Source: an uncultured Ruminococcus sp. (GTDB lineage: Bacteria; Bacillota; Clostridia; Lachnospirales; Lachnospiraceae). Taken from it: a DNA stretch of 64,000 nucleotides. Below are positions 1-64,000 of the stretch, piece by piece. A model generated the notes under the pieces. The model saw only the letters and a program-made list of their open reading frames with translations. It did no database searches and was not told the DNA's origin. A program made the translations under genes and the position numbers. Every line of letters starts with the position of its first letter. Position 1 is the first letter of the stretch. The stretch is from assembly GCA_904377845.1 (NCBI GenBank), contig CAJFGR010000014.1, positions 1 to 64,000 of the forward strand, given 5' to 3'.

Positions 1-1
1 A

Positions 2-91
2 TGCCATGGTCGAAAGAACTTCCAGCTGAATGTTACAGTAAGCGCCGCCAATGAACAGCGGCGCATGATTTATGCGGGGCGGAGGATTTGA
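2..91 (+). CDS. 3' end of an unidentified gene entering from upstream
   Basis: An open frame enters at base 2 and stops at TGA 89-91, giving about 29 residues that end in MIYAGRRI. Nothing in this tail identifies a family. The neighbouring carbohydrate genes make a sugar-related enzyme or transporter possible, but that is only context. It could also be chance open frame at the window edge. Confidence 0.3.
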   Translation, partial: CHGRKNFQLNVTVSAANEQRRMIYAGRRI

Positions 92-163
92 CGTTTACAC
101 CCGCCGTGCCTGTATGAGCGGATATTTGACGGGCAACGGACAGTGAACGGCTTTGTTGTGAAC

Positions 164-189
164 TGAGCAAATGATTGACAGTTTGCTCA
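164..189. promoter_or_regulatory. Perfect 8-bp inverted repeat around the -35 box of the LacI-family gene
   Basis: TGAGCAAA-N10-TTTGCTCA is a perfect inverted repeat at 164-171 and 182-189. The -35 hexamer TTGACA (175-180) lies in its spacer. This position fits an operator, possibly for autoregulation by the LacI-type protein encoded downstream. Its sequence differs from the TGCGCA boxes at 1337-1483, so a different regulator is possible. Confidence 0.5.
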
Positions 190-203
190 AAAGGGCGCAT
201 ACT
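175..203 (+). promoter_or_regulatory. Promoter of the LacI-family regulator
   Basis: TTGACA (175-180) is followed after 17 bases by CATACT (198-203), a good sigma-A type promoter about 40 bases upstream of the regulator start. Confidence 0.55.
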
Positions 204-242
204 AAATAAAAATGGTTGTGAAATGAAAAGAGGTACAGTGTA

Positions 243-1256
243 GTGAAGGAGAAGGGTGAAAAGAGTAAGAAAATGACCATTAACGATGTAGCGGAACAGC
301 TGGGGGTCTCAATCAGTACAGTTTCGCGGGCGATCTCCGGAAAGGGGCGTATCGGGAGCGAGACGCGCAGGAAAGTGCTGGAGTTTATAGAAGAACACGA
401 CTATCATCCCAACAGCAGCGCAAAGAGCCTTGCGCAGGCAAAGACCGAAAATATTGCTCTCCTTATTCCGGAGGTGAAAACCCTGGTGGCACAGCCTTTC
501 TTCTATATGTGTATGTGCGGTGTAAACGAGGTGGCGCAGGCCCGGGGATACGATATGTTCGTAGTCACCACAAACGGAGTGGATACGACAAGACTGAAAC
601 GTCTTCTGGATAACGACAAGGTGGATGGTGTCATCCTTGGTAATACTCATATGGATGATGTGTTTGCAAAGTTTTTAAAATCCCGGGGGTGTCCTTTTGT
701 GGCGATCGGTTCCATGGATGACGACACTGCCGTGCAGGTGGATCATGACAATATGGGGGCGTGCCGCGACCTGACGGCGATTCTCCTGTCGCGCAAAATG
801 CGGAGAATCGCATATATGGGCCAGGCGGGGAATCTGATTGTGAATGAAGAGCGGTACAGAGGTTATCTTCAGGCTCATCGGGATATCGGGGTCGACGTAG
901 ATCCGGACCTGGTGTACAGGGATAATATGACAGAGACGATCGTGCGCAAAAATACAGATGAGCTTGTGCGCAGAAGAGTGGACTGTATTCTCTGTCAGGA
1001 TGATGCCATATGCAACATTGTGCTGCAGGAGCTCTACAGTCAGAACATCAGAATTCCGGAGGAAATGCGTGTGGCGTCCTGCCATAACAGTAAGACGCTG
1101 GACAGCTATCCGGTCACGGTTACTTCTCTGAAGTTTGACAATACGGAGATCGGGCGCGTTGCCTGTGACGTGCTGATTGATATGCTTGAGGGGAAAGAAG
1201 TGCAGAGCAGGACACTGCTTGACTATGAAGTGGTATTGAAAGAATCAACAAAATAA
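243..1256 (+). CDS. LacI/GalR-family transcriptional regulator
   Basis: A 337-residue sugar-responsive DNA-binding protein. The N-terminal helix-turn-helix reads TINDVAEQLGVSISTVSRAI, the canonical LacI headpiece, followed by the hinge (YHPNSSAKSL) and a periplasmic-binding-protein-like effector domain to the C-terminus. The listed start is GTG at 243, with an AGAGG ribosome site at about 229-233. ATG at 273, giving MTINDVAEQ, is an equally likely start and would make 327 residues. The gene has its own promoter (175-203). Palindromic TGCGCA-based sites lie just downstream (1337-1483) around a promoter that no longer drives a gene and are good candidates for its operators. The effector is unknown; the neighbouring beta-galactosidase suggests a galactoside, which is inference. 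Confidence 0.93.
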   Translation: MKEKGEKSKKMTINDVAEQLGVSISTVSRAISGKGRIGSETRRKVLEFIEEHDYHPNSSAKSLAQAKTENIALLIPEVKTLVAQPFFYMCMCGVNEVAQARGYDMFVVTTNGVDTTRLKRLLDNDKVDGVILGNTHMDDVFAKFLKSRGCPFVAIGSMDDDTAVQVDHDNMGACRDLTAILLSRKMRRIAYMGQAGNLIVNEERYRGYLQAHRDIGVDVDPDLVYRDNMTETIVRKNTDELVRRRVDCILCQDDAICNIVLQELYSQNIRIPEEMRVASCHNSKTLDSYPVTVTSLKFDNTEIGRVACDVLIDMLEGKEVQSRTLLDYEVVLKESTK

Positions 1257-1336
1257 TATGGCGTTACGGCTTTGCGAATGGCGCGGGCCGGACAGATACG
1301 GTAAAACCGGGAGATACAGTAGATAGTGGCTGCAAA

Positions 1337-1351
1337 TGCGCAAATTGCGCA
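1337..1351. promoter_or_regulatory. Candidate LacI-family operator
   Basis: TGCGCAAATTGCGCA is a perfect palindrome of two 7-base arms around one base. Its CG-containing core and size are typical of LacI-family operators. It lies about 80 bases downstream of the LacI-type gene and 65 bases upstream of the -35 box at 1416. Confidence 0.6.
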
Positions 1352-1415
1352 AATACAGCCGCTATTTTTATGCATATTTTCCAAAAAAAATTTTTATGAA
1401 TAGTAATTATGTATA

Positions 1416-1444
1416 TTGTACAAATCTGTAAGTGGTGCTATAAT
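1416..1444 (+). promoter_or_regulatory. Strong promoter without an intact gene
   Basis: TTGTAC (1416-1421) and a perfect TATAAT (1439-1444) are 17 bases apart. The expected transcript start (about 1451) is followed at once by TGCGCA operator boxes and then by an AAAAGGAGG ribosome site at 1517-1525 and ATG 1533. After that start the DNA is the antisense of the AraC-type gene, so the original target gene appears to be lost. Confidence 0.65.
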
Positions 1445-1461
1445 CCTTAGCCAAGCAAGCG

Positions 1462-1483
1462 ATTGCGCACAATGAATTGCGCA
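1462..1483. promoter_or_regulatory. Second candidate LacI-family operator, overlapping the transcript start
   Basis: Two direct copies of ATTGCGCA (1462-1469 and 1476-1483) share the TGCGCA core of the palindrome at 1337-1351. Lying just after the -10 box, a bound repressor would block initiation. With the upstream palindrome about 120 bases away, a repression loop is possible. Confidence 0.5.
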
Positions 1484-1516
1484 GGAGCGTAAATTAGCAT
1501 TCCGACAGAGAATCGG

Positions 1517-1556
1517 AAAAGGAGGTTTTTTTATGTCCTATTCTGTTCTGCGGGAT
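1517..1556 (+). pseudogene. Orphan ribosome site and start codon (5' stub of a lost gene)
   Basis: AAAAGGAGG at 1517-1525 precedes ATG 1533 by seven bases, an excellent initiation region under the promoter at 1416-1444. Only eight codons follow (MSYSVLRD) before the frame enters the 3' end of the convergent AraC-type gene, whose stop codon is at 1557. The frame continues to 1739, but that stretch is antisense to a conserved helix-turn-helix domain and is not credible coding sequence. I read this as the 5' stub of a regulated gene whose body was deleted. Confidence 0.5.
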
Positions 1557-2363
1557 TCAGTTCATCCGGCGGAATTCCAGCGGTGTGGTGCCGACTGCTT
1601 TTTTAAATACAGCGATGAAGTGGCTGGAATCAGTAAAGCCGGTATGCCTGGCGATGTCCTGTATCCCCAGGCGGGGACTGGTGATCAGGAGTTCTTTTGC
1701 CTTGCTCAGTCGGAACGAGGTCAGGTATTCATAGGCTGAACAGTTGAGGTACCGTCGGAAGAGACGGGTCAGATACTGAGGGGTTATAAATACCTGTCTG
1801 CTTAAATCGGCAATGGTCAGCGGCAGGGAATAGTCTCTTTCAATTTCTTTTATTACAGGAAGTACATAATTCTGGTAAAGGGGTTCGTCAGCCGGGCTGT
1901 TTGTATGCGTGGTATCCGCGATGCTTACCAGAACGGCATAGCAGTTGACAGAGATCTGCTTCCCGTCAAGCGGTCGGACGCTGTACAGTGCTAAGCAGTC
2001 ATCGATCAGGCGGGCGATCTGCGCGCCCTGCCCGGCGCTTACGGGAATGACCTGACGGTTTCCCATGATCTGGGGAATGCTTCGCTCGGCCGTTCCGGTA
2101 AAAGTAGCAAATTTTACACGCCAGACATCCCCGGATTTATCATAGGAATGGCGGATAAACGGGGCGATCAGAATCCCTTCATCCTTCCTCAGGATATATG
2201 TGCCGGCAGCTGTCTCTACCTTTCCGTATCCCTGCTCTGTCTGCAGATAATGATAGAACGGATAGCCTGACGGGCGTGTGACACGATCCTGATCCCAGCT
2301 GCTTCCGATAGATTCATATGTAAAAGGATCTGTTACGGGGGAACTGCGGAATACGACGTTCAT
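1557..2363 (-). CDS. AraC-family transcriptional regulator
   Basis: A 268-residue protein with an N-terminal cupin-like effector domain (about residues 20-150; HYLQTEQGYGKVETAAGTYIL is typical of PF02311) and a C-terminal double helix-turn-helix (about 170-268). The second HTH shows the family signature GFTDSSHFIAVFKKAVGTTPLEFRR. It is divergently transcribed from the GH2 beta-galactosidase across 150 bases, so it most likely activates that gene in response to a sugar. Start ATG at 2363 has CAGGAGG at suitable spacing. The 3' end abuts the orphan start at 1533-1556. Confidence 0.93.
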   Translation of the reverse strand: MNVVFRSSPVTDPFTYESIGSSWDQDRVTRPSGYPFYHYLQTEQGYGKVETAAGTYILRKDEGILIAPFIRHSYDKSGDVWRVKFATFTGTAERSIPQIMGNRQVIPVSAGQGAQIARLIDDCLALYSVRPLDGKQISVNCYAVLVSIADTTHTNSPADEPLYQNYVLPVIKEIERDYSLPLTIADLSRQVFITPQYLTRLFRRYLNCSAYEYLTSFRLSKAKELLITSPRLGIQDIARHTGFTDSSHFIAVFKKAVGTTPLEFRRMN

Positions 2364-2419
2364 AAAGACCTCCTGTGCAAGAGTGTTTCGAAATATTATA
2401 TTTTTAGTTTAGCATATCA

Positions 2420-2448
2420 TACACCTGAACGTCCAGAGACTCTATAAT
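2420..2448 (+). promoter_or_regulatory. Likely -10 region of the beta-galactosidase promoter
   Basis: A perfect TATAAT lies at 2443-2448, about 65 bases before the beta-galactosidase start, but the -35 position (2420-2425, TACACC) is poor, as expected for an activator-dependent promoter. On the other strand TATAAT at 2400-2395 could serve the AraC-type gene. Confidence 0.4.
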
Positions 2449-2450
2449 AA

Positions 2451-5573
<3,123 letters not shown>

Positions 5574-5606
5574 GAGACTGCAGAAAAAGTATAACAGAAA
5601 AAGGAG

Positions 5607-6029
5607 ATTGACGCTCCGTCCGAAGAGTTTGAAAATCAGTTTGCATATAACGGTACAGAGTATCCGGCGCGGCGGATGTGCGAGATTAATCACGCGAAAG
5701 AAGGCGCAGAGGTGATTTCTTCCTACGAGCGGGATTTCTACGAAGGCTGCCCGGTGGTAACGCGTAATGCGTTCGGAAAAGGCGAGGCCTATTATCTGGC
5801 GGCCGAGTCTGATCTTGCATTCCTGCGGGCGTTTTACGGAGATGTATTTAGGAGAGTTGGACTGAAAAACGCTCTGGATACAGAACTGCCTTATGGCGTG
5901 ACGGTGACGGAGCGGACCGGCACTTATCCGGCTCCGGCATATGGAGACGCAGAGAGCGGTGCGGTTTATGAAGGAAAACTGGAACTGGGAGCGTTTCAGT
6001 GCGCGGTGCTTGAGAGACAGGCTAATTGA
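5607..6029 (+). pseudogene. C-terminal remnant of a GH42 beta-galactosidase
   Basis: The frame reads IDAPSEEFENQFAYNGTEYPAR, then MCEINHAKEGAEVISSYE, then DFYEGCPVVTRNAFGKGEAYYL. This is the trimerization and late C-terminal region of GH42 beta-galactosidases, which carry a GAEVLATYxxDFYAGxPALTxNxFGKGxAYY pattern. The catalytic barrel (roughly the first 500 residues) is absent. Between VTVTERTG and the last strands (YEGKLELGAFQCAVLER) the usual FLMNF segment is also missing, so there is a second internal deletion. There is no proper start codon; ATG 5676 is internal to the domain. It sits 33 bases after the GH2 gene, where a second beta-galactosidase of the same operon probably stood. Confidence 0.75.
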
Positions 6030-6060
6030 CAGAGTGAGAATATGATAATAGAATGACAGT

Positions 6061-6096
6061 AAAAACCGATCATCCAGAAAAAGATGATTGGTTTTT
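6061..6096 (+). terminator. Rho-independent terminator after the beta-galactosidase region
   Basis: ACCGATCATC pairs with GATGATTGGT around a short A-rich loop and is followed by TTTTT; the A-run on the 5' side would let it act in both directions. Confidence 0.75.
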
Positions 6097-6098
6097 AT

Positions 6099-6142
6099 GT
6101 TTATTTTTACATTTTAAAGTTCTGAAAAATGTAAAAATAAAC
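6099..6142. repeat. 17-bp perfect inverted repeat upstream of the DUF4143 ATPase gene
   Basis: Arms GTTTATTTTTACATTTT (6099-6115) and its exact complement (6126-6142) flank a 10-base loop. It ends eight bases before the -35 box at 6150. It is too AT-rich and lacks the GC stem of a normal terminator, so a regulator-binding site or recombination site is more likely. Confidence 0.6.
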
Positions 6143-6149
6143 ACTAATA

Positions 6150-6178
6150 TTGACATTTGCAGCAACACATACTAAAAT
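6150..6178 (+). promoter_or_regulatory. Promoter of the DUF4143 ATPase gene
   Basis: TTGACA (6150-6155), 17-base spacer, TAAAAT (6173-6178), followed by AGGAGG at 6185-6190 and ATG 6201. The transcript would have a leader of about 15 bases. Confidence 0.65.
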
Positions 6179-6200
6179 ATGATCAGGAGGTACACGAAAA

Positions 6201-7493
6201 ATGCGCCGGAAAATCATGGAAAATCTGAAGAAATGGAGTCTTGAGGTAAAGAACCGGATGCCCCTGCTTCTCTATGGGGCGCGTCAGGTTGGAAAGACAT
6301 ATGCGATGCAGGAACTTGGGTCGAACGAGTTTAAAAATACGATATATGTTAATTTCGAAGCTGACAGGACAATCGGCAGTTTTTTTGAGTCTAATATTCA
6401 TCCGGATCCGGTGATCAGGGTTCTGGAGAAATATTTCCATACAACAGCAATACCTGATGAAACGCTGATCATTTTCGATGAGATTCAGATGTGTGAGAGA
6501 GCTCTGACATCGCTGAAATATTTTGCGGAAGAAGCTCCAGAATATCATGTGATCGCGGCGGGCAGCCTTCTTGGTGTAGCGGTGAACAGGGAGCTGCAAT
6601 CATTTCCGGTAGGAAAGGTAAGAATGCTTACGATGTATCCGATGGATTTTGAGGAGTATTTGTGGGCCAGAGGAAAAGAACTCCTGGCGGACAGGATTCG
6701 GGAGTGTTTCGTCCGGGAGCAGGCGCTTCCGGAGAATCTGCACCAGGAGGCGTTGGGAGAATACTATAATTACTGTATTATCGGTGGTATGCCTGCCGCG
6801 GTACGGGCAGAAACGGAGGAACAGGCGACACTGTCTCAGGCGGAGATCCGACAGATGCTTCTGGATTCGTATATTGCAGATATGACGAAATATGCTGCAC
6901 CGGGAGAGGCAGTAAAGATATTTGCGGCCTATGATTCTCTTCCCTCCCAGCTTGCAAGAGATTCGAAGAAATTTCAATACAAATTGATAAAGAGCGGGGC
7001 AAGGGCATCTCAGTACGGCGATTCTATTGACTGGCTCATACGGGCAGGTATTGTCAACAAATGTACAAAATGTACACAGGGATTTATGCCTCCGTCAGCA
7101 TTTCAGGATTTGGCATCGTTTAAGCTGTATTACAGTGATACAGGCATTATGTCAGCAAGGACAAATATGAATCTGGAACGGCTTATGAGCAGTGAATCGG
7201 AACACTTTAGAGGTATATTTGCGGAAAATTATGTGGCATGCGCATTGAAAGCCAATGGCTATGAACTGATGTATTGGGAATCGGACGGAAAAGCCGAAGT
7301 GGATTTTCTGATCATACGGGATGATCATGTGATCCCGGTGGAGTGTAAGGCGGGCGATCATGTCAGGGCCAAAAGTTTGACAATCTATAAAGAAAAATAT
7401 CATCCTGCATACTGCATCAGGATTTCCACAAGAAATTTCGGGACGGCAGCAGGAATAAAATCTGTTCCGCTCTATGCGGTATTTTGCATATGA
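6201..7493 (+). CDS. AAA-family ATPase with C-terminal DUF4143
   Basis: A 430-residue protein of the widespread AAA_14/DUF4143 family, whose role is not established. Walker A is GARQVGKTYA (about residues 27-36), Walker B is LIIFDEIQM (about 91-99), and a sensor-like AAGSLLGV follows. The C-terminal half (about 205-430) is DUF4143 and contains a restriction-endonuclease-like core, VDFLIIRDDHVIPVECKAG, with the D...ExK arrangement of PD-(D/E)XK folds. The start has AGGAGG at ideal spacing. It is monocistronic, with its own promoter and a striking 17-bp inverted repeat. Family members are often multicopy in gut Firmicutes, so a selfish or defence-related role is possible but unproven. Confidence 0.9.
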   Translation: MRRKIMENLKKWSLEVKNRMPLLLYGARQVGKTYAMQELGSNEFKNTIYVNFEADRTIGSFFESNIHPDPVIRVLEKYFHTTAIPDETLIIFDEIQMCERALTSLKYFAEEAPEYHVIAAGSLLGVAVNRELQSFPVGKVRMLTMYPMDFEEYLWARGKELLADRIRECFVREQALPENLHQEALGEYYNYCIIGGMPAAVRAETEEQATLSQAEIRQMLLDSYIADMTKYAAPGEAVKIFAAYDSLPSQLARDSKKFQYKLIKSGARASQYGDSIDWLIRAGIVNKCTKCTQGFMPPSAFQDLASFKLYYSDTGIMSARTNMNLERLMSSESEHFRGIFAENYVACALKANGYELMYWESDGKAEVDFLIIRDDHVIPVECKAGDHVRAKSLTIYKEKYHPAYCIRISTRNFGTAAGIKSVPLYAVFCI

Positions 7494-7562
7494 TAGAGAC
7501 CAAACTGTCATCAGCATTATAACAAGAGTAAATGAATACTATTATTACAAGGAGACATTACC

Positions 7563-9266
7563 ATGCAGTCATCAACAGAACTCAGAAGCCTGTTAAACAG
7601 GATCGACCATCGTGGCTATCCGGCTTACAAAGATACAAGGGGCGCCTACCAGTTTCCCGGCTATATTTTATCCATTGACCATGTACAGGGTGATCCGTTC
7701 GCCTCGCCGTCAAAAGTCAGCGTCCGCGTGGCCGGGCGCACGGCGGGATTTCCGCAGGAATTATACCAGGAAGCCTATCAGAGGATCGCACTGCAGGACG
7801 AGCTGACGAGACAGTTCGGCAGGCGGGCGGAGCAGTTTGCATTTAAGGCAAAAGGTTCGGGAAAGAGCGGACTGATCTCTGTGAGCCGCTGTTCCCAGGA
7901 AGTGCTGGAGCGCACGGCGTGCCGCATCGATCCGAAAAGCGGAGATATTGTGCTGCGAATGGAGATCGGCTTTCCGGCGAACGGGCGGACGATTAATGCA
8001 AGAGAGCTGGAAAAGATCCTCTTTGATTTTGTTCCGGAGTGTGTGAAACACGCACTCTTCTATAAAAATATGGATGCAAAGCGGTTAAGAACGATTGTGG
8101 ATCTTGCGGAGGATCAGCACTATATCCGCGAGATGCTGCCCAAGATGGGACTCTGTGCTTTCGTGGCGAACGGGAGTGTGCTGCCAAGAGAGTCGGGCAT
8201 CTCACCGCGGCCGATGAAAGGCGGAGTGAAGTTCCGGTCCCCGGAAGAACTGGAAGTGACGATGGAACTTCCGCATAAAGGAAAGATTACCGGTATGGGT
8301 ATCCGTAAGGGAATTACCCTGATCGTGGGCGGAGGCTACCACGGCAAATCCACTTTGTTAAAGGCGCTGGAGCTGGGAGTGTACGACCATATTGCGGGGG
8401 ATGGCAGAGAGTATGTCATCACGGATAACACTGCCGTGAAGCTGCGCGCCGAGGACGGCAGGAGCATTCAGAAGACGGATATTTCCATGTTTATCAATGA
8501 TCTTCCGAACGGGAAGGACACTGTAGGATTCTGCACCGAGGATGCCAGCGGCAGTACCTCACAGGCTGCAAATGTAGTAGAGAGTATCGAGGCGGGAACT
8601 TCCCTTCTCCTGATTGACGAGGATACGAGCGCGACCAACTTCATGATCCGGGACGAGCTGATGCAGAGAGTCATTCACCGCGACATGGAGCCCATCACTC
8701 CGTTTATCGAGAGAATCAGGGAGCTGTATGACGATTACGGCATTTCCACTGTGATTGTAGCGGGAAGCTCGGGAGCTTATTTCCACGTTGCGGACACGAT
8801 CATCCAGATGGACCGTTATGTTCCGAAGGATATCACTGTCTATGCCAAGAAAGAGGCGGAGAGCTATCCGGCGGTCAGCGGTCCGGAGACGCCGGCGAAA
8901 AAACCGGATTTCCACCGGTGCCCGCGGGCGGGAAAAGGTTTCCGGGAGAACGACAGAATCAAGATGAAGACTATGGGACGTGAGGCTGTCATGATAAACA
9001 AGGAAACCATTGACCTGCGCTATGTGGAGCAGATCACGGACAGCGAACAGGTGACGGCGCTTGGATACTGCATGAGGTATGCGCAGAAGCACATTATGGA
9101 CGGAAGGAAAGATCTCAGGCAGATCGTGGACGAGCTGGAGCGTGTTATGGAGAAAGGGACGCTGGCAGCGCTGTGCGAGAACAGTTCGAGTATCTCTTGT
9201 ATGGCAATGCCGAGACGACAGGAGATCTTCGCGTGCTTCGACCGTTACCGGAGTCTGAAGATGTGA
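7563..9266 (+). CDS. ABC-class P-loop ATPase, PF09818 family
   Basis: A 567-residue soluble protein matching the predicted ATPase of the ABC class family, which has no established function. The N-terminal third (SLLNRIDHRGYPAYKDTRGAY) is the family-specific head. The nucleotide domain has GGGYHGKSTLLKALE as Walker A (about residues 257-270) and SLLLIDEDTSATNFMIRD as Walker B with its Glu (about 343-360). An ADGR/DASGSTSQAANVVES segment precedes Walker B. No membrane segments, so it is not a transporter subunit. Start ATG 7563 follows AAGGAG. It lies directly before the YbaK-like and SbcDC genes. Confidence 0.88.
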   Translation: MQSSTELRSLLNRIDHRGYPAYKDTRGAYQFPGYILSIDHVQGDPFASPSKVSVRVAGRTAGFPQELYQEAYQRIALQDELTRQFGRRAEQFAFKAKGSGKSGLISVSRCSQEVLERTACRIDPKSGDIVLRMEIGFPANGRTINARELEKILFDFVPECVKHALFYKNMDAKRLRTIVDLAEDQHYIREMLPKMGLCAFVANGSVLPRESGISPRPMKGGVKFRSPEELEVTMELPHKGKITGMGIRKGITLIVGGGYHGKSTLLKALELGVYDHIAGDGREYVITDNTAVKLRAEDGRSIQKTDISMFINDLPNGKDTVGFCTEDASGSTSQAANVVESIEAGTSLLLIDEDTSATNFMIRDELMQRVIHRDMEPITPFIERIRELYDDYGISTVIVAGSSGAYFHVADTIIQMDRYVPKDITVYAKKEAESYPAVSGPETPAKKPDFHRCPRAGKGFRENDRIKMKTMGREAVMINKETIDLRYVEQITDSEQVTALGYCMRYAQKHIMDGRKDLRQIVDELERVMEKGTLAALCENSSSISCMAMPRRQEIFACFDRYRSLKM

Positions 9267-9296
9267 TATAAGAAGATGATAAAGGAGAGACATGAA

Positions 9297-9848
9297 ATGC
9301 AGTTAGTTGACGGCAGACCGGAGAATACAGAAGGCAGACTTGCCAAGGAAATAAGAGTATACGATCTTCTTGATTCTCTCGGTATCGTATATAAAAGAGT
9401 TGACCACGAGGCGGCAATGACCATGGAAGCCTGCGAGGAGATTGACCGGACTTTAAGTGAAGGAGTGGAGAAAGGCGTTGCCATCTGCAAGAATCTGTTC
9501 CTGTGCAACCGCCAGGCAACGGATTTTTATCTGCTGCTCATTCCGGGAGACAAGCCCTTTAAGACAAAATATCTGTCCGCCCAGATCGGTTCCTCAAGGC
9601 TGTCTTTTGCTAAGCCGGAACACATGGAGCAGTATCTGGACATTACGCCCGGCTCTGTGAGCGTGATGGGATTGATGAATGATAAGGAGAAAAAAGTACG
9701 GCTTTTGATCGATGAGGATGTCCTGAAGGATGAATATTTCGCCTGCCATCCGTGTATCAATACATCCAGTCTGAGATTTAAGACGTCGGATCTTATGGAA
9801 AAAGTAATCCCGGCCATGGGGCATGAGCCCACGATTGTAAAGCTGTAG
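9297..9848 (+). CDS. YbaK/ProX-type aminoacyl-tRNA deacylase
   Basis: A 183-residue trans-editing protein of the prolyl-tRNA editing (PrdX/ProX) type, which clears mischarged tRNA such as Ala-tRNA(Pro). The family core is visible: VYDLLDSLGIVYKRVDHEAAMT near the N-terminus, then NLFLCNRQATDFYLLLIPGDKPFKTKYLS, and PGSVSVMGLMND. The last is the conserved GSVSxxGL loop and includes the region of the catalytic Lys. ATG 9297 is preferred because AAAGGAGAG lies eight bases upstream; an in-frame ATG at 9276 has no site. Fourteen bases separate it from sbcD, so co-transcription is likely. Confidence 0.88.
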   Translation: MQLVDGRPENTEGRLAKEIRVYDLLDSLGIVYKRVDHEAAMTMEACEEIDRTLSEGVEKGVAICKNLFLCNRQATDFYLLLIPGDKPFKTKYLSAQIGSSRLSFAKPEHMEQYLDITPGSVSVMGLMNDKEKKVRLLIDEDVLKDEYFACHPCINTSSLRFKTSDLMEKVIPAMGHEPTIVKL

Positions 9849-9862
9849 GAGGAAGAGCATAT

Positions 9863-11038
9863 ATGAGATTCTTTCATCTGTCTGATCTGCATATAGGAAA
9901 ACAGCTGCATCATTATAATCTCCGCGAGGATCAGGAACATATCCTTGCGGAGGTTATTTCCTATGCAGAGAAACTTCACCCCGATGCGGTCGTCATTGCA
10001 GGGGACATATACGACAAGTCGGTTCCCTCAGGAGACGCGGTCACGGTGTTTGACGATTTCCTTACCCGGCTGTCTGCCGTGAAACCGATGATCCCCATTC
10101 TTGTGATCGCCGGAAATCATGATTCGGCGCAGCGTCTTGATTATGCGAGCCGGCTGCTTGGAAGTCATCAGATTTATATTGCAGGGAAAGCGCCTGAGTC
10201 TGAGGAAGACCACCTGAAGAAGATCACTTTGACAGATGAGTATGGCAAAGTGAATTTTTATCTGATGCCGTTTCTGAAGCCGGGGTATGTGCGCGGATTA
10301 TGCGGAGGGGAGATGCCGGAGAGTTATACTGCAGCTGTTCAGGCTGTGCTTGAACGTGAGGAGATCGATCCCGGGGAGCGCAATGTAATCGTGTCCCATC
10401 AGTTCTATACGGGAAGAGACAGCCGGACCGGAGAAGAGATCAGTCTGAAAACCTGTGATTCGGAGCTGCTCAGTGTGGGCGGTATAGATAATGTGGATAT
10501 ATCTGTCCTGAAAGAGTTTGACTACGCGGCGCTGGGACATCTCCACGGAGCCCAGAAGGCCGGCAGCGAAAATGTCCGCTACTGCGGTACGCTTCTGAAA
10601 TATTCTGTCAGCGAGGCGGGGCAGGAAAAAACGCTCCATTTTGTCACCCTCGGCGCCAAGGGCGATCCCGCAAATGTGGAAAAACTTCCGCTCCACCCGC
10701 TGAGAGATGTGCGCAGAGTCAGGGGAGAGCTGGAAGAGATTATCAGCGCCGCGGATCCGGAACACAGAGATGATTACGTGAGCGTCACACTGACCGATGA
10801 GATTGATCCTTACAAGCCGAAGGAGCAGCTTCAGAAAGTGTACAGCCACATTCTGGAAGTCAGGATGGATAATGAGCGGACGAGAAAGAAGCTGGAATTT
10901 GACGAAGGAGAAATCCGTATGGAAGATCCTCTCGATGTGTTCTCCGATTTTTACCGTGAGATGCAGGGCAGAGAGATGTCGGAGGAAGAAACGGAAATTC
11001 TGAGATTTGTATTTGACAAAGTGAAAGGAGGCGCGTGA
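9863..11038 (+). CDS. sbcD: SbcD, nuclease subunit of the SbcCD double-strand DNA exonuclease
   Basis: A 391-residue Mre11-type calcineurin-like phosphoesterase that partners SbcC to cut hairpins and process DNA ends. Metal-binding motifs: FHLSDLHIG (7 residues in), VIAGDIYDKSVPSG, VIAGNHDS, VSHQFYTG and ALGHLHGAQ. The C-terminal capping and SbcC-contact region follows. AGGAGGAAGAG precedes the start. The stop codon overlaps the sbcC start (TGATG), the usual translational coupling. Confidence 0.97.
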   Translation: MRFFHLSDLHIGKQLHHYNLREDQEHILAEVISYAEKLHPDAVVIAGDIYDKSVPSGDAVTVFDDFLTRLSAVKPMIPILVIAGNHDSAQRLDYASRLLGSHQIYIAGKAPESEEDHLKKITLTDEYGKVNFYLMPFLKPGYVRGLCGGEMPESYTAAVQAVLEREEIDPGERNVIVSHQFYTGRDSRTGEEISLKTCDSELLSVGGIDNVDISVLKEFDYAALGHLHGAQKAGSENVRYCGTLLKYSVSEAGQEKTLHFVTLGAKGDPANVEKLPLHPLRDVRRVRGELEEIISAADPEHRDDYVSVTLTDEIDPYKPKEQLQKVYSHILEVRMDNERTRKKLEFDEGEIRMEDPLDVFSDFYREMQGREMSEEETEILRFVFDKVKGGA

Positions 11039-13689
11039 TGCGGCCGGTCAGACTTACCATGTCTGCGTTCGGTTCTTATTCCGGCGTGGAAGTGATTGAT
11101 TTTACACGGGTTCAGGGCGGGCTTTTCCTTATCACCGGAGATACGGGAGCCGGAAAGACGACCATATTTGACGCTATAACATATGCTCTTTATGACAGGA
11201 CGAGCGGGGGACAGCGGGACGGCAATATGATGCGCAGCCAGTATGCTTCCGAGGATGCGGATACTTACGTGGAATATGTCTTTACCTACCGGGGCGGGGA
11301 GTACACGGTGCGCCGCAATCCGGAATATATGCGTGCCGGAAAGCGGAAGAATGCAGACGGTTCGGTGCGTCTTGTAAAAGAGACATCCAAGGTGAGCCTT
11401 ATTCTGCCGGACGGAAAAGAATTTCAGGGGAAAAAGCGGGAGATCGACAGGAAAATCGAGGAGATTATCGGTCTGGATGTAGGACAGTTCACACAGATCG
11501 CAATGATCGCCCAGGGGGATTTTCTGAAACTTCTCCACGCCGGATCAAGAGAGCGCAAGAAGATATTTTCAAAGATCTTCCAGACACAGATATACTGGCG
11601 AATGCAGGAGGAGCTGAAAGAGCAGGGCAAGAGTCTGTATGTCAGCCTCAAAGAGAATGAAACAGATATCAGAAGAGAGATGGAGCGGGTGTCGGAAATT
11701 GAAGAGGAGGACCGGGAATCCGATGAGACCTGCAGTCTGCGGACCCGCTGGCAGGAGTTAATGAATCAGGAGATGCCCGGGGCGGATGAAGTGACCGGGG
11801 AACTCAGACAGATCCTGAAAAAAGGGAAAAAAATCTCGGCAGATCTGGAGCAGGAAGAGAAGCGTCTTCAGAAAGAAACAGACGAGCTGAGGTCTGTGAT
11901 TGAGAGAAAACAGGAGACAAACCGGCTGTTCGATCTGCTGGAACAGACAAAAGAGACGGAACGTAAGCTGGAGAATGACCGGGAACTTTATGCGGAAATG
12001 AAGACACAGGCGGAAAAAGGCGGACGGGCGGAACGTGCCCGCAGCCTGGAAGTGCAGGCTCTCAGGACAAAAAAAGAGCTTGAGAATTCGGAAAAGAATA
12101 TCAGCGGGCTGACCGTATGGCAGAAAGAACATGAGACGGAAGAAAAAAATCTGCATGAGGAAGTCCGGAAAATGGAGGCGGAATATGCCCGGGCAGAGCC
12201 GGAGCTTCAGGGGCAGATCATTCATCTGCGGGAAATGCTGCCCCGATACGCCAATGTGCGCAGACTTAAAGCACAATTTGAAAAGAGTACGGCGGAGATG
12301 GCACGATGCATGGAAGCGTGCGGGAAGGCTTCCATGGAGTATGAAGAAAAGTACAGGAGATTTTTCGCAGGGCAGGCAGGGCTGATGGCGAAAGATCTGG
12401 AAGAGGGAATGCCGTGCCCGGTGTGCGGTTCCACCTGTCATCCGAAGAAAGCAGAGCTGGCAGAGGATGTTCCCGGTCAGAAAGAAGTGGAACAGGCAAA
12501 GAGGCAGAGAGATATGGCGGAACAGAAACGCTCCGAAGTGCAGACAGCATATCAGAGTATACGGGCGGATCTGGCGGCGGAGGAGGCTGCGCTTGGAAAA
12601 GAGCACGCTGCCGAGGAAGAGGCAAAAGAGCAGCTTCAGAAACTGGAAAAGGAGCTCGGTGATAAAAAAGAATCACTGCGGCGGAAACAGGAACAGTACC
12701 GCAAATGTGCGGAAGAGGGCAGGCGGAGAGCCGGACAGCTGGAAAGTCTGCTGGCACAGAGTGAAAGTCTGAAGAACCGATTTGCAGAGGAGCAGGATTC
12801 ATTCCGCGATGAGATCCGAAGACAGAAGTTTGCAGATCAGGATGAGTACCGCGATGCGAAACAGTGGATTGCCGAATGGCAGGACAAGGACAGTAAAGTA
12901 AAAGAATACGAGAAAAATGTCCTTCAGTGCCGGGCCCAGATCAGTACGCTGGAGGGGCAGACCGGGGACAGACAGCGTGAAAGCGTGGAACCGGACCGTA
13001 CCCGGCAGCAGGAGATTACGGCCTCCCTGAAGCGTATCAGGGACAGGAGTCTGGAAATTCACGGGAAAAAAATGGTCAATGAAAACGCATATGAAAGTCT
13101 CAGAAAATACTTTGCAGCGCAGAAGCAGTTAAAACAGAAATATGAGATGATCGGGAATCTGAGCCGTACTGCAAACGGAAACCTGAGCGGCAGCGCGAAG
13201 CTGGATTTTGAGACATATGTCCAGAGAAAATATTTCCGGCAGATTATTCAGGCGGCGAACCGCAGGCTGGCACGCATGACGTCGAATGAATTCATCCTTC
13301 AGTGCCGCGAGATCAGCGCGCTGAGCAGCCAGGGGCAGGCAGGACTGGATCTGGATGTGTATGATCTGGTGACGGATTCCGTACGTGACGTAAAGTCCTT
13401 ATCAGGAGGAGAATCATTTATGGCGGCGCTGTCCATGGCGCTGGGGCTGGCAGACATTGTACAGAATACCGCCGGTGCAGTGAATCTGGAGACCATGTTT
13501 GTAGACGAGGGCTTCGGCTCACTGGATGACAGCGCCCGTGAAAGAGCCATTCAGATTTTAAAAGAACTTGCCGGGGAGAAGGGACTTGTAGGAATTATCT
13601 CCCACGTAAACGAGCTGAAAGAACAGATCGACTGGAAACTGAATGTGATTAAGACCGAGAAGGGAAGCAGCGCAGAGTGGGCAGTTTAA
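11038..13689 (+). CDS. sbcC: SbcC, ATPase/coiled-coil subunit of the SbcCD exonuclease
   Basis: An 883-residue Rad50/SMC-like protein. Head: Walker A GDTGAGKTTIFDAITYALYD (about residues 33-52), the glutamine-loop region VGQFTQIAMIAQGDFLKLLHA, ABC signature SLSGGESFMAALSMALGLAD and Walker B MFVDEGFGSLDD near the end. Two long coiled-coil arms surround a zinc hook CPVCGSTCHP (about residues 460-470; CxxC), which dimerizes the complex through Zn2+. At 883 residues it is shorter than E. coli SbcC (1048), mainly in the coils. ATG 11038 and GTG 11035 are both possible starts; AAAGGAGG lies just upstream. Confidence 0.97.
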   Translation: MRPVRLTMSAFGSYSGVEVIDFTRVQGGLFLITGDTGAGKTTIFDAITYALYDRTSGGQRDGNMMRSQYASEDADTYVEYVFTYRGGEYTVRRNPEYMRAGKRKNADGSVRLVKETSKVSLILPDGKEFQGKKREIDRKIEEIIGLDVGQFTQIAMIAQGDFLKLLHAGSRERKKIFSKIFQTQIYWRMQEELKEQGKSLYVSLKENETDIRREMERVSEIEEEDRESDETCSLRTRWQELMNQEMPGADEVTGELRQILKKGKKISADLEQEEKRLQKETDELRSVIERKQETNRLFDLLEQTKETERKLENDRELYAEMKTQAEKGGRAERARSLEVQALRTKKELENSEKNISGLTVWQKEHETEEKNLHEEVRKMEAEYARAEPELQGQIIHLREMLPRYANVRRLKAQFEKSTAEMARCMEACGKASMEYEEKYRRFFAGQAGLMAKDLEEGMPCPVCGSTCHPKKAELAEDVPGQKEVEQAKRQRDMAEQKRSEVQTAYQSIRADLAAEEAALGKEHAAEEEAKEQLQKLEKELGDKKESLRRKQEQYRKCAEEGRRRAGQLESLLAQSESLKNRFAEEQDSFRDEIRRQKFADQDEYRDAKQWIAEWQDKDSKVKEYEKNVLQCRAQISTLEGQTGDRQRESVEPDRTRQQEITASLKRIRDRSLEIHGKKMVNENAYESLRKYFAAQKQLKQKYEMIGNLSRTANGNLSGSAKLDFETYVQRKYFRQIIQAANRRLARMTSNEFILQCREISALSSQGQAGLDLDVYDLVTDSVRDVKSLSGGESFMAALSMALGLADIVQNTAGAVNLETMFVDEGFGSLDDSARERAIQILKELAGEKGLVGIISHVNELKEQIDWKLNVIKTEKGSSAEWAV

Positions 13690-13756
13690 TCTGTCAGGCG
13701 TTCAGATAAGAGATGTAAAGAAACTGTGAAAATTCTGTTATTTTCTTAACCTCCTA

Positions 13757-13796
13757 TTGTCAGCGGCAGGGCGGTTACGTTATATTAGTCGTAACC
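13757..13796 (+). promoter_or_regulatory. Promoter with a perfect inverted repeat around its -10 box
   Basis: TTGTCA (13757-13762) and TATATT (13781-13786) form a promoter with an 18-base spacer. GGTTACG (13773-13779) and CGTAACC (13790-13796) are a perfect inverted repeat that brackets the -10 box. A protein bound there would occlude RNA polymerase, so the zinc-ribbon/kinase operon is probably repressed by an unknown regulator. Confidence 0.55.
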
Positions 13797-13823
13797 AATT
13801 ACCAGACAGGAGGATAACAGTAT

Positions 13824-14291
13824 ATGAGTGGATTTTTTTCAGGTTCTGACAGCAGAAGACGCTATCCTAATCCGAATATGGGCGGCAGACATTACAAAAA
13901 GAAAGGTCTGTTCGGCATGATTCCGGGGATGGGAAGCTTTTCCGGTTCCGGCAGTTACAGCGGATATGGCGGTTATCCGAACCAGGGCTACCCGAACCAG
14001 GGCTACCCGAACCAGAGCTACCCGAACCAGGGCTATCCGAACCAGGGCTATCCGAACCAGTCGGGATACCAGCAGAATCCGGCAGGAGGACAGGGGGCGT
14101 TTCAATCGACCGCACCTGCAGCAGGGCAGACGGTATGCCCGAAATGCGGCGCATCTGTTCCGGCGGGGGCCAAGTTCTGCCTGTCCTGCGGGGAAAAGAT
14201 GGCTTCCAATGCCTTATTCTGCCCGAATTGCGGGAAGCCGCTGCCGGCAGGAGCAAAATTCTGCTCTGAGTGCGGAAGTAAAATACAGTAA
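13824..14291 (+). CDS. Tyr/Gly-rich repeat protein with two C-terminal zinc ribbons
   Basis: A 155-residue protein. The N-terminus is basic and Gly/Ser/Tyr-rich (SRRRYPNPN, GSYSGYGGYP). Six tandem YPNQ(G/S) pentapeptides (residues 51-80) and a QNPAGGQGAF linker follow and look disordered. The C-terminus has two zinc ribbons, CPKCGASVPAGAKFCLSCG (about 104-122) and CPNCGKPLPAGAKFCSECG (about 133-151), each with two CxxC pairs. No signal peptide or membrane segment. AGGAGG precedes ATG. Its stop codon overlaps the start of a protein kinase gene (TAATG), which has no clear ribosome site of its own, so the two are translationally coupled. The Tyr/Ser-rich tail could be the kinase substrate (inference). 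Double zinc-ribbon adaptors are common in clostridia; their partners are mostly unknown. Confidence 0.85.
   Translation: MSGFFSGSDSRRRYPNPNMGGRHYKKKGLFGMIPGMGSFSGSGSYSGYGGYPNQGYPNQGYPNQSYPNQGYPNQGYPNQSGYQQNPAGGQGAFQSTAPAAGQTVCPKCGASVPAGAKFCLSCGEKMASNALFCPNCGKPLPAGAKFCSECGSKIQ
13974..14063 (+). repeat. Six 15-bp in-frame tandem repeats encoding YPNQ(G/S)
   Basis: Units of consensus TAYCCGAACCAGGGC, with few differences between copies, encode the pentapeptide repeat of the zinc-ribbon protein. Such near-identical units can change copy number by slippage without shifting the frame. Confidence 0.9.
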
Positions 14292-15004
14292 TGGGGCCGG
14301 CAAAGATTATCAAAAAGATCGGAGATTACACCGTAGCGTCCTGCATAGGAAAAGGGCGCTACGGTGTATGTTTTCTTGCTGTTGCTCCTGATGGCAGGCA
14401 GGTTGTTCTGAAAAGATTCCGGCCGCATATGTTCAGAAAAAATAAGAATGCAAATCATTATGAGGCAGTGATCCTGTCCGGGCTGAGCCATCCGGCGGTT
14501 CCGGAACTGCTGGGGGTGATCAATAACCGGCAGGGTTATTACTATGTTCTTGAGTATAAGGAAGGACCCACGCTGGAACAGTGGCTGTTTGAGCGGAAGA
14601 AAGTATTTAGCTCCGAAGAAATATACAGGATTGGTTCGCAGATATTTGAAGTGCTGGAATATATCCATAGCCGCAATGTAGTACACGGAGATATCAGCGT
14701 GGCAAATGTTACAGATAACGGGGTGAAGATAGCTCTTCTGGATTTCGGGCTCGCCCGGTATGCGGACGGGCAGAATATCAGATTCAGTCTGGATTATGCT
14801 CGCGCGGCAAATGTGCTCCTGTACCTGCTGTATTCGGGCTATGAGGGAAAAGGCAGACGTCCCTGGCACGAGGAGCTTCCGCTTTCCGGAGAGCAGAAAG
14901 AGTTCCTGAAAAAGCTGATGGAACCGGAGGAAAAGTTTAGAGATACCGGGGAGGTACGCAGAGAATTTAAAAATCTTTTCTGCGGAGAAAAGACCCTCTC
15001 CTGA
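14291..15004 (+). CDS. Minimal eukaryote-like Ser/Thr protein kinase
   Basis: A 237-residue soluble kinase domain. The catalytic residues are present: glycine loop GKGRYG (about residues 19-24), ATP-anchoring Lys in VVLKRF, an alpha-C Glu in NHYEAVIL, hinge YVLEYKEGPTLEQWL, catalytic loop HGDISVANV (HxDxxxxN), and metal-binding DFG in LLDFGLARY. What follows is unusual: no GTxxYMAPE activation segment, and the C-lobe is cut down to a few helices. This resembles small Bud32/RIO/Kdo-kinase-like forms more than PrkC/PknB. There are no PASTA or membrane segments. It is coupled to the upstream zinc-ribbon gene. A +1 frame just before its stop continues with acidic sequence (DIPDDETIYEIDLDL) to 15138, so a frameshift-extended form is conceivable. 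Confidence 0.88.
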   Translation: MGPAKIIKKIGDYTVASCIGKGRYGVCFLAVAPDGRQVVLKRFRPHMFRKNKNANHYEAVILSGLSHPAVPELLGVINNRQGYYYVLEYKEGPTLEQWLFERKKVFSSEEIYRIGSQIFEVLEYIHSRNVVHGDISVANVTDNGVKIALLDFGLARYADGQNIRFSLDYARAANVLLYLLYSGYEGKGRRPWHEELPLSGEQKEFLKKLMEPEEKFRDTGEVRREFKNLFCGEKTLS

Positions 15005-15062
15005 TAAGGATACACCTTTTGATATACCGGATGATGAGACGATATATGAGATCGATCTGGAC

Positions 15063-15091
15063 TTGACATTTTCTTATCATGCGTGTACCAT
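15063..15091 (+). promoter_or_regulatory. Promoter of the TPP-riboswitch/thiT unit
   Basis: TTGACA (15063-15068), 17-base spacer, TACCAT (15086-15091). It lies about 30 bases before the riboswitch. Confidence 0.6.
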
Positions 15092-15120
15092 AGAATCCGA
15101 CAGAAAATTACATAAGATTG

Positions 15121-15214
15121 ATGACAAGGGGAGCTTGTAGTACAGGCTGAGAGGAAGTTGCGAACTTCGACCCATAACCTGATTTGGATAATGCCAACGT
15201 AGGGATGTGTTATG
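15121..15214 (+). ncRNA. TPP (THI-box) riboswitch
   Basis: The conserved thi-box elements are in order: GGGGAGC, then CTGAGAGGAA, a small hairpin (GAAGTTGCGAACTTC), GACCCATAACCTGAT (ACCTGAT being the most conserved block), then GGATAATGCCAACGTAGGGA. It binds thiamine pyrophosphate and turns off the downstream gene. No strong U-tract terminator is visible between it and the gene, so translational control by masking the AGGAGGG site at 15251-15257 is the likelier output. Confidence 0.96.
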
Positions 15215-15264
15215 AGCGCTTTTAGGCCCTTTTGTTTTCAATCTGAGAGCAGGAGGGTTTCGGT

Positions 15265-15897
15265 CTGACCACAGCCGGATATGCGGTCACCATTATTGCC
15301 GGGGTTATACTATTCCTTGCGGCGGTGTTTTTTGCGGCAAAGACGTCTTCCGGAAAGCGGATGAGTACGAAGCAGCTTGTGTTCTGTGCCGTAGGCCTTG
15401 CACTGGCATATCTCACATCCTATATTAAGCTCTTTGAGATGCCTTGGGGCGGGAGCGTGACTTTGTTCAGTATGCTGTTTATCGTATTGATCGCGAATTG
15501 GTACGGGCCGAAGACGGGAGTACTTGTCGGTCTTGCTTACGGGATCATCCAGTTTATCCAGGAGCCGTATGTCCTCTCCTTTTTCCAGGTGTGCTGCGAT
15601 TATATCCTTGCGTTTGCGGCTCTGGGAGTAGCTGGATTTTTTGCGAAGAGCAAATATGGACTGGTAAAGGGATACATAGTTGCAGTGCTGGCAAGAGGTG
15701 TATTTCATGCTCTGGGAGGTTATCTCTACTGGATGGATTATATGCCGGACAACTTCCCGAAAGCGCTGGCAAGTCTGTATCCGATCCTTTACAATTACAG
15801 TTATCTGCTGGTTGAGGGCGTGATCACAGTGATCATTATTTCGATTCCGGCGGTGTCAAAAGCACTGGGAAGGGTAAAACAGATGGCGGCAGAATAA
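15265..15897 (+). CDS. thiT: ThiT, thiamine-binding S component of an ECF transporter
   Basis: About 210 residues with six membrane helices; takes up thiamine with the shared EcfAA'T module, which is not in this window. Ligand-site residues of the family are visible: Trp in EMPWGGS, Glu and Tyr in IQEPYVLS, His in RGVFHALGG, Trp in YLYWMDY, Asn in LYNYSYLL. It follows a TPP riboswitch, which confirms the role. The first helix (TTAGYAVTIIAGVILFLAAV) begins at a CTG codon (15265) seven bases after AGGAGGG. No ATG, GTG or TTG is in frame between the upstream stop (15244) and GTG 15325, and starting there would remove most of helix 1. CTG is therefore the best start, unless an ATG was lost by mutation or sequencing error. 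Confidence 0.9.
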   Translation: MTTAGYAVTIIAGVILFLAAVFFAAKTSSGKRMSTKQLVFCAVGLALAYLTSYIKLFEMPWGGSVTLFSMLFIVLIANWYGPKTGVLVGLAYGIIQFIQEPYVLSFFQVCCDYILAFAALGVAGFFAKSKYGLVKGYIVAVLARGVFHALGGYLYWMDYMPDNFPKALASLYPILYNYSYLLVEGVITVIIISIPAVSKALGRVKQMAAE

Positions 15898-15956
15898 GCA
15901 GACGGATTGGTTTTGAATCCGCTCGGATTATTGCAAAACCGTATGAATGAAAAGCT

Positions 15957-16015
15957 GACGAGGGTATTGCTCCATCATCTGATTGGATGATGTTGCGGTA
16001 TCCTCGTCATTTTTA
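15957..16015 (+). terminator. Terminator after thiT
   Basis: A long hairpin: GACGAGG (15957-15963) pairs with CCTCGTC (16002-16008), with an inner CATCATC/GATGATG stem, followed by ATTTTT. Confidence 0.8.
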
Positions 16016-16191
16016 ACAGGTGCAGTTTGCAGTGACAGGTGAATATTTGTTCCAATTGTATTATTATGATGGAGAGGGCAAAAGCTCAGACTATAATGTC
16101 TGAGGATTGTTCCGTATTGCCGGAAGTTAAGCTGGGCGGCTGTTTTAACTGCTTCGAAAGCGAACGGGATCCTACTGCGGTTCGGACAACC

Positions 16192-16434
16192 GGCACAGCA
16201 GGTATTCGGAGAGAGGAAAGATTTGTCATCCTTACGACGGAAGCAAGAGGCAGGGCGGCACAGATCCATGAGCGTATGCCGCTGCTCCTTCGGGCAGATG
16301 AGATCAGAGCATGGATCTTTGATGACGGGAAGACAGAGCAGTTCCTGCACAGAGAACCGGAAGAAATGCTGGAGTGCAGGACGGATTATGAACAGCTCAG
16401 CCTGTTCCGATCGGGGAATCTTTATAGAACCTGA
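16192..16434 (+). pseudogene. C-terminal fragment of an SRAP (YedK/HMCES) peptidase-like gene
   Basis: RREERFVILTTEARGRAAQI followed by HERMPLLLRADEI, and the ending YEQLSLF, match the C-terminal third of SOS-response-associated peptidases (FVILTTEAN...HxRMPxIL; EYEQMSLF), which form crosslinks to abasic sites in single-stranded DNA. The catalytic MCGR N-terminus and the central part are missing. The frame can be followed back to ATG 16039, but those residues do not resemble the family. About 175 bases (16016-16191) before it hold nothing I recognise. No promoter or ribosome site is evident. Confidence 0.7.
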
Positions 16435-16456
16435 AATTTACAGGACAGAAAATAAG

Positions 16457-16490
16457 ATTTTTTTAAGATTTACGTCCGGGATTTTTTAAG
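16457..16490 (+). promoter_or_regulatory. Direct T-rich repeats upstream of the response regulator
   Basis: ATTTTTTTAAG (16457-16467) and ATTTTTTAAG (16481-16490) repeat about two helical turns apart and 50-80 bases before the response-regulator start. OmpR-family regulators bind direct repeats with such spacing, so autoregulation is possible. Confidence 0.3.
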
Positions 16491-16540
16491 CCCGCCGCTT
16501 TAAAGTCAATATAGAAACAAAACAACAGGGGGAGACAGTT

Positions 16541-17245
16541 ATGGAACAAGAGACAATACTGGTTGTGGATGATAATAAAGAGATTGTCTATTCGATCAGT
16601 GAATTACTGAAGTACGAGGGATATCAGGTGATGGGAGCCTATGACGGGATGCAGGCTCTTGACGTTCTGGAGCAGAACAAGATTGATCTGATCCTTCTGG
16701 ATGTGATGATGCCGAGGCTGAACGGGCTGTCTACGCTCATGAAGCTGCGGGAGAAGCATAAGATACCGGTTATCATTCTGTCGGCAAAGACGGAGGAAAG
16801 CGACAAGGTGTCCGGTCTGATCATGGGAGCGGATGATTATGTGGAAAAACCGTATAATCCCGCGGAGCTGATGGCACGTGTCAAAGCCCATCTCCGGAGA
16901 TACCGGGCATGGGGCGGCGAAGCGCCGGAAGAGGATGCGGACCGGATCGTAAACGGCGGTCTGGTTCTTGATAAAAAACAGCGTATTATTGAGGTGGAAG
17001 GCGAAGAGGTCAGGCTGACAGCCACAGAGTATAAGATACTGGAGCTTCTTATGGAGCATCCGGGACAGGTCTTTTCAGCAGAGCAGATTTACGAGAATGT
17101 CTGGCAGGAGACGGCTGCATACGCAGTGGAAAATACAGTTATGGTGCATATCCGCCATATCCGCGAGAAGATTGAGATCGATACAAAGAAACCAAGATAT
17201 GTAAAGGTGGTGTGGGGAATTGGATACAAGATGGAAAAATATTGA
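16541..17245 (+). CDS. OmpR/PhoB-family response regulator (VanR/VncR-like)
   Basis: A 234-residue DNA-binding response regulator. Receiver domain residues 1-120: acidic pair DD (10-11) in VVDDNKE, phosphoacceptor Asp in LILLDVMMP, Thr/Ser in ILSAKTE, Lys in YVEKPYNP. Winged-helix domain about 140-232, ending VVWGIGYKMEKY. An AGGGGGAGA site precedes ATG. Its end overlaps the histidine kinase gene by 26 bases, so the two form one operon. The similarity is to the VanR/VncR group, but no resistance genes are adjacent; the target is unknown. Confidence 0.95.
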   Translation: MEQETILVVDDNKEIVYSISELLKYEGYQVMGAYDGMQALDVLEQNKIDLILLDVMMPRLNGLSTLMKLREKHKIPVIILSAKTEESDKVSGLIMGADDYVEKPYNPAELMARVKAHLRRYRAWGGEAPEEDADRIVNGGLVLDKKQRIIEVEGEEVRLTATEYKILELLMEHPGQVFSAEQIYENVWQETAAYAVENTVMVHIRHIREKIEIDTKKPRYVKVVWGIGYKMEKY

Positions 17246-18512
17246 TGAAAAGGCGGTAAAGGTTTTCGGGAAGTATTATAAGCGCGTGGCAGCGGCGCTG
17301 GCGGCTGCCTTCGGGATCGCCTTCTTCTACAGTATTATCGTATACCGTGGCTGGCATCCTACCGGAGAGTCCTTATTCTTCGGTGTATTGGGAAATCTTC
17401 TGTTGGGAGCAGGAATATGGCTTGGCATAAATGAACTGCTGAACAAGAAGTTTGGCGATTGGCTGCCGGATGACGACAACAGTTATGCAGAGTGGAAAGA
17501 ACACGGAAGACTTATGGAACGATGGATACGGATAGCCGGTGCTGCGGCGTTCCTGCTCTCGGTCTGGTATTTCTCATATCTCATGAGCGGCGGCGCCTAC
17601 CAGACGGGCGGCTGGTATTACAATTATGCACCGGGATATATACTGATCATTTCTGCTCTGTTACAGTTTATATTAGCAGAAACGGTGCTGCAGAGATTTG
17701 AGAGAAAGCAACTCGATTATATGATGGAACAGATGGAAAATCTCAACCGGCGCAGGCTTGACGTGGCACTTGAGATTGAGAAAAAGAGTCTGGAGAAGGT
17801 CTCCCGAAGCGACCAGCTCCGCGTGGATCTCATTACAAATGTATCCCATGACCTGAAGACGCCGCTTACATCCATGGTAGGTTATATTGAACTGATCCGG
17901 AAAGAGGAGCTGAGCGAGACAGTCCGGGATTATGTGGACGTTATATCCGAACGGGCTGAGAAGCTGAAAGAAATGGTAAACAGTCTCTTCAGCCTGGCAA
18001 AAGCGAGCAGCGGAAACATAGAGCTTCATCCGGAAAAATTCGAACTGAACCGTATGATCGAGCAGATATTTGCGGATATGGATGATCAGATCAAGAACAG
18101 TGGCCTGGAGTTTGTGACCCGTCTGACGGATGAAAATACAGAGCTGGTTTCAGATAATTCTTATTTTTACCGTATCTGCCAGAATCTCATAGAAAATGCC
18201 CTGAAATATTCCGCAAAAGGAACAAGAGTTTTTGTGACTACTTATATCAGAAGGAAAGATTCAAATGGAGGTTCCCTGAAAGAAAATCTGTGTGTTGAGA
18301 TTACGAATACATCGGCGTATCCTATGGACTTCACAAAGGAAGACATCGTGGAGCGGTTTGCGCGGGGAGATAAAGCGCGTTCCAGTGACGGGAACGGACT
18401 GGGGCTGGCGATCGTCAGCTCGTATGCGAAAGCGCTTGGAGGGGAGTTTGATATAAAGATCGACTGTGATCAGTTCAAAGCGTGTGTGATAATGCCTAAG
18501 AAAAACGGTTGA
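17220..18512 (+). CDS. Sensor histidine kinase (VanS/VncS-like)
   Basis: A 430-residue membrane kinase with two or more N-terminal hydrophobic segments (AALAAAFGIAFFYSIIVY, LFFGVLGNLLLGAGIWLG) and further ones to about residue 160. The dimerization domain has phospho-His in NVSHDLKTPLTSMVGY (about 216), then N box NLIENALKYS and G2 box GNGLGLAIVSSY. Start TTG 17220 is chosen because AAGGTGG lies ten bases upstream and no ATG is in frame nearby; it overlaps the regulator gene in another frame. The partner regulator is the gene just upstream. Confidence 0.93.
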   Translation: MDTRWKNIDEKAVKVFGKYYKRVAAALAAAFGIAFFYSIIVYRGWHPTGESLFFGVLGNLLLGAGIWLGINELLNKKFGDWLPDDDNSYAEWKEHGRLMERWIRIAGAAAFLLSVWYFSYLMSGGAYQTGGWYYNYAPGYILIISALLQFILAETVLQRFERKQLDYMMEQMENLNRRRLDVALEIEKKSLEKVSRSDQLRVDLITNVSHDLKTPLTSMVGYIELIRKEELSETVRDYVDVISERAEKLKEMVNSLFSLAKASSGNIELHPEKFELNRMIEQIFADMDDQIKNSGLEFVTRLTDENTELVSDNSYFYRICQNLIENALKYSAKGTRVFVTTYIRRKDSNGGSLKENLCVEITNTSAYPMDFTKEDIVERFARGDKARSSDGNGLGLAIVSSYAKALGGEFDIKIDCDQFKACVIMPKKNG

Positions 18513-18540
18513 ATGGGAATAAGAGGAAAATTTGTATGGA

Positions 18541-18566
18541 CAGGCTGCTAAACGGCAGCCTGTTTT
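18541..18566 (+). terminator. Terminator after the histidine kinase gene
   Basis: CAGGCTGC (18541-18548) pairs with GCAGCCTG (18555-18562), followed by TTTT. The hairpin also encodes the last residues of the convergent MATE gene (KQAAV stop at 18548). Confidence 0.75.
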
Positions 18567-20008
18567 AAGTTTTTCTGATCTGTTCCCATCTGCTTCATTT
18601 TCTTCATTTCTCTTGCAATCAGGCAGAACGTTACTATGAACGCAATACTGTCCGCTGCCGGTCCTGCGAAGAGGATGCCGTCAAGCCCGAAGAACAGGGG
18701 CAGGATAAGTACCAGCGGAATGAGGAAGATAACCTGCCGTGTCATGGATAGAAGAAGCCCTTTTACCGGTTTCCCGATAGCGGCGAAGAAATTGGAAGAG
18801 ATAAGCTGCACCCCGTTGAAAATAACCATAAAAAGGAAAATTCTCATAAATCTCACGGAAAATTCAAAGTATGCCGCATCGCCCGTGCCGAACAATGAGA
18901 TGATCTGATACGGGAAGAACTGGAAGAGGATAAATCCGATTGCGGAGATGCACAGATTTGCCGTAATGGCAAGTTTATAAGTTTTCCGAACTCTGTCATA
19001 TTGCCGGGCACCGTAATTGAACCCGATGATCGGCTGGGAACCCTGGGAGATTCCGATAATGACCGCCAGCAGAATGGCGTTTGTCTTCATCACGATACCA
19101 CAGGCGGCAAGAGGAATTTCTTTTCCATATGCAGACATGGCGCCGTAGTAAGTCAGTGAGTTGTTCAGTACGATCTGTACGAAAGTAATGGCAACCTGAT
19201 TCAGGCTGTTACTCATTCCCAGGGAAGCGGTCTGGATGCATTCCTTTGCCGTCAGCCCTATATCTTGTCTTTCCAGTCTTATATTCTTAAATTTTCTTAT
19301 GTACAGCAGGGCAAAAATAAAGGAAAAGAACTGACCGATAATAGTCGCCCATGCCGCTCCGGCTACGCCCAGATGAAAAATAAAAATAAATACCGGGTCA
19401 AGGATTGTGTTGATGACCGCCCCGATCAGCATACACACCATGGAGTATTTCGGGCTTCCGTCGGCCCGGGCGAGATTGCTCATACCATTGGTGACGATGA
19501 GGAAAGGCATACCCAGTGCTACGATACGTGAGTAGGTTTCCGCATAGGGCATGACGTCCGGCGTGGCGCCGAAAGCAGTCAGCAGAGGTCTCATGAAAAT
19601 CTCGACGAGCAGCGCATAGATAACGCCGAATACTACCATCATGCAAATCCCGTTTCCCACGACTCTCCGGGCAATATCCTTTTCACCTGCGCCCAGATGA
19701 AGGGAGAATCTCGAGGCGCTTCCGATCCCGATCAGGAGCGCGATGGCAAGACAGATCGTCGTCAGGGGATAGGAAACATTCGTGGCGGCGTTTCCGAGAT
19801 AGCCGACGCCCTGGCCGATAAAAATCTGGTCTACGATGTTATATAAAGAACTGACCAGCATGGCGATAATGCTGGGGATGGCAAAACTTCTCAGAAGAGA
19901 TGGAATGCTTTTGTATCCGAGCGGATTATCGTCTGTATTCTGTTTTATATCTGTATCCTGATTTTGCAGTGCATTTGGATTCTTTGGTGTCTCTGTCAAA
20001 TCGTTCAC
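18548..20008 (-). CDS. MATE-family efflux pump
   Basis: A 486-residue multidrug/toxin extrusion protein with 12 predicted membrane helices in two halves. Typical motifs: LVSSLYNIVDQIFIGQGVGYLG in helix 1-2, GIGSASRFSLHLGAGEKD, and GISQGSQPIIGFNYGA at the start of the second half. The class exports drugs by Na+ or H+ antiport. About 50 hydrophilic N-terminal residues precede helix 1. Start GTG (20008) has AGGAAAGAA upstream; a TATAAT lies on this strand at 20041-20036. Substrate unknown. Confidence 0.93.
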   Translation of the reverse strand: MNDLTETPKNPNALQNQDTDIKQNTDDNPLGYKSIPSLLRSFAIPSIIAMLVSSLYNIVDQIFIGQGVGYLGNAATNVSYPLTTICLAIALLIGIGSASRFSLHLGAGEKDIARRVVGNGICMMVVFGVIYALLVEIFMRPLLTAFGATPDVMPYAETYSRIVALGMPFLIVTNGMSNLARADGSPKYSMVCMLIGAVINTILDPVFIFIFHLGVAGAAWATIIGQFFSFIFALLYIRKFKNIRLERQDIGLTAKECIQTASLGMSNSLNQVAITFVQIVLNNSLTYYGAMSAYGKEIPLAACGIVMKTNAILLAVIIGISQGSQPIIGFNYGARQYDRVRKTYKLAITANLCISAIGFILFQFFPYQIISLFGTGDAAYFEFSVRFMRIFLFMVIFNGVQLISSNFFAAIGKPVKGLLLSMTRQVIFLIPLVLILPLFFGLDGILFAGPAADSIAFIVTFCLIAREMKKMKQMGTDQKNLKQAAV

Positions 20009-20167
20009 TTCTTTCCTATGAAATTTCGCTCATGTATTATAACGCAGATGTCAGATATGTACCAGTATTTTGCAGAGATTTTGAGTATATAGTTCTTGAG
20101 TAGTTTGGTCTTGCAGGAAAGCTGAAAAGCGGTTGTGGGTGCTTATTTTTGTGAATTAAACCTATGA

Positions 20168-20255
20168 ATATCCATATATGGATATAATTAAAAAATAATT
20201 ATATAATATGGAAAAATATTATTGTTAATATCCACAAAATATCATATAATATCCA
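20168..20255. promoter_or_regulatory. TATCCA operator cluster upstream of the XRE-Uma2 gene
   Basis: A perfect 18-bp palindrome ATATCCATATATGGATAT (20168-20185) is followed by ATATGGA (20205-20211), AATATCCA (20227-20234) and AATATCCA (20248-20255). The last two fall in the spacer and over the -10 end of the promoter at 20222-20250. This is the pattern of an autoregulated XRE-type repressor gene. Confidence 0.6.
20222..20250 (+). promoter_or_regulatory. Promoter of the XRE-Uma2 gene
   Basis: TTGTTA (20222-20227), 17-base spacer, TATAAT (20245-20250), overlapped by two TATCCA boxes. Confidence 0.55.
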
Positions 20256-20324
20256 AAAGCGACCGAGCCGGTATAGAATTGGGAAGTATGAAACTGGTAT
20301 GAGTGCAGAAAGGAGAGCGAAAAT

Positions 20325-21113
20325 ATGGATATATCTGATCTGAAAAAGCTGAAAAAAGAAGTAGGACTTACAAATGCGGAGATTGCAGAACTCTCCGGGA
20401 TTCCGGTAAGTACGGTCAATAAGATTTTCTCAGGTGCAACGAAGAATCCCCGCTATGCTACCCTGCTTGCAATTGAGCAGGTGCTCACGACAAAGGAAAA
20501 GATTCCGTTTACCTATGACAAACTGAAAGAAGAACCGACTATTGTCAGGGATGCGTCAGCGCCCTATATGTATTCTGCCCGGGAGTACGACGGAGAGGAT
20601 ATTGAAAAGCTGTCGGAATGGTCGCGGGCAGAGCTGATCAACGGAAAATTGTATATGCTTTCTGCGCCGAACAGGCTTCACCAGTATTTTGTGGCAGAGC
20701 TTCTCTTTGAAATTAAGAGCTATATCCGAGAGAAGAATGGAAAATGTGATGTCTATGCATCGCCCTTTGATGTTCGTCTCTTTGGAGATGACTCAACCAT
20801 TGTACAGCCTGACCTTCTGGTTGTATGCAATAAAGATATCCTGACGGAAAATGGGTGCTCTGGTGCCCCGGACTGGGTGATCGAGATTGTTTCAAAAAGC
20901 AATTCATCCCATGATTATGTCCGGAAACTGATGCAGTATCAGAAAGCCGGGGTGAGAGAGTACTGGATCGTAGATCCGTTTCAGGAGCTGATTTCTGTAT
21001 TCAATTTTGAAGATGCAAAGAAAAGCGGGGAGTACAGCTATGGGGAACCAGTACCATCCAGTGTACTGGAGGGGCTTGAGATCCGGTTCGGGGAGGTGGT
21101 GGAAGGATACTGA
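20325..21113 (+). CDS. Fusion of XRE-type HTH and Uma2/DUF820 restriction-endonuclease-fold domain
   Basis: A 262-residue protein. Residues 1-58 form an XRE-type helix-turn-helix (LTNAEIAELSGIPVSTVNKI, PRYATLLAIEQVL). Residues 85-255 form the Uma2 fold: RAELINGKLYMLSAPNRLHQ, a central IVQPDLLVVC with the metal-binding Asp, WVIEIVSKSN with the ExK-type pair, and GVREYWIVDP. Uma2 proteins are PD-(D/E)XK superfamily members of unknown cellular role, greatly expanded in cyanobacteria. AAAGGAG precedes ATG. Upstream TATCCA boxes suggest the HTH represses its own gene. Downstream lies a run of broken genes, including a phage-like BRO/DinD fragment, which hints at a former mobile or defence region. 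Confidence 0.88.
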   Translation: MDISDLKKLKKEVGLTNAEIAELSGIPVSTVNKIFSGATKNPRYATLLAIEQVLTTKEKIPFTYDKLKEEPTIVRDASAPYMYSAREYDGEDIEKLSEWSRAELINGKLYMLSAPNRLHQYFVAELLFEIKSYIREKNGKCDVYASPFDVRLFGDDSTIVQPDLLVVCNKDILTENGCSGAPDWVIEIVSKSNSSHDYVRKLMQYQKAGVREYWIVDPFQELISVFNFEDAKKSGEYSYGEPVPSSVLEGLEIRFGEVVEGY

Positions 21114-21127
21114 ACACAGCCGATTGA

Positions 21128-21380
21128 ATCATTATTGAGAACAAGAAGATACGTAGCGTCTGGGATGCGGAAAAAGAGGAATGGTTCTTTTCCATAGTGG
21201 ATGTAGTGGCTGTTTTGACGGACAAATTGTAACCAACTGAAATTGCGTTCGCCTAAAGATGGGAAAAAATATAAAACAGATGTTGCAGACACAGAACAGC
21301 TTCTCAGAATCATTCAGTCCATTCCTTCACCCAAAGCAGAACCTTTTAAGCTCTGGCTTGCAGAAGTAGGAAAGATAAGC
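21128..21380 (+). pseudogene. Broken BRO-N/DinD-like gene
   Basis: Two blocks of one conserved protein are recognisable. The first is ENKKIRSVWDAEKEEWFFSI continuing VDVVAVLTD (21128-21222), the start of the BRO-N domain found in phage antirepressors and DinD. The second is LKLRSPKDGKKYKTDVADTE continuing QLLRIIQSIPSPKAEP (about 21238-21370). About 20 residues normally joining them (the NPRDYW...KRE region) are deleted with a stop codon at the joint, the start codon is gone, and everything after LAEVG is missing. Confidence 0.75.
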
Positions 21381-21387
21381 ATATATT

Positions 21388-22473
21388 CATGAGAAGTTTG
21401 GAAAGATCCCGAAGATCAGAGAGTGGAACGATGCTGTCAAGAATTATTATGATGTGGTAAATGACGGCACCGGTCTAGATGATGTTACATGGAATGACCT
21501 GTCCATGAATGATGTCTTTCAGAGAGCCGCCCAGTGTGATACATCTCCGGGAGAGGAGATTCTGTACTGGCGGCTTCGACGGAACAGGATGTCGCCGGAA
21601 GAACAGCAGATTTTCGAGGAGAGAGTGCGGACATGGGCAGATAATGAAAAGGAAAGAGAGAAAATAGAAGAACTGCTCTGTGATATCGGAAAGAGCGATT
21701 CCTCATATTATCTTCCCGCGTATCTGGATGGTATAGAATCCTATATTTTTGGAAATCAGTGGGTATACCGGGTGCTCCAGATCCTGCTTGCGGCCGCGTT
21801 TATCTTTTTGCTGATCCGCCCCACTGACGGGGGAGTAATGCCTTTTGTATGTATGTGCGCTGTGAATCTCGGGATATATTTCTGGATGAATATGAAGCAT
21901 GACCTTGAGCTGTCTTTGATCGGCACGGCTGTAAGTCTTTTAGGAAATGCAAAGCAGATTGCCGTGAGAAAAGGAATTAAAGAATTATTTCCGGAGCTCC
22001 AGGATGCACTTGCCGGACTGAAAGGAGTCATACGGGGAGAGCGGATCCTGCGGATTAAGAGAGAGGGAGCCTGTACGGGAGATGCTCTTGGAACCTGTCT
22101 GGATTATTTGCTTGGAATTACCCTGATGCAGATCACCACATACAATAAAGTAATGAAGCGGCTGATGAATAATGTGGAAAACTATCTGACGGTGTACCGC
22201 TGTATCGGAGAACTTGACGCGGCGATCAGTACGGCGTCATTTCGGAAGTCTCTGCCATGGTGCTGCATTCCGGAGTATACAGACGAGAAGAAACTGGAAA
22301 TGACGGAAGTATATCATCCGCTCATCAAAGAGCCGGTGGCAAATGATTTTGCTGTCGAAAAGAGCTGCCTGATCACCGGTTCCAACGCTTCGGGTAAATC
22401 TACATTTATTAAGGCGGTTGCTGTCAATGCCGTGCTTGCGCAGGCGATGAATACGTGTGCGGCAAAGCGCTTT
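21388..22473 (+). pseudogene. MutS-like membrane ATPase truncated in its ATP-binding domain
   Basis: The frame (open from HEKFGKIPKIREWNDAV; the first in-frame start is GTG 21454) matches clostridial MutS-domain-V-related proteins. It has TWNDLSMNDVFQRAAQ near the start, two membrane helices (VLQILLAAAFIFLLI, VMPFVCMCAVNLGIYFWM) and the ATPase Walker A LITGSNASGKSTFIKAVAVN. Sequence of this family ends at MNTCAAKRF (22473), before the Walker B and signature regions. The next codons belong to an iron alcohol dehydrogenase. The N-terminus is also lost upstream of 21388. The product, if made, could not hydrolyse ATP like its family. Confidence 0.78.
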
Positions 22474-22753
22474 GTGATTGTAGGTTTTGATGCCTTATGC
22501 CACTGTATGGAAGCGTATACATCAAAGAATGCCCAGCCCTTTACGGACGCACTGTGCGAATACGCGATGCGTCTGACAGCCGAAAATCTGGTCAGGGTCT
22601 ATAAAGGTCAGGGAGATACACCGGCATGGGAAAAGCTGACGCTTGCAAGCACGATCGGAGGAATGGTGCTCAATACAGCGGGAGTTACGCTTGCCCATGG
22701 AATGGAACATCCTGCAAGCGGAGATTGCCAAGATTTATGAAAAGGCATTGTAG
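22474..22753 (+). pseudogene. Iron-containing alcohol dehydrogenase remnant fused to the MutS-like fragment
   Basis: After 22473 the frame reads GFDALCHCMEAYTSKNAQPF, TDALCEYAMRLTAENLV, STIGGMVLNTAGVTLAHGMEH: the C-terminal half of group III Fe-alcohol dehydrogenases, including metal-binding His of FDALCH and HGMEHP. The cofactor-binding N-terminal half is gone. After HPASG the frame stops at 22740, but a shifted frame carries AEIAKIYEKAL and a stop at 22753, the normal end of this family. A second internal deletion therefore removed the stretch between the metal site and the C-terminal helix. Confidence 0.78.
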
Positions 22754-22784
22754 CTGACGTTATTCTCTATTATTTTCTGTGTCC

Positions 22785-22827
22785 AATAAAAAGGGGAGAA
22801 CCATACATCATTCTGTAGGTTCTCCCC
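22785..22827 (-). terminator. Terminator of the dehydratase operon
   Basis: GGGGAGAACC (22793-22802) pairs with GGTTCTCCCC (22818-22827); on the minus strand the stem is followed by CTTTTTATT. Confidence 0.88.
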
Positions 22828-22841
22828 GCTTAGTTGGTTCG

Positions 22842-23402
22842 TTACATATCTTTCAGGATATTCCTCACAACCTGATCCTGTATCCCGTCCACTTTCTCGT
22901 TCTCCACCCGGTAATCTGCATACCGTGCGCACATATAGAGATAGTCGGACAGGCGGTTAATGTACTGAATTGCTTTGGCGTCCGCACCGTAATTCTGCTC
23001 CACCTTGCGGAAACGTCTCTCGGCGCGCCGTGTTACAGATCTCGCCACGTCAAGTCTTGCGGAAAGTTCGCATCCGCCGTACAGGACAAAGTCCTTGATA
23101 CGCGGGAATGAGTTCTCGATCCGGTCGATCTCTTCCTCCAGTGCTTTCGTCTCGTCAGCGGAGAAGCGGTAGTCCATATTTCGCGGATCAGCCACACCAG
23201 CCATGATCTGCATCAGATTTCTCTGGATGTGGGACAGGCTCTCTTTCAGGGAAGCGTCTGCAAGCACTTTTGCCAGTCCGATGAAGCTGTTCAGTTCATC
23301 AATTGTTCCCACAAGTTCAATCCGGTCGTCAGACTTTGAAACGCTGATGCCGTTCATCAGGGAAGTGGTGCCACGATCCCCGTTTCTGGTATAGATATTC
23401 AT
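22842..23402 (-). CDS. pduO: Cob(I)alamin adenosyltransferase, PduO type
   Basis: A 186-residue enzyme that moves the adenosyl group from ATP to cob(I)alamin, supplying the coenzyme B12 used by the dehydratase in the same operon. The N-terminal ATP loop is YTRNGDRGTTSLMNG; VGTIDELNSFIGLAK, YGGCELSARLDVARSVTRRAERR and YINRLSDYLYMCARY are the canonical PduO blocks, with Arg/Glu active-site residues in VTRRAERR. It is last in the operon; its ATG overlaps the stop of the reactivase small-subunit gene (ATGA). Confidence 0.95.
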   Translation of the reverse strand: MNIYTRNGDRGTTSLMNGISVSKSDDRIELVGTIDELNSFIGLAKVLADASLKESLSHIQRNLMQIMAGVADPRNMDYRFSADETKALEEEIDRIENSFPRIKDFVLYGGCELSARLDVARSVTRRAERRFRKVEQNYGADAKAIQYINRLSDYLYMCARYADYRVENEKVDGIQDQVVRNILKDM

Positions 23403-23743
23403 AACCTGTATTCCTCCTTAAACGGCAGTTTCTTGATCGCCCGCGCACTGTTTGCGCCGATATTGCGGCACTGGGCGCGGCTTGGCGTAAGATAGCTCTC
23501 AATATTGCGGCCTTTTTCCAGCCCGCGCATTTTCAGGCATACCGCAGTGCCGAAGATGCCGACTCCGGAACCGAGCATGGAATCACGCGCCGCCTTGTAT
23601 GCCAGCTTTTCCATACATTCGTCCGGCATTTCGGTGGTGTCGTAGAAGACGCCTTCTTCTTCGATCCCGGCACAGACTTCCTTTAAAACAGCGGGATCCG
23701 CCTCATGTGTGTAAATAAATATAGAAGGTCTTTTAATAATCAA
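23399..23743 (-). CDS. pduH: Diol/glycerol dehydratase reactivase, small subunit
   Basis: A 114-residue PduH/DdrB-type protein. With the large reactivase subunit it exchanges damaged cobalamin out of inactivated dehydratase. Family features: IFIYTHEADPAVLKEVCAGIEEEG at the start, AYKAARDSMLGSGVGIF, and SRAQCRNIGANSARAIKKLP at the end. Start TTG 23743 is placed by GGAGGG seven bases upstream; it lies two bases past the stop of the large-subunit gene. Symbol assigned by family and operon position. Confidence 0.9.
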   Translation of the reverse strand: MIIKRPSIFIYTHEADPAVLKEVCAGIEEEGVFYDTTEMPDECMEKLAYKAARDSMLGSGVGIFGTAVCLKMRGLEKGRNIESYLTPSRAQCRNIGANSARAIKKLPFKEEYRL

Positions 23744-23745
23744 AG

Positions 23746-25563
23746 TCAGCCCTCCATTTCTCCGATATAGGAGAGCACCAGTCCGGTGGCAACGGCGTTT
23801 CGCGGACCTTCGGTACCGCGGATATTTCCGCGCCCGCAGACGATGCGGTAATCCGTAAATGCCTCCATCAGCATCTCCGGTATCTCGAAATCCTCTGCCG
23901 ATCCTCCTACGAGGACAACAGTGGAAATGTTTCTTAAATTGTGGTCAGGGGCTACTTTCTTAAGTGCCCGGAATGCATTTGTGACGAAGACCTTGCGCTT
24001 TGCCTCGCGGCGCACCTGAACGATCTTTTCCATGGGAATTTCTTCCTCAATGCGGATGAGACCGTTCTCCGTGAGCAGGACGACACGCCCGAAGAATCTC
24101 GGATCGATGGATTCGTCCACAAAAGTCATCTGCCCGTTTTCCATGCGCATATGGAAGAGACTCTCCACCTTGGCAAGCGGATATTTCTTGATCTCCTCCG
24201 CAATATGGCGGTCGCTTAAGCCCAGCTCGGTCTGGATCAGCATGGATACCAGTTCCCCGGCTCCTGCCTGATGGGTCAGATCGACATGACCGTTCTCATG
24301 GATGATCGCTGCATCCGTAGAACCGCCGCCCATATCAAGGATAGCAAGGGGCAGTTTCGTGCCAGGTGTAGTCAGGGCTCCCAGGCTTGCCATAACAGCT
24401 TCTACCCCGGCAACCTTTACATCGGTTCCCAGTTCTGTTGTAAGACGTGCGGCGATCTCCTGCATGGGAAGTTTCTGTGTCTTGACCATAGCCGCGATGC
24501 CCACTGCTTTCTCAAGGCAGGTCTCGCCTGCAAGGGCTCCTGAAATCAGGACCGGCGCCAGTGTGTCAACGGCAAGGATATCGGTGATACGGATATCGGC
24601 TTCATCGCTTTTATCCAGTTCACTCATGCCGGTACGGATACGGGAAAGCATATTTCCTACGTTTGTGTCCGGCTGTCCGCTGATATCCCGGATGTCGCCC
24701 GCGTCTTCTGCAGCTGCCATGATCTTTTCCGCGCCTTCATCCAGGCTGATCGTAACATTTTTATCCCCGTAAAAATAGATCTCTCCTGCAGGAAGTACAT
24801 TTTCGTGGATATTTCCGCCCGGTGTCTTCAGGACAACAGCGCTGCGTTTGCCGATGAGACTTTTGGCGATCGGAGTGATCGTCCGCGTCTCTTCCGCAGT
24901 CAGCCCGAGAAGAGTAGCGATTCCGTAAGGATTCGAGAGCATACGGATGGTCTGTCCCGGAAGAGCGACCTCGATCGCAGCAGGAACACCGTCCGGAAGA
25001 CGGTCGATCCGCCGTACTTCGTCAATGATCGGGATCTCCTTATGGATACGGTTCTCCACAAGAACTGCTTCGTCCGCCTGCAGAATGATGCCGACAATGT
25101 CAACTTCATCATGCTGGTTGACAACAGCGGCAACTTCCTCGTAGCTGTGCTCTGACGATGCAGCGAGGATATATGCGGTACCCGGCACAGCGCGGGATAT
25201 ATTTTCGAGGAGAAGGATCTCGCCGACTGCCTGCCCTGCACCTGCCGGAGTGGACGGATTGTGACCGATCATGGAAGAGTCCGTGATCACAGTCTCTGTC
25301 AGTGTCTCCATGGCAGTATCGCCGATAACAGGTGCAGCCTCGTTCAGCCGTACAAGATCGATATCGGAAGTCTCGCGCCCGATGCGGCTCATAGCCAGCT
25401 TGAGCGCATTCTTTACGGAATAGACATTCTCGATGGTCCCCTTTGTGCCTGTGGTCGGACAGGAAGCACTGGTGAGAAATGTGACATTTCCTCTGTCGGT
25501 TACTTCGCCCACACAGACTTCAGTTGTGGAATTTCCTATATCAACTCCTGCGATATAACTCAA
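23746..25563 (-). CDS. pduG: Diol/glycerol dehydratase reactivase, large subunit
   Basis: A 605-residue DdrA/PduG-type ATPase of the actin/Hsp70 fold. The phosphate-binding loop YIAGVDIGNSTTEVCVGEV is at the N-terminus; LAILDMGGGSTDAAII (about residue 415) and VVLVGGSAEDFEIPEM near the end are the other ATPase motifs. It reactivates B12 dehydratase by ATP-driven cofactor release. Full length. The start is TTG (25563), overlapping the stop of the dehydratase small-subunit gene (TTGA), with AGAGG upstream. Confidence 0.95.
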   Translation of the reverse strand: MSYIAGVDIGNSTTEVCVGEVTDRGNVTFLTSASCPTTGTKGTIENVYSVKNALKLAMSRIGRETSDIDLVRLNEAAPVIGDTAMETLTETVITDSSMIGHNPSTPAGAGQAVGEILLLENISRAVPGTAYILAASSEHSYEEVAAVVNQHDEVDIVGIILQADEAVLVENRIHKEIPIIDEVRRIDRLPDGVPAAIEVALPGQTIRMLSNPYGIATLLGLTAEETRTITPIAKSLIGKRSAVVLKTPGGNIHENVLPAGEIYFYGDKNVTISLDEGAEKIMAAAEDAGDIRDISGQPDTNVGNMLSRIRTGMSELDKSDEADIRITDILAVDTLAPVLISGALAGETCLEKAVGIAAMVKTQKLPMQEIAARLTTELGTDVKVAGVEAVMASLGALTTPGTKLPLAILDMGGGSTDAAIIHENGHVDLTHQAGAGELVSMLIQTELGLSDRHIAEEIKKYPLAKVESLFHMRMENGQMTFVDESIDPRFFGRVVLLTENGLIRIEEEIPMEKIVQVRREAKRKVFVTNAFRALKKVAPDHNLRNISTVVLVGGSAEDFEIPEMLMEAFTDYRIVCGRGNIRGTEGPRNAVATGLVLSYIGEMEG

Positions 25564-25952
25564 AGTAATATTCCTCTCTTTTCATACACTTCTGCCGCTT
25601 CCATGACAAGACGCGCGCAGTTCTTTGCGTTGTATTTCTCAAGAAGTTCCTGCGCCATCATGACCAGTTCCAGCTTTGTGGAGCGGTTCGGACGCAGTTT
25701 GTCGTACATTTTCAGGATCACATCATCCGGCACATCTACCAGTTCGGCGGCACGCTCGAAGTTTTTCTCCATGGGGGCATTGTCAGCTTCCATGGCTACC
25801 TGCCCCTGAGCTTTCAGGATTTCTTTTGAAATCTTGATGTCGTCCGGTGCAACGTGATCTTTCATAACTTCATCCAGTGTGATATCAGTGAATTTTTTGC
25901 CGGTCTTGGATGTAATATTATCTTTTTCATGTTCTGCTAAAGGATATCTCAT
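25560..25952 (-). CDS. pduE: B12-dependent diol/glycerol dehydratase, small subunit
   Basis: A 130-residue gamma subunit. Recognisable blocks: YPLAEHEKDNITSKTGKKFTDITLDEV, KAQGQVAMEADNAPMEKNFERAAELVDVPDDVIL and LRPNRSTKLELVMMAQEL, all typical of PduE/DhaE. It lacks the long N-terminal extension some diol dehydratases carry for microcompartment targeting. It begins at ATG 25952 directly after the medium-subunit stop (TAAATG), with GGGAGGG upstream. Confidence 0.94.
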   Translation of the reverse strand: MRYPLAEHEKDNITSKTGKKFTDITLDEVMKDHVAPDDIKISKEILKAQGQVAMEADNAPMEKNFERAAELVDVPDDVILKMYDKLRPNRSTKLELVMMAQELLEKYNAKNCARLVMEAAEVYEKRGILL

Positions 25953-26648
25953 TTATCTGCCCTCCCATTCAACTGCGCCGACTTCCGGATCAAGCTGCTC
26001 GGTCTCTGCAATGTGCATGATCGCCGCCTTTACCTGATAGCGCGGTCTGGACATCGGATCATTTGTACAGGGGATCGGAACGACCTGCTCGCCTTTTACA
26101 TATTTCGCTGCGTTCTGACCGATCTGGCGGTATGTCTCGAGCGTCATAAGAGGCGCCTGGGGGAACAGCTCCAGATTGGAGAGCGGATAGAGGTCTTTCT
26201 GGTGAATGACCGTCGTTCCTTTGGACTGGATACCGATGCCGATTCCGGAACCGGACAGTTTCGCTGCCTCCAGCGCCATGAAACATACGTCCGATGTATC
26301 GAGGATCTTTACGACTCTCGGGATCATTCCTTCCTCCTCGATGCCTGCTTTTACATTGCGGAGCACGTCATCCAGCGGAATGCCGCAGATGGTTTTTTTG
26401 ATCTCTTTCTGGAAGGCTGCCCCTACTCCGATGACAACCTCTTTCGGGTCTGTCCCCTTCTTTGCGCGGGGATAAGAAGCGTAAGAAGTCTTTTCCTCGT
26501 TAATGCGCTCTCTTCCGGCGAGGGAAGGCATCTTCCCGGCGGAAGGAACTGCTGTATTATCTCCTTCTGAAGAGGAGACGCCGGACTGTGACATCTGGCT
26601 TAAAACTGCGTTAGTGATCTGTTTTACTAATTCTTCGCTGATCTGCAT
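25953..26648 (-). CDS. pduD: B12-dependent diol/glycerol dehydratase, medium subunit
   Basis: A 231-residue beta subunit that helps bind adenosylcobalamin. An N-terminal helix ([19 protein letters not shown]) and a Ser/Pro-rich linker of about 45 residues precede the core ([59 protein letters not shown]). In PduD such an N-terminal helix plus linker targets microcompartments, so this one may be an encapsulation peptide even though no shell genes are in the window. AGGAGGAGA precedes the start. Confidence 0.94.
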
Positions 26649-26666
26649 GATTTGTCTCCTCCTTTC

Positions 26667-28331
26667 CTAAATGTCATATGGGTTGATGATATGCGGGATC
26701 TGCTTGATCTCTTCCCAGCGGTCGCCGTCTACACGGTAGCCGGTTCCCGGTCCCATATAGTCGTTCGGCGTGTTGACTCCGGACAGCACATGGAAGTCTT
26801 TGTCAAGGATCGCGGCTGTCTGCATATAATCGCCTGCAACGCGCTGTTTCAGCATATTCAGTACGCTTGCAGCGACATCTTCGAATCCGGTCTCTGCCAG
26901 TGCCTTTACTACATCGATGCCGGTGATGCCGCGTTTGAGCACGTCTTCGGCTGCTGCAAGATCAGCGGTAACATCGCGGGGCAGTGTGTCTTTGCTGCCG
27001 TGGGCATAGGTTACGGCTTCCACCTGCTCGTCCGTCACCGGAGAAAGATTCAGGTTGCGGAAGACAGCCTGCACTGCGCGTGCTGCTTTGTTTCTCACAT
27101 GGATCACCTGTTCTTCTGTAACAGGTTTCAGTCCGCCGTCTACCTGCATATCTCTCTGAAGCACGTTATAGTCGTCAAAGTCCTCTGCATCAAAGTTGGA
27201 TCCGGCGAACATATTGTCGTAGTTCGGCTCTGCCGCATATCCCGAGAAGATGAAGTCTGTTCCCGGAAGGAATTCAAGCATTGTCCTTGCGGTACGTCTC
27301 ATATCCGAGTTGGAGAAGCTCTGGTCGTTGGAAGAAGCACATTCCAGACCGAGGAGCGCTGCTACAAGGTTCTCTGAGAGAACTTCACGGATACCTGCCG
27401 GCACGGAACCGGTCACGCCGATACAGCTTACGGAACCGTTCTGAATGCCCTGGCTTCCTGCGCCTTTTGTCACGAACAGGCAGCGGCATTCCAGATAGAG
27501 CATGGATTTCTTCTCGCTGCTTCCCATAAGGACTTCTGAGCCGGACCCTGAAGTGAAACGTACCTTCAGGCCGCGGGATGCATATGCGGAGTTCAGAAAT
27601 GCTTTGGAATACGGAGTGTCATCTCCGTCGATAAATACTTTTTCTGTTCCATATACAGACAGTGTCTCAGCATAGGTGGTCAGACCTCGGATACCAAGTT
27701 CCAGCTCTGTAGCTTCCTCTGCAGAACACTGTGTAAGTACGCCCGGACGTCCTACCTGGGAACCGATCAGAAGAGCCATGGCACTTAAGGGAGCGTAACG
27801 CGCAACACCCATGGTTGTCTCTTCTTCTGCAAATCCTCTCAGCGCGCCTTCTGCCGCGTCTGCTGCGATCTGTACCGGATCGTCTTTCAGGTTTGTAATA
27901 TGAGCCTGATTTCCGGGAGTCCTTCTGGCACGGATCTTCTGCATTCCCATCATGAGTTCCACTACATTCAGATGGTTCATAACTTCTGTCATCTTCGCAG
28001 GTGTAATGCCTGAGATGAGCTCAAGGATTTCCTTTCTGGATACATTGATGTCCACAATCATCCTTGCAATTTCAAGAGAAGATACTGCCATTGATTTTTC
28101 GGTTCGGTCGATGTTGATGGCGTAATCGGCGATAAACTGATCGATAAAGTCGAAGTCTTCACGGCTTTTGCCGTCCAGTTCTACGATCTTGCCGTCCTCA
28201 ACTTTTACAGATGGTTTCGGATCATAGGGACTGCTCATCGCAACAAAGCCCATCTCCGGCCACTCGTTGATGTAACCGTCCAGATTGACCGGACGGGCAT
28301 CCAGTGCTTCAATTCGTTTTGAACGTTTCAT
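26667..28331 (-). CDS. pduC: B12-dependent diol/glycerol dehydratase, large (catalytic) subunit
   Basis: A 554-residue TIM-barrel subunit converting 1,2-propanediol to propionaldehyde or glycerol to 3-hydroxypropionaldehyde by a radical mechanism. It starts MKRSKRIEALDARPVNLDGY as in PduC/DhaB1. Other conserved blocks are SRKEILELISGITPAKMTEVM, RRTPGNQAHITNLKDDPVQI, GVARYAPLSAMALLIGSQVG and VFIDGDDTPYSKAFLNSAYA. Length matches the family (about 554). ATG 28331 has AAGGAGAG eleven bases upstream; the open frame continues upstream to 28766 but crosses the promoter and is not coding. Diol versus glycerol preference cannot be called from sequence. First gene of the operon. Confidence 0.96.
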   Translation of the reverse strand: MKRSKRIEALDARPVNLDGYINEWPEMGFVAMSSPYDPKPSVKVEDGKIVELDGKSREDFDFIDQFIADYAINIDRTEKSMAVSSLEIARMIVDINVSRKEILELISGITPAKMTEVMNHLNVVELMMGMQKIRARRTPGNQAHITNLKDDPVQIAADAAEGALRGFAEEETTMGVARYAPLSAMALLIGSQVGRPGVLTQCSAEEATELELGIRGLTTYAETLSVYGTEKVFIDGDDTPYSKAFLNSAYASRGLKVRFTSGSGSEVLMGSSEKKSMLYLECRCLFVTKGAGSQGIQNGSVSCIGVTGSVPAGIREVLSENLVAALLGLECASSNDQSFSNSDMRRTARTMLEFLPGTDFIFSGYAAEPNYDNMFAGSNFDAEDFDDYNVLQRDMQVDGGLKPVTEEQVIHVRNKAARAVQAVFRNLNLSPVTDEQVEAVTYAHGSKDTLPRDVTADLAAAEDVLKRGITGIDVVKALAETGFEDVAASVLNMLKQRVAGDYMQTAAILDKDFHVLSGVNTPNDYMGPGTGYRVDGDRWEEIKQIPHIINPYDI

Positions 28332-28458
28332 ATTGCTTTCTCTCCTTGCGGTTTGGTCTGCACATATACACGAAAAAATACATATGCATGATAACCATAT
28401 ATTGGTGTTTTCGCAGGCTCGTCTGCTAAATATGCGCAAACGGGCATTTCTAATACTG

Positions 28459-28487
28459 ATTATACTATAACCACAGGCAAATAGCAA
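28459..28487 (-). promoter_or_regulatory. Promoter of the dehydratase operon
   Basis: On the minus strand TTGCTA (28487-28482) and TATAAT (28464-28459) are 17 bases apart, about 130 bases before the pduC start. Confidence 0.6.
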
Positions 28488-28512
28488 CACGATAATGTTG
28501 AAATATGGCAAA

Positions 28513-28552
28513 AAACCACAACAAAGAAAAACAAAAACCACATAAAACCACA
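28513..28552 (-). promoter_or_regulatory. Three phased repeats upstream of the dehydratase promoter
   Basis: TGTGGTTT on the minus strand occurs at 28520-28513, 28542-28535 and 28552-28545. Start points differ by 22 and 10 bases, i.e. two and one helical turns, so all copies face the same side. They begin 26 bases upstream of the -35 box, the position of an activator such as a PocR-like AraC protein. No such regulator is encoded in the window. Confidence 0.5.
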
Positions 28553-28646
28553 TAAAATCAGCTCCGGGATGGAGGGGGCAATTCATAATCTTAAAGTTGT
28601 GCGGCAAATTGAGCACAGAGCGCCAGAACGGATTCGGAGAGTCCGC

Positions 28647-28674
28647 TTTACATTCCCGGATAAAATGATAAAAT
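28647..28674 (+). promoter_or_regulatory. Promoter of the M20 peptidase gene
   Basis: TTTACA (28647-28652), 16-base spacer, TAAAAT (28669-28674). The 28332-28712 gap holds this promoter plus the divergent dehydratase promoter and its repeats; I see no riboswitch in it. Confidence 0.45.
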
Positions 28675-28712
28675 CTAAATGATGTTATCAAAAGTAAAGG
28701 GATGTGATATTT

Positions 28713-30023
28713 GTGAGAAAAGAGATAAAAGCAAAAATGAAAGACACTGCAGATTATATTTTTCACAATCCGGAATTATCTTTGAAAGAATATAAATCCT
28801 CCCGAAAACTGGCGGAATTTCTGGAGAGTGAGGGATTTAAAGTCAGATGGGGAATAGCAGGATTTGAAACTGCGTTTGCAGCGGAATGGAGCAGCGGGCA
28901 AGATAGAAACGAACAGGGTAAAAATGTTCAGACCGGCGTCGAACCGGTCATCGGGTTCCTGGCGGAGTATGACGCCTTACCGGGACTGGGGCAGGAGTGT
29001 GTGCCCCGGCAGCAGCAGGACGGAGGACCGGGACACGGGTGCGGACACAATCTTCTGGGAACCGCGTGTGCGGGCGCAGCCTGTGACCTGAAAGACAGAA
29101 TGCAGGCTGAAAACCTGCCCGGGATTATCCGTGTATACGGATGTCCGGCGGAGGAGATCGTGGTAGGAAAAATCCGGATGAATGAACAGGGCGTGTTTGA
29201 TGATCTGTCTGTTGCTGTCACATGGCATCCTTTCGATCGGAACCGTGTGAGCTATGATATATGGCAGGCACAGGATATTAAAAACTACAAGTTTTACGGG
29301 ACGGCGGCGCACGCATCCAAGCATCCCGAGATGGGAAGAAGCGCGCTGGATGCGGCGGAGCTTATGAATGTGGGCGCCAATTACCTGCGGGAACACGTGA
29401 CGGATGATGTGCGGATGCACTATACCTATACGAATACGGACGGACCGGCTAACATTGTGCCGGCCTATGCGTCTACCAATTATTTTATCCGTTCCAATAA
29501 GTGGGAACGGACAGAGGACGCCTCAAAGCGGGTGGACAACTGCGCCAGAGGAGCGGCGCTCATGACCGGGACAAAAGTTGAGATCGAGAGGGTGACCTGT
29601 AATAAGGAAATGAAAGTGAACCGGACTCTGGCGGAAATCTTTTACGAAGAGATGAAGAAGATCCCGGCGCCGTCCTATACGGAAGGAGAGCTGAAGTTTG
29701 CTGAAGAGATATCGGAGGAGGCGGGATTTGATAACCGGGGTGAGTATTTTACGGGACTGGAGCCTCTTGAAGATGAACCGGTGCCGTTGTCCATCGGAAC
29801 AGATGTGTCGGATGTGAGTCATACAGTACCAACTGTTATGCTGAGCGCGGCCGCTATGTGCAAGGAAACCCCGCTGCATCACTGGGCGGCAACGGCACAG
29901 GTCGGCATGAGCATCGGGCAGAAAGGGATGTTCTATGCGGCTGAGTGCATGGCCGCAGGGGCATACCGGCTGGTGAGAGAACCGGAACTGATCCGGAAAG
30001 CATGGCAGGAGATGGTTCGGTAA
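28713..30023 (+). CDS. M20-family amidohydrolase (AbgB/PM20D2-like)
   Basis: A 436-residue cytoplasmic metallopeptidase of the M20D type, which cleaves amide bonds of small N-acyl amino acids or dipeptides. YIFHNPELSLKEYKSSRKLAEFLE is the usual start; GFLAEYDALPGLGQ and GPGHGCGHNLLGTACAGAA hold metal-binding residues. GCPAEEIVVGKIRMN supplies the catalytic Glu pair, and TAAHASKHPEMGRSALDAAELM is the lid domain. DVSDVSHTVPTVMLSAA near the end is typical of p-aminobenzoyl-glutamate hydrolase B and PM20D2 relatives. Start GTG 28713 is preferred (AAAGGG about eleven bases upstream) over GTG 28704. Substrate unproven. Confidence 0.9.
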   Translation: MRKEIKAKMKDTADYIFHNPELSLKEYKSSRKLAEFLESEGFKVRWGIAGFETAFAAEWSSGQDRNEQGKNVQTGVEPVIGFLAEYDALPGLGQECVPRQQQDGGPGHGCGHNLLGTACAGAACDLKDRMQAENLPGIIRVYGCPAEEIVVGKIRMNEQGVFDDLSVAVTWHPFDRNRVSYDIWQAQDIKNYKFYGTAAHASKHPEMGRSALDAAELMNVGANYLREHVTDDVRMHYTYTNTDGPANIVPAYASTNYFIRSNKWERTEDASKRVDNCARGAALMTGTKVEIERVTCNKEMKVNRTLAEIFYEEMKKIPAPSYTEGELKFAEEISEEAGFDNRGEYFTGLEPLEDEPVPLSIGTDVSDVSHTVPTVMLSAAAMCKETPLHHWAATAQVGMSIGQKGMFYAAECMAAGAYRLVREPELIRKAWQEMVR

Positions 30024-30053
30024 CTATGAATTGCAGAAAGTGATGATATTAAG

Positions 30054-31439
30054 ATGAAAGAAAATGAAAAGATACAGCTTTTTGAAAAAGCGCCGATTCC
30101 CGGGGCTGTGGCAAAGCTCGCTGTTCCGATGATCTTCAGTTCCCTTGTCATGGTGCTCTATAATATGGCGGATACCTATTTTGTGGGGATGATGAATGAT
30201 CCGGTGGAAAATGCCGCGGTATCTCTGGCAGCTCCGGTACTGCTGGCGTTTAATGCGGTGAATAATCTGTTCGGTGTGGGAACATCCAGTATGATGAGCA
30301 GGGCGCTTGGAAGAAAAGATTATGAAACGGTATCGGAAAGCTCGGCTTTCGGTTTTTACTGTTCCCTTATATGCGGCGTGCTTTTCGGACTTCTCTGCGG
30401 TATTCTGCATACTCCGCTTCTGACGCTTATCGGAGCGGATGCGACTACCCGGGCAGCGACGCAGGGATATATGTTCTGGACTGTATATCTGGGAGCGGCG
30501 CCGGCCATCCTCAATGTAGTTATGGCATATCTGGTACGGTCAGAGGGGGCGGCCCTTCATGCCAGCATCGGAACGATGAGCGGATGCCTGCTCAATATTA
30601 TCTTAGATCCGATCTTTATACTTCCGTGGGGACTGAATATGGGAGCGGCAGGAGCGGGACTTGCCACTTTTCTGTCTAACTGCGTGGCGTGTTTGTATTT
30701 CTTTGTGCTTCTCTACGTGAAGCGAGGAAATACATTTGTCTGTATTGATCCGAGAAAATTCCGCCTGAAAAAACGGATTATCATAGAAGTGTGCGGCGTC
30801 GGAATCCCGGCTTCAATCCAGAATCTCCTGAATGTGACGGGAATGACAATTCTGAATAACTTCACTTCCGTATACGGGGCTGACGCTGTGGCAGCTATGG
30901 GAATTACATATAAGATCTATATGGTGCCCATGCAGGTGGCGCTGGGATTTTCACAGGGGATTATGCCCCTTGTCAGCTATACATTTGCAGCCGGAAATAT
31001 AAAAAGAATGAAAGATACGATTCTGTTTGCTCTTAAACTGATCGTACCGGCTCTGGCGGTAGTGACAATCGGATATTACGCGGGTGCGGATGTGCTGATC
31101 AGCCTGTTTATGAAGAATGAGACGATCATAGCATATGGATCTGCATTCCTGAGAGGTTTCTGCCTGGGTATTGTATTCTTAAGTATCGATTTCCTGGCAG
31201 TCGGTGTGTTTCAGGCGCTGGGCCTGGGCAGATATGCGCTTGTGTTCGCTATTATGAGAAAGGTCGTGCTGGAGATACCGGCCCTGATCATACTGAACCG
31301 GCTGTTCCCGCTGTATGGCCTTGCCTATGCACAGTTTGCGGCGGAATTGATTCTGAGCATTTGTGCAGTTGTGATGCTGCGGCATATTTTCAGAAAGTAT
31401 GGAAAGAAACAGCCTGCCGCAGTACAACCGTCAGATTGA
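30054..31439 (+). CDS. MATE-family efflux pump
   Basis: A 461-residue, 12-helix transporter unlike the one at 18548-20008 in detail. Motifs: PMIFSSLVMVLYNMADTYFVGMM (helix 1-2), FGVGTSSMMSRALGRKDYE, and ALGFSQGIMPLVSYTFAAGN at the start of the second half. Only 30 bases follow the M20 gene, so the two may be co-transcribed. Exported substrate unknown. Ends in a short hydrophilic tail (KKQPAAVQPSD). Confidence 0.93.
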   Translation: MKENEKIQLFEKAPIPGAVAKLAVPMIFSSLVMVLYNMADTYFVGMMNDPVENAAVSLAAPVLLAFNAVNNLFGVGTSSMMSRALGRKDYETVSESSAFGFYCSLICGVLFGLLCGILHTPLLTLIGADATTRAATQGYMFWTVYLGAAPAILNVVMAYLVRSEGAALHASIGTMSGCLLNIILDPIFILPWGLNMGAAGAGLATFLSNCVACLYFFVLLYVKRGNTFVCIDPRKFRLKKRIIIEVCGVGIPASIQNLLNVTGMTILNNFTSVYGADAVAAMGITYKIYMVPMQVALGFSQGIMPLVSYTFAAGNIKRMKDTILFALKLIVPALAVVTIGYYAGADVLISLFMKNETIIAYGSAFLRGFCLGIVFLSIDFLAVGVFQALGLGRYALVFAIMRKVVLEIPALIILNRLFPLYGLAYAQFAAELILSICAVVMLRHIFRKYGKKQPAAVQPSD

Positions 31440-31486
31440 GATAAAAACAGCAGTGAAACGCTGCAGAAAAAGGAGAGTAAATAAAT

Positions 31487-32077
31487 ATGAAGAAACGTAT
31501 CATTCTCGGCTCGGCTTCTCCGCGAAGAAGAGAACTCCTTGCACAGATCGGCGTGGAGTTTGAGGTCAGAGTCAGCGATAAGGAAGAAGTATATAAGAGC
31601 AGTATCCCGGAAGAGATTGTAAAAGAGCTTTCTCTCATGAAAGCGGAGAATGTGGCTTCAGAACTTGACGGGGATATTGAAGATGCTGTTATCATCGGCG
31701 CAGATACGATAGTCGTACTGGAAGATGAAATACTGGGAAAACCGTCGGATGAAGAAGATGCGGTCCGTATGCTCACACGCCTGCAGGGGCGGGAACACTG
31801 GGTGTATACCGGCGTGGCTGTTCTTGATTTCGGGCCGGACGGCGAGAAAACAGTGATCAATTATCCGGTGGGGACAAAAGTGTATGTCAACGCTATGACA
31901 GAAGACGAGATACGCGCCTATGTGGCGACGAAAGACCCGCTGGACAAGGCAGGCGCTTACGGAATACAGGGGAGATTTGCCGCGTATATCGACCGGATTG
32001 ACGGAGATTATTATAACGTGGTGGGGCTCCCGGTGTCGCGGGTGTACCGGACGCTCAAAGAGATCGGCATAAAATAA
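31487..32077 (+). CDS. maf: Maf-family nucleoside triphosphate pyrophosphatase
   Basis: A 196-residue house-cleaning enzyme that hydrolyses dTTP/UTP and modified nucleotides to monophosphates. Family motifs in order: ILGSASPRRRELLAQIGVEF, SLMKAENVAS, VIIGADTIVVLEDEILGKP, LQGREHWVYTGVAVL, and DKAGAYGIQGRFAAYIDRIDGDYYNVVGLPV with the catalytic Asp in GADT. Ribosome site AAAGGAG precedes ATG. Confidence 0.96.
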   Translation: MKKRIILGSASPRRRELLAQIGVEFEVRVSDKEEVYKSSIPEEIVKELSLMKAENVASELDGDIEDAVIIGADTIVVLEDEILGKPSDEEDAVRMLTRLQGREHWVYTGVAVLDFGPDGEKTVINYPVGTKVYVNAMTEDEIRAYVATKDPLDKAGAYGIQGRFAAYIDRIDGDYYNVVGLPVSRVYRTLKEIGIK

Positions 32078-32109
32078 TCGTTAAGTGGCTCAAATAGGAA
32101 ATAGTCCGT

Positions 32110-32682
32110 TTACACCATCTCCCACAGCATCTGCCCTTTATCCCGCAGCCATTTCCGCGCAGCTCGATAATCCGGCAGAACCGATTCCACGATGGCATAA
32201 AATGCCTTTGAGTGATTCATTTCCCTGCGGTGGGCGAGCTCGTGTACGACGACATAGTCCAGCACTTCTTCCGGGGCGAGGATAAGCCGCCAGTTGAAAT
32301 TTAAGTTGCCCTTACTGCTGCAGCTTCCCCAGCGGGTCTTCTGCTCACGGATGGAGATGCGGCCGTAAGAGACCCCCATAATGCGGGCATAATATTCCGT
32401 CTTGCGGGTGAAGATATCCCTTGCAATTTCAATGTAGCGGCTGCGGTCTTTTACAGAGAGAGGCGGATGCGCGGAAGAAGCGGCTTTTTTCTGGCCTTCC
32501 AGTTCTTTTGCGCGGGCAAGGTGTTTCATCACCCAGGTTTCATTTTTAGAGACAAAGGTATCGATATAGGAACGGGAGCAGTGTCTGGGAGAGCGCACGA
32601 GGACGCGGCCGTCCCGGGTTACCTGGATCGCAATGGTCTTCCTGCTGCTGTATATGATTTCGTATTCAAATGGATGATTCAT
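32110..32682 (-). CDS. YgjP-type (M48/DUF45) metallopeptidase-like protein
   Basis: A 190-residue protein with the zinc signature VVHELAHRREMNHSKAFYAIV near the C-terminus (HExxH plus a distal His). The N-terminal beta region is YEIIYSSRKTIAIQVTRDGRVLVRSP; RWGSCSSKGNLNFNWRLILAPEEVLDYVV is the conserved UPF0758-adjacent YgjP block. ATG 32682 has GCGAGG at good spacing; a longer frame to 32742 lacks a site. It is convergent with maf, 32 bases away. Physiological substrate unknown. Confidence 0.9.
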   Translation of the reverse strand: MNHPFEYEIIYSSRKTIAIQVTRDGRVLVRSPRHCSRSYIDTFVSKNETWVMKHLARAKELEGQKKAASSAHPPLSVKDRSRYIEIARDIFTRKTEYYARIMGVSYGRISIREQKTRWGSCSSKGNLNFNWRLILAPEEVLDYVVVHELAHRREMNHSKAFYAIVESVLPDYRAARKWLRDKGQMLWEMV

Positions 32683-32872
32683 GATAGTACCTCGCAAATC
32701 TGTCTGGTGGTAACAATTCCTCCCGTTGCTACTTACTCGCAAAATGAACGGTTACATTGAATGTAGGTATGTTATACATACCGGATATAGTGTAGCAGGA
32801 AGTGCGGGCTTTCTGCAAGTGTCAGAAAGCAGGATTGCCCGAAGACAGAATCAGAATGATGAAGGAGCAGAT

Positions 32873-33445
32873 ATGGAACGAATACTTATTATAGAAGATG
32901 ATGATGTTCTGGCGCAGGGAGTAAAGTTTAATCTGGAGCTGGCGGGGTTCTCTTTCGCCGGCAGTCTGAGAAAAGAGAGGGAGATCCCTGTAATTTTCCT
33001 GACTGCGAGAGATCTTGATGAAGATATGATGCGGGGCTTTGAGATCGGGGCAGATGACTATATCACGAAGCCTTTTAATGTGCTGATTCTTGTTCAGCGT
33101 GTGCGCGCTGTACTTAAGAGATACCATGCGGGAAGCAGGAAAAGGGAACGGGTGAAAACGGGGAATCTGGAGATTGACTTCCAGTCCTGGCAGGTGTGGA
33201 AGAGCGGCGTTGAGCTGACACTTACGCCTACGGAATTCAGGCTTTTGAAAAAGTTCTGTGACAATCCCGGAATTGTCCTGACCCGTCGCGTACTTCTGGA
33301 AACAATGTGGGATAAAGAGGAAAAATTTGTAGACGAACATACTCTGACCATGTTTGTGAGCAGGCTCAGGTCAAAGATCTCTGATGAGGAGCATTCGTAT
33401 ATCAGGACAGTCTATGGCACAGGGTATCAGTGGATGGGGAAATAG
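32873..33445 (+). pseudogene. Response regulator with its phosphoacceptor segment deleted
   Basis: A 190-residue OmpR-type protein, about 35 residues shorter than its family. The receiver starts normally (MERILIIEDDDVLAQGVKFNLELAG), then jumps from FSFAGSL to RKEREIPVIFLTARDLDEDM. The strand carrying the phosphoacceptor Asp (LLDVxLPDGxG) is missing, while the later Thr and Lys (YITKPFN) and the winged helix (VYGTGYQWMGK) remain. The deletion keeps the frame, so a protein may be made but cannot be phosphorylated in the usual way. GAAGGAG precedes ATG 32873. Next to a truncated kinase and a broken ABC transporter, it looks like the BceR part of a dead peptide-sensing module. Confidence 0.8.
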
Positions 33446-33451
33446 AGCGGA

Positions 33452-33664
33452 ATGGAGTATATTATGGAACAGCAGGAGCTATTTTTTGCAGCAGTGGCTG
33501 TCTTTATTGCAATTCTCAGCGGAACTGCGGCGGGGATCTGGCTGTATATGCGAAAAAAATATATTTCTTATACAGAAAAGGTGCTAAGCAGCATTGATGA
33601 TCTTTTTATACAATCTTATTTTAGTTCTTCCGTCAGAATAAGTCTAATGCTTAAATTCAATTAG
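33452..33664 (+). pseudogene. Histidine kinase truncated after its first membrane helix
   Basis: About 70 residues remain: one membrane helix (LFFAAVAVFIAILSGTAAGIWLY), a basic YMRKKYISYTEKVLSSIDDLF linker, then divergent residues to a stop at 33664. All catalytic domains are missing. Its position after the response-regulator gene and before an ABC transporter matches a BceS/VncS-like sensor cut off near residue 55-60. Confidence 0.65.
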
Positions 33665-33763
33665 AATAAATGCCTGAAAGGTATTGATTTTCGAGACATT
33701 TCTGAAACATTTCCCTGATATTCTTTTTTGCAGCAGATAAAATAGCGGGAAAGGAGAGAAAAA

Positions 33764-34282
33764 ATGAGTATATTGACCGTAAAGGATCTGAAGAAATATT
33801 ATGGAGAAAAGCAAAATATCGTGCGGGCGCTTGACGGGGTGTCGCTGTCTGTTGAGGAGGGAGAGTTTGTGGCTGTTGTCGGAACGAGCGGAAGCGGAAA
33901 ATCTACCCTCTGAAATATGATGGGAGGTCTGGATGCACCGACAGAATATATTAAAGAAGTAATCCGCCTGCTGGGGATCCGGGATAAACTGACGGAAATG
34001 CCGAACAATCTGTCGGGCGGCCAGCAGCAGAGAGTGGCGATTGCCCGGGCGCTGGCGGCAAAACCGGCGATCCTGCTGTGTGATGAACCGACCGGCAATC
34101 TGGATTCAAAGACGAGCCAGGACGTACTCGGACTGATCAGGATGTCGGGACTGGACGAAGAAGGGCTAAGAGAGATGGCACAGGATGAGCGGACCAGTTA
34201 TGTGCTCGGCATGAAGATGGGACAGAGCGTGGAGATTGACGGTAATATAGTTCAGCGGCTGCATTTACTGCTTCACCTCTGA
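33764..34282 (+). pseudogene. Broken ABC transporter ATPase (BceA/MacB-like)
   Basis: The reading frame starts well (AAAGGAGAG, then ATG 33764, SILTVKDLKKYYG) and reaches Walker A GTSGSGKSTL, but codon 50 (33911-33913) is TGA. After GGLDAPT the frame jumps to [16 protein letters not shown], dropping about 75 residues that include the Q-loop. The signature [16 protein letters not shown] and Walker [16 protein letters not shown] follow, but after LGLIRMS the rest of the domain (H-loop) is gone, replaced by sequence that may belong to the permease. Confidence 0.85.
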
Positions 34283-35976
34283 AGGCTGAAGGGACGAAGA
34301 TTGAGACCGCCATCCCGACAGAGGGAAAAATGCCGGCTGCGTTCAATGAAGTTATGATCTCTGACAGCTACTGTGACCAGGCCGGGCTGGCGGTAAAGCC
34401 CGGCGATACGGTGACATTTACATGGCTGGACAAAACAGCCGAGAGCTATGTGGTCTCAGGGCTTTTCCATGTGGATGGACCGCAGCCTCTGTATGCCGTG
34501 TATGTTTGAAGATATGGCGTACGCTTTCGGAGCGGAATACGGAGTAGACAGAAAGGATATGAATATAAACGGACAGTTTCTCCGGATTCTGCCGGGCAAT
34601 GATATGGAACTTCAGGAGACAGTCATTATCGCAGCAGTGGGGATCGGACTTCTGTTTGTCAGTGTGCTTGTAGTCTACAGTGTGTTTTACCTGTCAGTCG
34701 TTGGGAGGATCCGTCAGTTCGGCCAGCTTCGGACCATCGGGATGACGAAGCGGCAGATACGCAGGATGGTGCGCACGGAAGGTCTTATCTTAAGTGCTGC
34801 GGGCGTCCCCGCGGGACTGCTGATCGGAGGGACAGCGGCTTATTTTATCCGTCCCGGCGGATGGAGCTGGACACATACTCTTGTGACCGGAGCTGCAGTC
34901 ATTGCAGCGGAGATGATTACAGTTCTGATATCAGTACGCAGGCCGGCAAAGACTGCGTCATCGGTCTCTCCGGTGGAGGCGGCAAAGTATTCCGGATATA
35001 ATGTGCGTGCGGAGAAGAAGAGAGGGAAAAAATGCGCAGGAAGAGCAACAGAGAAGCATACGAAAAAACTGTCCAGGAAGATCACTCCGGTGAGTCTGGC
35101 AGTGATGAGCAGCGCAAGAAACCGGAAGAGGTCGGTTCTGACCCTGCTTTCGCTCGGCATCGGCGGTGTTCTGTATATGATTGCAGCGGTCTATGTATCT
35201 TCCACCAGTCTTGAGGGATACGCGAGAACAGGAGAATTTCAGTACGGAGAGTTCCTGTTTAATTACTCCTATAATGTAACACAGACAGCGGAGCACGGTC
35301 AGACAGATCTCCAGCTTGAGCATCCTATGGATGAAAATCTGATCCGTCAGATCAGGGCGGTGGACGGAGTAGAAGACATCCGTACAATCGAGTCGCTTGA
35401 AGTGGCATGGGAGGAAGCGTACGGATGGAGCTTTGAGCCGGGCGATAAGGTGACGATGTCATGGTATGACGGGAAAGAGATAGAGAGCAGAACATTTACC
35501 ATTGCGGGTGCCCTGGAAAAAGGTAATCTGGATCAGGAACCGGGGGACACCTATGCGGATTTCCTGATCCCGGAAGAAATACTGGATGAAATGACAAAGG
35601 GAATAAATCTGACAGAATGTCTGATTGTGAAAACGGATCCGCAGAAAGAGAAGCAGATCGACAGCTTTCTGGTAGAGATCGCATCAGAATACCCATATCT
35701 CTCATACAATACACTGACAGAACATATGCAGGAAGTACGGTCCATGTTTGTGTCTTTTTTTGCCATGATGGTGGGGCTGAGTGCGTTTATTATCGGGTTT
35801 GCCCTGATCAATCTGGTAAATACAATGGTTACCGGCATACTGACAAGAGATCACGAATTCGCCATACTTCAGTCTGTGGGAATGACAAGGACACAGCTAT
35901 CGGGAATGCTGCGCACGGAAGGTACTCTGCTTGCAGCAGGAAATATACGCTTGTCGAGCGGCTGAGAGAAGAATAA
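34283..35976 (+). pseudogene. Broken FtsX-like ABC permease
   Basis: Coding similarity starts in one frame (KIETAIPTEGKMPAAFNEVM, VKPGDTVTFTWLD), stops at 34509, and resumes in another (FEDMAYAFGAEYGVDRKD onward to 35965). That frame contains four membrane helices and FtsX-domain blocks (VVGRIRQFGQLRTIGMTKRQIRRMV; ILTRDHEFAILQSVGMTRTQL). After MLRTEGTLLAAG the last helices are deleted and the frame shifts; the true C-terminus KYTLVERLREE survives in the other frame (ending 35976). It would have paired with the ATPase at 33764 as a peptide-resistance exporter. Confidence 0.82.
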
Positions 35977-35994
35977 AGAGTAAAAAACGGAAAA

Positions 35995-36033
35995 GGGAGC
36001 CTGCATCCGGATTGAAACGGGTGCAGGCTCTCC
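35995..36033 (-). terminator. Terminator of the polysaccharide deacetylase gene
   Basis: GAGCCTGCATCCG (35997-36009) pairs with CGGGTGCAGGCTC (36018-36030, one G-U pair); on the minus strand it is followed by CTTTTCCGTTTTTTA. Confidence 0.75.
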
Positions 36034-36051
36034 TGCGTGGAAACGGATCGG

Positions 36052-37482
36052 TCAGTTATTTACTGAATGGTGTGCGGGATAGGAATCGATGGTGAGTGCT
36101 TCGAATGCATATCCCTGGCTGCGGTAATATTTGATAATATCAGGCAGCGCCTCCACTGTAGTTTCCTTTGCATCAGTGTCGTGCATCAGGATATTGATGT
36201 GCCGGGCGGTGCTGGAAGTTGCATTTTTGACGAGTGTCTTCGCGGGAACATTGTTTCCGCTTGCGTCAGTGGAATCACAGTTCCAGTCAAAGTACTGATA
36301 TCCCTTTTTCTGAACTTCTTTTGTGAGCTTTGACATAAGACCGGGGCTGAACTGCTTACTGACCGTATTGCTGGAGCCGCCTGGAAAACGGATCAGTCTG
36401 GATTCTACCCCTGTTTCTTCTTTTACCATATCGGAGATCTTCTGAAGATCGTCAAAATATGCCTCCTCAGAAGCATAGACCTTTGCATAATCGTGGGTGT
36501 AGGTGTGAAGAGCAACCACACTTCCCTGATTACAGATCCGTTTGAGAACATCATTGTGTTTTCTGTTGTTCCCTGTCACGAAGAAAGTAGCTTTCGCGTT
36601 ATATTCATTCAGAATCTCCAGGATTTTATCAGTGTGTGCGGACGGTCCGTCGTCAAATGTGAGATAGACGACTTTACGGTTGTAGTCTCTGTCTTTTTTT
36701 ACAGTGACTTTTCGGACGGTTACCGCCTCGTTGCCTGACCGGTCTTTCGTCGTGTAAGTCACCTCATATGTACCAGGTGTGGCGAAATCCACCTGATCGG
36801 AATTGACAGAGAACTGTGGATCGGGATCCATATCATCTGTTACTGTGACTCCCTCTTCAAAGTCTGCTGTTCTGCCCTGCATGACTTCGATATTGCCGAC
36901 GCCCTGAACAACCGGCGGGGTGATGTCTTTCTTTCGCGTAAGCTCTGCCGTCTCTAATGTCTCGTTTCCTGAGGTGTCTGTTGCGGCAATCTGCACGCCA
37001 TATGTGCCTTCGCTGTCCCATTTGCCGGGATTTTTAAAGCTTAATGTCACTTCTGTCAGGTCAGACGCCTCTTCCACAAATTTCTCCGGCGTGATTTCCT
37101 CGGCAAGATCTGTTGTGTATGGGCGGACTTTCAGGACAGGCGGCGTAGTGTCTTCGACCTTGACTGTTGCTCTGTACTCATGGCCTCTGCAGGTATATAT
37201 GACAGGATAGTCTCCTGTTTTGGTGATGTCGGCTTCGGACTTGATAGTGACGTCCTGTCTGTCAGCAAAAAACAGATGCTTCACATTTTTCCATGGATCA
37301 AAGGGTTCCATTAATTCGTGCCTGACGACGGAATCTTTCAGAACGACGGGGTGTGTATACAGATAGGTCAGGATTCCGGATGCGGCCAGAAACGGGATGA
37401 GCAGAGTAATGACTGCAGTTCTTATGAGAAGCGCTCTCCGCCTCTTTCTTCTTGATAAATGTTTCTTTTGTTTTTTCTTCAT
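36052..37482 (-). CDS. Membrane-anchored polysaccharide deacetylase with Ig-like domains
   Basis: A 476-residue envelope protein. Order: short basic cytoplasmic N-terminus, one membrane helix (AVITLLIPFLAASGILTYLY, about residues 20-40), two or three bacterial Ig/DUF5011-like repeats (DYPVIYTCRGHEYRATVKVEDTTPP; ATPGTYEVTYTTKDRSGNEA), then a NodB domain from about 270. NodB motifs: TFDDGPS with two Asp, HTYTHDY for metal binding, RFPGGSSN, and DWNCDS. It would deacetylate peptidoglycan or another surface polymer, which often gives lysozyme resistance. A strong hairpin terminator follows. Exact substrate unknown. Confidence 0.92.
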   Translation of the reverse strand: MKKKQKKHLSRRKRRRALLIRTAVITLLIPFLAASGILTYLYTHPVVLKDSVVRHELMEPFDPWKNVKHLFFADRQDVTIKSEADITKTGDYPVIYTCRGHEYRATVKVEDTTPPVLKVRPYTTDLAEEITPEKFVEEASDLTEVTLSFKNPGKWDSEGTYGVQIAATDTSGNETLETAELTRKKDITPPVVQGVGNIEVMQGRTADFEEGVTVTDDMDPDPQFSVNSDQVDFATPGTYEVTYTTKDRSGNEAVTVRKVTVKKDRDYNRKVVYLTFDDGPSAHTDKILEILNEYNAKATFFVTGNNRKHNDVLKRICNQGSVVALHTYTHDYAKVYASEEAYFDDLQKISDMVKEETGVESRLIRFPGGSSNTVSKQFSPGLMSKLTKEVQKKGYQYFDWNCDSTDASGNNVPAKTLVKNATSSTARHINILMHDTDAKETTVEALPDIIKYYRSQGYAFEALTIDSYPAHHSVNN

Positions 37483-37728
37483 AGTCCCCTCTTTAGTAAA
37501 TGAAAAGTTTTTTATTGTGTTCGTGCCTTTACTATATACGGGTGCATGAGAAGAATCAAGTAAGTTATATAAAACCTAAATAAAACTACAGAAAATATTA
37601 AGAAAGAGAAGAGCGGAAGCAAAAAGCATTTTGGCAGCAGTATTCGGATTTTTATAGACACCGGCTGACTGTAAGTGCTACAATAATGATCAGTTACGCT
37701 GACTTTTTTCTGACGGGAGTTACAATTT

Positions 37729-38715
37729 ATGAATAAAAACAGTCATGGCGCGAAAGAACGGAAAACAGAAAAACGAGGCAGAAAAGGAAGCCGTATGCGC
37801 AACTTAAGCGAAGCTCTTTATATGGAACTGCGGGAGCATCGCAGTTCATTTATTGTATATTTTACGCTTCGTGCGCTTGTGATCGTAATGATGGTTCTGC
37901 AGCTTCTGAATCGGAACTACGAGAATGTATTTCTCTGTGCGCTGACGCTGCTTCTTCTGATAATGCCCAGCCTTATTCAGGTTACCTTCAAAGTGGAACT
38001 GCCCACAACGCTGGAGATTATTATATTGATTTTTATTTTTGCGGCGGAGATTCTGGGAGAAATAAGCGAGTTTTATCTGGTGTTCCCCTTCTGGGATACG
38101 GTGCTGCATACGTTGAACGGTTTTCTGGCGGCGGCGATCGGATTTTCTATGGTGGATCTTCTGAACCGGAGCGAGAAGACGGTGTTCAACCTGTCGCCTA
38201 TTTTTATGGCCATTGTTGCGTTCTGCTTTTCCATGACAATCGGCGTGGTCTGGGAGTTTTTTGAATTCGGGATGGATCAGATCGCGGGATATGATATGCA
38301 GAAAGATACGGTGGTCCATGCGATCCGGTCTGTGACGCTTGATCCGGCGGGAAGAAATGTACCGTATGTGATCGACAATATCACCGAGACGACGGTAAAC
38401 GGGCAGGAACTGGGACTGGGCGGATATCTGGATATCGGTCTGATTGATACCATGCAGGATCTGATCGTCAATTTCGCAGGAGCGTTTGTGTTTTCCGTGA
38501 TCGGTTTCTTTTATGTCAAAAACAGGGGCAAAGGCGGGATTGCACGGCGTTTTATTCCGAGAAGAAAAGCCAAAGACAGAGATTTTCTGAAGATTGCAAG
38601 GGAGATTACCGAGAACGGTGATGACGTCAGGAACGTGGTGCGCAGGAAAAACGAAGCCGGAAAATCAGCTTCCAGATCAGGAAGAGAATCAGGGCCCCGA
38701 GGATCGTCGAGATGA
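37729..38715 (+). CDS. DUF2238 (YjdF-like) integral membrane protein
   Basis: A 328-residue protein with a basic N-terminus and about six membrane helices (FIVYFTLRALVIVMMVLQLL, VFLCALTLLLLIMPSLIQV, TTLEIIILIFIFAAEILGE and others). FPFWDTVLHTLNGFLAAAIG and IGVVWEFFEFGMDQ are the characteristic Asp/His- and Glu-bearing blocks of DUF2238, whose function is unknown. The C-terminus is strongly basic (RRFIPRRKAKDR) and the last 30 residues overlap a convergent gene over 89 bases. Start ATG 37729 has GGGAG upstream; ATG 37794 after AAGGAAG is an alternative. Confidence 0.82.
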   Translation: MNKNSHGAKERKTEKRGRKGSRMRNLSEALYMELREHRSSFIVYFTLRALVIVMMVLQLLNRNYENVFLCALTLLLLIMPSLIQVTFKVELPTTLEIIILIFIFAAEILGEISEFYLVFPFWDTVLHTLNGFLAAAIGFSMVDLLNRSEKTVFNLSPIFMAIVAFCFSMTIGVVWEFFEFGMDQIAGYDMQKDTVVHAIRSVTLDPAGRNVPYVIDNITETTVNGQELGLGGYLDIGLIDTMQDLIVNFAGAFVFSVIGFFYVKNRGKGGIARRFIPRRKAKDRDFLKIAREITENGDDVRNVVRRKNEAGKSASRSGRESGPRGSSR

Positions 38716-39361
38716 TATACAGGGCAATGGCGCCGTTATTTCCGAGAACAGGTATAAAATCCCTGAATATGATCTGCTGCATTTTGTAATCTGGGTTGAT
38801 ATAGAACATATTAATGGTGCCGTATCTGTCAAGGGACAGATTCAGAAGCACCGCGGCAAGGCAGCAGGCAAGATATAAAAATGTACTGTATATGAAAGGA
38901 CGCAGTGGGAACGCAGCAGCAAGCGCGCGTGAAAACAGCGTCTTTTTTTGATCTGACCGGAGCAGGCGGGCGTATACAAATCCTGCAGAAATACCTAATA
39001 TAATAAGAAGAATGTGCCATAGATAAGAATGGACAGTAAGTGCTTTCAGCGGGTAATGAAGACCGGTCGTATCAGCGAATACGGCAATGCCGCCCAGCAG
39101 ACAATATGACATAAGGAATGCCAGCAGAGTCAGCCGGGCAGTTCTTTTGCGAATCCAGGGATAAACCAGAAGTATATACATGGGGATGCTGCAGAGCTGG
39201 AATGGAAAATACCACCAGATATAACTGCCGCCGCCGATGGCAAAAGTAAGGGTAAACTGTTTCCATATCTCGCTGCAGAACATAAGCATACCGCATACAA
39301 AGAAAAAGATGTCGGATTTATAAGAAAAAGATAATGATATTAATTGCTTTTTGCTGTTCAT
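38627..39361 (-). CDS. TMEM164/YwaF-like integral membrane protein
   Basis: A 244-residue protein with about six or seven membrane helices. IWWYFPFQLCSIPMYILLV and HSYLWHILLIILGISAGFVY resemble the YwaF/TIGR02206 family, which has conserved His and aromatic residues within the membrane and no assigned role. GGAGAGG precedes the start; a TATAAT lies on this strand at 39384-39379. The last 29 codons overlap the DUF2238 gene tail to tail. Confidence 0.75.
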   Translation of the reverse strand: MNSKKQLISLSFSYKSDIFFFVCGMLMFCSEIWKQFTLTFAIGGGSYIWWYFPFQLCSIPMYILLVYPWIRKRTARLTLLAFLMSYCLLGGIAVFADTTGLHYPLKALTVHSYLWHILLIILGISAGFVYARLLRSDQKKTLFSRALAAAFPLRPFIYSTFLYLACCLAAVLLNLSLDRYGTINMFYINPDYKMQQIIFRDFIPVLGNNGAIALYIISTILGALILFLIWKLIFRLRFSCAPRS

Positions 39362-39651
39362 TTATGCACCTCTCCTATATTATAGCGCAAACGCCGGATT
39401 GTTTATACCGGATTGCTGTTTTTATAGCTGTACATTTCGGAAAAAGATGTGATATTGTATGAAACATACAAATAATCGATGTTTTTTCAGTGAATTTAGA
39501 CAAAATGATACAGAAACTCGGGGACGGACCGGATATTCATAAAAAACACGTGAAAATTCAATAAAAGTTTATTTCGCGTATATTAGAAAAAAAGACAAAA
39601 TGAAGTAAAAAATGAAGGTTTGGCAGACCTGCGGGTTACTCTGTGAAAATG

Positions 39652-39680
39652 TTGACAAATTTCGATTCGGGGCGTAATAT
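39652..39680 (+). promoter_or_regulatory. Promoter of the ATP synthase operon
   Basis: TTGACA (39652-39657), 17-base spacer, TAATAT (39675-39680). It gives a leader of about 225 bases. The rest of the 39362-39914 gap is AT-rich; apart from this promoter and the hairpin at 39776-39837 I see nothing in it. Confidence 0.6.
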
Positions 39681-39775
39681 TTAGTCAGCTTTCCGGAGTA
39701 ATTATTTTAATAAGAAAGAACAGAAGGAAAGCAGGTGTCTGAGAAAGGACGGAATGTTCTTTTTCCGGCTCCGAT

Positions 39776-39837
39776 GAGCTGGAACTGAAAAGTGAAAAAG
39801 GATTTAGGGGGTTCAAAGAAGAACAGCTCTTTTTTTT
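39776..39837 (+). terminator. Candidate attenuator in the atp leader
   Basis: GAGCTG (39776-39781) can pair with CAGCTC (39824-39829), with an inner GAAC/GTTC pairing (39782-39785 with 39811-39814), and is followed by eight T residues (39830-39837). It sits between the promoter and atpB, so read-through would be needed for expression. The stem is weak with large internal loops. Confidence 0.4.
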
Positions 39838-39914
39838 ATGCCCAAATTCGGCTTACATACAGCTCCGGCGTCAATTTAATATAGATAAAGTAAACAGACA
39901 AAGGAGGGAGCAAT

Positions 39915-40598
39915 ACGGGAAATCTGACAGAAACATTGATGGAAGAACTGAACTGTGAGACAGTCTTCACTCTTCCGGTCGTGGGAGGTATCTCCGAATC
40001 CGTGGTGGTTACATGGATCATCATGGCGGTTCTTGTTCTGCTGTCAATTATCCTGACGAGAAACCTCAGGGTGGAAAATCCCGGCAAAATTCAGCTCGTA
40101 CTGGAAGCGGGCATAAGCTGGGCGCAGAACTTTTTTGAAGGGGTTATCGGAAAAGAAAGCCGAAGATACAGCCCTTATCTGATCACGGTACTTCTCTATC
40201 TGGCTGCAGCGAATACGCTTGCGCCGCTGTGCGGTTTTAAACCGCCGACAAAAGATCTGAACGTGACGGCAGCTCTGGCAATTATGAGTATGTGCCTGAT
40301 CGAGTTTTCGGGCATCCGCAAGAACGGGGTAATTCACTGGGTAAAACATTTCGCCCAGCCTATTCCGGTGGTGGCGCCGATTACAGTACTGGAGATCGTC
40401 ATCCGGCCGCTGTCGCTCTGTATGCGACTCTTCGGAAATATGCTGGCCGGATTTGTGGTGTTGGAACTGCTCAAGTTCTTCGTGCCGCTGATCGTACCGA
40501 TCCCGGTAAGTTTTTATTTTGACATTTTCGACGGTCTGCTTCAGGCATATGTATTCGTATTCCTGACAGCATTATTTATGACCGAGGAGATGGAATAA
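39915..40598 (+). CDS. atpB: ATP synthase subunit a (Fo)
   Basis: About 227 residues, five or six membrane helices; forms the proton or Na+ half-channels beside the c ring. The essential Arg lies in [14 protein letters not shown]. The other end motif is [21 protein letters not shown]. The ribosome site AGGAGG (39902-39907) points to an ACG codon at 39915, giving (M)[17 protein letters not shown] as in relatives that start MGNL. No ATG is at that place; in-frame TTG 39936 and ATG 39939 have no ribosome site. ACG start, a T-to-C mutation, or a sequence error are the options. Confidence 0.93.
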
Positions 40599-40635
40599 CC
40601 ATCAAAAAAACAAACAGAAAAAGGAGATTAAAATT

Positions 40636-40857
40636 ATGGAAACACTTATTGCTATTGGAGCAGGTATTGCAGTATTAACAGGTATCGGAGCAGGTGTAGG
40701 TATTGGTATCGCAACAGGTAAAGCTGCTGAGGCTATTGCAAGACAGCCTGAGGCAGAGGGAAAGATCAGCAAGAACCTGATTCTCGGATGTGCGCTTGCA
40801 GAGGCAACAGCTATCTACGGTTTCATTATCGGACTTCTGATCATCATTCTTCTGTAA
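40636..40857 (+). CDS. atpE: ATP synthase subunit c (Fo)
   Basis: A 73-residue hairpin of two helices that forms the rotor ring. The polar loop ARQPEAEGK and ion-binding Glu in [10 protein letters not shown] are present. The Gln of the Na+-binding signature in helix 1 is replaced by Ile (GVGIGIATG) and the Ser after the Glu by Ala, which points to H+ rather than Na+ coupling (inference from the Ilyobacter motif). AAAGGAGA precedes ATG. Confidence 0.97.
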
Positions 40858-40905
40858 GAGTATGGCAGAATTTAGAGACGATAACATGAAAGGTGGGCTT
40901 AAAAG

Positions 40906-41406
40906 GTGATTTCAATAGATTTGAACCTTGTCTGGACCATAATCAACCTTGTTGTTCTTTATCTTTTGCTGAGACACTTCCTTATCGGACCGGTGATGAA
41001 TATCATGGATCAGAGAAAGCAGATGATCGAGGACGGCTTTAAAAATGCACAGGCGGCACAGGATGACGCCAACAGGCTGAAGCAGGAATATGAGACAGCG
41101 TTAAGCGGGGCGAAGCAGGAATCCGTACAGCTGATCGAGGATGCGAGAAAGAATGCGAAAGCAGAGTATGACCGTATCATAAGTGAGGCAGGAGAGAAAG
41201 CAGACACAATGCTTGAATCCGCAAAAGAGAATGTCCGCGCCGAGCGTGAGCAGACGATGAAGGAACTGAAGTCACAGATCGCAGGACTTGCGGCTGCTTC
41301 AGCAGCAAAAGTAATCGGCAGAAATGCAGATGAGAAAGAGAGCCGGGACCTGTACGATCAGTTTTTGAAAGAAGCAGGTGAGGGAGATGACGATGCAGAC
41401 AGATAA
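40906..41406 (+). CDS. atpF: ATP synthase subunit b
   Basis: A 166-residue peripheral-stalk subunit: one N-terminal membrane helix (LVWTIINLVVLYLLLRHFLI) and a long charged coiled coil (QAAQDDANRLKQEYETAL onward). Start GTG 40906 follows AAAGGTGG. Its 3' end overlaps atpH by about 20 bases. Confidence 0.95.
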   Translation: MISIDLNLVWTIINLVVLYLLLRHFLIGPVMNIMDQRKQMIEDGFKNAQAAQDDANRLKQEYETALSGAKQESVQLIEDARKNAKAEYDRIISEAGEKADTMLESAKENVRAEREQTMKELKSQIAGLAAASAAKVIGRNADEKESRDLYDQFLKEAGEGDDDADR

Positions 41407-41920
41407 GGAGATACGTTGTTCGTCTCCGGCAGTCTCATACGGGAAAGTTCTTTTTGAACTTCAGATCCCCGAGGAGTATGTACAGGAGACGCGGGAAATC
41501 TTCAAAGCGGTCCCGGATCTGGCAGAGCTGTTCATGAATCCTACGGTTCCCATGAAGAAGAAGCTGAAAGTGATCGACAGGGTTTTTCCGGAAGAAATGC
41601 ATAACTTTCTGAAAACAGCGTGCAGGAATCACAGAATGGATCTGATAGAAGAGATCTTTGCGGCGTATGATACCTGCATAGACCAGAGGGATAAGGTTAT
41701 AAACGCTGTGCTTACCTGTACTGCAGCTCCCAGTGAGGAACAGAAAAAGGGAATGGAAAAATTCCTGTGCAGGAAATACGGCGCTTGTAAAGCACAGATT
41801 GATGTGCGGTTTGACGTGGATCTGCTTGGAGGATTTATTCTCCGCGCGGGCAGCGATGAGTATGACTGGAGTGTGAAAGGCCGTCTGGACAGGCTTGCGC
41901 AGACTCTGGGCGCGCAATGA
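41387..41920 (+). CDS. atpH: ATP synthase subunit delta
   Basis: About 177 residues; links the F1 head to the b stalk. The helical N-terminal domain contains SPAVSYGKVLFELQIPEEYV and FMNPTVPMKKKLKVIDRVFP; the C-terminal strand motif DVDLLGGFILRAGSDEYDWSV is diagnostic. ATG 41387 and ATG 41393 are both served by the AGGTGAGGGAG site; GTG 41378 is less likely. Confidence 0.94.
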   Translation: MTMQTDKEIRCSSPAVSYGKVLFELQIPEEYVQETREIFKAVPDLAELFMNPTVPMKKKLKVIDRVFPEEMHNFLKTACRNHRMDLIEEIFAAYDTCIDQRDKVINAVLTCTAAPSEEQKKGMEKFLCRKYGACKAQIDVRFDVDLLGGFILRAGSDEYDWSVKGRLDRLAQTLGAQ

Positions 41921-41973
41921 CAGCAGGAATGAATCGGAAGTCATACTCTTAAATAAACCTGGAGGTGAACAAG

Positions 41974-43479
41974 GTGAGTTCAATCAACTCAGATGAGATT
42001 ATCTCTATTCTCCGCGAAGAGATAGAGAATTTTGATACAATGAGCAAAGACAGTGAAGTCGGAACTGTCGTATCAGTAGGCGACGGAATCGCCACGATCT
42101 ACGGGATCGACCATGCCATGTACGGAGAGATTATCACATTCGAGACAGGTCTTAAGGGAATGGTACAGGATATCCGCAAGGATGAGATCGGATGTATCCT
42201 CTTCGGAAGTGACAGCGGGATCCGCGAAGGTACAAAAGTATCCCGTACAGGCAAGAAAGCCGGCGTACCTGTCGGCGATAAATATATAGGAAGAGTTGTC
42301 AATGCGCTGGGCGAAGCAATCGACGGGCGCGGAGACATTGAGGCGGATGATTACCGCCCGATCGAGCAGGAAGCTCCCGGAATCGTAGACAGAAAGTCAG
42401 TCAGTGTTCCGCTGGAGACAGGTATCCTTTCCATCGATGCCATGTTCCCGATCGGACGCGGACAGCGTGAGCTGATTATCGGCGACCGCCAGACAGGAAA
42501 GACATCCATCGCAATGGATACAATCCTGAATCAGAAAGGCAAAGACGTGATCTGTGTCTATGTTGCCATCGGACAGAAAGCGTCCACAGTGGCAAAGGTT
42601 GTGAATACACTGAAAGAACACGGTGCAATGAACTACACGATTGTAGTATCATCCACTGCAAGTGACTGCGCACCGCTGCAGTATATTGCCCCATATGCGG
42701 GAACAGCAATGGCAGAATATTTTATGCATCAGGGAAAAGACGTCCTGATCGTATATGATGACCTGTCCAAGCACGCGGTTGCATACCGTGCGCTCTCTCT
42801 GCTTCTCGGACGTTCTCCGGGACGTGAGGCATATCCGGGAGATGTGTTCTATCTTCATTCAAGACTGCTGGAGCGTTCCAGCCGCTTAAGTGAGGAGAAA
42901 GGCGGCGGTTCCATCACAGCGCTGCCGATCATTGAGACACAGGCGGGAGATGTATCCGCATACATTCCGACAAACGTAATTTCTATTACAGACGGACAGA
43001 TTTTCCTCGAGAGCGGACTTTTCGCATCGGGAATGAGACCTGCGGTCAATGTGGGACTTTCCGTATCCCGTGTGGGCGGAGCTGCACAGACAAAAGCGAT
43101 GAAGAAGGCTTCGGGAAGTATCCGTATCGACCTGGCACAGTACAGAGAGATGGAAGTGTTCACACAGTTCAGCTCTGATCTGGATGCTGCCACAAAGGAG
43201 CAGCTTGAATACGGAAGCGGACTGATGGAGCTGTTAAAGCAGCCGCTGTATCATCCGCTGTCACTGCACGAGAAAGTTATCACTCTCTGTGCGGCAACAC
43301 ATAAAGTACTTCTCGGAATCGATAAGAAAGAGATCAAGAAGTTCCAGGCGGATATGCTGACATATTTCGATACCGCGCATCCGGAGATCGGACAGGAGAT
43401 CGAAGAAAAGAAAGTGCTGTCTGACGAGCTTATTGAGAAGATCGTGGAGACTGCAAAAGAGTACAAGAAGAGCAGGTGA
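41974..43479 (+). CDS. atpA: ATP synthase subunit alpha
   Basis: A 501-residue non-catalytic nucleotide-binding F1 subunit. P-loop [16 protein letters not shown] (about residues 167-182), [13 protein letters not shown], the Arg-finger region in [25 protein letters not shown], and [16 protein letters not shown] in the N-terminal barrel. Start GTG 41974 lies eight bases after GGAGG; an in-frame GTG at 41965 overlaps that site. Confidence 0.97.
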
Positions 43480-43483
43480 TAAG

Positions 43484-44368
43484 ATGGCAAATATCAGAGA
43501 GATACAGAGCCGTATCAACAGTGTCAAAGACACGATGAAAATCACAAATGCGATGTATATGATCTCTTCGTCAAAATTGACGCAGGCCAAGAAAAAGCTG
43601 CAGGATACAGAGCCTTATTTCTATGCGCTGCAGGGAGAAATATCAAGAATTCTCCGTCATCTTCCCGAGCTTGAGCATAATTATTTTGTGAAGAGGGAGG
43701 ATATCCCGCCGGAAGAGAGAAAGATCGGTTCTATTGTTGTCACTGCCGACAAAGGGCTTGCGGGGGCGTACAACCATAATATTGTCAAGCTGGAAGAAGA
43801 AATTCTGGCAAGACCGGGAATACACAAACTCTTCATTGTAGGAGAACTGGGACGGCATTACTTTGCAAAGCACGGAGTGGAAATTGATACGAATTTCCAG
43901 TATACAGTGCAGAAACCGACCATGCACCGTGCCAGAGATATCTCGGGCGTGCTGCTGGATCAGTTTGAGAAAGGTGAGCTGGACGAAATCTATATCGTAT
44001 ATACGAGGATGGAGAATTCGGTTCAGTCGGAAGCAGAAGTGATTAAGCTCCTGCCCCTTGAGAGAAGTTCTTTTAATGAGATGAAGATGCCTCTTAATGT
44101 ACATCGCGAGTCGATCGAACTGTATCCTTCCGCCGAGGCGGTTATGGACAGTATCGTTCCGAACTATGTGACCGGTATGATATACGGCTGTCTTGTAGAG
44201 GCGTATGCAAGCGAGCATAATGCCCGTATGATGGCGATGAAATCCGCAACAGACAGTGCACAGGATCTGATCCGGGATCTGTCTATTGTATATAACAGGG
44301 CACGTCAGGCAGCGATCACACAGGAGATCACTGAAGTTTGTGCCGGCGCCAGGGCGCAGAAGAAGTAG
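43484..44368 (+). CDS. atpG: ATP synthase subunit gamma
   Basis: A 294-residue rotor shaft. N-terminal helix ANIREIQSRINSVKDTMKIT and C-terminal helix EHNARMMAMKSATDSAQDLI, NRARQAAITQEITEV form the antiparallel coiled coil; IVVTADKGLAGAYNHNIVK is the central conserved block. ATG 43484 follows AGCAGGTG and comes four bases after the atpA stop. Confidence 0.96.
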   Translation: MANIREIQSRINSVKDTMKITNAMYMISSSKLTQAKKKLQDTEPYFYALQGEISRILRHLPELEHNYFVKREDIPPEERKIGSIVVTADKGLAGAYNHNIVKLEEEILARPGIHKLFIVGELGRHYFAKHGVEIDTNFQYTVQKPTMHRARDISGVLLDQFEKGELDEIYIVYTRMENSVQSEAEVIKLLPLERSSFNEMKMPLNVHRESIELYPSAEAVMDSIVPNYVTGMIYGCLVEAYASEHNARMMAMKSATDSAQDLIRDLSIVYNRARQAAITQEITEVCAGARAQKK

Positions 44369-45799
<1,431 letters not shown>

Positions 45800-45830
45800 G
45801 ACCGCAGAATAGAACAGGAGTGTATGCATA

Positions 45831-46250
45831 ATGGATACATTTGGTCTTAAGATCATAGCAAGCGATAAAGTCTTTTACGAAGGCCGCTGCAGAAAGCTGA
45901 TCATTCCCGCTCCGGACGGACAGAAAGGAATCCTGCCGAACCACGAGAATATGGTCATCGCCATTGTTGTGGGGACTGCAAAAGTGCAGCTCGCAGGCGA
46001 GGACGAGTGGAGAGATCTTGCGGTCGGAACCGGATTCGCGGAGATCGTCAATAACCGTGTCACTCTGCTGGTGGATACCGCCGAGAGACCGGAGGATATC
46101 GACATACGCCGTGCACAGGAGCAGCAGGAACGCGCAGAAGAACAGATGCGGCAGAAACAGAGCATACAGGAGTACTATCACACACAGGCATCCCTTGCCC
46201 GCGCGATGAACAGACTCCGCGTAGCCCAGGATAAAAAGTGGAACTTATAG
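45831..46250 (+). CDS. atpC: ATP synthase subunit epsilon
   Basis: A 139-residue rotor-foot subunit: N-terminal beta sandwich (GRCRKLIIPAPDGQKGILPNHENMVIAI) and C-terminal helical hairpin (RRAQEQQERAEEQMRQKQ...SLARAMNRLRVAQ), the part that can inhibit hydrolysis. AACAGGAG precedes ATG. Last gene of the operon; a dispersed repeat starts one base after its stop codon. Confidence 0.95.
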   Translation: MDTFGLKIIASDKVFYEGRCRKLIIPAPDGQKGILPNHENMVIAIVVGTAKVQLAGEDEWRDLAVGTGFAEIVNNRVTLLVDTAERPEDIDIRRAQEQQERAEEQMRQKQSIQEYYHTQASLARAMNRLRVAQDKKWNL

Positions 46251-46251
46251 T

Positions 46252-46452
46252 AACAGTTCAGCCATGGAGAAAACCGTGTACAAAACCATGCTCGCATGAG
46301 TTTTTACACGGTTTTTTTCATGGAGTGAGCGCCTGTATATGAGCAAAGAAGCGGCGTAAGCCGCGATAAGCACGGAGTGCGGCTTTGCAAGTGGACGCTA
46401 TATTTCTGCTAAGAAATAAATCGGTCGTTGACACGTCAGCGGCCGAATGTTA
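46252..46452 (+). repeat. Dispersed intergenic repeat, copy A
   Basis: Ends with imperfect inverted repeats AACAGTTCAGCC (46252-46263) and GGCCGAATGTTA (46441-46452). Its core at 46327-46382 matches 62984-63039 of copy B in reverse orientation: hand alignment gives 46 identical bases over about 57 with two small gaps. The core can fold (GCGGCGTAAGCCGC). The left part contains the atp terminator and the right end supplies the -35 box of the phosphate transporter promoter. No coding capacity. Confidence 0.8.
46271..46318 (+). terminator. Terminator of the ATP synthase operon
   Basis: AAACCGTGTA (46271-46280) pairs with TACACGGTTT (46305-46314), with an inner CATG/CATG pairing, followed by a T-run to 46318. 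Confidence 0.85.
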
Positions 46453-46456
46453 TATT
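46428..46456 (+). promoter_or_regulatory. Promoter of the phosphate transporter, at the right end of repeat A
   Basis: TTGACA (46428-46433), 17-base spacer, TATATT (46451-46456). The -35 box and spacer are inside the repeat element; the -10 box straddles its end. Confidence 0.65.
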
Positions 46457-46479
46457 TAAGTTAATTTTGTGTAAAATAT

Positions 46480-46504
46480 CCGGCAAAAGTATGCCGGTCT
46501 TTTT
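46480..46504 (+). terminator. Hairpin with T-run in the leader of the phosphate transporter
   Basis: CCGGCA (46480-46485) pairs with TGCCGG (46492-46497), followed by TCTTTTT. It lies about 20 bases after the expected transcript start and about 70 before the ATG, so it could attenuate transcription, or serve as a second terminator if another promoter lies after it. Confidence 0.55.
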
Positions 46505-46572
46505 ATGCAAAATAAGGCGTCCCGTGTCGGATGTCTGAGTAAAATTAAATATATAGCAAAGAGGGAGAAATT

Positions 46573-47625
46573 ATGGACGTTTCTTTTGCAGGATTTTGTC
46601 AGCAGGTGTTTTCCAATCCTGTTCTGATGGTGACAGTACTGCTCACACTGGGCGTTATATTCGTAAACGGCTGGACTGATGCGCCGAATGCAATCGCCAC
46701 GTGCATTGCGACAAGATGCCTGAAAGTCAGGACGGCGATCATGATGAGCGCAGTATTTAATTTCCTTGGAGTACTTGTGATGACGCACATCAACAGTTCG
46801 GTTGCATCGACGATCAGCAATATGGTCGATTTCGGCGGGCAGACGGACGAGGCGCTTATTGCTCTGTGCGCAGCTCTGTTTTCAATTGTGGTCTACAGCG
46901 TGGCGGCTTCCGTGTTCGGAATACCGACCAGCGAGAGCCACAGCCTGATCGCAGGCCTCACAGGTGCTGCAATCGCCATACACAACGGTGTGGGCGGTGT
47001 TAATTTTGACGAATGGGTAAAAGTACTCTACGGACTGGTTCTAAGCCTGGCGCTCGGATTCTTCATGGGCTGGGTAATCTGTAAGATTATCACATTAATC
47101 TGCGCAGCCATGGACCGCCGGAAGACGAACGGATTCTTTACCGTAGCGCAGATCTTCGGCGCAGCATTCATGAGTTTTATGCACGGGGCTCAGGACGGAC
47201 AGAAATTCATCGGCGTACTGTTCTTAGGTGTCGCGTTCTGCAACGGACAAAGCAGTGTGGAGGGTATGCTCATACCGGTCTGGCTGATGCTGCTGTGCAG
47301 TACGGTTATGGGTGTAGGGACAAGCGTCGGCGGTGAGAAGATTATCAAATCTGTGGGAATGGATATGGTGAAGCTTGAAAAATTCCAGGGCTTTTCCGCC
47401 GATCTTGCGGGAGCGGTGTGTCTGCTCCTCTCCAGTGTATTCGGTATTCCGGTATCGACGACACACACAAAAACAAGCGCGATCATGGGAGTCGGTGCAG
47501 TGAAGAGACTTTCAGCGATCAATTTTGGTGTTGTGAAGGATATGATGCTGACATGGATTTTTACATTCCCGGGCTGCGGACTGATCAGCTTTGTTGTTGC
47601 AAAGATATTTATTATGGTATTTTAG
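46573..47625 (+). CDS. pit: PiT-family inorganic phosphate transporter
   Basis: A 350-residue membrane protein with about ten helices. The two PiT signatures are clear: FVNGWTDAPNAIATCIATRCL in the N-terminal repeat and FGIPVSTTHTKTSAIMGVGAVKR in the C-terminal repeat; an internal FGIPTSESHSLIAGLTGAAI and SFMHGAQDGQKFIGVLFLG complete the family pattern. It imports phosphate with H+ or Na+. AGAGGGAG precedes ATG. The DUF47 gene follows after 12 bases, the usual pairing. Confidence 0.95.
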   Translation: MDVSFAGFCQQVFSNPVLMVTVLLTLGVIFVNGWTDAPNAIATCIATRCLKVRTAIMMSAVFNFLGVLVMTHINSSVASTISNMVDFGGQTDEALIALCAALFSIVVYSVAASVFGIPTSESHSLIAGLTGAAIAIHNGVGGVNFDEWVKVLYGLVLSLALGFFMGWVICKIITLICAAMDRRKTNGFFTVAQIFGAAFMSFMHGAQDGQKFIGVLFLGVAFCNGQSSVEGMLIPVWLMLLCSTVMGVGTSVGGEKIIKSVGMDMVKLEKFQGFSADLAGAVCLLLSSVFGIPVSTTHTKTSAIMGVGAVKRLSAINFGVVKDMMLTWIFTFPGCGLISFVVAKIFIMVF

Positions 47626-47637
47626 GAGGAAAGAACA

Positions 47638-48261
47638 GTGGCAAAGAAACAGGATTCATTTTATTTTGATAACTTTGTAGCGTGCGCAGAGGATTCCTGC
47701 CGGGCAGCACAGATGCTGAAAGCGGCGCTTGCAAATTTCAAACCGGAGACTTTGAAAGAGCAGCTCGACAGTATCCATGAAGTGGAACACAGTGCAGATG
47801 CAAAGAAACATGAGATGCTCGATCATCTGGCAAAAGAGTTCCTTCCGCCGATAGAGCGTGAAGATATTGTTTCCTTAAGTCAGAATATCGACAATATGAC
47901 AGACAAAGTAGAGGACGTTATGCTGAGGGTATATATGAATAACGTACAGGACATCGAACCGAATGCCCTGAAGATGACGGATGTTGTGATCGAGTGCTGT
48001 GATGCAGTGAGGGATCTTCTCGTTGAGTTTAAGAATTTTAAGCGCTCCAAGACTCTCAAGCAGCTGATCATCCGTATCAATGATCTGGAAGAAGAATCAG
48101 ATAAGCTCTTCATGGAGAGCATCAGAGGTCTCTATACAGAGTCGGAAAATCCGATACGTATTATTGCATGGAGAGATATCTATATCTATCTGGAGAGATG
48201 CGCAGACGCGTGTGAACATGTGGCGGATGTGGTTGAGAGTGTGATCATGAAGAATTCATAG
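47638..48261 (+). CDS. DUF47 (PhoU-like) partner of the phosphate transporter
   Basis: A 207-residue cytoplasmic helical protein of the YkaA/DUF47 family, typically encoded directly after pit and thought to regulate it. Family blocks: DSFYFDNFVACAEDSCRAAQML, SIHEVEHSADAKKHEMLDHL, FLPPIEREDIVSLSQNIDNMTDKVEDVMLR, IIAWRDIYIYLERCADACEHVADVVE, with Asp/Glu/His metal-binding residues. Start GTG 47638 has AGGAGGAAAG upstream. Confidence 0.93.
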   Translation: MAKKQDSFYFDNFVACAEDSCRAAQMLKAALANFKPETLKEQLDSIHEVEHSADAKKHEMLDHLAKEFLPPIEREDIVSLSQNIDNMTDKVEDVMLRVYMNNVQDIEPNALKMTDVVIECCDAVRDLLVEFKNFKRSKTLKQLIIRINDLEEESDKLFMESIRGLYTESENPIRIIAWRDIYIYLERCADACEHVADVVESVIMKNS

Positions 48262-48314
48262 GATTCAGACAGCAGCGGCGAACCCGGCTGCAGATACAGA
48301 GCAAGTCATGAATG

Positions 48315-48357
48315 GGCTGCAAAATCAGCGCTGAGCTGATTTTGCAGCCTCCTTTTT
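48315..48357 (+). terminator. Terminator after the DUF47 gene
   Basis: GGCTGCAAAATCAGC and GCTGATTTTGCAGCC form a perfect 15-bp stem with a five-base loop, followed by TCCTTTTTA. It also ends next to the stop of the convergent ROK gene. Confidence 0.9.
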
Positions 48358-49486
48358 ATGCCTTAAGAAACTGTTCTATATAGAATAATGCGGCTCCTGT
48401 CGCGGGCGCGTACTGACCGCGTGTTCCAATGAGCAGATTTTCTTGAGCTACAGGGAACGGAGTGGAGTTATTGATATATTTCAGAAGATAATCAATGTCC
48501 TCCGGAATAAAATATGGAGCCAGATAACCGCTGATAATGATCGGACCGTCGATGATCATGTTAAGATTCTTCATTGCAAATGCCAGATGGTCCAGATAAT
48601 CATTCCATATCTGATTCAGGTTTTTGTCCGCCTTTGATCGGAGAAGCGGGAAAAATTCCTTTATGGCCATTCCCGCTGCAGCCTCCAGAGCATTTGCCGA
48701 GCAGTATGTCTCCAGACATCCGCGGCTGCCGCAGTAGCATAGAGGACCGTCCGGATTTATGCACATATGTTCCAGAGAACCACTGTGCATGGAGATCCCG
48801 TGCTGGACCTTGTGATCTGTTATGACTGCTCCGCCCAGATTCCGGTTCAGGAGAAATACTACTGCACTGTCGAGAGAAGGCCGGCTCCATAGTTCCAGGT
48901 AGGCTGCCGCTTTGGAATCGTGTGCAAGACGACAGGGATACGGGAGCCTGGATGCAAAATCAGAGAGCACCATTTTGGAATTATCCATAATGGCTCCGTA
49001 AGTTACGGCTGCGCCGTCCGGCGATATGATTCCCTGAGTCGCAATGGATATTCCAAGGATCTTTTCTTTTTCATAGTGGTGTTCCTGAATAAAATTATCG
49101 ATCTTTTCTGTAACCTGAGAATAATAGTTTTCCGTATTACTGTATGTGAGAGGGAAAGTATCCGAGTCGATCTCCTCCCCGTATAAATTTACAGCTACGA
49201 TATGAAACATATTTTTCAGAAGGCCGATACCGATCGATATCTTTACGTCCGGTATGATCCGGATAATCTGTGCTTTCCGTCCGCCGGTAGATTCAAAATA
49301 TCCGTTTCTTTCGATCAGGCCTTCTGCTTCCAGGGCGTTGAGATTCTGACTGACTGTTGACAGTCCCATTTCCAAATCCCGTACGATCTGCAGCTTGGAA
49401 GTCTGCCGTTCATGATAAATATACTGGTAGACCTTTTTTTTGTTGATCTTTTTCAGAGTGATCGTAGTAACTCCTTTTTCCGCCAT
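48356..49486 (-). CDS. ROK-family transcriptional regulator
   Basis: A 376-residue repressor of the XylR/NagC kind. N-terminal winged helix (residues 5-80: KKVYQYIYHERQTSKLQIVR, GLSTVSQNLNALEAEGLI, STGGRKAQII), then a sugar-kinase-like ROK domain with ATP-type loop residues, HDSKAAAYLELW, LNRNLGGAVIT and the zinc motif CYCGSRGCLETYCS. ATG 49486 is supported by GAGGAG; an in-frame extension to 49696 has no ribosome site. The target genes are not adjacent, and the sugar ligand is unknown. Confidence 0.92.
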   Translation of the reverse strand: MAEKGVTTITLKKINKKKVYQYIYHERQTSKLQIVRDLEMGLSTVSQNLNALEAEGLIERNGYFESTGGRKAQIIRIIPDVKISIGIGLLKNMFHIVAVNLYGEEIDSDTFPLTYSNTENYYSQVTEKIDNFIQEHHYEKEKILGISIATQGIISPDGAAVTYGAIMDNSKMVLSDFASRLPYPCRLAHDSKAAAYLELWSRPSLDSAVVFLLNRNLGGAVITDHKVQHGISMHSGSLEHMCINPDGPLCYCGSRGCLETYCSANALEAAAGMAIKEFFPLLRSKADKNLNQIWNDYLDHLAFAMKNLNMIIDGPIIISGYLAPYFIPEDIDYLLKYINNSTPFPVAQENLLIGTRGQYAPATGAALFYIEQFLKA

Positions 49487-49739
49487 AATGAACTCCTCTG
49501 TTACTTTATAGGTTAAATATATGTCATAAGTGTAAGACACACTATTTATTGTAATACAGCGGGTAAAGAAAATCAAATGACGAATAACACTGCTTTTCGG
49601 AGACAGTGAGCTGATGCGTGACTTCCCAGTTTTATCTTGCATTTTCAGGTAGGCTATACTACAATAAAAATGCCTTTTTAAATGCAGAAAGTACATTTTC
49701 TGATATATTTTGTCGAAACAAGACAGGGGAGAGAAAAAG

Positions 49740-51359
49740 ATGAGTGAAAGCTATAAACCACGTTCTCTTGCAGAGATCATGAACGATGTTCTGAGCACCG
49801 TCCGTGATTACTATGATTCGGAGTACGCTTATTATATTGAAAAAGAACAGGGAGATATCGAGACGATCTATGAGTGGTGCGCAGAGAATGTCGAGTGGCA
49901 GAGAGACCGTCTGAAGCTGCTTCCCGAAGACCAGCAGCCTAAGTGGATGAAAACAGAGATTACGGATACCACTTCGGACAGTTACAGTGTGTTCAGGCAG
50001 ATCAGCGATGATACAACGGCAATTCTGGCTGTGGCAGGTGTGCACAGAGGGGGATGTACTCTTGATCTCATGAGAGCGCTTCTTCCGTATATTCCGCAGG
50101 CAATCGCCCTTCAGAAGATGCAGAAGCAGCAGGAATATCTCAGTTACCATGATGATCTGACGGGACTTCTGAACCGAAACAGTCTTGTGGATTATCTTGA
50201 AAATGTCAAAAGCGGTGAGCTTAAATCTCTGGGGGCACTTTCTATTGACATTAACGGACTGAAGAATTTTAATAAAGAGTTCGGCAGAGATTACGGAGAT
50301 GAGGTTGTAATCCGTGTCGGAGAAGTGCTGCAGGAGTATTTCCACAGCGGAGAGGTATACAGACTGACGGGCGATCAGTATCTTGTTCTGGTTGAAAATA
50401 CAACGTATGAAGATTTCACTAAACAGATCTATGCTTCACACACCAAGCTTGACAACATAAGCCTCGGACTGGTGTCTATGGGATACGCCTGGGAGAAAGT
50501 AGATATCGATGTTGAAAAACTGGTGAATAATGCGGAAGTCATGATGCGTGAGGAGAAGAAGAAGTATTATAAAAATCTCAAGAAAGGCCATCATGAGCCC
50601 ATCATCAAGCAGGATCTTCTGGAAGATCTGGAACATGGCAATTTTATTGTCTGTCTTGTTCCGAAAATAGATACAATGACAGAGAATGTTGCCGAAGCTG
50701 AGGCGGTAGTGAGATATCATCACAAAGATCTGGGCATTGTGGATCCGGGAAGATATATTAACCTTCTGGAAGAGACAAAACTGTCGCATTATCTTGATCT
50801 GTATGTGTTTGAGGAAGTATGTAAGACTCTTCACAGATGGGAAGTGGAAGGCATCCCGCTGATTCCGATAGCGGTAAACTTTGCCGGAGCTACCCTGAAA
50901 CAGGAGAGTGTTGCGGAGAAAATGATGCATCTGATAGAGAAATATCATGTGAGATGCGAGTATCTGGAAGTCGAAGTTTCTGAGTCCGGAAGCGATATGA
51001 ATCAGGAGATGCTTGCCGAGACAAGCAGTAAGATCCGCAAGGCGAATGTTCGCGTTATATTGGATCATTTCGGGGCAAAAGATTCCAGTTTTTCAATTCT
51101 TTCTCTTATGGAATTTGACGGCCTGAAGCTGGATAAAAGCCTGATTACGAATATTGTCGGCAACACGCGCAGCCGCATTGTTGCTCAGGCGGTAATAGAT
51201 ATCTGCAGGCAGCTTGGAGCATTTGTACAGGCGTCAGGCGTGGAGACTCAGGATCAGTTAAATGTCCTGAAAGAACTGGGATGCGATTATGCGCAGGGAA
51301 CGTTGTTTAATAAACCGATTACGATCGAGACATTTGAAGTCAGATATATGAAAGGATAG
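49740..51359 (+). CDS. Degenerate GGDEF-EAL protein
   Basis: A 539-residue soluble protein. Residues 1-145 form an uncharacterised sensory region, 146-285 a GGDEF domain (YHDDLTGLLNRNSLVDYLE), and 300-535 an EAL domain. The GGDEF signature is reduced to RDYGDEV. In the EAL domain the first motif reads EAVVRYHH, DDFG is LDHFG (second metal Asp lost), while VNFA, DGLKLDKSL and ASGVET remain. Cyclase activity is unlikely and phosphodiesterase activity doubtful; it may instead sense or bind c-di-GMP or another ligand. ATG 49740 has AGGGGAGAG upstream. The PPTase gene follows after three bases. Confidence 0.88.
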   Translation: MSESYKPRSLAEIMNDVLSTVRDYYDSEYAYYIEKEQGDIETIYEWCAENVEWQRDRLKLLPEDQQPKWMKTEITDTTSDSYSVFRQISDDTTAILAVAGVHRGGCTLDLMRALLPYIPQAIALQKMQKQQEYLSYHDDLTGLLNRNSLVDYLENVKSGELKSLGALSIDINGLKNFNKEFGRDYGDEVVIRVGEVLQEYFHSGEVYRLTGDQYLVLVENTTYEDFTKQIYASHTKLDNISLGLVSMGYAWEKVDIDVEKLVNNAEVMMREEKKKYYKNLKKGHHEPIIKQDLLEDLEHGNFIVCLVPKIDTMTENVAEAEAVVRYHHKDLGIVDPGRYINLLEETKLSHYLDLYVFEEVCKTLHRWEVEGIPLIPIAVNFAGATLKQESVAEKMMHLIEKYHVRCEYLEVEVSESGSDMNQEMLAETSSKIRKANVRVILDHFGAKDSSFSILSLMEFDGLKLDKSLITNIVGNTRSRIVAQAVIDICRQLGAFVQASGVETQDQLNVLKELGCDYAQGTLFNKPITIETFEVRYMKG

Positions 51360-51362
51360 AAG

Positions 51363-51989
51363 ATGGTTAGTGCATGGATCGCGGATGTCACGCCGCTTCT
51401 GGAACAGGAATGTTATGACCGATATTACAGGAGTGTTCCGGAATTCCGGCAGAAAAAGGCTGCTGCGCTCCGGCTGGACCAGATGAAAGCGCAGAGCGTG
51501 GGCGTGTGGGCGCTGTGGCAGAAGATCCGTGAGAGATACCGTCTGCCGGAAGAAGCCGCACATAATTTTTCGCATTCAGGAACCTGTGTTATGTGTGCGG
51601 TCTGTACAGACGGCAAAGCAGTGCGGGTCGGATGCGACGTGGAGAAGCTCGGGAAACTCAGGATGAATATTGCCGCGCGTTCTTTTTGCAGAGAAGAGTA
51701 TGATGCAGTTGCAGGAGCAGGTACAGAAGAAGCACAGAGAGAGCTTTTCTTCCGGTACTGGGTGCTCAAAGAGAGTTTTATGAAAGCAACCGGAAAGGGT
51801 ATGGCCCTTCCGGTAAATTCATTCTGCATACGAATGGGGGATCCGCCGGTATTAGTTCGACAGCCGGAGGAATTTACGGACATCTACCGCTACCGGGAAT
51901 ACTGTATAGAGGATTTACCGTACAGAATGGCGGTTTGCAGTACGGATACGGAAATTGATACGGAATTACACACAGAGTTGACATTATGA
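51363..51989 (+). CDS. Sfp-type 4'-phosphopantetheinyl transferase
   Basis: A 208-residue enzyme that transfers phosphopantetheine from CoA to carrier proteins. Mg-binding motif VGCDVEKLG (about residues 90-98), then FCREEYDA and WVLKESFMKATGKGM (WxxKEA-type). The N-terminus carries WALWQKIRERYRLPEEAAHNFSHS, including the HFNxSHS-like FSHS. No NRPS or PKS cluster is in the window, so the carrier partner is elsewhere. Overlaps the next gene by ATGA. Confidence 0.92.
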   Translation: MVSAWIADVTPLLEQECYDRYYRSVPEFRQKKAAALRLDQMKAQSVGVWALWQKIRERYRLPEEAAHNFSHSGTCVMCAVCTDGKAVRVGCDVEKLGKLRMNIAARSFCREEYDAVAGAGTEEAQRELFFRYWVLKESFMKATGKGMALPVNSFCIRMGDPPVLVRQPEEFTDIYRYREYCIEDLPYRMAVCSTDTEIDTELHTELTL

Positions 51990-52783
51990 TAAATTTTAAT
52001 TTTGATATACACAAGTTAAAGAGAGCAGGTATGGGCGCCGCACTGGGGCTTGCAGCGGGAGTGCTGTTTACATCGCTGGCGGCATACCGGATTATTTCGG
52101 GGGAAAGGTCAGAAGCAGCGGCAGCGGAGGCGGAGCTGACCGCAGAAAATGAAGAACTGAAAGAGCAGATTAAGAAAGAAAAAGCTGTAGAAGAAAATAC
52201 TGAAACACTGGCTTCGGATGCAGACGGCTGGCAGCTGATACTTGTAAATGAGGATCACCCGCTGGATCCGTCTTATACGCCGGAGAAACTGACGGAGATA
52301 TCGCCGGGCTATCCGGTGGATGACAGGATTCTTGCAGATCTGAAGCAGATGATGGACGACGGAGCGGCTCAGGGACTGAGTATGTATGTGACGTCTGCTT
52401 ATCGTTCCTATGACCAGCAGATCGAGACTTTTAATGCATCCATGCAGAACAGGCTGAATCAGAATATGACTCCGCTCCAGGCTTATCAGGAGACGAGCAC
52501 CTCGGTTGCGCTCCCGGGAACAAGTGAGCACGCGACCGGTCTTGCCGTAGATATTATTTCGACTTCGTATGGTGAACTGGATGACAGGCAGGGGGAAACG
52601 GCGGAACAGAAATGGCTGATGGAACACTGCTGGGAATACGGATTTATACTCCGGTATCCTCCGGAGAAGTCCGACATAACCGGTATTATTTACGAACCGT
52701 GGCACTATCGTTACGTGGGTAAAGACGCGGCAAAAGAAATTACTGAACAGGGAATCACACTGGAGGAGTATCTCGGACAATAG
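51986..52783 (+). CDS. VanY-like D-alanyl-D-alanine carboxypeptidase (M15B)
   Basis: A 265-residue, membrane-anchored peptidase. The N-terminal helix (GAALGLAAGVLFTSLAAYRI) is followed by a coiled coil (EAELTAENEELKEQIKKE) and then the M15 fold from about residue 85. Zinc site and active site: YVTSAYRSYDQQ, TSEHATGLAVDI (His and Asp), and EPWHYRYVG (Glu and His). It trims the terminal D-Ala of peptidoglycan stems outside the membrane. No vancomycin-resistance genes are adjacent, so this is a cell-wall housekeeping form. Confidence 0.93.
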   Translation: MINFNFDIHKLKRAGMGAALGLAAGVLFTSLAAYRIISGERSEAAAAEAELTAENEELKEQIKKEKAVEENTETLASDADGWQLILVNEDHPLDPSYTPEKLTEISPGYPVDDRILADLKQMMDDGAAQGLSMYVTSAYRSYDQQIETFNASMQNRLNQNMTPLQAYQETSTSVALPGTSEHATGLAVDIISTSYGELDDRQGETAEQKWLMEHCWEYGFILRYPPEKSDITGIIYEPWHYRYVGKDAAKEITEQGITLEEYLGQ

Positions 52784-52838
52784 GAAACAGGAGAACATAA
52801 TCAACGGGGAATATAGAGAATACATAAGGAGGAAAACC

Positions 52839-53843
52839 ATGGAAGATTTAACATTTGGTGAACAGGTCAAGATCATTCTGGGGAGAAAAGGAATGACAAT
52901 TAAGCAGCTGGCAGAGCTGATTGAAGTACGGACAGGTAAAAAAATGTCAAGGCAGAACCTGACCCAGCGTCTCGGCAGAGATAATTTTCAGGAGCAGGAT
53001 ATGCGTATGATTGCGAGAATCCTTGACTGTCCCTTCCACCTGAGCATTATGTCGGAAGCCCCGGTGCAGCCGAGAAGTACAGCGGCACTTGAGATGGCCG
53101 CAATTGCCCGTACTGATGCGGTGGAGAAGAAACAGGCGGAGGAAACAGCACGTGCGGAAGCGGAAACTGTAGTGCCGGAAGAACAGCCTGAGGAAACAGG
53201 CGCGGCCGTACAGGAGAGTAAGCCGGAAGAGAACGCGGCTCTAAAGACCGAAGCTCTTCCTGAGACGGAGACAACTGCCCCGGATGAAAGAGATATGACG
53301 ATCGGAGAGCTTTATGAGATGCACCAGGAACTCTCCGAGCTGGAGGAAAATGCAAAAGCCGGAGAACCGGTTGAGGAGATTAAAAAAGAGCTGGAGAAGC
53401 CGAAAAAAGAACGGTTCGGAGGAATTTTCCTGCGAAGGAAACACCGCGATGAAGGAGAACATAAGGAGGAGCCTTCCCGGACAGCTCAGGAACAGCCGGC
53501 TCAGCACCGGCCGGATTATGAGGAACAGTATACTGCAGAAGAAGAGCCGGCAGTGAATCATGATTCTGTGCCGAAAGAAGAGGACAGAGATGATTTCGAA
53601 CCGGTTATTTCGCATGAGGACGCGGAAGAAGACAAAGAAGTCGGCGAGGTAAACCCATATACGGGAAGGGAATACCAGTCCAACAGTGTACGGATGCATC
53701 CCACAAGGATCGGATATGTTCAGGTGTATGACCGTACGATCCACAAGTGGACAGATATGACGGAGTGGGCGTTCTTAGGACTTCAGGAGCGTAAGAAGGC
53801 TCTGCTCGGAAAAGCGTATGAGCCGCCCATCTATCTTGACTGA
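52839..53843 (+). CDS. HTH protein with a long acidic linker and conserved C-terminal motif
   Basis: A 334-residue protein. Residues 1-70 resemble an XRE-like helix-turn-helix (FGEQVKIILGRKGMTIKQLA, MSRQNLTQRLGRDNF). Residues 80-265 are low complexity, rich in Glu, Pro and Ala, probably disordered. The end is different: NPYTGREYQSNSVRMHPTRI, GYVQVYDRTIHKWTDMTEWA, ALLGKAYEPPIYLD looks like a compact, conserved peptide-binding or partner-binding motif. I do not recognise the family. It stands between a cell-wall peptidase and dGTPase; no function can be assigned. Confidence 0.8.
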   Translation: MEDLTFGEQVKIILGRKGMTIKQLAELIEVRTGKKMSRQNLTQRLGRDNFQEQDMRMIARILDCPFHLSIMSEAPVQPRSTAALEMAAIARTDAVEKKQAEETARAEAETVVPEEQPEETGAAVQESKPEENAALKTEALPETETTAPDERDMTIGELYEMHQELSELEENAKAGEPVEEIKKELEKPKKERFGGIFLRRKHRDEGEHKEEPSRTAQEQPAQHRPDYEEQYTAEEEPAVNHDSVPKEEDRDDFEPVISHEDAEEDKEVGEVNPYTGREYQSNSVRMHPTRIGYVQVYDRTIHKWTDMTEWAFLGLQERKKALLGKAYEPPIYLD

Positions 53844-53844
53844 C

Positions 53845-53856
53845 GGCTGAACTGTT
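53845..53856 (-). repeat. Isolated terminal motif of the dispersed repeat
   Basis: GGCTGAACTGTT, identical to the right end of repeat B (63104-63115) and complementary to the left end of repeat A (46252-46263), lies one base after a stop codon as in copy A. No core follows within the 40-base gap. It may be a relic or chance. Confidence 0.3.
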
Positions 53857-53882
53857 AATACAGATGAAAGGGGAAACGCACG

Positions 53883-55289
53883 ATGGAATGGAAAACGCTG
53901 CTGTCCCCGGGACGGGAGCGGGAAAGTTCGGGAAGATCGAAATCAACTGATCTCAGGAGTGAGTTTGAGAAAGATTACCACAGGATCATCGGCAGTGCGT
54001 CATTCCGGCGCCTGCAGGACAAGACACAGGTATTCCCGCTCGACAAGAGTGATTTCATCAGGACAAGACTGACCCATTCTCTGGAAGTCTCTTCTCTGGG
54101 GAAATCACTTGGACAGAATATCGGAGAAAATATCCTGAAATTTCGCAGAAATTCAGGTTTTACTCCGAAGATGAAAGAGGACATCTCCCACATTCTGGAG
54201 TGTGCGGGCCTGATCCACGATATAGGAAATCCGCCGTTTGGTCATTTCGGGGAAGTGGCGATCCGCGAATGGTTTGCCAGAAATCTGCCGAAGCTGTCTT
54301 TCTGCGGGCAGCCTGCAGCAGATATGCTGAGCGAACAGATGAAGCAGGATTTCTATCACTTCGAGGGGAATGCGCAGGCGCTTCGCCTTGTGACAAAACT
54401 GCACTATCTGGTAGATGAGCACGGGATGAATTTGACCTATGCACTGCTCAATACCATTATAAAATACCCGGTTCCATCTACCGGGATCCGCAGAGACAGC
54501 GGAAATATCAAGGATAAAAAGATGGGGTACTATCTTGCGGATGAAGCTGTTTTCCGCCGGGTGACAGAAGCGACAGGAGCGGGGAGCAACCGGCATCCGC
54601 TGACTTATATTCTGGAAGCAGCCGATGATCTGGCGTACAAGACCGCCGATATAGAAGATGCATTTGTAAAAGGATTTATCACTTATTATACACTGGAGAG
54701 AGAACTGGCGCCTCTGGAGAGAAATTATCCTGAGTCCCCGTTTAAGCCGTTGGAGAAGCTGCGGCAGCTCCATGACCGCGGAACAAAGAAAGGCGTCAGC
54801 AATCCGGAATCCTACGCGGTAAAGAACTGGATCATCAGTGCACAGGGCTTTTTGATCAGCTGCGCTACATTCGGTTTTACTTCGAATTACGACAGTATCA
54901 TGGAAGGAACATTCGGACATGATCTGTTTCACGGAACTTACGGAGAGAAACTGATGGATCTGCTGGGAGATATGGCTTACCGCCGTGTATTTTCCTCCAT
55001 GGAGATCTATAAGATGGAAGTGGCGGAGTCTGCCATACTGGACAACCTTATGGACAAACTGGTCAGGGCTGTGCTCTACTATGATACAGATGTCAGGCAG
55101 GATACAATCGACAAACGCGTGGTCTCCTTTATTTCCGACAATTATAAAAATGCCTACAAACTTCAGGCAGAGGGAAAGAGCGAAGCGGAGAAACTGTATC
55201 TCCGCCTGCTCCTTGTGACGGACTATGTGTGCGGCATGACAGACAGTTATGCCAAGCGTCTGTATCAGGAGATGAACGGAATTATTTAA
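53883..55289 (+). CDS. dgt: Deoxyguanosinetriphosphate triphosphohydrolase-like protein (dNTPase)
   Basis: A 468-residue HD-domain enzyme that splits dGTP or other dNTPs into deoxynucleoside and triphosphate. Metal ligands: RLTHSLEVSSLG, GLIHDIGNPPFGHFGE (HD), and DDLAYKTADIEDAF; the start FRRLQDKTQVFPL is the family block. AAAGGGG precedes ATG. Its last eight bases overlap the convergent DUF6128 gene. Confidence 0.94.
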   Translation: MEWKTLLSPGRERESSGRSKSTDLRSEFEKDYHRIIGSASFRRLQDKTQVFPLDKSDFIRTRLTHSLEVSSLGKSLGQNIGENILKFRRNSGFTPKMKEDISHILECAGLIHDIGNPPFGHFGEVAIREWFARNLPKLSFCGQPAADMLSEQMKQDFYHFEGNAQALRLVTKLHYLVDEHGMNLTYALLNTIIKYPVPSTGIRRDSGNIKDKKMGYYLADEAVFRRVTEATGAGSNRHPLTYILEAADDLAYKTADIEDAFVKGFITYYTLERELAPLERNYPESPFKPLEKLRQLHDRGTKKGVSNPESYAVKNWIISAQGFLISCATFGFTSNYDSIMEGTFGHDLFHGTYGEKLMDLLGDMAYRRVFSSMEIYKMEVAESAILDNLMDKLVRAVLYYDTDVRQDTIDKRVVSFISDNYKNAYKLQAEGKSEAEKLYLRLLLVTDYVCGMTDSYAKRLYQEMNGII

Positions 55290-56205
55290 GCCGGTCATCC
55301 GGAACGGAGGTTACCGGTGGATTTCCGGCCGGACTGCAGGTCCCGACACACCGACACCAGTGGCCGAAGTCTGCTGTATCATTACGTTCCTCATCGGTCA
55401 GCTCTAATACTGAGACATATGCGCGCGTGAACCGCGGAAAGCCGAACAGATCGGCAGCCCGGGCCTCGCGCGTATCATATATACCGGGGACTCCGAGCCA
55501 TTTTCTGCCGTTTTCTTCGATAAGTGCGAGATGGTTATAATTGTGGTATCCGTGCAGCAGGAAACTGTTGTTGGCAAGGGGCCAGAACTTTCGCGGCAGC
55601 AGGGTGAGGTCTTCACGGCTGATCTTTTTGGCCTGAGGCAGGTCTTTTGCCTCGGCGGATCTGAGGCCAGACTCTGGTTCTACAGCCGATTCTGGTACTG
55701 GCTCAGTTTCCGGTTCGGGTTCGCTCTCAGTTTCCGGTTTGGGTCCGCTCTCAGTTTCTGGTTCGGGTTCGCTCTCAGTTTCCGATGAGTCTGCTTCAGA
55801 CACCGGTTCCGGTTCAGTTGGGCGCATCATATCAGGTGTGATATCGAAAAAGAACGAGGACGCCATCCAGAAGAGAGGGGGCGCGTCTCTGTCGGGATTC
55901 TGCAGAAGAAATCCGTCGATCTGCTGGAGAGACCTCCTTTCCGGAAAATGTATTTCAGATACGGAAAGGCGGATTGAGATATTTCTGCCGCATGAGGCCA
56001 GATCTGCAATCTGTGAGATGATCAGTTTATTCTGCTCATTGCAGAAAGCAGACAGACTGAGCGTGCTCCCGTTTCTGACGGGAATGCCACGGGCATGGAT
56101 CTGAAGCGTGCAGGACTGGAAATGCCGGGAGACTTTGATGAAGCCTACATTCCGTCTGCGCTTATAATTTTCATATTCATACAGATAAAAAGTACCGGGA
56201 TTCAT
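55282..56205 (-). CDS. DUF6128-type protein with an acidic repeat linker
   Basis: A 307-residue protein with two ordered parts: a beta-rich N-terminal domain (residues 1-120; NVGFIKVSRHFQSCTLQIHA, RGIPVRNGSTLSLSA) and a C-terminal domain (195-300; LPRKFWPLANNSFLLHGYHNYNHLALI, WLGVPGIYDTREARAADLFGF). The second matches the DUF6128 pattern as I remember it. Between them lie repeats of EPEPETES type (about 133-175) coded by near-identical 30-base units around 55690-55790. No signal peptide. Function unknown. Confidence 0.75.
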   Translation of the reverse strand: MNPGTFYLYEYENYKRRRNVGFIKVSRHFQSCTLQIHARGIPVRNGSTLSLSAFCNEQNKLIISQIADLASCGRNISIRLSVSEIHFPERRSLQQIDGFLLQNPDRDAPPLFWMASSFFFDITPDMMRPTEPEPVSEADSSETESEPEPETESGPKPETESEPEPETEPVPESAVEPESGLRSAEAKDLPQAKKISREDLTLLPRKFWPLANNSFLLHGYHNYNHLALIEENGRKWLGVPGIYDTREARAADLFGFPRFTRAYVSVLELTDEERNDTADFGHWCRCVGTCSPAGNPPVTSVPDDRLK

Positions 56206-56292
56206 AGAATAAAATAACCTCTGGTCTTGTCTCTTTTCATTCCAGTCTATTCAGAAAGAGAAGAAAAAAGAACGAAGTCGGAAAGGAAAATA

Positions 56293-56808
56293 ATGTCTAC
56301 AGAAAATACTGACCTCTGCACAGAGCAGAAAAAACTCGATGAAAAATATATGAGAGAAGCGCTCCGGCAGGCGAGAAAAGCCTACAAGCTGGACGAGACG
56401 CCGATCGGCTGTGTGATTGTCCACGATGGACAGATCATAGGCAGGGGATACAACCGAAGGAATACGGATAAGAGTCCTCTTGCCCATGCGGAAATCTCAG
56501 CGATTAAGAAAGCAAGCAGAAAACTGGGCGACTGGCGGCTGGAAGAGTGTACGCTCTATGTGACGCTGGAGCCGTGCCAGATGTGCGCAGGAGCGATTAT
56601 CCAGTCACGTGTGACGCGGGTGGTAGTGGGATGCATGAATCCGAAGGCCGGATGCGCAGGCTCCGTCCTGAATCTGCTGGATGTGAAAGCCTTTAATCAT
56701 CAGGCACAGCTTACCACCGGAGTGCTTGAGGAAGAGTGCAGTGCACTTATGACAGGGTTCTTCCGGGAACTGCGGGAGCGGAAGAAGATGAAGAAAAAGT
56801 CAATATAG
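56293..56808 (+). CDS. tadA: tRNA-specific adenosine deaminase
   Basis: A 171-residue enzyme converting A34 to inosine in tRNA-Arg(ACG). Zinc and catalytic motif HAEIS (SPLAHAEISAIKKA) and PCQMCAGAI; NRRNTDKSP loop and GCAGSVLNLL match TadA. ATG 56293 has GGAAAGGAAA upstream; the extra 20 N-terminal residues before MREALRQARKAY are not part of the core, so ATG 56350 is possible. Confidence 0.95.
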   Translation: MSTENTDLCTEQKKLDEKYMREALRQARKAYKLDETPIGCVIVHDGQIIGRGYNRRNTDKSPLAHAEISAIKKASRKLGDWRLEECTLYVTLEPCQMCAGAIIQSRVTRVVVGCMNPKAGCAGSVLNLLDVKAFNHQAQLTTGVLEEECSALMTGFFRELRERKKMKKKSI

Positions 56809-56812
56809 AAAA

Positions 56813-56839
56813 CCTCTCCAGATCAGGAGAGGCTTTTTT
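56813..56839. terminator. Bidirectional terminator between tadA and the DUF2798 gene
   Basis: CCTCTCC (56813-56819) pairs with GGAGAGG (56826-56832), with A residues before and CTTTTTT after; the hairpin overlaps the end of the convergent gene. Confidence 0.75.
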
Positions 56840-57317
56840 CGGCTTCAAATACTTTCTCTTTTTCGCGGAATATCTGTCTGAACAGAAAGCGTACAAATGG
56901 TCCGGCATACAACATCTGCCAGAAGAACGCCATCGGGAAGTTCAGTGCGATAGTCTGCAGCCATACGGCGATAAACTGGCTTCCGGCATCTTTAAATAAG
57001 ATTGTCGCCACAAGGCTCATAAGCGGACACATCCATGCGACAGAGACAACGGAAATTGCAATAACCAGATGAAACGGGTTTTCCTTTTCCGGATTCACGA
57101 TGCGGAATGCCGTTCTCTTCGCGATATGTCCTACAAAAAAGAAATCAAGTATGAATGCGACCGGTGCCATGATCACAAATTCATGAAATGCTGACAGAAA
57201 CACAGTGTTGTTCATACCGCCTACGTTTAAAGCGATGTTATAGCAAATCATTGCATAGACCATGACAAATACCATCATAATTGTAAAAATTACTTCCTGA
57301 AATTTAGTTTTGGGCAT
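56823..57317 (-). CDS. DUF2798 membrane protein
   Basis: A 164-residue protein with four membrane helices (VIFTIMMVFVMVYAMICYNIAL, EFVIMAPVAFILDFFFVG, FHLVIAISVVSVAWMCPLMSLVA, IALNFPMAFFWQMLYAGPFVRFLF). The AFILDFFFVG and LNFPMAFFWQ blocks match DUF2798. Role unknown. AAGGAGG precedes the start. Confidence 0.8.
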   Translation of the reverse strand: MPKTKFQEVIFTIMMVFVMVYAMICYNIALNVGGMNNTVFLSAFHEFVIMAPVAFILDFFFVGHIAKRTAFRIVNPEKENPFHLVIAISVVSVAWMCPLMSLVATILFKDAGSQFIAVWLQTIALNFPMAFFWQMLYAGPFVRFLFRQIFREKEKVFEAEKSLS

Positions 57318-57419
57318 AAAAAATCCTCCTTAATGATAATAAACAGAAAAATGTGTTGTTCGTTATCATTCGGGAGAATGTGCGTTTCCAATAAGACCAA
57401 AAATCCGTTATTCTTTTTT

Positions 57420-57690
57420 AACGTGCATTGCGCTTCGAACATGATCCACAGGCGTTACCCCGGCAGTTAACTCAGCCCAGGCACCCTCACGGCACCCGGG
57501 AGCTCCTGCTTAGTGCTGCTCCGTTCCCGACCTGACACGGTTCACAGGTTCCCGTCGCGTGAGACCCAAACATCAACATCACTTACCGGGGGCAGCCCTG
57601 CAGACTGCCGCCCTCTGCGCAATATCACCCCTGCTATAGCGGATTGCAGGTACAAGGTACCGCTAACACCCCGGCTGAAGAAACGGAGCG
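57420..57690 (-). ncRNA. ffs: Signal recognition particle RNA, long Gram-positive type
   Basis: Read on the minus strand, TGTACCTGCAATCCGCTATAGC begins the Alu-like 5' domain as in B. subtilis scRNA, followed by GTTGATGTTTGGGTC. The Ffh-binding domain is GTGTCAGGTC, GGGAAC, GGAGCAGC, then the descending strand GGTGCCTGGGC, GAGTTAACTGC and GTAACGC. Ends are approximate by comparison with the 271-base Bacillus RNA. The 5' end runs up to the ribosome site of the oppositely oriented radical SAM gene. It directs membrane and secreted proteins to the Sec machinery with Ffh. Confidence 0.93.
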
Positions 57691-57694
57691 CGAG

Positions 57695-59485
57695 ATGAAC
57701 ATTCTTTTAGCAGCGATTAATGCAAAATATATTCATTCCAATCTTGCTGTGTACAGCCTGAGGGCATATGCCTGTCAGTATAAGGAAGAGATCCGGATTG
57801 CAGAGTACACGATCAATCAGCCGGTGGATGAGATTCTTATGGATATTTACACACGGCAGCCGGATATTCTCTGTTTTTCCTGCTATCTGTGGAATATAAG
57901 TTATGTGGAGCAGCTTCTCATGGAGATCCCGAAGATTCTGCCGGAGACAAAGATCTGGCTGGGAGGACCGGAAGTTTCCTACAATGCCGGAGAAATGCTG
58001 GAAGAGTATCCCGGTCTGTCGGGCGTTATCTGCGGGGAAGGCGAGGGGGCGTTTCTGGAGCTTATGGATTACTATCACGCCGGAACAGCAGCAGGCAGGG
58101 AAGAGGCAGATTATTTCAGGCGGGTTTCGGTTACAGCTCTTTCGGAAATTCGCGGGATCGTATATCGGAACAGCAACGGAAGTATCACACAGACGCTGCC
58201 CCGCCCGATTCTGGATCTGAGCACAGTTCCGTTTGTATATGAGCATATTGAGAACTTCCAAAACCGGATTATCTATTATGAGTCCAGCAGAGGCTGTCCT
58301 TTCTCCTGCAGTTACTGCCTGTCCTCTATTGATAAATGTCTCCGCTTCCGTGATCTTGACCTTGTGAAGCGTGAACTTCAGTTTTTTATCGACCATGAGG
58401 TGCCGCAGGTGAAGTTTGTAGACCGTACATTTAACTGCCGGCATGACCATGCCATGGCGGTGTGGCAGTATATCAAAGACCATGACCGGGGAAGAACGAA
58501 TTTTCATTTTGAGATAGCGGCGGATCTTCTGAATGAAGAAGAAATCACGCTGATACGCAGTATGCGTCCGGGGCTGATTCAGCTGGAGATCGGTATCCAG
58601 TCTGCCAACAGCAGAACGATCTGTGAAATCAGGAGAAAGATGGATCTGGATAAAGTGGAGATTACTGTGTCCCGGCTCAGAGAAAAGAGGAATGTACACC
58701 AGCACCTGGATCTGATCGCCGGACTTCCGTATGAAGATTATAACAGTTTTCGGAAGTCTTTTGACCGTGTATATGCGATGAAGCCGGATCAGCTCCAACT
58801 CGGATTTCTGAAAGTACTCAAGGGATCTCTCATGCATGAGAAGACAGAGGAATATAAGCTGGTGTACCAGAACCGCCCGCCCTATGAAGTGCTCTCCACG
58901 AAATGGCTGCCTTATGCCGATGTGATCCGGCTAAAAAAGATTGAAGAGATGGTAGAGGTCTATTACAACAGCGGGCAGTTCAGAAACACGATGGAGCACG
59001 CGGAAAAGGAATTTCCCGGTGCGTTTGCTATGTACAGCGCCCTGGCAGACTATTATGAAAGACATGATCTTTTCAGGGTCAGTCATTCACGGATGGCAAG
59101 ATATGAAATCCTGCTCCGTTTTCTGCAAGAATATACAGAAATGCATTCAGACAGTCCGGAGAGCAGATGGAGGAATACTGCCGAATCTCCTGAGTGCAGG
59201 ATGACGGAGTATGCGGAATGGTTGACACTGGACCTGTATCTGAGGGATAATGTGAGAAATCGTCCGCAGTTTCTGCCGGAGAGCAGGGTGAGTTCGGATG
59301 AAGCGGCCGCTTTCTATAAGACGGAGGAGCAAGAACACAGATATCTGAAAGGATATGAAGGTTACGACAGAAGACAGATGCGCAAGATGACCCATGTGGA
59401 ACGGCTTTTCGGAAGTCTGTTCCTGTTCGATTACCGTGACAGGGATCCGCTCAGCGGCGATGCAAAGATTTACAGGGTAGAATAA
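57695..59485 (+). CDS. B12-binding-domain radical SAM protein (DUF4080 type)
   Basis: A 596-residue enzyme. Residues 1-130 form a cobalamin-binding Rossmann domain (MNILLAAINAKYIHSNLAVY, DILCFSCYLWNISYVEQLL, WLGGPEVSYNAGEMLE). Residues 190-400 are a radical SAM barrel with cluster motif RGCPFSCSYCLSS (CxxxCxxC) and QLEIGIQSANSRT, DLIAGLPYEDYNSF. The C-terminal part is DUF4080-like. The usual DxHxxG cobalamin motif is not obvious, so base-off B12 binding is doubtful. ACGGAG precedes ATG 57695. Substrate unknown; members often modify tRNA or small molecules. Confidence 0.9.
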   Translation: MNILLAAINAKYIHSNLAVYSLRAYACQYKEEIRIAEYTINQPVDEILMDIYTRQPDILCFSCYLWNISYVEQLLMEIPKILPETKIWLGGPEVSYNAGEMLEEYPGLSGVICGEGEGAFLELMDYYHAGTAAGREEADYFRRVSVTALSEIRGIVYRNSNGSITQTLPRPILDLSTVPFVYEHIENFQNRIIYYESSRGCPFSCSYCLSSIDKCLRFRDLDLVKRELQFFIDHEVPQVKFVDRTFNCRHDHAMAVWQYIKDHDRGRTNFHFEIAADLLNEEEITLIRSMRPGLIQLEIGIQSANSRTICEIRRKMDLDKVEITVSRLREKRNVHQHLDLIAGLPYEDYNSFRKSFDRVYAMKPDQLQLGFLKVLKGSLMHEKTEEYKLVYQNRPPYEVLSTKWLPYADVIRLKKIEEMVEVYYNSGQFRNTMEHAEKEFPGAFAMYSALADYYERHDLFRVSHSRMARYEILLRFLQEYTEMHSDSPESRWRNTAESPECRMTEYAEWLTLDLYLRDNVRNRPQFLPESRVSSDEAAAFYKTEEQEHRYLKGYEGYDRRQMRKMTHVERLFGSLFLFDYRDRDPLSGDAKIYRVE

Positions 59486-59500
59486 GTAGAAAAGAGGAGA

Positions 59501-59608
59501 ATGAAAATGAATTTTCATGATAAAAGATTCAGACGTATTATTTCTATTATTATACTTCTTTTGATTGTGGCGATGGTACTGACAATGGTGCTGCCGTATG
59601 TCATATAA
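59501..59608 (+). CDS. 35-residue single-pass membrane protein
   Basis: ATG 59501 (or 59507) follows AAGAGGAG at ideal spacing and encodes MKMNFHDKRFRRI then a hydrophobic helix (ISIIILLLIVAMVLTMVLPY) ending VI. The layout, a basic N-terminus plus one helix, is typical of small membrane-inserted proteins. It lies 15 bases after the radical SAM gene and 14 before the next, so it belongs to that operon. Function unknown; it could be a membrane anchor or regulator. Confidence 0.75.
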   Translation: MKMNFHDKRFRRIISIIILLLIVAMVLTMVLPYVI

Positions 59609-59622
59609 CAGAGGGGGCAGAA

Positions 59623-60630
59623 ATGAGAATCGGAAAGATTACGCAGACTGCATGGCAGAGATATGTCAGAAAACAGCTGCATACGGAAACGGACGATGCA
59701 ATGTCCGGTGCGTCCCCATGGGAGAGCTGCTCTTTTCTTGAGAACGGTTGTTTGCGGGCGGATGCCCATGCATCGGGGGATGACGGACGGGCAGGATATT
59801 ATGCCGTATACCATGCGGCGGGGGAACTTGCCGCCCGCAATGTGCAGCCCCGGAGCGTGTCGGTAAGGGTGCTGTTCCCGCCCGGAAGCAGTGATGAGAT
59901 GCTTAGTGAAACGGCTGCCGGGGCCGATTGCGCGTGCAGAGAAACCGGGGCTCGGATTACTGCTTTTCAGGGAGAAGTGACCGGTGCGGTTGCACACACT
60001 GTTGTATTTGCCAGCGCTGCAGGGATTATGGAAGATAATAAAGGCCACGGGGAAGCGGACCAGGCAGGCCGGTCCGGGAAGAAAATTCCCCTGCATCGCG
60101 AGATCGTCCAGTGCGGATATGCCGGACTGGAGGGAACGCTGCGCATCCTTGATGCGGCACAGCCGGAGCTTGAGACAAGATTTGTCTCTACATTTATTGA
60201 GCAGGCAAAAATTCTCACAAATGCTATGGTGCGTCCGGATCAGATTTTAAAAGTATATAGATCCGACAAAGAGGCGGTGGTGCGTCAGATCGGAAGCGGC
60301 GGTATTCTGGCATCACTGTGGGAGCTCGCGGAGACTGTCCGTACCGGCTTTGAGATTGAGATGCCGCAGATTAACCTGAAGCAGGAAACTGTAGAGATCT
60401 GTGAATTCTATCGTCTGAATCCGTATCTTATGACATCAGCCGGAAGCTATCTTATCCTTACCTCGCAAGCAGAGTCCGTGATCCGGGCCCTGGAAGAGGC
60501 GGGGGCGCCGGCGGTAAGGCTGGGAGAGGCCAGAGACCAGAATGCGCGTGTAATCCGCAACGGGGAAGAGATACGGTATCTGGACAGACCGGCTCCGGAC
60601 GAACTGGAACGGTGGAGGACAGAACACTGA
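59623..60630 (+). CDS. AIR-synthase/HypE-like protein
   Basis: A 335-residue protein of the PurM/HypE/ThiL superfamily. The N-terminal domain is reduced (DDAMSGASPWESCSFLENGC, HAAGELAARNVQPRSVSVRVLF). The C-terminal domain starts near EIVQCGYAGLEGTLRILDA and includes IGSGGILASLWELAETVRTGFEIEMP and EFYRLNPYLMTSAGSYLIL, closely like HypE and AIR-synthase-related proteins. The DDxA-type metal loop of HypE is not convincing, so this is a divergent member. No hyp genes are nearby. It probably shares an operon with the upstream 35-residue protein. Confidence 0.8.
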   Translation: MRIGKITQTAWQRYVRKQLHTETDDAMSGASPWESCSFLENGCLRADAHASGDDGRAGYYAVYHAAGELAARNVQPRSVSVRVLFPPGSSDEMLSETAAGADCACRETGARITAFQGEVTGAVAHTVVFASAAGIMEDNKGHGEADQAGRSGKKIPLHREIVQCGYAGLEGTLRILDAAQPELETRFVSTFIEQAKILTNAMVRPDQILKVYRSDKEAVVRQIGSGGILASLWELAETVRTGFEIEMPQINLKQETVEICEFYRLNPYLMTSAGSYLILTSQAESVIRALEEAGAPAVRLGEARDQNARVIRNGEEIRYLDRPAPDELERWRTEH

Positions 60631-60654
60631 AAAAAGACATCGGGAGGGAAAAAG

Positions 60655-61158
60655 ATGAGTGATAATAAAGAAGCTTTAAGGGTTGAGATTCTTAAATATC
60701 TTGAGAAGCACAGCAGGGTTGACCTGGGAGAACTGGCCGTGCTTATGGGCGCTGAAGAGGCTGAAGTCGCAAATGAGATGGCTGAAATGGAAAAGGAAAA
60801 GATTATCTGCGGGTACCATACGCTGATCGACTGGGACAAGACCGGCGTCGAGATGGTAACGGCCCTGATTGAAGTGCGCGTAACCCCTCAGAGGGACAGA
60901 GGGTTTGACCGTATCGCAGAACGGATCTACAACTATCCGGAAGTCTATGCGGTCTATCTGATTTCCGGAAGTTATGATCTGCTGGTAACCCTTGAAGGAA
61001 AAAGCCTGAAGGAAGTTTCGCGGTTTGTATCGGAGAAGCTTTCCCCGATCGAGGGCGTGCTTAATACAGCAACGCATTTTATCCTGAAAAAATATAAAGA
61101 CCACGGGACGATTATGGTGCCGAAAAAAGAGTCGGAAAGGATGCCGGTGACACTGTGA
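60655..61158 (+). CDS. Lrp/AsnC-family regulator
   Basis: A 167-residue protein: N-terminal winged helix (residues 5-60, RVEILKYLEKHSRVDLGELA) and C-terminal RAM domain (70-150: VTALIEVRVTPQRDRGFDRI, VYAVYLISGSYDLLVTLEG), which binds amino acids and forms octamers. The gene overlaps the next aminotransferase gene (TGATG), a common pairing, so it probably controls that enzyme in response to an amino acid. AGGGAGGG precedes the ATG. Confidence 0.92.
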   Translation: MSDNKEALRVEILKYLEKHSRVDLGELAVLMGAEEAEVANEMAEMEKEKIICGYHTLIDWDKTGVEMVTALIEVRVTPQRDRGFDRIAERIYNYPEVYAVYLISGSYDLLVTLEGKSLKEVSRFVSEKLSPIEGVLNTATHFILKKYKDHGTIMVPKKESERMPVTL

Positions 61159-62324
61159 TGAGAAGTCCGTTATCCAAAAAAATAATAGATATACAGCCAT
61201 CGGGAATCCGAAAGTTCTTTGACGTGGCAAATGAAATGGAAGACGCTATTTCCCTGGGTGTCGGCGAGCCGGATTTTGATACGCCGTGGAGAATCAGGGA
61301 TGAGGGCATATTCAGCCTTGAAAAGGGAAGGACGTTTTATACGTCCAACGCAGGACTGAAAGAGCTGAGAAAAGAGATTTGCAGATATCTGGAGCGCAAG
61401 ATCGGTGTAACCTACGATCCGCTGAAAGAAACACTGGTAACTGTAGGCGGAAGCGAAGCTATCGATGTAGGACTCAGATGTATGCTCGATCCCGGGGATG
61501 AAGTGCTGATTCCCCAGCCGTGTTATGTTTCCTACCTGCCATGCACGGTCATGGCGGACGGAGTGCCGGTGGTGGTTCCGCTGCAATATGAAAATAATTT
61601 CAAACTGACCGTGGAAGATCTGGAGAAATATACAACAGCGAAGACAAAAGTGCTGATCATGCCGTTCCCCAATAATCCCACAGGCTCTATCATGACGAGA
61701 GAAGATCTGGAGCCGGTGGCAGAGTTTGTAAAAGAACATGATCTGTATGTGATGTCGGACGAGATTTATTCTGAGCTTACTTATCAGACAGAGCACGTCT
61801 CCATCGCAAGCCTGCCGGGTATGAGGGAGAGGACGCTGGTGATCAATGGATTTTCCAAAGGTTTTGCCATGACCGGCTGGAGGCTGGGCTACTGCTGCGG
61901 GCCGGCGGCGATTATTGAACAGATGACAAAGCTTCATCAGTTCGCGATCATGTGCGCACCTACGACCAGCCAGTACGCTGCGATAGAAGGACTTAAGAAC
62001 TGTGAAGATGAAGTGGAAGAGATGCGGCAGTCCTACAACCAGAGACGCCGGTTCCTTATGCATGAATTCAAACGGATGGGATTGGAGTGCTTTGAACCGT
62101 TCGGGGCGTTCTACGTATTTCCGAGTATCAAAGAGTTCGGAATGAGCTCGGAAGAATTTGCCACAAGGCTTCTTCAGGAAGAAAAGGTGGCGGTAGTGCC
62201 GGGAACTGCTTTTGGAGAGTGCGGCGAGGGATTCCTGCGTATCTCCTATGCATATTCGCTGGAGGATTTGAAAGAAGCTCTGGAACGGGTGGAGAGATTC
62301 ATCAACAGGCTGAGAGAGGGATAG
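61158..62324 (+). CDS. PLP-dependent class I aminotransferase
   Basis: A 388-residue fold-type I enzyme. PLP-binding Lys is in VINGFSKGFAMTGWRLGY (about residue 235); other contacts are GGSEAIDVGLRCML, PFPNNPTGSIM, MSDEIYSELTY and the carboxylate-binding Arg in GEGFLRISYAYS. ATG 61158 is preferred over GTG 61155. Similar to clostridial aspartate/aromatic aminotransferases coupled to Lrp genes; the exact amino acid is uncertain. Confidence 0.93.
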   Translation: MRSPLSKKIIDIQPSGIRKFFDVANEMEDAISLGVGEPDFDTPWRIRDEGIFSLEKGRTFYTSNAGLKELRKEICRYLERKIGVTYDPLKETLVTVGGSEAIDVGLRCMLDPGDEVLIPQPCYVSYLPCTVMADGVPVVVPLQYENNFKLTVEDLEKYTTAKTKVLIMPFPNNPTGSIMTREDLEPVAEFVKEHDLYVMSDEIYSELTYQTEHVSIASLPGMRERTLVINGFSKGFAMTGWRLGYCCGPAAIIEQMTKLHQFAIMCAPTTSQYAAIEGLKNCEDEVEEMRQSYNQRRRFLMHEFKRMGLECFEPFGAFYVFPSIKEFGMSSEEFATRLLQEEKVAVVPGTAFGECGEGFLRISYAYSLEDLKEALERVERFINRLREG

Positions 62325-62394
62325 GCGGGAGAGGCAGAACAAGATGCCTTGTTCTTGACAGCGCAGTTAAAGAAAAATAACAGGAGATAATAAT

Positions 62395-62889
62395 ATGCTT
62401 AATATTGTACTTCTTGAGCCGGAGATCCCGGCAAATACAGGAAATATAGGGAGAACGTGCGTCGCGTCCGGCACACGGCTCCATCTAATTGAACCCCTGG
62501 GCTTCAGCCTCAGCGAAAAAGCGTTAAAGCGTGCAGGGATGGATTACTGGAAAGATCTGGATGTCACTACATATATTGATTATCAGGATTTTCTGGACAA
62601 AAATCCCGGTGCGAAGATCTATATGGCGACTACAAAGGCACAGAAGCTGTATACGGAAGTGTCTTATGAGGAAGACTGCTACATAATGTTCGGTAAAGAA
62701 AGCGCAGGTATACCCGAAGAGATTCTCGTGCAGAATCAGGAGAACTGCATCCGGATCCCGATGATGGAGAAGATCCGATCCCTGAATCTCGGGAATTCGG
62801 TGGCGATTGTGCTGTATGAGGCGCTGCGGCAGAACGGATTTGCCGGAATGGAGCGGGAAGGGCAGCTGCACTATTTAAATTGGAATTAA
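62395..62889 (+). CDS. trmL: tRNA (cytidine/uridine-34 2'-O)-methyltransferase
   Basis: A 164-residue SPOUT methyltransferase (TrmL/YibK). Start MLNIVLLEPEIPANTGNIGRTC; knot motifs MFGKESAGIPEEIL and CIRIPMMEKIRSLNLGNSVAIVLYEALRQ. It methylates the wobble ribose of tRNA-Leu species. ACAGGAG precedes ATG. Confidence 0.95.
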   Translation: MLNIVLLEPEIPANTGNIGRTCVASGTRLHLIEPLGFSLSEKALKRAGMDYWKDLDVTTYIDYQDFLDKNPGAKIYMATTKAQKLYTEVSYEEDCYIMFGKESAGIPEEILVQNQENCIRIPMMEKIRSLNLGNSVAIVLYEALRQNGFAGMEREGQLHYLNWN

Positions 62890-62904
62890 AAATTGACAGG
62901 AGAG

Positions 62905-62950
62905 AGAATCCCGGCAGGAATCAATAGAAAGATTTTTGCCGGGATTCTTA
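62905..62950 (+). terminator. Probable terminator after trmL
   Basis: GAATCCCGGC (62906-62915) pairs with GCCGGGATTC (62938-62947), with an additional ATC/GAT step inside. The following TTAAATATA is only weakly T-rich. Confidence 0.6.
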
Positions 62951-62955
62951 AATAT

Positions 62956-63115
62956 AACAGTTCAGCACGCGCCATTCGGAAAACCGCACTGACGTGCTGA
63001 CTGCGGCTGCGCCGCTTTTTTCCTCATATACCGGCGCTCATCTCATCTGCCTGTCAGTCGCCGGATTCTTATGCAAGCATAAATCCGTCTCCTGACATCA
63101 GATGGCTGAACTGTT
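62956..63115 (-). repeat. Dispersed intergenic repeat, copy B (inverted relative to copy A)
   Basis: AACAGTTCAGC (62956-62966) and GCTGAACTGTT (63105-63115) are perfect 11-bp terminal inverted repeats. The reverse complement of 62984-63039 matches the core of copy A (46327-46382). Outer parts also correspond, e.g. CTGATGTCAGGAGACGGATTTAT on the minus strand against the complement of 46415-46440. The rest of the 62890-63296 gap holds the trmL terminator and an AT-rich promoter region. Confidence 0.8.
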
Positions 63116-63159
63116 GCATATAATTAATAAATAATTATCAAATCTGCTAATAAATTCTT

Positions 63160-63186
63160 TGAATAATCAACAATATAATGTATAAT
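63160..63186 (+). promoter_or_regulatory. Possible promoter of the V/A-ATPase operon
   Basis: TTGAAT (63160-63165) precedes two overlapping TATAAT boxes (63174-63179 and 63181-63186) at non-ideal spacings (8 and 15). The region is very AT-rich; only the -10 assignment is reasonable. Confidence 0.3.
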
Positions 63187-63296
63187 ATTACCAAATGCTG
63201 CATTGAAAATATATGAAAGTCTATTCTCTGCATGAAGCAGGAAGGAATGGAAAAACTAAGAAAACAGAAATGATCCGGAAAGGTGGTGGATAAAAT

Positions 63297-63605
63297 ATGG
63301 TAGAAGAGACGATCCGGACGATCCGCGAGACCGAAAGACAGGCGCAGGAGATCGTGGGGAATGCCCAACGGGAGAGTGAACGCATCAGGAAAGAGGCAGA
63401 GGAGCGCTCCGGTCAGATAAAGGATGGAATTATCAGAAATGCCAGTGAAGAGGCAGAAGCAGTGATGGAACAGGCGCGGATATCAGGCGAAGAATCAGAA
63501 CGCGAGGCGGAGGCTGTTATCAGGGCCGATGCAGCAAAACTTAAAGCTTCTGCCGGCGAGAAAGAAAGAGAGGCAGTGGAGATGGTGATTTCCATGCTGA
63601 CCTGA
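63297..63605 (+). CDS. V/A-type ATPase stalk subunit (G/H type)
   Basis: A 102-residue, almost wholly alpha-helical, charged coiled coil (TIRETERQAQEIVGNAQRES, ERIRKEAEERSGQIKDGIIR) ending in AVEMVISMLT, as in AhaH/NtpF stalk subunits. It stands first, directly before the subunit I gene, the usual order of bacterial V/A-ATPase operons. AAAGGTGG precedes ATG. Confidence 0.83.
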   Translation: MVEETIRTIRETERQAQEIVGNAQRESERIRKEAEERSGQIKDGIIRNASEEAEAVMEQARISGEESEREAEAVIRADAAKLKASAGEKEREAVEMVISMLT

Positions 63606-63696
63606 GAAATGACAGTTTACTGATTACGGTAACAATATGTAAAACAGAAATAATAAGCGGCACTCGGGTGCCGTGCGGAAAAGGAGGGAAAGATGA

Positions 63697-64000
63697 ATGG
63701 CGGTACTTAAGATGCAGAGGATCAGCATCTGCGCCTTAAAGAAAGACCGTAAAGCGATCCTTGAAAAGCTTCAGAGCATGGGCGTCCTTGAAGTGAACCA
63801 TATTCTCGAAGAGGACGAAGATTTTCACAAGATGGATACCGTGGGAAAGAAACAGGGATTTGAGAAGGCGGCGGCATCGGTGGACCAGTCGCTGGATATT
63901 CTGGAAAGATATGCGCCGGAAGACAAATCCATGTTTGCGGCTCTGGAGGGTAAGAAACTGATCTCCGTGGACGAGGGGATGAAAGTTCAGGAAGAACGCC
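63697..64000 (+). CDS. ntpI: V/A-type ATPase subunit I (partial, runs off the window)
   Basis: The first 101 residues of a protein expected to exceed 600. AVLKMQRISICALKKDRKAI, LEKLQSMGVLEVNH matches the start of NtpI/AtpI, the membrane stator subunit related to Fo a. AAGGAGGGAAAG precedes ATG 63697 (an ATG at 63693 is out of frame). The rest is outside the window. Confidence 0.9.
   Translation, partial: MAVLKMQRISICALKKDRKAILEKLQSMGVLEVNHILEEDEDFHKMDTVGKKQGFEKAAASVDQSLDILERYAPEDKSMFAALEGKKLISVDEGMKVQEER

What the first reader, a model, noticed from the sequence alone, without database searches (positions are those of the whole stretch)
13757..15004. Coupled operon of a Tyr-rich repeat zinc-ribbon protein and a minimal protein kinase
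A disordered YPNQ(G/S) repeat plus two zinc ribbons is encoded in one operon with a eukaryote-like kinase that keeps Lys, HxD, Asn and DFG but lacks the activation segment and most of the C-lobe. The stop/start overlap (TAATG) and missing second ribosome site imply fixed stoichiometry. Six Tyr residues in the repeats plus nearby Ser make the first protein a plausible substrate. I know of no described bacterial system of this shape; the kinase-substrate link is inference.
Basis: partly seen in the sequence, partly recalled or inferred. Interest (0 to 1): 0.72.

Follow-up and report, generated by a model that had tools for sequence, protein, structure and literature searches.

The report
Bacterial kinase with its own disordered partner
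A gut bacterium carries a small protein kinase encoded together with a serine-rich, mostly unfolded zinc-binding protein, and relatives of this pair occur across many bacteria, in clostridia behind promoters typical of spore building, so it is probably a dedicated enzyme-and-target module that I found no description of.

Summary
Window 13824-14291 encodes a 155-aa protein (Ser/Arg N-terminus, six YPNQ repeats, two zinc ribbons); 14291-15004 encodes a 237-aa Hanks-type kinase overlapping it by TAATG. The pair is conserved far beyond the window: of 93 distinct kinase relatives, 88 have an intact partner in the same cluster (83 upstream, 5 downstream of a third gene) and 5 keep a broken copy or remnant. 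Catalytic Lys, Glu, His, Asp, Asn and DFG Asp are invariant in 92 of 92. The conserved partner element is not the Tyr repeat (absent in 14 of 47 zinc-type and 28 of 28 clostridial partners scored) but a short G-x-x-[HYF]-Y motif plus a Ser-rich stretch. In clostridia the partner is a Ser/Arg-repeat-like protein, and 20 of 28 such genes carry a sigma-K-like promoter (14 of 1962 control windows), pointing to the spore coat, like the unrelated CotH-CotB/CotG module. The window's branch has zinc ribbons and a sigma-A-like promoter. Best reading: a dedicated kinase phosphorylating serines of its disordered partner (inferred; no phosphotransfer or docking shown). The Tyr-substrate, 'missing C-lobe' and fixed-stoichiometry claims are weakened. 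Eight literature searches listed no description.

The parts
13714..13734 (+). conserved upstream box TGTAAAGAAACTGTGAAAATT (TGTRAA-type direct repeat, 11-nt period)
   Evidence: Regex TGTAAA[AG]AAA..TGTGAAA found upstream of the partner gene in 18 of 23 loci L001-L023, namely L001-L018. Only exact copy in the host genome; 3 further hits with 2 mismatches, against 4 for the reversed control pattern. Regulator unknown.
13757..13786 (+). sigma-A-like promoter TTGTCA-18-TATATT
   Evidence: Promoter scan 10 of 12 matches (2 sites found in the region against 1.8 expected by shuffling, so the scan alone is weak). TTGNC..TATA[TA]T pair found in 14 of the 18 loci L001-L018.
13778..13799 (.). inverted repeat GTTACG-N10-CGTAAC over the -10 element, possible operator
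   Evidence: Sequence; GTTAC-N8..14-GTAAC exact in 5 of 23 loci.
13824..14291 (+). partner protein, 155 aa: Ser/Arg N-terminus, YPNQ repeats, double zinc ribbon
   Evidence: orthologues directly upstream of the kinase in L002-L022, with L019 lacking most of the zinc ribbons and L008, L020 (and L023) frame-broken or truncated; dN/dS 0.061-0.110 in the three comparisons of L001 with L002, L003, L005.
13824..13970 (+). conserved N-terminal region FFSxSSxRRRYPNPNxGGxHYxKKGxFG plus SFSxSxS; candidate kinase-recognition motif and phosphoacceptor region
   Evidence: Alignment A4 of 46 partners; core motif in 85 of 86 partners against 32.1 of 86 in shuffled N-termini. Role inferred.
13974..14060 (+). 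six YPNQ(G/S) repeats, lineage-specific linker
   Evidence: no YPxQ in 14 of 47 zinc-type partners.
14136..14276 (+). two zinc ribbons (CPKCG..CLSCG and CPNCG..CSECG), extent of the PF12773 match (residues 105-151)
   Evidence: Pfam PF12773, PF13240.
14291..15004 (+). minimal Hanks-type protein kinase, 237 aa (K41, E58, HGD 132-134, N139, DFG 151-153, D168)
   Evidence: Pfam PF00069 2.8e-25; alignments A1 and of 92 relatives; dN/dS 0.100-0.145 in the three comparisons of L001.
14327..14368 (+). conserved hairpin (or palindromic site) inside the kinase coding sequence, over the Gly-rich-loop codons
   Evidence: Two 16-nt arms, 94% complementary. Folding z -2.1 to -5.6 against synonymous-codon permutations in L001-L018. 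Stem codons 0.85 identical against 0.51 outside. No covariation support (covariation term +0.9).

Best explanation
A dedicated kinase-substrate module. The small kinase, which keeps the catalytic residues but has almost no activation segment and so is probably always active, recognises the short N-terminal motif of its partner (GGxHYxKKG here, KGHxYYK in clostridia). It phosphorylates serines in the adjoining Ser/Arg-rich disordered region, changing that region's charge and so the partner's assembly or binding. The zinc ribbons of the window branch anchor the partner to another protein or to itself; the YPNQ repeats are a variable linker. In clostridia the same kind of kinase sits with a Ser/Arg-repeat-like protein behind a sigma-K-like promoter, which suggests a spore-coat phosphorylation module working like CotH with CotB/CotG. 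The window pair is a branch with a sigma-A-like promoter, probably used outside late sporulation. Shown: conservation, linkage, intact active site, purifying selection, promoter patterns. Inferred: kinase activity, motif docking, serine as acceptor, effect on assembly, cellular role.
For: Linkage: 77 of 93 distinct kinases pass an automatic test for a zinc-ribbon or Ser-rich neighbour, against 24 of 1179 control windows in the same loci. Inspection gives 88 of 93 intact and 5 broken or remnant. Co-occurrence in 58 congeneric genomes: partner in 21, kinase in 22, all 21 shared. Two phyla: Bacillota and Actinomycetota (Bifidobacterium). Active-site residues invariant in 92 of 92. Median Ser content of 28 third-gene-branch partners 34% with 22% Arg+Lys; at least 7 Ser in the first 50 residues of the other 54 partners scored. 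N-terminal core motif 85 of 86 against 32.1 shuffled. Sigma-K-like promoter before the Ser-rich gene in 20 of 28 third-gene-branch loci plus 4 of 5 in which that gene lies downstream; dinucleotide shuffles average 0.46 of 28; 14 of 1962 other windows. On the kinase tree the zinc-ribbon and third-gene groups each need one change (support 93/90 and 93/84). The known CotH module also pairs a kinase with Ser/Lys/Arg-repeat substrates (PMC7821199, passages).
Against: No phosphotransfer data. The AlphaFold2 read-through chain of L089 showed no docking: the first 45 residues of the partner had pLDDT below 50 (the alignment was flawed, so this is weak). The shuffled control of the core motif is high (32 of 86), since the N-termini are rich in G, Y and H. 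Eight of 28 third-gene-branch loci lack the sigma-K-like pattern. The pair is in only 22 of 58 genomes of a genus in which SpoIVA is found in 56 of 58, so it is dispensable there. Two clostridial partners are only 12% Ser (L123, L126). Five of 93 kinases have a broken or remnant partner. Bifidobacteria do not sporulate (recalled).
Confidence: 0.6

Rival explanations
1. The partner is an adaptor or regulator rather than the main substrate: it binds the kinase through its N-terminal motif and brings it to a target via the zinc ribbons or the Ser/Arg tail.
For: Zinc-ribbon-like elements of kinases are known to NCBIfam: the partner scores above the cut-off of NF045510, named 4Cys_prefix_kin (36.8 against 24). 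The N-terminal motif is better conserved than the repeat region.
Against: Many clostridial partners consist of little but Ser/Arg-rich sequence, and in 5 loci the partner gene lies apart from the kinase, 4 of them with their own sigma-K-like promoter, which suits a structural substrate better than an adaptor.
Confidence: 0.22
2. Toxin-antitoxin or anti-phage system: the kinase is a toxin or phage-triggered effector and the partner its neutraliser or sensor.
For: Patchy distribution (15 of 391 genomes in a class sample); PADLOC profiles of kinase defence proteins match (mad6 3.6e-30, PD-T4-6 1.6e-24).
Against: The best PADLOC matches cover only the shared kinase core (about residues 10-160), as expected for any Hanks kinase. 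NCBIfam MAD6 scores 59 against a cut-off of 460. No match at E 1e-15 in 50,697 phage records. Sigma-K-like control in clostridia does not fit. The flanks were not scanned for defence genes.
Confidence: 0.06
3. Chance neighbours or ordinary co-transcription without functional coupling.
For: None found beyond the patchy presence (22 of 58 genomes).
Against: The pair stays together while most flanking genes change between loci (a ThiT-like gene follows in several Mediterraneibacter loci), across two phyla, with coordinated presence.
Confidence: 0.02
4. The kinase phosphorylates Tyr of the YPNQ repeats, so the module is a Tyr-based switch of a prion-like tail.
For: Six Tyr in the window repeats; up to 12 YPxQ in one relative.
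Against: 14 of 47 zinc-type, 7 of 7 no-zinc and 28 of 28 third-gene-branch partners lack YPxQ. L010 has none and keeps an intact kinase.
Confidence: 0.08

Closest known systems
CotH kinase with CotB and CotG (Bacillus subtilis spore coat; PMC7821199, passages read)
   Same: A kinase clustered with Ser/Lys/Arg-repeat disordered proteins that it multiply phosphorylates. Here too the clustered partner is Ser/Arg-rich, with a sigma-K-like promoter in clostridia.
   Different: CotH is an atypical Fam20C-related kinase (that paper); this one matches Pfam Pkinase and no CotH family was reported. I know of no zinc-ribbon branch there, and the window branch lacks a sigma-K-like promoter.
Eukaryotic SRPK kinases with SR proteins (recalled; bacterial SR-related proteins by composition in PMC9479744, passages read)
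   Same: Arg-Ser repeat tails next to a kinase that is probably constitutively active.
   Different: No splicing in bacteria, no SRPK spacer, a far smaller kinase not specifically related to SRPK: the best PDB profile hits are varied kinases. The passages of PMC9479744 that I read link SR-related proteins to DEAD-box and helicase domains and, in the discussion, to kinase domains; they do not mention this gene pair.
Bacterial spore kinases (BSK: YtaA/CotI, CotS, YutH, YsxE; PMC2860764, passages read)
   Same: Kinase-like proteins of spore formers, some under sigma-K.
   Different: BSKs are CAK (aminoglycoside-kinase-related) kinases, several linked to glycosyltransferases; no CotS/BSK model appeared in the scans here.
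Stk1/PrkC PASTA kinases and Bud32
   Same: Same kinase superfamily; Bud32 is likewise small. NCBIfam 5.8e-16 (PknB_PASTA) and 5.2e-10 (Bud32), both far below cut-offs.
   Different: The window kinase matches only the kinase core of the PASTA model (residues 13-161); the long Hanks kinases L027-L030 lie far off on the tree.
4-Cys prefix kinases (NF045510)
   Same: A zinc-ribbon-like element associated with a kinase; the partner scores 36.8 against a cut-off of 24.
   Different: There, judging by the model's name, the element precedes a kinase in one chain; here it is a separate protein with a Ser/Arg N-terminus.

Membership tests
Hanks-type (Pkinase) protein kinase | significant match to the Pkinase profile with Lys, Glu, HxD, Asn, DFG | tested here: met
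   PF00069 89.7 bits against cut-off 31.7; K, E, H, D, N, D invariant in 92 of 92 relatives.
Hanks-type (Pkinase) protein kinase | APE motif and full activation segment | tested here: not met
   DFG 151-153 is followed by Asp 168 with no APE; Pfam match stops at profile position 152 of 263.
Hanks-type (Pkinase) protein kinase | phosphotransfer to protein | not testable with these tools
   Needs biochemistry.
Double zinc ribbon protein | two CxxC...CxxC ribbons above Pfam cut-off | tested here: met
   PF12773 50.5 bits against 27.3; PF13240 64.5 against 25.
CotH-CotB/CotG module | kinase of the CotH (Fam20C-like) family | tested here: not met
   No CotH family among Pfam hits up to E 0.1; the kinase is Pkinase.
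CotH-CotB/CotG module | clustered Ser/Lys/Arg-repeat partner | tested here: inconclusive
   Met in third-gene-branch relatives: median 34% Ser, 22% Arg+Lys in 28 partners. The window partner itself has only a short Ser/Arg region.
CotH-CotB/CotG module | late sporulation control | tested here: inconclusive
   Sigma-K-like sites in 20 of 28 third-gene-branch loci; in the other loci only L020 and L145; none at the window locus.
Bacterial spore kinase (BSK/CotS) | APH/CotS-family profile | tested here: not met
   APH PF01636 23.0 bits, just under its cut-off 23.2 and far below Pkinase; no CotS model in NCBIfam hits.
MAD6 / PD-T4-6 defence kinase | whole-protein match above curated cut-off | tested here: not met
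   NF047741 59.2 bits against 460. PADLOC matches cover mostly the kinase core; that library shows no cut-off, so PD-T4-6 is not formally excluded.
SR protein / SRPK system | RS-repeat substrate with its dedicated kinase | tested here: inconclusive
   RS repeats next to the kinase in several clostridial loci; no phosphorylation data.

The most novel reading that the evidence does not exclude
A previously unrecognised family of bacterial kinase-disordered-substrate modules, working like SRPK and SR proteins: a minimal constitutive kinase densely phosphorylates a dedicated Ser/Arg-rich low-complexity partner picked by a short N-terminal motif, to control its assembly into a layer or condensate. 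One branch builds clostridial spore coats under sigma-K; another, with zinc ribbons, was turned to vegetative use in gut Lachnospiraceae and passed to bifidobacteria.
Probability: 0.42. Interest if true: 0.86.

Novelty: new variant of a known kind. Interest (0 to 1): 0.74.

Why it matters
If right, clostridia have a spore-coat phosphorylation module built from a classical protein kinase, independent of CotH, and gut commensals, including bifidobacteria, carry a relative with a sigma-A-like promoter in the window's genus whose substrate is encoded next door. Substrates of bacterial Hanks kinases are often poorly defined (my own knowledge); here the candidate substrate, a candidate recognition motif and the likely acceptor residues are all named, so kinase specificity for disordered Ser/Arg repeats in bacteria becomes directly testable in one co-expression experiment.

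Tried and rejected
Tyr-repeat substrate: rejected as the general rule because repeats are missing in many partners. Defence system: the best PADLOC hits are generic kinase-core matches and there is no phage hit at E 1e-15; flanks were not scanned for defence genes. One plasmid search gave two Bacillaceae outgroup kinases; no partner is annotated there, but a short unannotated frame before the Cytobacillus kinase ends in FGHHHYKKHKSKSFFSSFFSS, so even the outgroup may have one; not pursued. A private regulon for the TGTAAA box: one exact site in the genome, 2-mismatch sites no more frequent than control. Link to sporulating species within the genus: uninformative, SpoIVA in 56 of 58 genomes. 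Docking by folding a read-through chain: no docking seen, but I submitted the job in the same turn as the check that showed the kinase N-lobe rows misaligned, so this is not a fair negative. The third protein gave a confident model (mean pLDDT 83.6) with no significant PDB match (best E 0.47), no Pfam match for the two members scanned and no NCBIfam match for the one scanned. Hairpin covariation: not supportive.

Rows dropped before counts: 8 kinases under 200 bits were set aside. The invariance count uses 92 of the 93, because L128 had no upstream ORF and dropped out of the script. L008, L020, L023, L097 and L128 (broken or remnant partners) and L098 (wrong ORF chosen by the script; its true partner was seen) were left out of the partner statistics. 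L116-L119 and L135, whose partner lies downstream, were also left out; four of them were added and L119 dropped. L147 was left out of the tree. The 93-kinase set comes from loci returned. One search kept the best 80 of 159 relatives, so more distant relatives were not examined. In one search the 54 partners outside the third-gene branch include 7 without zinc ribbons; one search splits them (47 and 7).
Full report
What is there. Window 13824-14291 (+) encodes a 155-aa protein and 14291-15004 (+) a 237-aa protein; stop and start share TAATG. The first has a Ser/Arg-rich N-terminus, six YPNQ units in a 15-nt period and two zinc ribbons (PF12773, PF13240). The second is a Hanks-type kinase (PF00069, 2.8e-25). 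The genome is probably Mediterraneibacter, judged by the closest named relatives. The genes follow an SbcD/SbcC-like pair (assigned from the sequences and recall, no family search run) and precede a TPP riboswitch at 15117-15224.

The pair is widespread. A first search of 146 related genomes gave full-length kinase relatives at 31-85% identity in 25 of them besides the own genome (L002-L026). A scan of GTDB species genomes kept the best 80 of 159 confirmed relatives, among them Lachnospiraceae, Oscillospiraceae, Clostridiaceae, Peptostreptococcaceae, Eubacteriaceae, Desulfotomaculaceae, Bacillaceae and Bifidobacteriaceae. A class-level sample gave 15 of 391 genomes at E 1e-30, own genome included; three of the 15 hold only a more distant kinase beside an ABC ATPase (L148-L150) and one a partial hit. 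After removing identical kinase cores there were 101 distinct kinases, 93 at 200 bits or more. An automatic test (zinc ribbon, or at least 35% Ser in some 40-residue stretch, in an ORF ending near the kinase start) was positive for 77 of 93, against 24 of 1179 control windows from the same loci. Of the 16 negatives, 10 have a short upstream partner with the same N-terminal motif (L019, L024, L104, L123, L124, L126, L131, L145, L146, L151, by eye). Five have the Ser-rich partner downstream after a third gene (L116-L118, L135; L119), and L128 has a frame-broken upstream copy. Four of the 77 positives are frame-broken or remnant partners (L008, L020, L023, L097), and L098 was positive through a wrong ORF although its true partner lies about 0.4 kb upstream. 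That leaves 88 of 93 with an intact partner and 5 with a broken or remnant one. Some breaks may be assembly errors. Most flanking genes differ between loci, though a ThiT-like gene follows in several Mediterraneibacter loci. In 58 congeneric genomes the partner N-terminus occurs in 21 and the kinase in 22, with all 21 shared; the one mismatch, G029, has lost the partner N-terminus.

What the partner keeps. The zinc-type partners share FFSxSSxRRRYPNPNxGGxHYxKKGxFG followed by a Ser-rich stretch (A4, 46 rows including four without zinc). Clostridial partners start with motifs such as ESYRGHNYYK and mostly continue as Ser/Arg, Ser/Lys, Ser/Asn or Ser/Tyr repeats, for example RSRSRSRSRSRS in L111. 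A common core, G-x-x-[HYFR]-[YFH] with one spacing variant, is in the first 60 residues of 85 of 86 partners, against 32.1 of 86 for shuffled N-termini, so it is enriched but loose. YPxQ repeats are absent in 14 of 47 zinc-type, 7 of 7 no-zinc and 28 of 28 third-gene-branch partners. Ser is abundant in nearly all (L123 and L126 are only 12% Ser). I therefore read Ser, not Tyr, as the likely acceptor.

The kinase. Lys41, Glu58, His132, Asp134, Asn139, Asp151, Gly153 and Asp168 are invariant in 92 of 92 relatives; Phe152 in 91. dN/dS of the window kinase against three relatives is 0.100-0.145, and of the partner 0.061-0.110 (eight species pairs were run; the nearly identical pairs L012/L013 and L022/L023 gave kinase ratios of 0.59 and 0.47 at very low dS). 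Between DFG and Asp168 only 14 residues remain and APE is missing. An AlphaFold2 model of the L089 partner and kinase, read through one TGA, has a confident C-lobe with helices that I read as alpha-D, alpha-E, alpha-F and further C-terminal helices, and a disordered partner N-terminus. Foldseek finds ordinary protein kinases, including S. aureus PknB 4eqm. So the kinase is compact rather than missing most of its C-lobe.

Two branches. On a maximum-likelihood tree (102 rows; the bootstrap had not settled) the zinc-ribbon kinases form one side of a branch (52 rows, 93/90). The kinases with a third gene form another (34 rows, 93/84), with seven no-zinc kinases near the latter. The third gene, about 190 aa, is in 34 of 101 loci, has no Pfam or NCBIfam match in the members scanned and no significant structural match. 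In the third-gene branch, 20 of 28 partner genes have AC-N15..17-CATAnnnTA (sigma-K consensus, recalled), mostly about 40-60 nt before the start codon, plus 4 of 5 genes in which the partner lies downstream. Dinucleotide shuffles average 0.46 of 28 (maximum 4 in 100), and 14 of 1962 other windows of the same loci, both strands, match. Among the zinc-type and no-zinc loci only L020 and L145 match. The 18 loci L001-L018 instead have a conserved TGTAAA[GA]AAA-TGTGAAA box, and 14 of these 18 a TTGNC..TATA[TA]T pair. I had tested seven promoter patterns in two groups before choosing sigma-K (21 of 30 against 0.3 expected; a relaxed sigma-A pattern was in 48 of 59 loci of the other group against 16.2 expected).

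A nucleic-acid element inside the kinase gene. 14327-14342 and 14353-14368 form a 16-nt stem. Folding is stronger than for permuted synonymous codons in all 18 of L001-L018 (z -2.1 to -5.6) but not in L019-L025 (z -1.0 to 0.8); L079 and L082 also fold strongly. Stem codons are 0.85 identical against 0.51 outside, and the four 14-codon windows starting at codons 10-13 rank first of 89. Pairing holds in 275 of 280 cells but covariation is not supportive. It could be an RNA hairpin controlling kinase translation or a DNA site.

Reading. The dedicated pairing, the intact active site, the Ser-rich disordered partner and the clostridial promoter pattern fit a kinase-substrate module. The nearest functional parallel is CotH with CotB/CotG, in which a kinase multiply phosphorylates Ser/Lys/Arg repeats of clustered coat proteins (PMC7821199, passages). 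The kinase families differ, so this works like that module but is not a member. Bacterial spore kinases (PMC2860764, passages) are another family. SR-related proteins in bacteria are known by composition (PMC9479744, passages); the passages I read do not mention this pair. Eight literature searches listed nothing that, by title and start of abstract, describes it; most subscription papers are not in that library. Phosphorylation, docking and cellular role remain inference.

Noticed in passing
window 14327-14368: Strong conserved hairpin or palindrome over the Gly-rich-loop codons of the kinase, kept at synonymous sites in 18 of 18 close relatives L001-L018.
   Followed up: partly
window 13778-13799: Inverted repeat GTTACG-N10-CGTAAC over the -10 element of the partner promoter, exact in 5 of 23 loci; possible repressor site.
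   Followed up: partly
window 13714-13734: Conserved 11-nt-period TGTAAA/TGTGAA box upstream of the promoter in 18 of 23 loci, resembling a response-regulator site (resemblance recalled); single exact copy in the genome.
   Followed up: partly
L118:3708-4277 and 33 other loci: Third gene of the clostridial clusters, about 190 aa, strongly conserved, no Pfam or NCBIfam match in the members scanned, confident model without a significant PDB match.
   Followed up: partly
L153, about 2800-2960, before the kinase gene: Unannotated short frame before the Cytobacillus outgroup kinase ends in FGHHHYKKHKSKSFFSSFFSS, close to the partner motif; the pairing may be older than the set counted here.
   Followed up: no
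window 15117-15224: TPP riboswitch (RF00059, 67.9 bits) upstream of a ThiT-like ORF at 15325-15897; the ThiT name is recalled.
   Followed up: no
L087, L088, L093, L098: Bifidobacterium genomes carry the zinc-type pair, grouped among the Bacillota zinc-type kinases, which suggests transfer between phyla.
   Followed up: partly
window 14102-14869 (-): Long open frame (255 aa) antisense to both genes; probably a by-product of codon use.
   Followed up: no
L148-L150: More distant small kinases directly downstream of an ABC-transporter ATPase-like gene (name recalled), without a Ser-rich or zinc-ribbon neighbour by the automatic test.
   Followed up: no
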